A stretch of 33,500 bases of DNA from Verrucomicrobiaceae bacterium (GTDB lineage Bacteria; Verrucomicrobiota; Verrucomicrobiia; Verrucomicrobiales; Verrucomicrobiaceae): positions 1 to 33,500 of the forward strand of contig JAJTDU010000002.1 in assembly GCA_021298725.1 (NCBI GenBank), written 5' to 3'. Below, in pieces: positions 1 through 33,500 of the stretch. The notes beneath the pieces are model-generated. The model ran no database searches. It saw only the letters and a list, made by a program, of their open reading frames with translations, and was not told where the DNA came from. The first letter of the stretch is position 1. Each line of letters opens with the position of its first letter. Position numbers and translations under genes: made by a program.

Positions 1-1
1 C

Positions 2-1771
2 GCTGCCGATCTGCCGATGGGTGATCCGCTGGAACTCACGCCAGAACAGCGGGCTGTGTGTGGCAAGGATTTGGCGACGCTGATCGAAAAACGCATCGCC
101 TTTCATCACAGCGGCCTTTCGTATGGTGCGCGCGCCGGGGTGATCGAGCCGCTGGCAAAGGCGGGGCAACTCCGCGTGATCGTGGCGACGATGGGACTCG
201 CCGCAGGCATCAATTTCTCCGTGCGCAGCGTGCATGTGGCCGGCACGACCTATCACGACGGCCGCAGCGAGCACAAACTCGCTCCCGACGAACTTTTGCA
301 AATGTATGGCCGCGCTGGTCGTCGGGGCCTTGATGACAAAGGCCATGTCGTCACCAGCCGCGACAGTCCTTCCATCTTCGATGCGCGGCCTGCGCGGCTG
401 CATCGCAGCGCCTTGCTCGCGTGGCCGATTTTCCTGCGAGTGATGAAGCACGCGGCGTTGAAGCAGGAAAACTCATTTGAAGCCGCGAAACACTTCTCCG
501 AGCGTCTTTTCGCCAAAGTGCCGCCGCTGCTTGGATTGGAGGAATTGGAGCCGAACATCGCGCCTCCGCAGTTGGAGAACGCAAAAGCCCTGTTCGGCCT
601 CGAAGCGACGGAGAAGCAGATTTTGAACTCATGTGGCGAATGGGAGCGCCAACACAAACACGCGCTGCAACGCGTGCCTTTGAGCCGAGTGCATGCCGTG
701 CTCGGTGCGCCCGCCTTCGCGGCGAAGTTTGCGCATGGCATCGGCCGCGTGAGCAAGATTCGGCGTGAGAAACAAGTCATCTACGGTGTCGAGATCAGCC
801 TCGGCACGCCGGTGGGTGATGACATCAAGCCCACCAAGTCGATCCGCCGCCTGCTGAAGCTGCCACGCAAGGCGGAGACGGTGCCGCTGGAGGAAATCAC
901 GGTGCTGCATGCCGGTGATCTGGCGAAAGCAATCCTCGCGAATGTGGAGGAGGCCATTCAAGACGTTGCGCCTGAATTCATCGGCACCGTGACGAAGGAG
1001 AACCTGGTTTTCGCCTGTTTCGACCTCTCACCTGTCGAGGTGATGGCGTATGCGGACAGTCACGAACGCCTTCTCTTCGCGCCGCAAGAACGGAGCATCG
1101 TGGTGAGGAACGAAACGGGCATCCACACGCCCGAGACGGCCACGACAGATCGCGAACCGCGTCCAGGATCGCCGATTCACGCCTGGCGCACGCTTGGACT
1201 CATCGACGCGGAGGGGGCGCCGACTCGTCGCGGCGAAATCTTCAGCTTCTTCCAGCATGGCGAAGGTTTGGCCGTCGTCGCGGCGCTGGAGGACGAAAGT
1301 TATCCTGCGGACGATCTCGTGCATCACATGGCGAACCTGCGCAGCGGCTCGAAGTTCGATCTGCCGCTCGATTGCGGCTCCGAACGCCTCGCCGCCGTGT
1401 GTCGCGGCACCTACGGCTTCGTCAATCATCACGGCTACCTCGAAAACGGCCTGCCCATCGACTACGGCGAAGGTGCGGCGGAGCTTCTCGATGCCATGCT
1501 GCATCCTGAGCAACCGGGTGCCCAAGCTTTAAAAGCCGACATCGCCGAAGGCGACATCTCCCGCGCCTACGTCGAATGGCTGAGCCTGCTGCGTCACATC
1601 AGTCATGCGCCAGATCATCCATGGAAGCGCTGGGTGGCGCTCAAAGAGGCCGCCAAGGCTGTTTTGAAGCATCACACCAAGACGCTGCGTCACTTCTTTC
1701 ACCTCGATCTGCCGCTACTGACCAATAAACAAAGGCACGGCAAGACGCGGCATTATTTGATGGTGAAGTGA
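2..1771 (+). CDS. Ski2-like DEAD/DEAH helicase, C-terminal part (5' end outside window)
   Basis: The frame is open from base 2, so the gene starts upstream and only the second RecA-like lobe and the C-terminal region are visible. Motif V (VATMGLAAGIN) lies at about 181-213 and motif VI (MYGRAGRRGLD) at about 302-334. The QMYGRAGRRG form is characteristic of superfamily 2 helicases of the Ski2/Mtr4/Hel308 type, which unwind RNA or DNA using ATP. The Walker A and DEAD-box motifs must lie upstream. About 450 residues follow motif VI; they are mostly helical-looking and contain no domain I can name. An internal ATG at 17 should not be taken as the start because helicase lobe 1 would be missing. 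The next gene begins 55 bases downstream. The helicase family call is firm; whether the substrate is RNA or DNA cannot be told. Confidence 0.85.
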   Translation, partial: AADLPMGDPLELTPEQRAVCGKDLATLIEKRIAFHHSGLSYGARAGVIEPLAKAGQLRVIVATMGLAAGINFSVRSVHVAGTTYHDGRSEHKLAPDELLQMYGRAGRRGLDDKGHVVTSRDSPSIFDARPARLHRSALLAWPIFLRVMKHAALKQENSFEAAKHFSERLFAKVPPLLGLEELEPNIAPPQLENAKALFGLEATEKQILNSCGEWERQHKHALQRVPLSRVHAVLGAPAFAAKFAHGIGRVSKIRREKQVIYGVEISLGTPVGDDIKPTKSIRRLLKLPRKAETVPLEEITVLHAGDLAKAILANVEEAIQDVAPEFIGTVTKENLVFACFDLSPVEVMAYADSHERLLFAPQERSIVVRNETGIHTPETATTDREPRPGSPIHAWRTLGLIDAEGAPTRRGEIFSFFQHGEGLAVVAALEDESYPADDLVHHMANLRSGSKFDLPLDCGSERLAAVCRGTYGFVNHHGYLENGLPIDYGEGAAELLDAMLHPEQPGAQALKADIAEGDISRAYVEWLSLLRHISHAPDHPWKRWVALKEAAKAVLKHHTKTLRHFFHLDLPLLTNKQRHGKTRHYLMVK

Positions 1772-1826
1772 ACACTTGAAGCAGCGCATCAGCGCCAGAT
1801 AGTGCACAAAGGATTGTGCGGACCCC

Positions 1827-2597
1827 ATGATTACCGAAATGTCACTCATTGCTCTTCAAAACGCCCGCCCAGAAACAGCCTTTGTGCTTGGTTCCGGCCT
1901 TGGAGGTGTGGCGGAGGCCTTTGGGATCGAATGCGAAGTGCCGTATTGCGAGGTGCCCGGATTGAGCGCCTCCACGGTGCCGGGCCATGCGGGGCGCTTT
2001 GTTCTGGCGCGTCATCGCGACAAACCGATCCTCATCGCGCAGGGCCGCAGGCATTTGTATGAAGGTCTCAGTGCCGTAGAGGTCACAGCGGGCATTCGTT
2101 TCATGCACGGCCTCGGTGTGAAGCGTGTGGTGCTCACCAATGCAGCGGGCGCGATTGATGAGCACTTCCACGTCGGTGGTTTGATGCTCATCACAGACCA
2201 CATCAACCTCCAGGGCACCACGCCACTGCTCGGCGGGCCGCATTTCCATGACATGAGCGAGGTCTATTCGCGGGCCTGGGCAGAAAAAATCCACGCGGCG
2301 GCGGTGGAGATCGGCTTGAAGCTGCATGCGGGCGTGTACGCCGCGCTGCTCGGCCCGCAGTATGAGACTCCTGCCGAAATCCGCATGCTGCACAGGCTCG
2401 GTGCTGACGCCGTCGGCATGTCCACGGTGCCGGAGGCGATTCAAGCGCGTGCGCTCGGCATGGAAGTGGCTGGCATCTCCATGCTCACCAACTGGGCTGC
2501 CGGTCTGCGGCCGCAGACACTGCAACACGCCGAAGTCGTCGAAGTCGGGAAGACCGCGAGCCTGTATCTAGCGCGGTTGTTGAAGGCGGTGGCATGA
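1827..2597 (+). CDS. punA: Purine nucleoside phosphorylase, trimeric type I
   Basis: This enzyme splits purine nucleosides with phosphate to give free base and (deoxy)ribose-1-phosphate in purine salvage; it acts in the cytoplasm. The protein has 256 residues, close to the usual 270-290. Visible motifs are GSGLGG at 22-27 (phosphate loop), GHAG at 53-56, RRHLYEG at 74-80, NAAGA at 105-109, GPQYET at 176-181 and AVGMSTVPE at 195-203. By comparison with the human enzyme, E180, M198 and N222 (in SMLTN) should be the base- and ribose-contacting residues. The ATG at 1827 is used; a second in-frame ATG at 1842 is an equally plausible start because neither has a strong ribosome binding site. The gene converges with the minus-strand sialidase gene downstream. 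Confidence 0.9.
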   Translation: MITEMSLIALQNARPETAFVLGSGLGGVAEAFGIECEVPYCEVPGLSASTVPGHAGRFVLARHRDKPILIAQGRRHLYEGLSAVEVTAGIRFMHGLGVKRVVLTNAAGAIDEHFHVGGLMLITDHINLQGTTPLLGGPHFHDMSEVYSRAWAEKIHAAAVEIGLKLHAGVYAALLGPQYETPAEIRMLHRLGADAVGMSTVPEAIQARALGMEVAGISMLTNWAAGLRPQTLQHAEVVEVGKTASLYLARLLKAVA

Positions 2598-2624
2598 GAT
2601 TTCCTCCACTCTAACCTGATTTTC

Positions 2625-2640
2625 GGGAATCACGATTCCC
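2625..2640. terminator. Possible terminator hairpin between convergent genes
   Basis: GGGAAT (2625-2630) pairs with ATTCCC (2635-2640) around a CACG loop. It lies 28 bases after the nucleoside phosphorylase stop and about 100 bases from the end of the convergent sialidase gene. A short TTTT run precedes the stem on the plus strand, so on the minus strand an A-run would follow; there is no classic U-tract in the plus direction. The rest of 2598-2743 shows nothing I can name. Confidence 0.3.
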
Positions 2641-2743
2641 CGCGAAAGGCGCCGCCCGCAGGCACTTGGGATCAAAAGGAGGAGCAGGAATCCATCGGCA
2701 GAAGCATGATGCTGCGCTCAAAGGACGCCCCCTAGGACACGCA

Positions 2744-3910
2744 TCACTCCAAACGCCATGTCGCCTGCCGCAGCACGGCGAGTTTCGGCTCTGTCATTTT
2801 TTCATACCACACGCTGAGCAGCGTGCCGTCCGGCAGTTCCACTGTGCTTGGGTAGCCGAGATCACCCCCGATTCCGTCACCAGAAAGAATCAGCGTCTCG
2901 CCCCAAGTCTGACCGTTGTCCGAGCTGATGCGTGCTTGGTTGCCGTAAGGCTTGCGGCGGTGGCCGTAGGTCATGACGAGGCGCCCATCCCGCAGCCGCA
3001 GCAGATGCGAAGGCAGGCCCCAGACGCCGATGGAACGTGGCACGCTCCATGTTCTGCCACCGTCTTTTGACTCGGACTGGAGCGTCTCGCCTTTGCTCGT
3101 TTCGTTGTGATTGCGAATCTGCGCGATGAGCGTGCCATCAGCGGCCTCGATCGCATGCAGTTCGTGGTAGCCGCGCACCGCGCTGTCTCCCTGCCGAGTG
3201 GGAATATCGGCCAACCATTGCCAACTGAGTCCGTCGTCCTTCGACTCGGCCACGCCGATCTTCTTCTCCGCCGTCCACAGCTGTTTCCCGGCATAGAGCA
3301 GACGGCCGTCTTTGAGCTGTACTGGCCCATGCGGACTGTTCACGACGGTGGGAATCGGTTTTGACCAGGTTTCGCCTCCGTCGGTGGAACGTAGCGCCCA
3401 TTCACCGAGCTGCGCCTGACGTTCGGCATCGCTGAGCTTCTCATGCGCGGCTTTCCAGCGTGCGTAGCGCTCCGCTGGCATCGCTTTTGACACCCAGCCC
3501 TGCGGTGTGAGCTCGGCCATCGCCGTGGCCTTTTGGTAGGAGTCCTCGTAGGCCAGTGATGTGAAGGTGGTGACCAGCAGTGTGCCTTTCGCGGTTTCCA
3601 ACACACCTGAGTCACGATCATCAATCGGCCCATCGTAAATCACCTGCGGTGCGGACCAAGTGCCGCCATGGTCGCTCGATTTCATGGCCACCACCTTTCC
3701 AAAAGGGCAGACATGCGCCTCACGCCCGCCGGAGCAGGTCACCCAAAGCTCGCCATTGGCCCGCTGCACCACCGTCGGCCAGCCATGATAAAACTCCGGC
3801 TGCTGTGAGATGGTCTTTGTCTCGATGATTTTCGCCACCGGAGCGGCTCCTTGGACGGTGAATGGGAGTGCAAGTGCGGTGGTGGCGAGAAAACGGCGGC
3901 GGCTGGTCAT
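2744..3910 (-). CDS. Exported sialidase/BNR-repeat protein (exo-alpha-sialidase-like)
   Basis: The 388-residue protein is a six-bladed-propeller type sialidase-like protein that probably acts outside the cytoplasm on glycans. Five Asp-boxes of the form SxDxGxxW are visible at about 78-85, 175-182, 223-230, 281-288 and 329-336 counted from the chosen start. The start at 3910 is chosen because it gives a twin-arginine signal (SRRRFLA) followed by a hydrophobic stretch ending near residue 22; the frame is open further upstream to 4012, but that extension overlaps the glycosyltransferase and has no signal-peptide character. The start overlaps the stop of the upstream glycosyltransferase gene (ATGA on the minus strand), so the two are probably translationally coupled. 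Asp-box proteins in this phylum are often annotated as sialidases without proof; sialic acid specificity is not shown. Confidence 0.82.
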   Translation of the reverse strand: MTSRRRFLATTALALPFTVQGAAPVAKIIETKTISQQPEFYHGWPTVVQRANGELWVTCSGGREAHVCPFGKVVAMKSSDHGGTWSAPQVIYDGPIDDRDSGVLETAKGTLLVTTFTSLAYEDSYQKATAMAELTPQGWVSKAMPAERYARWKAAHEKLSDAERQAQLGEWALRSTDGGETWSKPIPTVVNSPHGPVQLKDGRLLYAGKQLWTAEKKIGVAESKDDGLSWQWLADIPTRQGDSAVRGYHELHAIEAADGTLIAQIRNHNETSKGETLQSESKDGGRTWSVPRSIGVWGLPSHLLRLRDGRLVMTYGHRRKPYGNQARISSDNGQTWGETLILSGDGIGGDLGYPSTVELPDGTLLSVWYEKMTEPKLAVLRQATWRLE

Positions 3911-5280
3911 GGTGTTGCAGAATACGCACCCGGCGCACGGACTTGAGCAGGCCGGCCCCGAGATTTCAGCCCGGCGGTGAGTTGGAAAAAACAATCGGCG
4001 GAATGTGACCACGAAAAGTCTCTCGCGATGCGCCGCAGGCCGTTTTCAGCCAGATCTCTGCGCAACTCATCGTTGTTCAGCAGACGGAGAATAGCGTTGG
4101 TGATTCCGGGAACATCATCTGCCATGAGCAGATCCTGGTTGGAGTTCAGCGGCAGACCCTCAGCTCCGACCGTCGTACTGACGACAGGCACGCCCGCAGC
4201 CATAGATTCCAGGATTTTGATGCGGGCACCGCTGCCTGCGCGCAAAGGCACGACCATCAGCGTGCATTCGCGCAAGGGAGCGGACACGTCCTCGACCGTT
4301 CCGGTGAATTGAATGCCCGCATCGTGCGCGGTCAGCCGCAGTAGCCGTTCTGGTGGATTACGACCAATCACAGAGATGCGAATCCCAGAAATGCTCTTGC
4401 GCAGCCTGGGCAGAATCTCCTCGATAAACCAGACCACGGCATCTTGGTTGGGCAGCCAGTCCATCGAGCCCAGAAAGGCGATGCACGGGCTCTCCGGCAC
4501 CTCGATCACGTAAGGCGGCGCTCCGCGCGGATCGGTGGACGCGCCTGCGGGTACACAGCCCAGCACGTTTGAAAGGCCATAGCTGTCGCGGTGATAGGCC
4601 GCGTCCTCCTGGGAAATGGTGATGACGCCATCGAACAGCCTGCACAGCTCAGGCTCCCGCCGCCGCATCCGCTTGGCGAGCACATGAAAATACAGATGAT
4701 GGATCAGGTGCCGCCGCACCGACGCCAGCCGCTCCCAGATCAGCGCCTCGACATTGTGCTGAAACAGTACCGCCGGAATGCCGCGCTGTTTTTCCCAGCC
4801 TTCAAAGGCCGCCGCTGCCGCGAGACCGTCGCACACCACCAGATCAAACTCACCACTGAGAGTCCGTTCTTTAACCACCTCAAAGAAATCCCGGCTGTGG
4901 TAACGCTCGAGGGCAAATGGCTCGCGCGAAGTCGCGTAATTCCTCAGCAGCGGCCAGGCGAATCGAGCAAACTGACTGGGAGACCACGCTGGCAGCCCGG
5001 GGAAGAGAACCCGCTCCAATGCGTGCGCGTAGGGCACTTGTTCTTGAAACGGAGCTTCACACTCCCGATGAAGCTCCAGCAGGTGCAGGCGGCACCTGCC
5101 GAGCATGTGGGTGAGGGTGTGGTGAGAGCGTATCCTGCCACCGCTGTTCAGGGGTAGGCAGCCACCGACCCGGACCCAGAGGATCCGCTTTGGATCACGG
5201 GTGGATTCCGCAGTTGTGCGAGGAGAGGTGGAGTCGAGCACTTTGTCTGTTTTCTTCTCACAGTCCGGGCCAGGAATCAA
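3907..5280 (-). CDS. Glycosyltransferase family 4 (GT-B fold)
   Basis: This is a cytoplasmic or membrane-associated GT-B glycosyltransferase that transfers a sugar from an activated donor. The C-terminal donor-binding half is clear: GSMDWLPNQD at 271-280 and the EX7E-type region around 350-370 (GARIKILESMAAGVPVVST). QHNVEALIWER at 174-184 resembles glycosyltransferases of the PEP-CTERM/exosortase-associated sugar transferase group. The numbering assumes a TTG start at 5280. A GTG at 5241 is another possibility, with a purine-rich AGAAG upstream, and the conserved fold begins only near residue 33, so the shorter form loses nothing recognisable. The stop overlaps the sialidase start by four bases, forming a two-gene operon. 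The acceptor and sugar are not predictable. Confidence 0.83.
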   Translation of the reverse strand: MIPGPDCEKKTDKVLDSTSPRTTAESTRDPKRILWVRVGGCLPLNSGGRIRSHHTLTHMLGRCRLHLLELHRECEAPFQEQVPYAHALERVLFPGLPAWSPSQFARFAWPLLRNYATSREPFALERYHSRDFFEVVKERTLSGEFDLVVCDGLAAAAAFEGWEKQRGIPAVLFQHNVEALIWERLASVRRHLIHHLYFHVLAKRMRRREPELCRLFDGVITISQEDAAYHRDSYGLSNVLGCVPAGASTDPRGAPPYVIEVPESPCIAFLGSMDWLPNQDAVVWFIEEILPRLRKSISGIRISVIGRNPPERLLRLTAHDAGIQFTGTVEDVSAPLRECTLMVVPLRAGSGARIKILESMAAGVPVVSTTVGAEGLPLNSNQDLLMADDVPGITNAILRLLNNDELRRDLAENGLRRIARDFSWSHSADCFFQLTAGLKSRGRPAQVRAPGAYSATP

Positions 5281-5643
5281 TGCTAGGCAGTGTTTTAAAA
5301 CTCAGATAGGATCAAAAATCCAGTGGTTCTAGCTGGGGGCATGAGGCAACAAGAAGGCCTGACGCTCAGACAGCGGCTCTTCAAAAAGATCGCATCGTCA
5401 CGCAGGGCGATCGGACGCAGACTGGAGCTTCGCCAGGAAGGTGCGCTAAAGTAAGAGACTTTACCGCCAGAAGTACTGCGACGAGAACTACTGGCTTGTC
5501 ACTCAGTTCACTTTTGTCATCGATTGGCTCTCCATACCCTATCAACAAGGAGCTGGATGCAAAAACACCCGCTCTTCTCAGTCATTCTTCAATCATTTCT
5601 GCCGAATTCATGGTGGGTCATTTCATGCAGAAGCACATGCAAT
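5281..5643. other. Gene-free stretch of 363 bases
   Basis: No recognisable gene, RNA or repeat is seen. A 37-codon frame runs from the ATG at 5341 to the stop at 5452-5454; it encodes a very basic peptide rich in Arg and Lys with no match I know and only a weak purine-rich site (GGGGG) in front. The promoter of the minus-strand glycosyltransferase-sialidase operon should lie in the left part of this gap, but I see no convincing -35/-10 pair. The stretch may be decayed coding DNA. Confidence 0.4.
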
Positions 5644-6399
5644 TCACGAATGCATCACCCACCCGCCATCGATGTTAATCGTCTGGCCGGTGATGTTCTT
5701 TGCATGATCTGACGCCAGAAACGTCGCCATCGATGCATATTCGTCCGGCATCTGCCAGCGGCCGAGATGGGAGACCTTCTTGATCTTCTCCGCTGCCCAG
5801 TCGTCGAAGCTCTGGCGCTGTGATTCAGGCAGCTTCTTCTGCCCGGCGGCCCAAATCGACTGATTCAATTCGGTCTTCACCATCCCCGGAGCCAATGCGT
5901 TCACGCGAATGTTGTGTGGTCCGAGATCCTTAGCCGCGCAATGCGTAAAATTGATCAGCGCCGCCTTCGAGGCGCTGTAAGGCGGGTCAGTTTGTGATCC
6001 CATCTGCCCGGCCACGGAGACGAGAAACAGCATCGAGCCCGCGCCGCGCTCGATCAACTTCGGAGCAAAGGCGTGCGCCACATTCACCGCGCCGATGAGG
6101 TTCACCTCCAGCACCCGTGCCCAGTCGGACGGCTCCAGGTTCCAAAACGGAAAGCCAAACTTCCCAGAGCCGATGCCGACGCAGAACACGACGTGATCCA
6201 CCGCCTCAAAGCCCGCCGCGAAGCTTTTCACCGCCTCATAGCTCGTCACATCGCCGGTCGTGATGAAGTCCGCGCCTGATTCGCGGTCAAAGCCACGCAC
6301 CGAGCAGCCCTCGGCCACAAAACCATCCGCAATCGCCCGGCCAATGCCACGGGCAGCTCCAAACACGGCGATCGAATGGCCTGCGAGATTCAAGTTCAT
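5644..6399 (-). CDS. SDR-family NAD(P)-dependent oxidoreductase
   Basis: This is a classical short-chain dehydrogenase/reductase of 251 residues, the normal length. The nucleotide-binding glycine motif GAARGIG is at 14-20. The catalytic set is N100, S128, Y141 and K145 (YSASK), followed by the typical NALAPGMVKTEL segment. The C-terminal GQTINIDGGW ending is normal for the family. Acidic D38 after the second strand (FDRE) suggests a preference for NAD over NADP, which is inference. The substrate is unknown. The ATG at 6399 directly precedes the Rossmann fold; a weak AAGG sits in front of it. It stands alone on the minus strand, divergent from the regulator remnant and the first DUF1501 module. 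Confidence 0.9.
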   Translation of the reverse strand: MNLNLAGHSIAVFGAARGIGRAIADGFVAEGCSVRGFDRESGADFITTGDVTSYEAVKSFAAGFEAVDHVVFCVGIGSGKFGFPFWNLEPSDWARVLEVNLIGAVNVAHAFAPKLIERGAGSMLFLVSVAGQMGSQTDPPYSASKAALINFTHCAAKDLGPHNIRVNALAPGMVKTELNQSIWAAGQKKLPESQRQSFDDWAAEKIKKVSHLGRWQMPDEYASMATFLASDHAKNITGQTINIDGGWVMHS

Positions 6400-6492
6400 G
6401 CCTTAGTATGCGACAGTCTTTCCTATCTTGCAAAAGACGGTGTGTAGTGCGCAGAAAAAAACGCGGACTATGTTTCTGGGAAAAATCCGACC

Positions 6493-6509
6493 AGGCTTTT
6501 CGTAAGCCT
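6493..6509. promoter_or_regulatory. Small inverted repeat ahead of the GntR remnant
   Basis: AGGCTT (6493-6498) and AAGCCT (6504-6509) form a 6-bp inverted repeat with a 5-base spacer, ending 13 bases before the start codon of the decayed GntR gene. GntR-type regulators often bind such short palindromes near their own promoter, so it could be a relic autoregulatory operator. This rests on position only. Confidence 0.25.
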
Positions 6510-6522
6510 ACCATTCGACCAC

Positions 6523-6760
6523 ATGAACAGCGCTTCTTTTGAATCCATCCTCCGCTCACCCACTTTGGTGGAGAAGGTTTGTCAGCAGTTAGCCGCGATG
6601 CTGAGAGTTGACCCTGGGCATGAGGCAAAATTACCGGCAGAGCGGGATTTTGACCGCGATTCGTGATCGCCAGAGTGAAGCGGCAAGAAGGGCGATGGAG
6701 AAGCACCTGCTCCGCGCCAGCGAGGACCTTGGCTTTTCGACACAAGACATCTCTGAATAA
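6523..6760 (+). pseudogene. Decayed GntR/FCD-family transcriptional regulator with internal deletion
   Basis: The frame from the ATG at 6523 encodes the start of a GntR winged-helix domain (LVEKVCQQLAAMLR, then LPAERD) and stops at 6664-6666 after 47 codons. From about 6648 a different frame continues to the stop at 6758-6760 and reads like the C-terminal end of an FCD ligand-binding domain: ILTAIRDRQSEAARRAMEKHL, close to the usual IxxAIRxRDxxAAxxAMxxHL. The two ends therefore seem to come from one FadR-like gene whose central part, probably some 500-600 bases by comparison with a typical 220-240 residue protein, was deleted with a frameshift at the junction. It lies directly before the first DUF1501 gene, where a pathway regulator would be expected. 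Confidence 0.65.
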
Positions 6761-6773
6761 ATCTTCCACTTCT

Positions 6774-8060
6774 ATGAACACATTACACACCATGTCCCGT
6801 CGTCATCTGCTCCGCGTGGGAGTGGGCAGTTGCCTAAGCCTGTCTTTGGGCCGGTATCTCGAATTGCAGGCAGCCGAGAGTCCGGCAGCTCCCGTCGCCA
6901 AGGCAAAATCGGTGATTCACATCTTTCTTGGGGGTGGCCTGGGGCAGCATGAGTCGTGGGACCCAAAGCCGGAGGCAGCGGCGGAGTATCGCGGGGAGTT
7001 CGGGGCGGTGGGGACGAAGGTGCCGGGGATGCAGCTTTGCGAGTTGCTGAAAAAGACCGCAGGCGTGGCCGACAAGCTGACGCTGCTGCGCGGTGTGTGG
7101 CACACGGAATCGGCGCATGAACGCGGGCAGATGACGATGCTCACAGGCTGGCAGCCGAGTCCGGCGGTGATGTATCCGAGCATGGGAAGCATCGTGTCGC
7201 ATGAGCTGGGGGCGCGGAAAAATCTCCCGCCTTTTGTGACCATCCCGTCCACGCCGGGCGCGGCGGGCACGGGGTATTTGAGCCCGACGTTCGGCGCGTT
7301 CAGCGTCGGCGGTGACCCAAGTGCGCCGGGCTTTACGGTGCAGGATTTGGCGTTGCCGCCGGGCGTGGATGCGGCACGGTTCGACACGCGGCGTTCGTTG
7401 AAGGAAGTCGTCGATGCGCATCACTCGCATCTGGCGCGCAGCGGAGCGGTGGAGCCGATGGGCAAGTTTTACCAGAATGCTTACTCGATGATTTCATCTC
7501 CGGCGGCGCGGGAGGCTTTCGATTTGAAGGCGGAGCCAAAGGCAATGCGCGAAAGCTATGGGCAAAATCTGGCAGGTCAGGGGTTGCTGATGGCGCGGCG
7601 GCTGGTAGGCGCGGGCGTGCGGTTTGTGACGGTGTCGTATGGTTCGTGGGACCATCATCAAAATCTGAAGAAGGGCGTAAGCGACCAGTTGCCCCAGTTT
7701 GACCAAGCCTATGCGGCGCTCATTGCGGACCTCGCAGCGAGCGGGTTGCTGGATGAGACGCTGGTAGTGGTATCCACAGATTTTGGCCGCACGCCGAAGA
7801 TGAACAGCGCGGGCGGACGCGACCATTGGGCGAAGTGCTTCAGCGTGGCGCTGGCTGGCGGCGGCGTGAAACGCGGCCTGGCGCATGGCGTGTCGGATGC
7901 GACGGGCGCGGAGCCGATGGAAGGCGCGGTGGCAGCGGAAGACCTTGCGGCGACCATCTTCCACCTCATGGGCATCGCGCCGGAGAAAAAGCTGATGGCG
8001 ATGGGCACGCGGCCGATTGCCATCAACGGCGGCAAGGTGGTGCAGGACATCCTCGCGTAA
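6774..8060 (+). CDS. DUF1501 protein, module 1 (alkaline-phosphatase-like fold, exported)
   Basis: The 428-residue protein belongs to DUF1501, a PVC-group family related to sulfatases and alkaline phosphatases whose reaction is not established. It starts with an SRRHLLRVGVG segment, resembling a twin-arginine export signal. The N-terminal motif GGGLGQHESWDPKPEA at 53-68 is the family signature, but with Q and E where many members have H and D. The C-terminal signature includes TDFGRTPKMN, GGRDHWAKC and SDATGAEP. The ATG at 6774 is chosen over an upstream in-frame ATG at 6663, which lies inside the GntR remnant; ATG 6792 is a close alternative. No good ribosome binding site is present at either. 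It opens a four-gene run: 21 bases separate it from the PPC gene. Confidence 0.88.
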   Translation: MNTLHTMSRRHLLRVGVGSCLSLSLGRYLELQAAESPAAPVAKAKSVIHIFLGGGLGQHESWDPKPEAAAEYRGEFGAVGTKVPGMQLCELLKKTAGVADKLTLLRGVWHTESAHERGQMTMLTGWQPSPAVMYPSMGSIVSHELGARKNLPPFVTIPSTPGAAGTGYLSPTFGAFSVGGDPSAPGFTVQDLALPPGVDAARFDTRRSLKEVVDAHHSHLARSGAVEPMGKFYQNAYSMISSPAAREAFDLKAEPKAMRESYGQNLAGQGLLMARRLVGAGVRFVTVSYGSWDHHQNLKKGVSDQLPQFDQAYAALIADLAASGLLDETLVVVSTDFGRTPKMNSAGGRDHWAKCFSVALAGGGVKRGLAHGVSDATGAEPMEGAVAAEDLAATIFHLMGIAPEKKLMAMGTRPIAINGGKVVQDILA

Positions 8061-8081
8061 CTCCCAACCCCTTCCGTTTGC

Positions 8082-10271
8082 TTGAATCGTTGCCTCATTC
8101 CACTTCTCATCCTCGTCGCAGCCGCATCTGGAGCTGAGACGGGCACGCCTATTTTGCTCGGCATCGAGCCGCCGTGTGCGCAGGTAGGCACGCGGCAGGA
8201 GGTGGTGTTACGTGGGGTGCGCTTGAGCGACATCGAGGAGGTGATGTGCCGCGAGGCCAGCGTGCGCGTGCAGCGCATCGGTGAAAAGAAAGTGCTGCCC
8301 GGCGACGGCAAGACGCCAGAGAAGGATGAGGTGCGCGTGGAGCTGGAGTTTGCGGCGGATGTGCCGGTGGGAAATGTGGCGCTGCATGTGCGCACGCGCA
8401 GCGGCGTTTCCAATCCGCGCACGCTGCATGTGAACCGCCTGCCCATCGTCGCGGAGACAACGGCGACAGCAAAACGCGAGACGGCGCAGCTCGTCCCGCT
8501 GGACCGCACGGTGTGGGGACACATCATCCGCGCGGAGACGGACTGGTATGCCGTGGACCTCGCGAAAGGACAGCGGTGCAGCCTGGAGGTGCTGGCGTAT
8601 CGCATCTCGCCGACCGACCTCGATGCGATGGTGCAAGTGTGGGGGCCGGACGGGCGGCTATTTCAGGAGCAGGACACGTCGCAGCTCTACTATCACGACC
8701 CCGCGTGCAGCTTCATCGCGCCGCAGGCCGGGCGTTACACCATCGCGCTGCGCGACTCGCTCAATGGCGCTCATCAAAGCGACGCACGCTATGGCATGGC
8801 CAGCGAATGCGTTTATGTGATGCACGTCGGCGATTACCCGCAGGCAACCAGCGTCTTTCCGCTCGGCGGCACCACCGGGCAATCCATTGAGGTGGAAATG
8901 CAGGGCGATGTGAGCGGCGTCATCCGGCAAACAGTGAAGCTGCCCGCGCGGCCCACGTTCGACTTCGCGCCGATGAGCCGGGCCTACTATCCGGGCTGGA
9001 TTTTCGACAAGCCGGACATCGTGCTCCCGCATGATGGCCACAGCCTAGGCACCGGGCCGCTCTTCATCATGGCGAGTCCGCAGCCAAGCCTCCGCGAGGC
9101 CGCAGAGCATCGCACGCGGGAGACAGCGCAGGTGCTGCCGCAACCGCCTTTCGCCGTCGAGGGCCGCATTGAAAAAGCGGATGTGGACGACTGGTATCAT
9201 TTCCCCTTGGCGAAGGGCAAAACCTGGCGCGTCGATGTCTTCGCACGTCGTCTGCGTTCGCCGATGGATCCGAAGCTCACGCTCTATCCCGCCGACAAAA
9301 ACGCAGCACCGCAAGAGAACGATGACCGCTCGCGCTACGACATGGATTCCACGCTCATCGTCAAAGGCACGGGCGAGGAAGTCAGCGTGCGTGTCGCCGA
9401 CACACGCGGTGAAGGCGGCAGCGACTTCAGTTATCGGCTCGTGGTGGAGGAAGCGGTGCCGCAGGTGAACCTGACGACCGCTTCGGTGGAAGTGATGACG
9501 CTCCTGCCGCTCTTCAAAACTGGTCACACCATCAGCGTTCCGCGCGGAGGTCGCGGCTTGTTGCTTTTGGAAAAGCAGGGCGATGAAACCGTGCCGCCGG
9601 GACCGCTGGACGTCCGCATCAGCGGCTTGCCCGCCGGTGTGAAGGCGGAGGTGGCCAAACTGCCGCTGGCGAGCGGTCGCTACCCCGTCGTGCTCAGTGC
9701 CGAGGCCGATGCGACGCTCGCGGGCAGCTTTGCCAAACCCTCCGGCAAGGCTCCGGCGAGCAACGGCACAGACGTGCCCTTCGAGCAACGGCTCGGCATG
9801 GTTTACAGCCATCCCGCACAGACCCCGTGGCACACGGAGCGGTTCCCATCGGTGCCAGTCGCGGTAGTCGAGGCGCTGCCGTTTGCCATAGGCCTCGCGC
9901 CCATTTCCGATGGCGTTCGGGCAGGCAAAAAAGTGTCGCTAAAGCTCACCGTGACCCGCACGCCAGGCGCAGCGCCGCTGCCTTTGACCGCCATGTTTCC
10001 CGCACTGCCGCCGGGCGTGGTGCATGGCACGCTGGAGATTCCCGCTGACGCGACCGAGGCCGCCTTCGACCTCGAAATCCCCGCCGCCTGCCCGCCGGGC
10101 GCATGGCCGCTCGCCGTCGTCGTGTGTGACTCGGATGCCGCCCATCTGCACGACGGCAAGTGGCCCTACTATCACTCAAACAACCAGAACGAGGCACTCG
10201 CGGTGAAAGGCCACCACTGGACCTGCGCCCCACTGACTTACCTGCGCGTGCTGCCCGCCGCGAAGAAATAA
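8082..10271 (+). CDS. Exported PPC-domain protein, module 1
   Basis: The 729-residue protein has a signal peptide (hydrophobic residues 5-17, cleavage likely near SGA-ET) and no enzymatic motif I can name. Residues 22-118 look like an IPT/TIG-type beta-sandwich. Two bacterial pre-peptidase C-terminal (PPC) beta domains follow at about 142-235 and 360-456, the second with the typical DVDDWYHFPLAKGKTW pattern. The remainder looks like Ig-type beta-sandwich. Such proteins accompany DUF1501 and DUF1549/1553 genes in this phylum and probably bind carbohydrate or partner proteins in the periplasm or at the surface (inference). The start is TTG at 8082, because no ATG or GTG would retain the signal peptide. 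It is separated by 10 bases from the next gene, indicating an operon. Confidence 0.82.
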   Translation: MNRCLIPLLILVAAASGAETGTPILLGIEPPCAQVGTRQEVVLRGVRLSDIEEVMCREASVRVQRIGEKKVLPGDGKTPEKDEVRVELEFAADVPVGNVALHVRTRSGVSNPRTLHVNRLPIVAETTATAKRETAQLVPLDRTVWGHIIRAETDWYAVDLAKGQRCSLEVLAYRISPTDLDAMVQVWGPDGRLFQEQDTSQLYYHDPACSFIAPQAGRYTIALRDSLNGAHQSDARYGMASECVYVMHVGDYPQATSVFPLGGTTGQSIEVEMQGDVSGVIRQTVKLPARPTFDFAPMSRAYYPGWIFDKPDIVLPHDGHSLGTGPLFIMASPQPSLREAAEHRTRETAQVLPQPPFAVEGRIEKADVDDWYHFPLAKGKTWRVDVFARRLRSPMDPKLTLYPADKNAAPQENDDRSRYDMDSTLIVKGTGEEVSVRVADTRGEGGSDFSYRLVVEEAVPQVNLTTASVEVMTLLPLFKTGHTISVPRGGRGLLLLEKQGDETVPPGPLDVRISGLPAGVKAEVAKLPLASGRYPVVLSAEADATLAGSFAKPSGKAPASNGTDVPFEQRLGMVYSHPAQTPWHTERFPSVPVAVVEALPFAIGLAPISDGVRAGKKVSLKLTVTRTPGAAPLPLTAMFPALPPGVVHGTLEIPADATEAAFDLEIPAACPPGAWPLAVVVCDSDAAHLHDGKWPYYHSNNQNEALAVKGHHWTCAPLTYLRVLPAAKK

Positions 10272-10281
10272 CGTTCCTACC

Positions 10282-12714
10282 ATGACAGCCCACGCTCTCA
10301 TCATTCGGTCACTCCTCCTGCTTAGCGCATTCGCGCTGACACACGCCACATCAGCCTCCGAGTTGCGCATCTTTCCCGAGCACATCGACATTCATCCGCT
10401 CTCCAGCAGCCAGCGTGTGGTGGTCACGCTCACCGATGCACGCGGCCTGACCAGCGATGTCACCGCTGAGGCAAAGGTGATTTTGGAAAATGCCAGTCTC
10501 GTCCGCTGGCAGGCGGGCACGCTCACGCCGCTGGCCTCGGGCAGCACGCGCCTCGTGGTAAAGCACGTGGGACTCAGCGCCACGGCGGACGTGAAGGTCA
10601 CGCGCGGTTTGCAGGCCGCTGCGCCGTCGTTTCAAAATGAAGTCGTGCCCGTGCTGATGCGCTACGGATGCACGGCGGGCGGTTGCCATGGTGCGACGCG
10701 GGGCAAAGATGGCTTTCGCCTCTCGCTCTTTGGCTATGACCCGGATGCCGACCACTTCCGGCTCACGCGCGAGTTTGTGAATCGCCGCGTCAACGTCGCC
10801 CTGCCGGAGGATAGCCTTTTGCTCAAGAAAGCTGCGGGCACCGTGCCGCATGGCGGTGGGAAAAAACTCACGCCTGACGATGCGAACTTCGCGCTGCTGC
10901 GCGACTGGATCGCCGCCGGTGCGCCGAAAGGCCCGGCGGACGAGGCGCACCTGAGCAGCGTGAGCGTGTATCCCGCCGACCTCACGCTCGATGCCGCCGG
11001 GCAGAGCCACCGCCTCGTGGTCATGGGCCGCTTCACCGATGGCTCCCAGCGCGATGTCACCCACCTCAGCATTTTGGAAAGTTCCGACGACTCCATCGCC
11101 AGCGTCACGCGCGAAGGCCTCGTCACCAGCCATCGGCGCGGTGAGGTCTTCATCTCCGTGCGCCTGCCCGCCTTCATCAGCGGCGTGCGCGTGGATGTCG
11201 TGCCCTGCCAGCAGCCACCCGCCGCGCTCGCGCAGGGTTGGAACTTCATCGACGAAGCCGTCTATGCCCGCCTCTCGAAGCTGCGCATGACACCCGCCGA
11301 AGTGTGCAGCGACGACGACTTCGTGCGCCGCGTCTTCATCGACACCATCGGCCTGCTGCCCACCCTCGCGGAATACGAGCAGTTTCAAAACGACACGCGC
11401 AGCGACAAACGCGCCCGGCTCGTGGACAGCCTGCTCGCGCGGCCCGAGTTCACCGACCTCTGGACCATGAAATGGGGCGAGCGACTCCAGGCCCGCAGCA
11501 TCGTCTCCGCCTCCGCCTCGCATCAAAAAGCCACCGTGCGCTACACCGCGTGGCTGCATCGACAGATCGAAAATGAGACACCGATGAACGAAGTCATTCA
11601 CCGGCTCATCGCCGCGAAAGGCACCTGGATTGAAAACCCCGAGACCAATTTCTACCGCGAGCGAGACCCGAAGCTGCTCATGGAAAACATGGCGCAGCTC
11701 TTCCTCGGCGCACGCATCCAGTGCGCCCAGTGCCACAACCATCCCTTCGACCGCTGGACCCAGAACGACTACTACGGCATGGTCGCCTTCTTCGCCCGCA
11801 CGCAGAAGAAAAGCTGCGAGGACATGATGGATGTGCTCGTCTATGAAGCACCCGCTGGCGAGACCAGTCACCCCGTCACGCAGAAGCAAGTCGCGCCGAA
11901 ATTCCTCGGTGGCGCACTCGTCACCACCGCCGACCGCGAACGCCGCACCGTGCTCGCCGACTGGCTCACCGCGCCGGACAACCGCCTCGTCGCCCGCAAC
12001 CTCGCCAACATCTACTGGCAGCACTTTTTCGGCACCGGCATCATCGACCCCGTGGACGACGCGCGCGTCTCGAACCCGCCCTCAAACCCCGAACTGCTCG
12101 ATGCCCTCGCCGCGCGCCTCGTCGCGGTCGATTTCAAACCCCGCACCTTCATCCGCGACATCCTGCTCTCTCGCACCTACCAGCACTCATCGGTGGAAAA
12201 CGAAACCAACCGCGCCGACACGCGCAACTTCTCCCACTCGTATCCGCGCCGCATCCTCGCCGAAGTGCTCTGGGACTGCCTCACGCAGGCCACCGGTTAC
12301 TTCGACGACGGCTTCTTCTTCGAGCGCCCCGGCACCCGCGCCGTGCAAATCGGCGACGGCGGCATCACCACCACCTTCCTCTCCACCTTCGGCCGCTCGA
12401 AACGCGAGACGCCCTGCACCTGCGAGGTCAAATCGCAGCCCACCCTTTCGCAAGCGCTCAACCTCATCAACGGCACCAGCATCACCCACTGCATCGAGCG
12501 CGGCAAAAACCTTCCCGCTTGGACCACGCAGCAAAAAGACCCGCAGCAAGTCATCCGCAGCCTCTACCTCACCAGCCTCTCTCACCTGCCATCCAAGACC
12601 GAAACCGCCGCCTTCACCGAAGTCCTCCGCACTCACAAAGGCGGCCCGAAAATCGCCCTGCAGGACATCTTCTGGGCCGTGCTGAACTCGAACGAATTCA
12701 TCTTCAATCATTAA
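10282..12714 (+). CDS. DUF1549/DUF1553 exported protein with Ig-like and haem-motif regions, module 1
   Basis: The 810-residue protein has a signal peptide (residues 1-26). Residues 28-108 look like a bacterial Ig-like (BIG2) domain, which the module 2 homologue lacks. A cytochrome-like domain follows with C130-x4-C135-H136 (CTAGGCH), then a second Ig-like stretch at about 228-310. The DUF1549 domain starts near FIDEAVYARL (residue 321) and contains a canonical haem-type C481-AQ-C484-H485 followed by NHPFDRW. The C-terminal DUF1553 part includes NLANIYWQHFFGTGI and ends in NSNEFIFNH, the usual family terminus. The family is widespread in Planctomycetes and Verrucomicrobia; its role is unknown, with periplasmic redox or polysaccharide breakdown proposed. 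The ATG at 10282 gives a clean signal peptide. It follows the PPC gene by 10 bases. Confidence 0.87.
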   Translation: MTAHALIIRSLLLLSAFALTHATSASELRIFPEHIDIHPLSSSQRVVVTLTDARGLTSDVTAEAKVILENASLVRWQAGTLTPLASGSTRLVVKHVGLSATADVKVTRGLQAAAPSFQNEVVPVLMRYGCTAGGCHGATRGKDGFRLSLFGYDPDADHFRLTREFVNRRVNVALPEDSLLLKKAAGTVPHGGGKKLTPDDANFALLRDWIAAGAPKGPADEAHLSSVSVYPADLTLDAAGQSHRLVVMGRFTDGSQRDVTHLSILESSDDSIASVTREGLVTSHRRGEVFISVRLPAFISGVRVDVVPCQQPPAALAQGWNFIDEAVYARLSKLRMTPAEVCSDDDFVRRVFIDTIGLLPTLAEYEQFQNDTRSDKRARLVDSLLARPEFTDLWTMKWGERLQARSIVSASASHQKATVRYTAWLHRQIENETPMNEVIHRLIAAKGTWIENPETNFYRERDPKLLMENMAQLFLGARIQCAQCHNHPFDRWTQNDYYGMVAFFARTQKKSCEDMMDVLVYEAPAGETSHPVTQKQVAPKFLGGALVTTADRERRTVLADWLTAPDNRLVARNLANIYWQHFFGTGIIDPVDDARVSNPPSNPELLDALAARLVAVDFKPRTFIRDILLSRTYQHSSVENETNRADTRNFSHSYPRRILAEVLWDCLTQATGYFDDGFFFERPGTRAVQIGDGGITTTFLSTFGRSKRETPCTCEVKSQPTLSQALNLINGTSITHCIERGKNLPAWTTQQKDPQQVIRSLYLTSLSHLPSKTETAAFTEVLRTHKGGPKIALQDIFWAVLNSNEFIFNH

Positions 12715-12773
12715 AGTGGCTTCGGCTTTAGCCGAATCTCTGAATCCCAAATGCAGCTAAAGCAGCATCCACT
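12715..12773. repeat. Imperfect palindrome between DUF1553 and WD40 genes
   Basis: The arms 12715-12735 and 12753-12773 are complementary over roughly three quarters of their length, including AGTGG/CCACT at the outer ends and GCTTTAGC-like sequence paired with GCTAAAG in the middle. The left arm also holds a small hairpin of its own, TTCGGC-TTTA-GCCGAA (12721-12736). It begins directly after the stop codon at 12714 and ends 5 bases before the ATG at 12779. It resembles REP-type intergenic palindromes. No T-run follows, so it is not a classic terminator. Confidence 0.6.
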
Positions 12774-12778
12774 CTCGC

Positions 12779-14161
12779 ATGAGCATCGTCACCCGCATCA
12801 TCCTTCTCTCGGTCCTCAGCGCCGCATTCGTGCGCGCCGAGGAGCCGCGCAATTTTGAAGACCACATCCTGCCGCTGCTGCGCGAGCATTGCGCCAATTG
12901 CCATCGCCCTGGCAAGACGCGCGGCGGGCTCGATGTCACCACGATGGAGAAGCTGGAGAAAGGCGGCTCCGCAGGGCCGTCCATCGTCGCCGGAATTGCG
13001 GAAAACAGCCCGCTCTTCCGCGCCATCTCGCACATCGGCGATGAAGAAGCCATGCCGCCCGAGCAGGACAAACTGCCGCCGCAGATCCTCGCGGCGTTCA
13101 AGACCTGGATTGAAAGCGGACTCAAACCCAACGCCACCGGCAAGGCCCGCGAAACCCGCGCCGTGGTGCAGCTCACCGTCGATACCGCCACGCTCGGTGC
13201 GCCGAAGGCCGCGCCCGATTTCATCCGCAGCCTGCCGCCGCTCGCCAACGCACCGAAGCTCGTCCGCGCCCTGCCCGTCATGGCCCTCGCCGCGAATCCG
13301 TGGGCACCCGTCATCGCCGTCGGCGGACATCACGAAACCGTGCTCCACGACCTCACCGACGGCCACCGCATCGGCGCACTGCCTTTTGCCGAAGGCGAAG
13401 TGCGCGTGCTGCGCTTCAGCCGCAACGGCCAGGTGCTCCTCGTCGGCGGCGGAAGCCCCACTGCATCGGGCAAAGTGCAGCTCATCGAACTCAAGACCGG
13501 CAAACTCCTCACCACCGTCGGCGAAGACTTCGATGTCGTCCTCGCCGCCGACCTCAGCCCCGACCAAAGCCTCGTCGCCACCGCCGGACCCGAGAAGCTC
13601 GTGCGCGTCTATCGTGTCGCCGATGGCGCACTCGTCTGGTCAATGAAGAAACACGCGGACTTCATCACCAGTCTTGATTTTTCCCCCGATGGCAAGCAAC
13701 TCGCCAGTGCCGACCGCGCCGGCGGCATCTTCATCAGTGAAGCTGCTACCGGCAAAAACCCGCGTCTCCTCGCTGGCTCCACTGAGGCCGTGAATCAGCT
13801 CACCTGGCGCAGCGATGCACGCTCACTCGCCGCTGCGTGTGGCGATGGCCAGACCCTCCTCTACGATCCCGCCACCGCCCGCCTCGTCGCCAAATGGCCT
13901 GCGCACGAAGGCGGCGTCCTCAGCATCGCCTACAGCCGTGAAGGCCGCCTCCTCACGGGCGGCCACGACGCCACCGCCTGCCTATGGGATGAAACCGGCA
14001 AGCAGATTTCCCAGCTCAAAAACTGCCACACCGCCGCCTTCCGAGTCGCCTTCACCAGCACTCAGCATATCCTCGTCGGCGATTGGTCCGGCACCGTCCG
14101 CGAATGGACGCCCGAGGGCAAAGAACTACGCAGCATCTCCAACCACTCAGCACCCCCTTGA
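12779..14161 (+). CDS. Cytochrome c-like domain plus WD40 propeller protein, module 1
   Basis: The 460-residue protein has a signal peptide (1-20), a planctomycete-type cytochrome domain with haem motif C38-AN-C41-H42 and a possible axial Met at M92 (AMPPEQ), and then a beta-propeller of WD40-like repeats from about residue 165 to the end. Repeat units are visible as LSPDQSLVATAGPEKLVRVY, FSPDGKQLASADRAGG, WRSDARSLAAACGDG and SREGRLLTGGHDAT. It probably faces the periplasm and is haem-bound; electron transfer and complex scaffolding are guesses from the architecture. The ATG at 12779 lies just after a palindrome. A related gene sits at the same place in module 2. Spacing to the next gene is 103 bases. 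Confidence 0.85.
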   Translation: MSIVTRIILLSVLSAAFVRAEEPRNFEDHILPLLREHCANCHRPGKTRGGLDVTTMEKLEKGGSAGPSIVAGIAENSPLFRAISHIGDEEAMPPEQDKLPPQILAAFKTWIESGLKPNATGKARETRAVVQLTVDTATLGAPKAAPDFIRSLPPLANAPKLVRALPVMALAANPWAPVIAVGGHHETVLHDLTDGHRIGALPFAEGEVRVLRFSRNGQVLLVGGGSPTASGKVQLIELKTGKLLTTVGEDFDVVLAADLSPDQSLVATAGPEKLVRVYRVADGALVWSMKKHADFITSLDFSPDGKQLASADRAGGIFISEAATGKNPRLLAGSTEAVNQLTWRSDARSLAAACGDGQTLLYDPATARLVAKWPAHEGGVLSIAYSREGRLLTGGHDATACLWDETGKQISQLKNCHTAAFRVAFTSTQHILVGDWSGTVREWTPEGKELRSISNHSAPP

Positions 14162-14264
14162 AAGTGCCCCGGCTTTCACACGAGTTCTCGGCGGTAGCGC
14201 AAGAATACTTCGCTTTGATAAGTAGGCCTCATACCAACACTGCTAGATTGCCAATCTTCATCTC

Positions 14265-15629
14265 ATGAAAACATCCACTTCCCCCGGCTGCTCCGGCTTT
14301 CGACCAATGAACTTCCAGCGTCGTGAGGCCATGCGCATTGGTGTTTGCAGTGCGTTGGGGCTTAGCATGGCTGATTTACTCAAACATGAAGCACGGGCCA
14401 TCGTTGAGCCGGGGTTTTTCAAGGAGGGGAAGGCGAAGAGCATCATTCATCTCAATCTGCCGGGCGGGATGTCGCAGCAGGAGTCGTGGGACCCGAAGCC
14501 GGAGGCTCCTTCGGAGTATCGTGGGGCGTTTGGTGTGGCGAAGACGAACACCGGCGAGGTCTTCAGCGATAATTTTGCACGGCTGGCCAAGGTGGCGGAC
14601 AAGCTGACCATCGTGCGCTCAGTCGTGGGCAAGATCCCGGACCACCAGCAGGCGACGTATCATCTCTTCACCGGCTACACGCCGACGACGGTCATCGACT
14701 ACCCACAGATGGGCAGCGTGGTGTCGCATCTGCTCGGATCGCGGAAGGAAATGCCGCCCTATGTGGCGGTCCCGTCGATGGGTGGCTTTGAAGGCGGCAC
14801 CGGCTTCCTCAGTAGCAAATACGGCCCCTTTCAGCTCAACGCTGACCCTGGAGCGAAGGGCGAGTTTCAGGTGCGTGACTTCAGCATTCCTAAAGACATC
14901 TCGATGCAGCAGTTTGAGCGCCGCAAAGCAGCCCGAGACATCGTGGAGTCTCAACTCCGCAAGCTGGATGCCGACATCGACAAGCTGAACACGATGGACG
15001 ACTTCTACAAGAACGCCTACTCGCTGCTGACCTCCGATGCAGCGCGGAAGGCCTTCTCGTTGGCCGATGAAAATGACGCGATGCGTGAACTGTACGGTCG
15101 CGGTTATGAATTGAAGCAAAAGGCACCTGCGGCGGTGGGTGAGCGTTTGTTGCTCGCACGTCGTCTGGTGGAGGCTGGTGTGCGCTTCGTCAGTGTGAAC
15201 TACGGCTCCTGGGACTCGCATGTGGACATCAAAGGCACCTGCACCGAGCACATGCCGGCGCTCGATCACGCGATCTGCGGGCTCATCACCGATCTCGATC
15301 AGCGTGGCATGTTGGATAGCACACTCGTCATGGTCACCACCGAGTTTGGCCGCACGCCGAAGGTGAACACCAGCAATGGCCGCGATCACTGGGCGCGGGT
15401 GTATTCCATGCTGCTCGCCGGTGGCGGCATCACACGTGGACAAATCTACGGGGCCTCCGACGCGACTGCCGCCGAGCCTGCGCGGGACGAAGTGAAGCTC
15501 GAAGACTTCCTCGCCACCGTTTACCACCAGCTCGGCATCGACTCGAACCAGGAACTCTCCGCCTTTGGTGGCACGCGGCCGATTGAGATCGTGAATGGTG
15601 GCAAAGTCGTGAAAGGCATTATCTCGTGA
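14265..15629 (+). CDS. DUF1501 protein, module 2
   Basis: This 454-residue homologue of the 6774-8060 product belongs to DUF1501, an alkaline-phosphatase-like family of unknown reaction. The signature GGMSQQESWDPKPEAPSEYRG lies at about 68-88, again with Q and E in place of the common H and D. Later signatures are TEFGRTPKVN, NGRDHWARV and SDATAAEPA, and the end NGGKVVKGI matches module 1. The start may be the ATG at 14265 or the ATG at 14307 (MNFQRREAMRIG), which looks like the usual short Tat-type beginning of the family; the longer form is listed because both are open and neither has a clear ribosome binding site. It opens module 2, followed after 71 bases by the PPC gene. Confidence 0.87.
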   Translation: MKTSTSPGCSGFRPMNFQRREAMRIGVCSALGLSMADLLKHEARAIVEPGFFKEGKAKSIIHLNLPGGMSQQESWDPKPEAPSEYRGAFGVAKTNTGEVFSDNFARLAKVADKLTIVRSVVGKIPDHQQATYHLFTGYTPTTVIDYPQMGSVVSHLLGSRKEMPPYVAVPSMGGFEGGTGFLSSKYGPFQLNADPGAKGEFQVRDFSIPKDISMQQFERRKAARDIVESQLRKLDADIDKLNTMDDFYKNAYSLLTSDAARKAFSLADENDAMRELYGRGYELKQKAPAAVGERLLLARRLVEAGVRFVSVNYGSWDSHVDIKGTCTEHMPALDHAICGLITDLDQRGMLDSTLVMVTTEFGRTPKVNTSNGRDHWARVYSMLLAGGGITRGQIYGASDATAAEPARDEVKLEDFLATVYHQLGIDSNQELSAFGGTRPIEIVNGGKVVKGIIS

Positions 15630-15649
15630 TCAAAGAGCATCCTCCAGCA

Positions 15650-15736
15650 TGGCAAAGGAATGTTTTGGCAATGGAATAGACCCAATCCAAAAAATCCGTC
15701 ATGCCTTCATTCCCTTGCCATCCCATTCCCTTGCCA
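15650..15736. repeat. Palindromic element A (two-box inverted repeat)
   Basis: The left arm has the boxes TGGCAAAGGAATG (15650-15662) and TGGCAATGGAATA (15666-15678). The right arm has CATTCCCTTGCCA twice (15708-15720 and 15724-15736). Boxes are 3 bases apart on both arms, giving a symmetric 29/29-base structure with a 29-base loop; outer boxes pair at 12 of 13 positions and inner boxes at 11 of 13. It fills the gap between the DUF1501 and PPC genes and runs into the start of the PPC gene. It is one of three copies in module 2. Confidence 0.85.
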
Positions 15737-18142
15737 AAAATAACACACCTCTTCCTCCTCTGCACCTCCGCAGCGCTTGCAGGCCCGATGGTGCATCACA
15801 TTGAGTATGTCACGCCTCGCGCAGGCCAACGTGGCACCACGGTCGAGGTCACGATTGAAGGCTCCTTCATCAAGGAGGCGAAAGAGGCCCTCTTTTATCG
15901 CCCTGGCATCCGCTGTGTGGAGTTGAAGAGCCTCCCATTGCTGCCTGAGCCTCGCAGCACGATTCACGGCGGCTTCATTGAGGGCAACGTGACGGCGAAG
16001 TTCCAAATCGACGCCGATTGTCCGCTTGGGCTGCATCCGTTCAAGCTGCGCACCGCCACGGAGTTGACCACACTCAGCACCTTCGCGGTGACGCGGTTTC
16101 CCATCGTCAAAGAAGCGCAGGAAGACCAAACGGTGCCGATGAACAGCGCCGTGCTCGGTCGCATGGACACGAAGCAAGTCGGCGATGTCGATGTGTATCG
16201 CGTCACGGGTCGCCAAGGCGAGCATCTGTCCGTGGAAGTCGATTCCGTGTGGCTCACGGAGAAGTTTTACGCTGGTTCCGAGTTCGACCTCACCGCACGC
16301 ATTCTCGATGCCAGCGGCAAAGAACTTGCCCGCAACGACGACAGCGCCCTGCATCTGCAAGACCCTGTTTTGAGCACCCTCCTGCCTGCGGATGGCGAAT
16401 ACCGCGTCGAGGTCAAACAGCGCGTCTTCAACTCCGGTGGCAACTGCTACTACATTGCTCACATTGGCTCGAATCATCGTCCGCTGGCCGTGTATCCCGC
16501 TGGTGGCATGAAAGGCGAAAAACTGGCGGCCACGCTGCTTGGCGATGCCGCAGGCGATGAGGCCATGCAAGTCACGCTGCCGGCTCAAACGGGCGATTTT
16601 CATTTCAACGACACGATGCCATCGCCATTGCTGATGCGCGTGAGTGAGTTCCCCAACGTGCTCGAAGCCAAAGACGCCGATGAAACTGCCGTTAGCGCTC
16701 TTCCCGCCGCTTTGAATGGCAAAATCGAAGCCGCAGGCGATGCCGACAGCTTCCGCGTGAAAGCCAAAGCGGGTGATCGTTGGCGTGTGCGTGTGTTTGC
16801 TCGCTCGCTTGGCACGCCACTCGATCCTCGCCTCACGATTCGCCAAGCAGAGGCTGAAACCGATGACATGACCGCTGATGACTCGGCGCTCACGGATCGC
16901 AATCTGTGGGCCATGTCGCGGCAGATTCAGCGGAAGGAACTCATGGACCCGGCAGTGATTTGGGAGCCGAAAACCGATGGCGACTACCTCATCAACATCA
17001 CCGACATGCGTGGCCTCGGCGATCCGACTTCTGTTTATCGCATCGAGGTCGAACCCGTGCGTGATGAGATCAACACCTTCATTCAGGCCCGCGTGATCGA
17101 CATGGTCGAGTGCCCGCGCCTCACCAGCATCGCCGTGCCTCAAGGTGGCCGCTGGACGGTGAATGTGAGCCTCATCGACGCTCCTGGCAGCCGCTACAAA
17201 GGCGAACTCGATCTCGTGGTGAGTGGTTTGCCCGAAGGCGTGCGCATGATCGCTCCGCGAGTGCTTCCCGGTCAGCGTCAGGCCCCCGTGCAGTTCATCG
17301 CCGAGGCTGGCACGAAGCCGCAGACCGCGCTCATCTCCATCACCTGCAAAGCCACTGATGGCACGCCGCTTCTCAGTAGGCCGCAGCAGTCGTTTCCCTT
17401 TCTCGGCCACAGTGGCGGTCATGCGTGGCATTCGTTTGTCGTCCATGACTACGCTTTTGCCGTCACGGAGCCGACGCCCTATCAAATCGATGTCGAGCAG
17501 CCGACGATCCCGCTTTCCCAAAACGGTGAACTCACGCTGCCAGTCAAAATCACGCGCAAACCCGGCTTTGATGAAGCCATCGAGCATCAGTTCGACTGGG
17601 TGCCACCCGGTGTCGAAGGCGAGCCCACGCTCACCATTCCTGCGGGCAAAAACGAAGGCACCCTGCGTCTCAGCGCTAGTCCTTCGGCAGCGCCGGGCAC
17701 CTATCGGCTTGCCATGACTGCTTCTACCACGGGTGGCTCGTATTACCTCGGCGCAGGGCGCATCCGTGCATCGAGTGCGTTCATCGACATCACCATCGCG
17801 CAACCTTACATCGCGCTGAAGAGCAATCCCACCGCCGTGCGTCGCGGCGAAAAGGCGCAGGTCGTGTGGGACGTAGAGCACAAGAAGCCTTTTGAAGGCG
17901 AAGCCGAAGCCACACTGCTCGGTTTGCCGAAAGGCGTGAGCGTCATCGCCAATCCCAAACTCAAATCCGGCGACAAGCAGCTCATCTTCGACATCACCGC
18001 CACCAACGAGGCGCTGCTCGGCCAATACAAAGAGCTGAGCTGCGAGATCACCGTCACCGAACACGGCCAGCAAATCCGCCAACGCACCGGCAAAGGCATC
18101 CTGCGTGTCGATCCGGCGCTGCAACAAGCTCAACTGAAATGA
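15701..18142 (+). CDS. Exported PPC-domain protein, module 2
   Basis: This 813-residue exported protein corresponds to the module 1 PPC protein. A signal peptide is visible (THLFLLCTSAALAG, about 15-28). An IPT/TIG-like beta-sandwich follows at about 34-134, then two PPC-type domains at about 150-255 and 340-455 (GDADSFRVKAKAGDRW), then Ig-like beta-sandwich modules to the C-terminus. No catalytic motif is seen; binding or scaffolding is inferred. The start is uncertain and odd: the ATG at 15701 lies in the loop of palindromic element A, so residues 3-12 are encoded by the element's right arm; a TTG at 15731 inside the last box would give a shorter, more usual signal peptide. The next ATG (15788) would lose the signal. 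A full-length open frame on the opposite strand is a GC-bias shadow. Confidence 0.8.
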   Translation: MPSFPCHPIPLPKITHLFLLCTSAALAGPMVHHIEYVTPRAGQRGTTVEVTIEGSFIKEAKEALFYRPGIRCVELKSLPLLPEPRSTIHGGFIEGNVTAKFQIDADCPLGLHPFKLRTATELTTLSTFAVTRFPIVKEAQEDQTVPMNSAVLGRMDTKQVGDVDVYRVTGRQGEHLSVEVDSVWLTEKFYAGSEFDLTARILDASGKELARNDDSALHLQDPVLSTLLPADGEYRVEVKQRVFNSGGNCYYIAHIGSNHRPLAVYPAGGMKGEKLAATLLGDAAGDEAMQVTLPAQTGDFHFNDTMPSPLLMRVSEFPNVLEAKDADETAVSALPAALNGKIEAAGDADSFRVKAKAGDRWRVRVFARSLGTPLDPRLTIRQAEAETDDMTADDSALTDRNLWAMSRQIQRKELMDPAVIWEPKTDGDYLINITDMRGLGDPTSVYRIEVEPVRDEINTFIQARVIDMVECPRLTSIAVPQGGRWTVNVSLIDAPGSRYKGELDLVVSGLPEGVRMIAPRVLPGQRQAPVQFIAEAGTKPQTALISITCKATDGTPLLSRPQQSFPFLGHSGGHAWHSFVVHDYAFAVTEPTPYQIDVEQPTIPLSQNGELTLPVKITRKPGFDEAIEHQFDWVPPGVEGEPTLTIPAGKNEGTLRLSASPSAAPGTYRLAMTASTTGGSYYLGAGRIRASSAFIDITIAQPYIALKSNPTAVRRGEKAQVVWDVEHKKPFEGEAEATLLGLPKGVSVIANPKLKSGDKQLIFDITATNEALLGQYKELSCEITVTEHGQQIRQRTGKGILRVDPALQQAQLK

Positions 18143-18154
18143 ACTGACCAAAAT

Positions 18155-18229
18155 TGGCAATGGAATGTTATGGCAATGGAATAACTGAATCAGAATCATT
18201 TATTCCCTTGCCAATCCATTCCTTTGCCA
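18155..18229. repeat. Palindromic element B (two-box inverted repeat), left of nuclease gene
   Basis: Left-arm boxes are TGGCAATGGAATG (18155-18167) and TGGCAATGGAATA (18171-18183); right-arm boxes are TATTCCCTTGCCA (18201-18213) and CATTCCTTTGCCA (18217-18229). The box spacing is 3 bases on both sides and the loop is 17 bases. Outer and inner box pairs each match at 12 of 13 positions. It lies between the PPC stop and the nuclease start, ending 19 bases before the ATG at 18249. Confidence 0.88.
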
Positions 18230-18248
18230 AATCAGAACCCTTCATCTC

Positions 18249-19040
18249 ATGCCAATCATCTGTAAAACACCCATCGCCAATCTCACGCGAGACGAGTTTG
18301 TTGTGCGTGATGACCTGATCATGAAATGCGCCTATGCCACGCAGAACAAGCTGGGGCGGCTTTGTGAGGAGCGCGTCTATGAAAATGAGCTGGCAGATCG
18401 TCTGCGTGCTGCTGGCATGAAGAATGTGATGACTCAAGTGCCGATCTTGGTGACCCATGGCCCGTTCGCCAAGGAGTATCGGATCGATCTGGTGGCGGAT
18501 GACGCCGTGTATGAACTCAAGACGGTCGCCCAGTATCTTCGGGTTCACGACACGCAGGTGTTCAATTACGCCATGTGTCTCGGCATTGGGTGTATCAAGC
18601 TCTTGAACTTCCGCGAGACCAAGGTGGATGGCAAACTGCGTATCGTTCCCATCACTCCAGCTAAGCGCCATGCCTGCCGCATCATCACCGAGGATTGGAA
18701 GCCACTTTCATCACGCTGCCAGCTCCTGAAAGACCACCTCACGGCTATCGTGGCTGACTTTGGCGGCTTTCTCGAAGCCAGCCTTTATGAGGAAGCTTTG
18801 TCCAGCCTTCTTTCTGCCCCAGAAACAAGACTCACCGTGAGCAGCAACGGCAACGAGCGCGGCACGCACCCGACTCGCATGCTCTCCGAGCACATCGCGT
18901 TCTATGTTAGCGCCTACACAGACGATATGGATCACCAGCGCCCGCATCTTCAGCGACTTTTTGCCCTACTTCCCTTGAAGGCCATGCACTGGATCAACTT
19001 CAATCATCAAGACATCACTCTGATCACCCTGACTCAATGA
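18249..19040 (+). CDS. GxxExxY-type PD-(D/E)XK nuclease-like protein (PDDEXK_3), with C-terminal extension
   Basis: The first 125 residues match the GxxExxY/PDDEXK_3 family. Visible are LGRLCEERVYENEL at 35-48 (the family LGxGxxExVYExxL, with the second glycine replaced), then RIDLVADDAVYELK with candidate catalytic D80, E89 and K91, then H100 and Q103 in VHDTQ and the LLNF strand at 118-121. The fold is that of restriction-like nucleases, but activity of this family is not proven. Residues 130-263 form an extension I cannot name; most family members are near 120-140 residues. The gene has no counterpart in module 1 and is bracketed by palindromic elements B and C, which suggests insertion into a pre-existing cluster. 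The start at 18249 follows TTCATCTC, a stretch also found before the ATG at 14265. Confidence 0.78.
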   Translation: MPIICKTPIANLTRDEFVVRDDLIMKCAYATQNKLGRLCEERVYENELADRLRAAGMKNVMTQVPILVTHGPFAKEYRIDLVADDAVYELKTVAQYLRVHDTQVFNYAMCLGIGCIKLLNFRETKVDGKLRIVPITPAKRHACRIITEDWKPLSSRCQLLKDHLTAIVADFGGFLEASLYEEALSSLLSAPETRLTVSSNGNERGTHPTRMLSEHIAFYVSAYTDDMDHQRPHLQRLFALLPLKAMHWINFNHQDITLITLTQ

Positions 19041-19045
19041 AGCCT

Positions 19046-19117
19046 TGGCAAGGGAATGAAGTGGCCATGGAATACATCCATTCTGAGCCATTCCCTTGCC
19101 AATCCATTCCCTTGCCA
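19046..19117. repeat. Palindromic element C (two-box inverted repeat), right of nuclease gene
   Basis: Left-arm boxes are TGGCAAGGGAATG (19046-19058) and TGGCCATGGAATA (19062-19074); right-arm boxes are CATTCCCTTGCCA twice (19089-19101 and 19105-19117). The box spacing is again 3 bases and the loop is 14 bases. The outer boxes pair perfectly (13 of 13), the inner at 10 of 13. It starts 5 bases after the nuclease stop and ends 2 bases before the ATG at 19120, so the ribosome binding region of the following gene lies in the stem. Confidence 0.9.
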
Positions 19118-19119
19118 AA

Positions 19120-21312
19120 ATGAGAACCTTTCTTTTAGCCCTCCTGCTTCCATCCATTCTCATCGCCGAGGAAGCTCCCAGCTTCCGCCGCGATGTGATG
19201 CCCATCTTATTTCGCTCAGGTTGCAATCAAGGCACCTGCCATGGCTCGGCTCGTGGGAAGGATGGCTTCATGCTTTCGCTCTTCGGTTATGACGCGAAGG
19301 GCGACTATTACCGCATCACGCAGGAGATGGTGGGCCGCCGGGTGAACCTCGCGGCACCGGAGCAGAGCTTGCTGCTGCTCAAAGCCATCGGCAAAGTGCC
19401 GCACACGGGCGGTGAGTTGTTCAAGCCGGACACGAAGTATTACAAGACGCTGCTCGCCTGGATCCAAGCCGGAGCGCCGGATGACGCGGATGCAGTGCCG
19501 CAGCCGGTGGAGATCACGCTATCGCCAGATCGCATCGAGTTTGAAGGTGGCCATGGCACGCAGAAGACCACGGTGACTGCACGCTACTCCGATGGCTCGA
19601 AGCGCGATGTCACGGACCTCGCGCTCTTTGCCACCAACAACCCGGCCACGGCCAAGATCGACAAAAACGGCATCGTCTCCGCTGCCGGACGCGGCGACAC
19701 GCATGTGTTTGCGCGGTTCAATCGCTTCACCATCGGCTCCGAAGTCATCGTGCTGCCACAGGACAAAAACTACGCGTGGACGAATCCACCCGCGCACAAC
19801 TACATCGACGAGATCGTCCATGATCGGCTGCAAAAGTTGCGCCTGTTGCCCTCCGATGTCTGCGACGATGAAACCTTCATCCGCCGCCTTTACATCGACC
19901 TCACGGGCTCGTTACCGACGACGAAAAGGTATCGCGACTTCATGGCGGACACGTCGAAGGACAAGCGCACGGCCTTGATCGACCACCTGCTGCAAAGCGA
20001 AGGCTTCACCGACCTGTGGACCAATCTCTGGGCCGAGATGCTGCGCGTCAAAGGTGGCGGCTATGCGCCTAGCGCTACCGATGTGAAGGCCGCCGATGTT
20101 TATTATGAGTGGATCCGCGAGCAGATCGCCAAGAACCGGCCGCTGAACGAGTTCGTGGCTGATCAGATCACCGGCACGGGCAGCAACCTCAACAGCGGCC
20201 CCGCGAATCTTTACACCATGCTCGTGCATGATGTGAAAGTGACGCCGAAGAACCTCGCCGCTGATTTCTCGCAGCTTTTCACCGGCGTGCGCATTCAGTG
20301 CGCCGAGTGTCACAACCATCCCTTTGACCGTTGGACCATGGATGACTACTACGGCTGGGTCAGCTTCTTCACGGGCATCCAGCGGAAACTCGGCGTGGAG
20401 CCGCGTGAGTTCTATGTCTTCAACGATCTGTCCGCCGCGCCCGCGCAACATCTCGTCGATGAGCGCCCGATGCTGCCCACGGTGCTCGGCGGTGAAAGCA
20501 GTGTGCCCAAGGGCAAAGATCCGCGCCAAGCGCTCGCCGCATGGCTCACCTCGCCAAAGAACGAGCTTTTCAGCCGCAACCTCGCCAACCGCATCTGGGC
20601 GCACCTCATGGGCCGCGGACTGGTGGAGCCACTGGATGACATGCGAGTGAGCAATCCACCGACGAACGGCCCGCTACTCGATGCCTTGGCCAAACACCTC
20701 GGTGACTCCGGCTTCAACCTGCGCGGCTTCATTCGTGACATCACCACCTCGCGCACCTACCAACTTTCCGCCAAGCCGAACAAGACCAACGCCGACGACA
20801 CGCGTCAATTCTCGCGTTCCCAACTGCGCCGCTTGCGGGCCGATGTGTTGCTTGATGCCATGGTGGAGGCCACCGATGGCCAGCGCGGCTTCGGCTACTT
20901 CCCCAAAGGCACGAAGGCCATCCAGCACTACCCACGCACACCGGGCGACACCACACGCGCCATCACAGGCGATCCGTTCTTTGAAACCTTTGGCCGCGCC
21001 GGTCGTGCCAGCGTCTGCGTGTGCGACACCAAATTCGAGCCCACGCTTTCGCAAACCCTGCACATGGTCGCTGGTGATACCGTGCAGAGCCAGATCGGAG
21101 CCGGACAAGTCATCGAAAAGCATCTCAAAGCCTTCACGCCGCCGGAAACGATCATCGAAGACCTCTACCTCCGCGCCTTGAGCCGCAAACCAAAGCCCGA
21201 GGAGCACAAGGCTCTGCTCGAACTCGTCGGCAGCGACACCAAAGACCGCAAACCTTACCAGGACATCTTCTGGAGTCTGCTCAACTCCACGGAGTTCATC
21301 TTCAATCATTGA
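19120..21312 (+). CDS. DUF1549/DUF1553 exported protein with haem-motif regions, module 2
   Basis: This 730-residue homologue of the 10282-12714 product has a signal peptide at 1-16 ([14 protein letters not shown]). The cytochrome-like domain carries C35-x4-C40-H41 (CNQGTCH), followed by [13 protein letters not shown]. An Ig-like stretch comes next, then DUF1549 from about residue 228 ([11 protein letters not shown]) with C394-AE-C397-H398 and NHPFDRW. DUF1553 fills the C-terminal part, with [15 protein letters not shown] and the terminal NSTEFIFNH. Compared with module 1 it lacks the N-terminal Ig-like domain. The ATG at 19120 is chosen because it gives a clean signal peptide; the upstream in-frame ATG at 19096 lies within palindromic element C. 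Its stop is 2 bases before the next gene's ATG, so the two are coupled. Confidence 0.87.
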
Positions 21313-21314
21313 TC

Positions 21315-22682
21315 ATGCGCTCGCTGCTGCTTTTCCCATTCCTGCTCACTTCAGCGACCGCTGCTGATGCCGTCATCACCTATGATGAGCACATCAAGCC
21401 CATCTTCCGCGAGCATTGCCTCAAATGCCACGGCGAAGACGAGCAGAAGGCCGATCTAAACCTCGCGAACTTCACCGCCGTGCTTAAAGGCGGCAGCGGT
21501 GACAAGGCGGTCATCGCTGGCCGTGCCAGTCAGAGTCTGCTCTTTCAATCCATCACCGCCGAAGACGACGCCGAGCGCATGCCGCCAAAAAAAGCCGCGA
21601 TCCCTGCTCCACAGATCGAACTCATCCGCCAGTGGATCCAAGGCGGCCTGCGCGAATCATCTGCCAGCAAATCCCTCGTCGCCGAGCGCGATACCAGCTT
21701 CAAACCCGCTGCCACACTGAACTTCGACGGCCCACCGCCGATGCCGGAGTCACTGCCCGCCTTCACACCACCGAAGCTCAAGCGCCCGCTGCCTGTCATC
21801 GCGATGGCCGCGAGTCCTCGTGCTCCGTTGATCGCTGTGGCCGGGCATGAGCACGTTCGTTTGCTTGATGCCACCACGCAGAAGGAACTCGGCGCACTCG
21901 CTTTCCCCGAAGGTCAGCCCAACGTCATTCGCTTCAGCCTTGATGGCCGGGTTTTGATGGTCGCAGGCGGCAAACCGGTGCAATCCGGCAGCGTCGTGCT
22001 CTTTGACATCAAAACCGGCAAACGCCTCACCACCCTCGGCGATGAAACCGACGCCGTGCTCGCCGCCGATCTCAGCCCCGATCAACAACTCATCGCCCTC
22101 GGCGGCTCCGGTAAGGTCGTCAAAATCTACAACACCGCCGACGGCAAACTGCGCCACAAGCTCACCAAACACACCGACTGGATCACCGCCCTCGCCTTCA
22201 GCCCGGATGGCAAAAAGCTCGCCTCATCCGATCGCGCCGGTGGCATCCATCTCTGGGACGCGACAGGAGGCGGCATCCTCCTCTCCCTCGCCGAGCACAA
22301 AGCCGCCGTGCGCGCTCTGAGTTGGCGCAGTGACAGCCGCATGCTCGCCAGCGGTGGCGAAGACGGCCTCCTCATCTGGTGGGACGCCAAAGACGGCTGG
22401 CCCGCCGTCACCAACACCAACGCACATCCACCCGTGCGCAGCAGCGGCTACTACGGCAAACTCCCCAACGGCGTCCTCTCCGCCTCCTTTGGCCCCAATG
22501 GGGAACTCCTCACCGCTGGCCGCGACAAACAAGTGCGCCTCTGGAAAGCCGACGGCGGAGCCACCAAATCCTTCGCCATCGAAGCCGCACTGCCGTTACA
22601 GACGAGCATCACCTTCGACGGCAGGGGCTTGTTGGCGGGCGATGAGAGCGGCGCGGTGCGTTTTTGGCCAGCAATCAAGTGA
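21315..22682 (+). CDS. Cytochrome c-like domain plus WD40 propeller protein, module 2
   Basis: The 455-residue protein parallels the 12779-14161 product. It has a signal peptide (1-17), a haem motif C35-LK-C38-H39 with a possible axial Met at M89 (RMPPKK), and a WD40-type propeller over roughly residues 170-455. Clear repeat units are [42 protein letters not shown] and [20 protein letters not shown]. It is probably periplasmic. The ATG at 21315 is preferred; a TTG two codons upstream (21309) would overlap the preceding stop. The 2-base spacing to the DUF1553 gene argues for translational coupling and a physical partnership of the two products. Confidence 0.86.
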
Positions 22683-22740
22683 CAGATATATCAAAGTGCG
22701 TGACTAAATCACGCCTCCAGCACGGCATGCTTCTATCACC

Positions 22741-23382
22741 ATGAAACGCCTCATCTTCGCCCTCTTCGCCGCCGCCAGTATCTCCTACGCCGCCGAACAT
22801 CCCGATACCACCGGCTGGAAAAATCTCTTTGCCCCCGACCTTTCCAACACCGTCGCTCCCGGCATGTGGACCTATGAAAATGGCGATCTCGTCGCCAAGG
22901 ATCACGACACGCTTTGGACGCAGGACTCGTATGGCGACTTCATCCTCGATCTTGAGTTCAAGGTCATCGCAGAATCCAACAGCGGCATCTTCCTCCGCTC
23001 CGGCAACATCAAGAACGTCCTCTCCGCCCTCGAAATCCAAGTCCACGACAGCGCCGATGGCAGCAAATACGGCATGGTCGCCGCCATTTATGACGCCATG
23101 CCGCCCAGCAAAAGCATGGCCAAGCCGGTGGGCGAGTGGAACCACTTCACCATCACCTGCAAAGGCCCGCTGGTCAGCGTGGTGTTCAACGGCGAGGAAG
23201 TCATCAACGCCAACCTCGACCACTGGCCCGAAGTGAAGAAGAACCCCGACGGCACCCCGAACAAATTCCCCGTCGCCCTCAAAAACTTCGCTCGCCAAGG
23301 CCCCATCGGCCTCCAGGGCCTCCACGGCAAAGCGCAGGCTCCAGTGTGGTATCGGAATGTGAAGATCAAGGTGCTGGAGTGA
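22741..23382 (+). CDS. DUF1080 protein (3-keto-disaccharide hydrolase-like), exported
   Basis: The 213-residue protein has a signal peptide (1-17, ending SYA) and a single DUF1080 domain from residue 24 to the end. DUF1080 has a jelly-roll fold related to concanavalin-type lectins and glucanases, and some members are described as 3-keto-disaccharide hydrolases. Typical segments are TGWKNLF, NSGIFLR, ALEIQVHDS, GEWNHFTITCKG and GPIGLQGLHGKAQAPVWYRNVKIK. It follows the WD40 gene by 58 bases on the same strand and closes module 2. A role in degrading an oxidised sugar fits the cluster but is inferred. No DUF1080 gene closes module 1. Confidence 0.88.
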   Translation: MKRLIFALFAAASISYAAEHPDTTGWKNLFAPDLSNTVAPGMWTYENGDLVAKDHDTLWTQDSYGDFILDLEFKVIAESNSGIFLRSGNIKNVLSALEIQVHDSADGSKYGMVAAIYDAMPPSKSMAKPVGEWNHFTITCKGPLVSVVFNGEEVINANLDHWPEVKKNPDGTPNKFPVALKNFARQGPIGLQGLHGKAQAPVWYRNVKIKVLE

Positions 23383-23402
23383 GGAAACCGCCTCCGAGCA
23401 AG

Positions 23403-23664
23403 ATGAAGCGATTTATTGGCATCGGTGGATTGGTTGCCGCTACTTTTGATTCAAGCGAAGCTAACTTGCTCACAGTCACACATTCCGGTCGTGGGGTTTT
23501 CGCCCCAGCAACCTGGGAACGGTTTTGCGCGTGATTATGATCTCAGTAATCAGGTTGACGGAGTGAGCACTGGCATGGTCCGATTGACGGACAGGCAATT
23601 CCCATCACAGAAATGGATTTTCAGAAAGGATCAATGCGGATCGTTTTGGCGAGACTCAAGGTAG
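23403..23664 (+). pseudogene. Possible decayed small gene (frameshifted remnant)
   Basis: The frame from the ATG at 23403 ends at 23534. Its last part (THSGRGVFAPATWERF) appears to continue in another frame as ARDYDLSNQVDG and on to a stop at 23662-23664, so a single frameshift near 23522-23530 would join them into about 85 residues. I cannot name the family. The stretch lies within the 351-base gap between the DUF1080 gene and the convergent uup gene, which otherwise contains only a hairpin near 23684-23717. Evidence is compositional and weak. Confidence 0.3.
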
Positions 23665-23683
23665 CGCTTCGCGCAACTCTGGG

Positions 23684-23717
23684 CGGCATGACGGAAGGCC
23701 GTTGGCCTTCAATGCCG
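23684..23717. terminator. Hairpin between convergent genes, possible bidirectional terminator
   Basis: GAAGGCC (23694-23700) pairs with GGCCTTC (23704-23710) around a 3-base loop. The stem is extended by CGGCAT (23684-23689) with ATGCCG (23712-23717) across a small internal loop. It sits 17 bases from the stop of the minus-strand uup gene and downstream of the plus-strand module. No T-tract is seen on either side, so a rho-independent mechanism is unproven. Confidence 0.4.
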
Positions 23718-23733
23718 ATCCGCGCACATCAAA

Positions 23734-25632
23734 TCACCCCGCACACGCCACCCGGATCTCCTCCAGTGCCGCCCAGCGCGTGAACTTGCCTTCCAGTTCG
23801 TGCTTCTTCGCGTCGAGTCTGGCGATGTAATCATTCGTGCCAGCGCCGAGCTTCACAAACAGCTCGGCATTGCTCAATTCGGCCTCCATGGCGGCGATTT
23901 CGCTCTCCAGCGTGGCGATGGCGGTTTCGCAGTCGGCCAACTCACGCTGCTCCTTCTGCGACATCTTGCGCGACTTCGGAGCGATGGCGGCGGCGGCTTT
24001 TTCCTTCTTCACGGCGGCGGTGGCGTGGGCCAGCTCGGCGGCGGCTTTGGCCGCGCGTTTTTCCTGGTAGTAGCTGTAGTTGCCAGCGCATTCATGGATG
24101 CGGCCCTGGCCTTCAAACGCGATGAGGCGGTCGCACACGCGGTCGAGGAAATAGCGGTCATGGCTGACGACGAGCACGGTGCCTTTGAAGGCGAGGATCG
24201 CTTCTTCAAGCACGCGCATGGTGGCTAGATCGAGATCATTCGTCGGTTCGTCGAGAATCAGGAAGTTGCCGCCGCGGCGCAGGATTTTCGCCAGCAGCAC
24301 GCGGCTTTGCTCGCCACCGCTGAGTTCCTTCACGCGCATGGTCACGCGTTCGTCGGTAAAGAGGAAGCGCCGCAAATAGGTGCGCACATGCAGCTTCTCC
24401 GGGCCGAACTGCACGAACTCGGACATCGGCCCCGCCACTTCCTCCATGACGCTGTTCTCGGGATTGAGCAACAGGCGCTGCTGATCGACGTAGTTGAAGA
24501 TGGTGCGCTTGCCGATGGCCACCTTGCCCTCATTCGGCTGCTGCTCGCCCATGAGGATGCGTAGCAGCGTGGTTTTGCCGAGTCCGTTGCGGCCAATGAT
24601 GCCGGTGCAGGTTCCGGCCTCGAAATTGAGATCGAGATGGCTGAACAACCAGCGGTCGTCGATGTGCGCACCGATGTCCTTGGCTTCCACGACGGTGTTC
24701 GCCAACGGAGGGGCCGGTGGGATGATCAAATCCATCACCAGCTCGGCTTCGGGAGCCGCAATGGCGTTCACGCGGTCGAACTCATCCAAGCGTGACCGCT
24801 GTTTCGTGCCCCGGCCTCGGACGCCTGCGCGCACAAACTCCAGCTCATGCCGCAGGAAGCTCTGACGGCGGCGTTCGGAGTTTGCCTCCACGCCTTCACG
24901 GATGGCCTTGCTCTCCAAAAACGCGCTGTAGTTGCCGGGATGGCTGTAGATGCGGCTGTCGTCGATCTCGATGATGCGCGTGGCCACACGATCGAGGAAG
25001 TAGCGGTCATGCGTGACGAAAAGCACCGCGCCGGTGAAGTCGCGCAAGAAAACCTCCAGCCACTCGATGGATTCCGCGTCAAGATGGTTCGTCGGCTCAT
25101 CGAGCAGCAGCAAGTCGGGCTGTGACACCAGCGCACGCGCCAAAGCCACACGGCGCTTCTCACCACCGGAGAGTCCTTTGACGAGACGATCCGGCGCAGG
25201 CACGCCGAGTTCATTCATCGCGGTGCTGATGCGGTTTTCGACGCCCCAGCCGTCGTGAAGCTGGATCTGATGCAGCAGCTCGGCTTCCTGATCGCCTTTG
25301 TAGTCGCCAGATTCATAACGCGCGACCATGTCGAGCAGCACCGAGGCTCCAGCACGGACGTTGTCGAGCACGCTGGCGTCGTCATCCAGGCTGAACTCCT
25401 GCGCAAGGTGGCTGACGATGATGCCGTTCCGCCGCGAGATCGTGCCGCTGTCCGGTTTCTCTGTGCCGACGAGAATGCGCATGAGGCTGGTCTTACCCGA
25501 GCCGTTGCGGCCCACGAGACCGAGCTTCTCGCCTTCATGGATGCTCATCGTGGCGTCATTGAAGACCTGTTGCAGCCCGAATTGAAGGCGCAGGTCTTTG
25601 GCGGAAACGACGGCAGGAGTGATGGGAGACAT
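23734..25632 (-). CDS. uup: ABC-F family ATPase, Uup type
   Basis: The 632-residue protein has two ABC ATPase domains and no membrane segments, as in ABC-F proteins that act on the ribosome or on DNA intermediates. Domain 1 has Walker A GRNGSGKT at 41-48, signature LSGGEKRR and Walker B LLLLDEPTNHLD. Domain 2 has GRNGLGKTT, LSGGEQSR and LILDEPTNDLD. The linker with RGRGTKQRSRLDEFDRV is typical of the Uup subgroup, and the C-terminal 80-90 residues form the charged coiled coil (ELADCETAIATLESEIAAME) that marks Uup. Uup in E. coli influences precise excision of transposons and ribosome assembly. Length is normal. The gene is convergent with module 2. Confidence 0.92.
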   Translation of the reverse strand: MSPITPAVVSAKDLRLQFGLQQVFNDATMSIHEGEKLGLVGRNGSGKTSLMRILVGTEKPDSGTISRRNGIIVSHLAQEFSLDDDASVLDNVRAGASVLLDMVARYESGDYKGDQEAELLHQIQLHDGWGVENRISTAMNELGVPAPDRLVKGLSGGEKRRVALARALVSQPDLLLLDEPTNHLDAESIEWLEVFLRDFTGAVLFVTHDRYFLDRVATRIIEIDDSRIYSHPGNYSAFLESKAIREGVEANSERRRQSFLRHELEFVRAGVRGRGTKQRSRLDEFDRVNAIAAPEAELVMDLIIPPAPPLANTVVEAKDIGAHIDDRWLFSHLDLNFEAGTCTGIIGRNGLGKTTLLRILMGEQQPNEGKVAIGKRTIFNYVDQQRLLLNPENSVMEEVAGPMSEFVQFGPEKLHVRTYLRRFLFTDERVTMRVKELSGGEQSRVLLAKILRRGGNFLILDEPTNDLDLATMRVLEEAILAFKGTVLVVSHDRYFLDRVCDRLIAFEGQGRIHECAGNYSYYQEKRAAKAAAELAHATAAVKKEKAAAAIAPKSRKMSQKEQRELADCETAIATLESEIAAMEAELSNAELFVKLGAGTNDYIARLDAKKHELEGKFTRWAALEEIRVACAG

Positions 25633-25736
25633 GGGGCGGTGGAGATAGCACGATCTGCCGCCGCTGCGACGGATTAGACCTTTTAATCCGAGATTTTACC
25701 GCTTCCTCCGATCCCGAGAGGATCAGGAAGCACGCA

Positions 25737-26528
25737 TCACGGCTTCGCCAGCGTCTCGCGCACCATGACCGGATCATCCGTGGTGATGCCATCGACACCG
25801 AGCTTCGCGAAACGCTGCACATCGGCCGGCTTGTTGACGGTCCAGACGTAGAGGCCGAAGCCGGCGTCACGAATCTGCTTCACCATCGTCTCATCCCACG
25901 GAAAATCAGCCACACCAAGGTCGAGGCCGTCGAGCTGATCAGCCTTCGTGTCGGCGATGAGTTGCGTGAGGTCCGTAGGCTTCTTGTCTTTCGTTTTGCC
26001 GGAAGCGAGGCGGTAAACCTTGATCCACGGCAGCGCCTGCTTCGATTCCGCCGCCGCATCGCGTTTGAAAGCGATGATCGCAAGCTGATCCGCACGATCC
26101 TTCATTGGTTCCAAAATGCGCTTCAGCTCCGGCACGATCTCCGCGCCACATTTCACCTCGATGAAGAAGCGCTGCTTGCCCTTTGGCAAAGTCGCGAGCG
26201 CCTGCTCCAGCGTCGGAATTTTTTCATTCGTCCACTCCTTGCCCTTCCACGACCCAGCATCGAGCGCAGTCAATTCCGCCTGCTTCGATGACGCCACGTC
26301 GAGCTTCACGCCAGCGGTGCGTTTCGTGTCCTTGTCGTGAATCACCGCCGTTTTGCCATCGGCGGTGAGATAAACATCCAGCTCGCAGGCATCGGTTTGA
26401 TGCTTCCAGCCGAGTTCAAAGGCACCGAGCGTGTTTTCCGGCGCACGGGCGGAAAAACCGCGATGAGCGATGATTTCGACGGCTTGAACAGACATGGCGG
26501 CGAGGAGGAAAAGTGCGAGGCGCTTCAT
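25737..26528 (-). CDS. Exported glycerophosphodiester phosphodiesterase
   Basis: This 263-residue GDPD-family enzyme hydrolyses glycerophosphodiesters to glycerol-3-phosphate and an alcohol. After a signal peptide (1-16, LALFLLAAMSVQA) the TIM-barrel motifs follow: AHRG with H22 and R23, APENT at 29-33, E49-L-D51, H64 and FIEVKCG. The C-terminal VDGITTDDP is the usual ending of the barrel. The ATG at 26528 is chosen because it gives the signal peptide; the open frame extends upstream to 26804, but that part overlaps the divergent lipoprotein gene. The catalytic set is complete as far as I can see. It shares a 46-base divergent region with the phosphodiesterase lipoprotein gene. Confidence 0.9.
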   Translation of the reverse strand: MKRLALFLLAAMSVQAVEIIAHRGFSARAPENTLGAFELGWKHQTDACELDVYLTADGKTAVIHDKDTKRTAGVKLDVASSKQAELTALDAGSWKGKEWTNEKIPTLEQALATLPKGKQRFFIEVKCGAEIVPELKRILEPMKDRADQLAIIAFKRDAAAESKQALPWIKVYRLASGKTKDKKPTDLTQLIADTKADQLDGLDLGVADFPWDETMVKQIRDAGFGLYVWTVNKPADVQRFAKLGVDGITTDDPVMVRETLAKP

Positions 26529-26574
26529 GAGAGAGAAAGCAAACGAGGCAAGCTCTCGTAACCCTTCGCCCCAA
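26529..26574. promoter_or_regulatory. Short divergent intergenic region
   Basis: Only 46 bases separate the start codons of the divergent GDPD and phosphodiesterase-lipoprotein genes. The promoters must overlap here or lie inside the opposing coding regions. I cannot define -35/-10 boxes with confidence. Confidence 0.35.
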
Positions 26575-27945
26575 ATGAAATTTTGCGCCCTTCTGGTTCT
26601 CGGCATCCTCATTGTCCTCGGATTGACCTCTTGTTCAAAGTCCGGCAACAAGGACCACCACGTCATCCTCATCAGCCTCGACGGCTTCCCGGCGTGGATG
26701 TGGAATGACCCCTCGCTGCAAGTGCCGAACCTGCGCAAGCTGGCCGCCGAGGGGGCGAGCACCAAAGCGATGACGGTGAGCAATCCGTCGATCACTTGGA
26801 TCAATCACACCACACTCGTCACCGGCGTGGAGCCGCGCAAACACGGCGTGCTCTTCAACGGCCTGCTCGTGCGACAAGGAGGCAACAAACCCGCGAAGAT
26901 CGAGCCCTGGGTGGACAAGGCGAAGCTGGTGCATGTGCCCACGCTGTATGACATCGCTCACCAGAATGGCCTGACCACGGCGGAGTCCGACTGGGTGGCC
27001 GTCACACGCCCCGGCACCATCACCTGGAGCTTCGCCGAGTTGCCAGAGGCCGAAAGTCCCGTCGTGAAGGAGATGATCGCCGCCGGCACGATCACGCCAG
27101 AGCACATCGAGTGGATGCAACTCGGGCCGAAGCGCAAGAGCGTGACTTTTCTCGACAACCTGTGGACCAAGGCCGCGATCCACATCTTCAAGACGCACAA
27201 GCCAAACCTGCTGCTGTATCACACGCTCAACACGGATGCCATGCACCACACCTACGGCCCCGGCACCATGGCCAGCCACACCGCGCTGGCCTACGCGGAC
27301 AAGCTCGTTGGTGATTTGATCCAGGCGGTGGATGAAAGCGGCCTGCGCGACCGCACCACCTTCCTCATCGCCACGGATCACGGCTTCAAAAAAGTGTCGA
27401 AGTATGTCTATCCCAACATCGTGCTGAAAAAAGCTGGCCTCGCCACCGCTCTCGGCCCCACCATCACCACCTGCGACGCCTTTTCCATGACCCAGGGCGG
27501 CATGGCCTTCGTCTATGTGAACGATCCTGCCCGCAAGGCCGAGCTGCTGCCGAAACTCAAGGAGATGTTCGCGCAAACCGAGGGCGTGGACCGTGTGATC
27601 GAAGGCAAGGACGGCCACACGCTCGGCATGCCGACGCCGGAGGAAAACCAGGGCATGGGCGATCTCGTGCTCTACGCCAAGGACGGCCACGCCTTCAACA
27701 ACGCCGCCGCAGGCGACGCCGTGACCGCGCCTACCACAAACTACGGCGGCACGCACGGCTTCTTCAACGGCGACCCCGAGCTCGACGGCATCTTCATCGC
27801 CAGCGGACGCGGCATCAAAAAAGGCGTCGTGCTTGAGCGCATGGCCAATCTCGATGTGGCACCCACCATCGCGAAACTTATGGACCTCAAGCTGCCGCAG
27901 CAGGATGGCCGCGTGCTGGAGGAAATACTGCTGCGCAAGGATTAG
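26575..27945 (+). CDS. Type I phosphodiesterase/nucleotide pyrophosphatase-like lipoprotein (alkaline phosphatase superfamily)
   Basis: The 456-residue protein starts with a lipoprotein signal: hydrophobic 5-16, lipobox LTSC with C20. It belongs to the alkaline phosphatase superfamily of metal-dependent phosphodiesterases. Metal ligand D36 lies in ISLDGFP, the nucleophile Thr is in SITWINHTTLVTG (about T74), and further ligand motifs are NTDAMHHTYGP and ATDHGF; the C-terminal NYGGTHGFF supplies a last His. The substrate is unknown and could be nucleotides, phospholipids or phosphonates. The ATG at 26575 is chosen for the signal; an in-frame ATG at 26494 overlaps the GDPD gene. It is divergent from the GDPD gene, and the pair may act on related phosphodiesters. 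The histidine kinase gene follows. Confidence 0.87.
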   Translation: MKFCALLVLGILIVLGLTSCSKSGNKDHHVILISLDGFPAWMWNDPSLQVPNLRKLAAEGASTKAMTVSNPSITWINHTTLVTGVEPRKHGVLFNGLLVRQGGNKPAKIEPWVDKAKLVHVPTLYDIAHQNGLTTAESDWVAVTRPGTITWSFAELPEAESPVVKEMIAAGTITPEHIEWMQLGPKRKSVTFLDNLWTKAAIHIFKTHKPNLLLYHTLNTDAMHHTYGPGTMASHTALAYADKLVGDLIQAVDESGLRDRTTFLIATDHGFKKVSKYVYPNIVLKKAGLATALGPTITTCDAFSMTQGGMAFVYVNDPARKAELLPKLKEMFAQTEGVDRVIEGKDGHTLGMPTPEENQGMGDLVLYAKDGHAFNNAAAGDAVTAPTTNYGGTHGFFNGDPELDGIFIASGRGIKKGVVLERMANLDVAPTIAKLMDLKLPQQDGRVLEEILLRKD

Positions 27946-27953
27946 TGACGGCT

Positions 27954-28039
27954 TGTCCCGCACACGCGTGGGTTGCGCAGCACGTTGTCCACGCTTTAGC
28001 GTGTCCCCCTCGACTGTCCCGCACACGCGTGGGTTGCGC
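27954..28039. repeat. 25-base direct repeat pair with internal palindromes
   Basis: A 25-base unit occurs identically at 27954-27978 and 28015-28039 (period 61). Each copy contains the palindrome CACGCGTG. The 36-base spacer contains another hairpin, CACGC-TTTA-GCGTG (27990-28003). It begins 8 bases after the lipoprotein stop and ends 17 bases before the ATG at 28057. The TTTA-loop hairpin resembles the one at 12721-12736. Confidence 0.75.
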
Positions 28040-28056
28040 TTCGCGGCCTGGCGGGA

Positions 28057-29795
28057 ATGATGCCCCGTTTGAAGCCTTGGCTGCTCAGTCTCGCTCTTGT
28101 CACCACCACCGCGTCGGCATGGAGCACTCGCTGGACGCAGTCATCGTCATCCCGGCGATGCTGGGCGCGGCGGATGCGCACGGTTTTCCGCGACGCTTCC
28201 GCATCGACGTGTCGAATGACCCGCTCTTTGCTGAATCCACGACGCTGCTGGATCAAACTCATGGCGACGTGGAGATGCCCCTCGCGCCTTGGTTTGTCCC
28301 CGCACTCAAGGTAAAAGCGCGGCATGTGCGTTTCACCGCCACAAAGCTCGTGCCGAAGCCGCGCCTCGCAAACCAGTTCATCTTCTGCCTGGGTGAGTTG
28401 CTCGTCTTGAGCGGCGGGCGCAATGTGGCGCTGCATGCTCCCGTGCTTGCGCCAAAATCCGTCGAGACGCTGCCCACATGGTCGCCCAGACATGTTGTCG
28501 ATGGCTGCCACGCTCTCGGCCTACCGCTGCGTGCAGATAACGTGAATGGCAACGGCTGGCACAGCGCCATTTTCACTCACACAGACTCCACAAGCTGGGC
28601 GCGAGTCGATCTCGGCTCCGAACGCGCCATCGACGAAATCCGCCTCATCCCCGCGCACCCACGCGACTACCCGGATCGCTTCGGATTCGGCTTCCCGCGT
28701 CGTTTCAAGGTCGAGGCAGATGAAAAAGCCATCTTCGACTGCACCAGCGCTGACTTCGCCAATCCCGGTGACACCGCCGTGGCCTTTCCCAAGCCCGGGT
28801 TGCGCGCGCGCAGACTGCAAATCACCGCAACGCGCTTGTGGGAGCGCAGTGGTGATTTCGTTTTCGCGCTCGCGGAGCTACAAGCTTCTGCAAACGGCCA
28901 AAACATCGCCCGCGATGCCACCGTGACGAGTTCTGACAGCACCCTCACTGGCGCGTGGAGTCACGCGAATCTGATCGATGGCCGTGCCAGCGCGGGTGTG
29001 CTGCTCGACGAGGCCGAGTGGCTCGCCGATCTGTCAAAACGACGCGAGCTCGAAGTCCGCCTGACCTTTCTCGACATCGAAACCAAACTCGCCATGCGCA
29101 GAGCGCAAAAAACTGCCGTTTATCTTGCCTTCGCCCTCGCCGCCGTCGGCATCTGCGCCACCCTCGCCTTCCTGCTCCGCCTGCGCCGGTCGCGCCGTCT
29201 CGAAATGGAAGCACTCCGCCATCGCATCTCGCGTGATCTGCATGACGAGATCGGCAGCCACCTCGGCAGCATCCGCCTGATGTCCGAACTGGCTTTGCGT
29301 GAAGACGGAGCCTCCGAATCACTCGAAGAAATTCATCGTCTCGCTGGCGAGGCTGCCGAGTCGATGCGCGGCATCATCTGGCTCGTGCGCGAGGGTGATG
29401 CGCCAAAGTTAACGAGTCTCGCCGAAGCCATCCGTCAAAGCGCCTCCGCTCTGCTCAAGGGTATCGAATGGTCACTCGAAGCACCCAAAGGCAACGATGC
29501 GTTCACCGCCTCGCTCGAATTCCATCGCCAGGTGTTTCTCTTCTTCCGCGAGGCCGTGCATAACATCGCGCGTCATGCCCAGGCGGCTCAGGTGAAGATC
29601 GAGTTGCGCTGGGACACCAAGCGTTTTCATCTCGTCATCCAGGATGATGGCCGCGGCTTCGATGTCGCTGCCATCACCGCCGGAAACGGTCTCGCCAACC
29701 TCCGCCACCGCGCCGAAGTGCTCGGCGGTGATGTGAAGATCACCAGCGACGCTGGAAAAGGCACGCGCATCGTCTTGGAGGCCCCGCTCTCATGA
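28057..29795 (+). CDS. Sensor histidine kinase (NarL/HisKA_3 type) with discoidin-like ectodomain; N-terminal frameshift
   Basis: This is the membrane sensor of a two-component system. Starting at ATG 28057, one frame encodes a good signal peptide (MPRLKPWLLSLALVTTTASA). The rest of the protein is in a different frame (27945-based), which reads DAVIVIPAMLGAADAHGFPRRF from about 28134. A one-base loss near 28119-28135 would join the two. The ectodomain looks like a discoidin (F5/8 type C) or galactose-binding-like fold. A membrane segment lies at about 29121-29178, then HisKA_3 (RDLHDEIGSHL, His codon 29241-29243) and an HATPase domain (EAVHNIARHA, DDGRGFD, GNGLANLRHRAE). The stop overlaps the regulator gene by 4 bases. 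Taken strictly in frame, the protein could start at ATG 28119 or GTG 27945, but neither gives a signal peptide. Confidence 0.8.
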
Positions 29796-30424
29796 AAACT
29801 CTCTGGATCGTCGAAGACCACGCCGCCTTCCGCCGCACGCTCGTGCGTGTCTTGAACTCCGAACCCGATTGGCACTGCCCCCGCAACTTCGACTCCTGTG
29901 AAAAGGCACTTGCCGCGCTTACGGACGGTGACGCGCCCGATTTGATCATGCTCGACGTCGGTCTGCCCGGCATGAGCGGCCTGGAGGGCATTCGCCTCTT
30001 TAAAGTGCGCGCTCCTAACTCGCTCATCGTCATCCTCACCGTCTTCGAGGACGACGACAAAGTCTTCCGTGCCATCTGCGCCGGTGCGGCCGGCTATCTT
30101 TTGAAAACCAGCAGCGTTGCCGACATCACCCAGGCCGTTCGAGATGCCCTGGCAGGCGGATCGCCCATGAACCCACGCATCGCGCGTCGAGTGCTCGAGA
30201 TGTTTTCGAAACTCGCTCCCAAACAAAGCGACTACGGCCTAAGTGAACGCGAAAAAGAAATCCTGCAGCTCATGACGACGGGCCTCATCAAAAAAGAGAT
30301 CGCCGACCAGCTCACACTGAGCATCCACACCGTGGACACCTATCTGCGCCGCATCTACGAGAAGCTGGAGGTGAATACCCGCACTGGTGCGGTGGCGAAG
30401 GCCCTCAAAGAAGGATTGGTGTGA
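29792..30424 (+). CDS. NarL/FixJ-family response regulator
   Basis: The 210-residue regulator has an N-terminal receiver domain and a C-terminal LuxR-type helix-turn-helix. Phosphorylation should occur on D55 (LDVGLPG), with acidic E8 and D9, T83 and K105 completing the switch set. The HTH is at about 145-205 (LSEREKEILQL, IKKEIADQL, HTVDTYLRRIYEKL). The ATG overlaps the kinase stop (ATGA), so the pair is co-translated and the kinase is the likely partner. Targets are unknown; the neighbouring phosphodiesterase genes or the exported modules are candidates by position only. The 570 bases downstream lack a clear gene. Confidence 0.93.
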   Translation: MKTLWIVEDHAAFRRTLVRVLNSEPDWHCPRNFDSCEKALAALTDGDAPDLIMLDVGLPGMSGLEGIRLFKVRAPNSLIVILTVFEDDDKVFRAICAGAAGYLLKTSSVADITQAVRDALAGGSPMNPRIARRVLEMFSKLAPKQSDYGLSEREKEILQLMTTGLIKKEIADQLTLSIHTVDTYLRRIYEKLEVNTRTGAVAKALKEGLV

Positions 30425-30994
30425 AAGAAAGTCTTGGCTGGTTTTATTTCTAGATACGCCATCGCCACCCTGTGGATCTCCGGATCTAACCAGCGGCAGT
30501 CAGAGGAGCGACTCGTAAAAAACTGGCTCCGGTGGTGAAAAAAGCGGGCGCGTTGGCCTCGACCCCAATCAACCCTGCCCACGCAAAAGCATGAGATCAC
30601 TCATTCGTTCGTTCTCTGGGCCCTTTCTGGCACTTCCCATCCTTGCCACGGCCGCAGAGCCCGATGGTGTGATCGCTAGTCTCACACGCTGGAGCCGGTG
30701 CGAAAGTCAACGGTGCCGACCGAAGCAGGAAACGTCGCGGCAGTTGGGTGCTGTATTGAATGGAAGGGGCTCAATTGGGAGATGTGGAAAAACTGATAGA
30801 AATCATGCGGCGATCTAGTTGCTGGTATGACCTCCTACCACTAAACGTAAGCCATCCATGAATCTCAACCGCTTTAGCGTCCCTGATCACGAACGAACTG
30901 GCGTCCTCCTTGACGTTGGGCGCCGCTTGGAGCATTCGGCGTTGGGGGCTGACTATGACAGATCCTTTATCGAGGGCGTTGGCCTGAAAAACCA
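30425..30994. other. Gap of 570 bases with decayed coding fragments
   Basis: No intact gene is recognisable between the response regulator and glcD. It contains the signal-peptide fragment listed at 30591-30818, and a 50-codon frame from ATG 30858 to the stop at 31008-31010 that runs into the glcD start and matches nothing I know. No clear terminator follows the response regulator. The glcD promoter should lie in the right part, but no convincing boxes are seen. Confidence 0.4.
30591..30818 (+). pseudogene. Remnant of an exported protein gene (signal peptide fragment)
   Basis: The 75-codon frame starts with a plausible signal peptide (MRSLIRSFSGPFLALPILATAAEP) and then DGVIASLTRWS, after which the sequence becomes Arg- and Cys-rich and loses protein character. 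It looks like the N-terminus of a secreted protein fused to unrelated or out-of-frame DNA, so I treat it as a truncated gene. No family can be named. Confidence 0.35.
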
Positions 30995-32404
30995 ATGCTC
31001 TCACTTGTGAAATCATCGCTCACACTTCAACTCAAAGCGCTGCTGCCGCGTGGGCGTGTGCTGACCTCGTCGGCTCAGCTGGTGGGCTATGGCGCAGATG
31101 GGTTGGGCTATAAGAATCACCTGCCGGATGCCGTGGTGATTCCTTCGGATGCGGAGGAACTCGCGGGATTCATGCGTGGGGCGAGGGCGCTGGGGGTGCC
31201 GGTGGTGATGCGTGGGGCGGGCACTTCGCTTTCAGGTGGGCCAGTGGCGGCCCAGGGTGGTGTGATCGTTCATACCTCGGCGTTGAAGAGCATTCGGCAG
31301 ATCAACACCGAAGGCTTTTGGTGTGAGGTGGAGTGTGGTGTGACGCTCAATGATCTCGATGCTGCGCTGAAGCCGCACGGCGTGTTTTATCCGCCTGATC
31401 CATCGAGTGGTCCGGTCTGCACGCTGGGTGGCAATGTGGCGTCGAACGCCGGAGGCGCGCATTGTTTTCGTTACGGGGTGACGAGCAATTATGTGCTCGG
31501 TGTTGAGGCGATGATGCTCGATGGCAGCGTGCATCGCTTTGGTGGTCCTGCGGGTGGTCGTGGGCCTTGGCGTGAAGATTGGAAACGCTTCATGATCGGC
31601 TCCGAAGGCACGCTGGCGGCGTTCACGCGTTTCTGGCTGCGACTGCTGCCGCTGCCGGAGAAAGTGTGGACCTTCCGTGCGACCTATCCCGACATGAAAA
31701 CCACGGAAGCGGCCATCCATGCTTTGGTGGCGCACTCCTCGTATCCAGCGGCCATCGAGATGCTTGATCCGCGTGGCGTGGCGATGGTGGAGAGCAGTCA
31801 GATGGCTTGTGGATTGCCCGAGGGTTCGTTCATGCTTCTCGTGGAGATTGATGGCCCTGAGGCTCTGGTCAATGCTCGCGTGCAATCCGTGGCTGAGCTT
31901 TTGCGTCAGGCAGGCTCAAATGATGTGATGTTCAGCGATGAGGAAGCCCTTCGCCAAAAGCTCTGGAAGGCTCGTAAAGCCTCCGGTGGTCTGCTCGGCC
32001 AGTTGAGCCCCAGTTACGTCGTGCAGGACGCAGTGATACCGAAGCGTGCCTTGGCTGAGGTGCTTCAGCTTGTCTATGATGAAGCCGATGCCGCAAACAT
32101 CCGAGCAGTGAATGTCTTCCACGCAGGCGATGGCAATCTGCATCCGAATTTCCTCTTCGATTCGCGGGTGCCGGGAGAACTGGAGAAGGTGGAACTCATC
32201 AGCAAGCGACTCATGCAACGCGTCATCGAAGTCGGTGGCACGCTCAGCGGTGAGCACGGCATCGGCGATGACAAGTCCGCCTACATGCCGCTGGTCTTTG
32301 GTCCAGACTCCATGCGCCTCCAACTCGCCGTGCCAGCCGCCTTCAATCCCGCGCATCAAATGAATCCGCTCAAGGTTTTCGATAATCGCCGCTTCATCGC
32401 ATGA
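30995..32404 (+). CDS. glcD: Glycolate oxidase FAD-linked subunit GlcD
   Basis: The 469-residue protein is an FAD-linked oxidase of the GlcD/D-lactate dehydrogenase type. With GlcE and GlcF it oxidises glycolate to glyoxylate and passes electrons to the respiratory chain at the inner membrane. FAD-binding (PCMH) motifs are RGAGTSLSGG at 73-82, PPDPSS at 133-138 and TLGGNVASNAGG at 143-154. The C-terminal domain has HAGDGNLHPN from residue 376 and EHGIGDDK from 420, with the usual MNPLKVF close to the end. Length is near the E. coli protein (499). The stop overlaps the glcE start (ATGA), making an operon. D-lactate or another 2-hydroxyacid is a possible substrate, but the glcE partner favours glycolate. 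Confidence 0.9.
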   Translation: MLSLVKSSLTLQLKALLPRGRVLTSSAQLVGYGADGLGYKNHLPDAVVIPSDAEELAGFMRGARALGVPVVMRGAGTSLSGGPVAAQGGVIVHTSALKSIRQINTEGFWCEVECGVTLNDLDAALKPHGVFYPPDPSSGPVCTLGGNVASNAGGAHCFRYGVTSNYVLGVEAMMLDGSVHRFGGPAGGRGPWREDWKRFMIGSEGTLAAFTRFWLRLLPLPEKVWTFRATYPDMKTTEAAIHALVAHSSYPAAIEMLDPRGVAMVESSQMACGLPEGSFMLLVEIDGPEALVNARVQSVAELLRQAGSNDVMFSDEEALRQKLWKARKASGGLLGQLSPSYVVQDAVIPKRALAEVLQLVYDEADAANIRAVNVFHAGDGNLHPNFLFDSRVPGELEKVELISKRLMQRVIEVGGTLSGEHGIGDDKSAYMPLVFGPDSMRLQLAVPAAFNPAHQMNPLKVFDNRRFIA

Positions 32405-33345
32405 ACGCCTTCCCTCCCATGCAGCACGAACGGCTCTTTGTTCCCTTCCTGGATGAAGTGGATGGCACACTGTGCCTGCCTGCGAATGCGACAGCGGCTG
32501 ACATTGTCTCGCAGGCTCAAGCGCATCGCCTGCGCTTTCCGCTTCTTTTGGATGAGGCAAAAACGTTGCGCGAACAACTCGCCGCCACCAATCATGCGCC
32601 TGCGTCATGCCGATTCGGACCGTATTGCGACAATATCCTTGGCATGAACTGGCGGCTGCCGAGCGGACGCATCGCCCGCATCGGCGAGCGTGTGGTCAAA
32701 ACCACGACCGGCTATGATTGGCTGCGCTTTCTGCTGCACAGCGGGTCGCGTTATGGCGAGCCGGTGGACTACGTTCTGCGGTTGCGGCCTGATTGCGGGT
32801 TCACGGCCATCGCCCGCTTTGATGGCAGCACCCAGGCCCTGGATTCCTGTGTTTCCAAACTCCTTCACAGCGGCTGGATGCACTGGTGGGATGCGGTGGA
32901 TTTCGTCACGGAAAATGGCACATCGTTTGTGCGTGTGATGATCCATTGCGTGCCAGAGGAAGCGTCGATCTTCGCCCAACAACTTGAACTCGTCGCTGCA
33001 TCGACCAGCACGCAACTCACGCTGCAAAGCAACGTGCCTCCGCCTCTCGATGGCCTTCCCGATCTCGTGATCAAGACGACACCTGATCGAGCCATCGGTC
33101 TCGCTGTGGAACTCGCGCACGCTGCGCGTCGTTGTGTGGCGCTGTGCTACAGCGGTGTCGTCCACGTTTACATGAACGACAGCGAAGACCTCACCGAGCG
33201 CACGCAAGCTCTCGTGCAGCCTCACACCGCAGAACTCCACTCCCTTGGCGGCGACTGGCACTCGCGCTGGTTACCTGCCATGCCGCCAACGATCACCGAG
33301 TCTGCGTGGCTCAACACGCTGGAGGAAGCCATTCATGAGCTCTGA
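32401..33345 (+). CDS. glcE: Glycolate oxidase FAD-binding subunit GlcE
   Basis: The 314-residue protein is a second FAD-binding subunit, related to GlcD but shorter and without the HxGDGNxH domain. The most telling stretch is [18 protein letters not shown] at 89-106, conserved in GlcE. Together with GlcD and GlcF it forms the three-subunit membrane-associated glycolate oxidase. The N-terminal PCMH half looks shorter than usual: E. coli GlcE has about 350 residues and its early GxG loop is not evident here. The start at 32401 overlaps the glcD stop; ATG 32419 is an alternative. The end overlaps the glcF start by 11 bases. Confidence 0.83.
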
Positions 33346-33500
33346 AGCAATGCCGCCGAACTACTTCTCCAACTGCACGCACTGCGGCTTCTGCCTCGCC
33401 GTGTGCCCCACTTACAAACTCACGGGCGATGAAAACAACTCACCGCGTGGTCGTCTGCGTTTGTGGAGTGAGGAAGCAGCAGGACGACTGCCTCAGGATC
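33335..33500 (+). CDS. glcF: Glycolate oxidase iron-sulfur subunit GlcF, N-terminal part (cut by window end)
   Basis: The open frame from ATG 33335 runs off the window after about 55 codons. It contains a 4Fe-4S ferredoxin motif, C14-x2-C17-x2-C20-x3-C24-P, followed by [18 protein letters not shown], which is the typical N-terminal segment of GlcF and related CCG-domain proteins. It would carry electrons from the FAD subunits to the quinone pool. The start overlaps the end of glcE by 11 bases. The rest of the protein (a second cluster and CCG domains) must lie outside the window. Confidence 0.88.

Follow-up and report, generated by a model that had tools for sequence, protein, structure and literature searches.

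A GxxExxY nuclease gene between inverted box arrays, a candidate mobile intergenic element in Verrucomicrobiaceae

In a stretch of 33,500 nucleotides from a Verrucomicrobiaceae bacterium (assembly GCA_021298725.1, contig JAJTDU010000002.1, positions 1 to 33,500; hereafter the window), three palindromes lie at the translation starts of the downstream genes, and two of them enclose a gene for a predicted nuclease. Do these palindromes act on the translation of the operon, or are they the ends and offshoots of an element that moves? The features concerned are the following.

14265 to 15629, + strand: DUF1501 gene (domain scan), upstream of element A.
15650 to 15737, no strand: element A, a solo palindrome with boxes at 15650 and 15666 (forward arm) and at 15708 and 15724 (reverse arm), and with ATG 15701 in its loop.
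15701 to 18142, + strand: PPC-domain gene (Pfam PF04151), the first 13 codons of which, from ATG 15701 to the signal peptide, cross the right arm of A; TTG 15731 is an alternative start.
18155 to 18229, no strand: element B, the palindrome 5' of the nuclease gene and left end of the proposed nuclease element.
18249 to 19040, + strand: GxxExxY PD-(D/E)XK nuclease gene, long form, 263 aa (PF13366 and TIGR04256).
19045 to 19118, no strand: element C, the palindrome 3' of the nuclease gene and right end of the proposed nuclease element.
19120 to 21312, + strand: PSCyt2/PSD1 gene, the start of which abuts C (domain scan, run from TTG 19096).

A, B and C share one layout, in which two forward boxes (GGCAAGGGAATG and variants) are followed by a loop and two reverse boxes, at a spacing of 16 nt. 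Together they hold 12 box matches (at most two mismatches to ATTCCCTTGCCA), and the whole window holds 14 ATTCCCTTGCCA matches versus 2.64 expected, a number reached in 0 of 100 shuffles. The + strand folds of A, B and C gave z values of −5.4, −6.6 and −5.3, respectively, with equal stability in 0 of 200 shuffles; they are genuine palindromes, far beyond chance. Neither GTAG nor CTAC occurs in the three elements with about 10 bases of flank on each side. Two more box palindromes were found outside the window in this draft genome, one having 2+2 boxes (C67:349-415) and the other 4+2 (C144:4642-4741). Start codons were read at ATG 15701, TTG 15731, ATG 18249, ATG 19120 and ATG 12779, and the first-pass annotation, which had described A, B and C as touching or containing the starts of the downstream genes, was correct in nearly every detail of position: B ends at 18229, 19 bases before ATG 18249; C ends at 19117/19118, 1–2 bases before ATG 19120; and A holds both candidate starts of the PPC gene, ATG 15701 in the loop and TTG 15731 in the last box.

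A fourth palindrome, at 12715–12773, had been grouped with these three. The ATG at 12779 is indeed where it had been placed, but the grouping does not stand, the palindrome having no boxes and belonging to a different family. Its fold was significant on the − strand (z −3.0) but not as RNA of the + strand (z −1.6, matched in stability by 17 of 200 shuffles); it contains CGGCTTTAGCCG, a sequence also present in another dispersed repeat within the genus. Copies of a second repeat family, centred on CGGCTAAAGCCGGGACTACA and partly arranged in tandem, lie at window 12715–12773, L098 2744–3485 and L105 3640–3810. Elsewhere in the window, at about 27950–28035, a CACGCTAAAGCGTG palindrome has GCGCAACCCACGCGTGTGCGGGACA-like copies on either side.

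The product of the gene between B and C matched only PF13366 (E 4.9e-16; 59.6 bits, cut-off 22) and, scored against TIGR04256, reached 57.3 bits (cut-off 35), so that by curated cut-offs it is assigned on sequence to the GxxExxY/PDDEXK_3 family, for which we know of no assigned function. Residues D80, E89 and K91 of the D...ExK motif were invariant in 25 of 25 aligned homologs, and nuclease activity is predicted. Many genomes encode GxxExxY proteins, often several of them, and at least one homolog at E ≤ 1e-20 was present in 29 of 48 genus genomes. An origin of the long protein by internal duplication is only suggested, because the halves match collinearly but not significantly (hhalign E 0.09). 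A single-sequence structure model was uninformative (mean pLDDT 33.9), the search for a solved-structure relative gave none (one match at E 0.26), and no relatives were found on viral contigs. A scan of ten window genes detected no transposase domain. The operon DUF1501 – PPC – PSCyt2/PSD1 – WD40/PSCyt1 is present in two tandem copies (6663–14161 and 14265–22682), and the nuclease gene and boxes are found only in the second, the gene lying between PPC and PSCyt2.

Orthologs of this operon differ in whether they carry the element. Fifteen PPC orthologs were found, 14 with readable junctions, the window genome being G000. The nuclease gene and boxes are both present at the locus in 5 of the 14 (G000, G001, G012, G013 and G065) and both missing from 7 (G057, G067, G017, G032, G021, G027 and G030), while the remaining 2 (G002 and G058) have one arm only, the right box pair before PSCyt2. 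The ATG of PSCyt2/PSD1 follows the boxes at an unchanged position in G065, G001, G012, G013, G002 and G058. The window PPC protein is closest to those of four genomes without the element (94–96% identical), and G065 is distant (84%). Its body follows the sisters, being 90–100% like that of G057 (interior 60-column windows), whereas the tail encoded by the last codons (QQAQLK) and the start region in element A resemble the distant carrier G065. Such mosaic flanks may reflect an element-centred gain or loss with co-conversion, a pointer rather than a proof because the exchanged flank is short. At this one comparable locus the flanks of filled and empty orthologs differ for several codons on each side, and neither a target site duplication nor a clean empty site can therefore be defined.

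The same comparison bears out the earlier suggestion that the PPC gene owes its present start to A, which displaced the original one: 12 of the 14 orthologs begin MR... a few bases past the DUF1501 stop, and those of the window genome and G065 start in the loop of A. ATG 15701 gives MPSFPCHPIPLPK followed by the signal peptide; the homologous ATG of G065 gives MKSFPGPLISLPK, crossing the right arm of A in an unchanged frame and opening an ORF likewise of 813 aa, and the equivalent of TTG 15731 is lost in G065 (CTA). The MR... starts of the 12 orthologs, with the ATG and frame kept in G065, argue that the right arm of A is now probably coding and that ATG 15701 is a likelier start than TTG 15731.

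It had further been proposed that the stems, if transcribed, could adjust or couple the translation of operon genes lying downstream, a reading favoured by their position at or over the starts and by ATG 15701 in the loop of A, which is kept in G065 along with a partial stem (−24.1 versus −30.3 kcal/mol). As a general mechanism this found no support in the comparison, since orthologs do not preserve the local stems. The nuclease gene of G001, G012 and G013 has only a left arm upstream and only a right arm downstream, and the folds of these flanks are no more stable than those of shuffled sequences (z −1.2 to +2.3); a box pair nonetheless adjoins the ATG. Stems are thus missing or weak at the same junctions in these three genomes and, for B, in G065; 7 of the 14 orthologous operons have no element there; and many copies elsewhere are single arms. 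We regard translation control as very unlikely. The nearness of the palindromes to gene starts is best read as a consequence of insertion into short gene–gene gaps.

Inverted ends prove to be tied to the GxxExxY family well beyond the window. They were scored by aligning the upstream flank to the reverse complement of the downstream flank (170 to 350 bases, with slight variation among runs) and comparing the score with dinucleotide shuffles, z > 4 being counted; the sample drawn from the homolog list comprised the best-scoring long homologs and 20 short ones. The window nuclease gene has terminal inverted repeats with a z of 19.2. Among the best-scoring long homologs tested, inverted arms were present in 48 of 50 in the genus (median z 15.3; one of the 50 without upstream flank) and in 14 of 17 in other genera and families of the order (one unscorable). 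The short canonical form, at first a negative control, had inverted ends in 15 of the 20 tested in the order and was dropped from that use; likewise, 27 of the 30 loci of short family members returned by a phylum-wide TIGR04256 search had inverted arms. Control genes had them in 8 of 246 cases (at least one of the 8 on a RAYT gene) and neighbour genes in 4 of 84, 3 of which are themselves GxxExxY genes (two contig-edge family matches and one second copy). On plasmids of other phyla, inverted ends flanked 3 of the 7 GxxExxY genes read (8 found), those of Bernardetia, Gemmatirosa and Bacteroides finegoldii. The Gemmatirosa plasmid (L347) carries a short GxxExxY gene with full CGCAGAGGA-box palindromes on both sides, a window-like layout in another phylum.

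Flanking repeats of RAYT genes are already known, and a RAYT set therefore served as a positive control, in which 23 of 27 genes had flanking inverted repeats. Could a RAYT (Y1) transposase move the palindromes of the window as well, the nuclease gene being incidental? Y1_Tnp genes were found in 16 of 16 genomes searched and, as just noted, have inverted repeats of their own; these repeats, however, are of another kind than the boxes, the box pair occurs in 0 of 30 RAYT loci (96,905 bases), and G033 and G005 have RAYTs but no box pairs. RAYT as the mobiliser is hardly credible on these counts and was rejected.

At the 29 genus loci read, flanking box arrays were present nearly throughout; the box varies among homologs, but the two flanks of any one gene share it (ATTCTACTGCC, for instance, in G029 and G030, ATTCTGCTGTC in G031 and G015, and AATCTTTTACC in G008). 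A plain inverted-end layout, with only a forward arm on the left flank and only a reverse arm on the right, was seen in G001, G012, G013, G064, G019, G060 and G061, and the window genome and most others have a full palindrome on at least one flank of the nuclease gene. We propose that a solo palindrome is what two ends form when they lack the gene between them. Both neighbours were codirectional in 23 of 39 scorable loci (25 more incomplete) according to a crude ORF caller, a count that is noisy because of long antisense ORFs. At L170 1421–2242 an ordinary gene (SGNH-hydrolase-like by eye) stands between two solo palindromes, comparable to the PPC gene between A and B.

Boxes and proteins covary. 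Across 27 loci, the left and right flanks of one gene matched with a mean score of 66.9 versus 24.2 when permuted (maximum 40.3; 0 of 10000), and for pairs less than 60% identical in protein, the similarity of the flanks tracked that of the proteins (rho 0.52; 0 of 2000 permutations). The own flank pair was the best of all at 13 of the 27 loci, and at most of the others a close relative scored higher. Box positions 2 and 7 covary between the arms of 41 palindromes (mismatch 0.06 and 0.02 versus 0.45 each when permuted); a selected central stem mismatch was considered and rejected, the middle-position mismatch of 0.48 lying below the permuted 0.71. The box period likewise goes with the form of the protein, being 14–16 nt with the long protein in 41 of 48 cases (outside the genus 9 of 11) and 8–10 nt with the short protein in 12 of 14 and 21 of 27, with a moderate self-match signal per arm (median z 1.2 to 2.8).

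The boxes are also dispersed. A general box-pair pattern was found in 34 of 48 genus genomes, with 500 matches in total and none in any of the 48 for a reversed-pattern control; its absence from G003, G019, G056 and G064 fits the fact that the pattern misses AATC-type boxes. Genomes with a long homolog had a median of 12 box pairs (n=29) versus 0 for those without (n=19; P=9.7e-5), yet G010, G058, G066 and G007, with no long homolog, have 5 to 17 matches. Solo boxes are nearer to the flank boxes of their own genome (8 genomes with complete lists; an equally good fit in 348 of 40320 label permutations), a modest test in which flank boxes were entered for only some homologs of the 8 genomes. Exact matches to an own flank box range from a clear case in G015 (38 of 50) to a clear miss in G057 (1 of 40), and in G057, G024 and G030 the solo boxes do not match the flank boxes entered. 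Single box arms amplified with adjoining DNA in tandem units of about 230 bp and 186 bp were seen at L067 4418–4904 and L098 2861–3448. A gene with boxes on either side, and close to its start, would be suited to autoregulation, and the boxes could be operator or protection sites of a defence or host-regulation nuclease, with dispersal secondary; solo palindromes are dispersed, however, with many copies away from the gene and a copy number that varies between species, and we hold this reading to be highly improbable.

From the inverted ends and their tie to the GxxExxY family, the box–protein covariation, the dispersal and the presence or absence at one orthologous locus, all of which are observed, we favour, with a probability of roughly 0.6, the reading that B, the nuclease gene and C form a small mobile intergenic element, the nuclease of which reads its own end boxes and moves solo palindromes in trans, in the manner proposed for RAYT and REPIN but with an unrelated enzyme. 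The element would consist of a GxxExxY PD-(D/E)XK nuclease gene between inverted ends, each made of tandem short boxes. The nuclease would recognise the boxes of its own ends and cleave there, on the duplex or on an extruded hairpin, and copying would proceed by strand break and repair. Solo palindromes like A, as ends without the gene, would be non-autonomous offshoots moved or copied in trans. Insertion into intergenic gaps would leave the elements touching stop and start codons, and at A the right arm would have become the new beginning of the PPC gene.

The strongest objection to this mobile-nuclease reading comes from S23-like four-helix-bundle (TIGR02436) genes of Verrucomicrobiota (L316–L345), which have inverted arms of short tandem boxes at 23 of 30 loci. 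To our knowledge this family has no nuclease domain. Such ends thus need no nuclease, which leaves room for an RNA-level or third-party mechanism. The inverted ends might act in RNA as in 23S rRNA intervening sequences (IVSs), RNase III cutting the stems of folded transcripts, the ORF being a passenger or an RNA-binding partner and something else the mobiliser. The window palindromes do fold strongly as RNA, and in Coxiella the S23 ORF of an IVS is reported to be bordered by complementary ends that are cut by RNase III, and IVSs are suggested to have once been mobile (PMC4990558). Against this stand the catalytic D, E and K, invariant in all 25 aligned homologs, the change of box spacing between long and short protein forms, the box identity that follows the protein, and the stems that are not locally kept in orthologs. 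We consider this alternative unlikely.

How does the proposed element compare with known systems? In the REPIN/RAYT system, hairpin-forming inverted doublets are scattered over intergenic regions, and every type goes with a gene that adjoins the same repeat; singlets and tandem arrays also occur (PMC3116915, PMC3733652). The window repeats likewise form hairpins, are dispersed and are linked to a gene with the same repeat beside it; in contrast, the linked gene encodes a PD-(D/E)XK nuclease and not a Y1 HUH transposase, the palindromes lack the GTAG tag and their ends are tandem boxes, and the RAYTs present in the genus have different repeats. By analogy, the element is best read as working like REPIN/RAYT, and membership of that system fails on enzyme and tag. 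With 23S rRNA IVSs it shares a small ORF between complementary ends, but it is intergenic (between PPC and PSCyt2) rather than in rRNA, its ORF is a GxxExxY nuclease rather than an S23 four-helix bundle, and its ends have several boxes each and also occur dispersed as solo palindromes. Among MITEs and the insertion sequences from which they derive, a gene-bearing form with inverted ends is found together with short non-autonomous palindromes. Terminal inverted repeats around the window gene together with solo palindromes recall this arrangement, whereas the ten window genes scanned contain no transposase domain; the flanks at the locus, differing for several codons, define no target duplication. 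PD-(D/E)XK homing endonucleases have the same nuclease fold class, and the mosaic flanks could reflect co-conversion; the window gene, however, is not inside an intron or intein, and we know of no homing system that features repeat ends and solo copies. Within the literature searched, no element of this kind is described, the passages on GxxExxY do not concern repeats and PDDEXK_3 is not mentioned; the sequence strings of common repeats appear there only in work on fish eDNA (by title).

A broader proposal, which we advance tentatively and at somewhat less than even odds, is that a widespread and hitherto undescribed class of mobile repeats has GxxExxY nucleases as its enzymes, that the cognate ends of these nucleases are tandem short boxes including the CACAGAGGCACAGAG, CACGAAGACACGAAG and ACAGGATTAACAGGATT intergenic types, and that in Verrucomicrobiota a doubling of the protein was accompanied by a widening of the box spacing from about 9 to about 15 nt. 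If true, the RAYT/REPIN way of living would have arisen twice independently, the second time around a restriction-fold nuclease, and the four-helix-bundle genes, whose ends are alike, would add a third branch. The matching inverted box arrays give the GxxExxY family a testable role and point to a candidate enzyme behind common intergenic repeats so far unexplained, and the family may provide natural protein–DNA pairs of many specificities for study. Such insertions would also remodel gene starts, as at the PPC gene.
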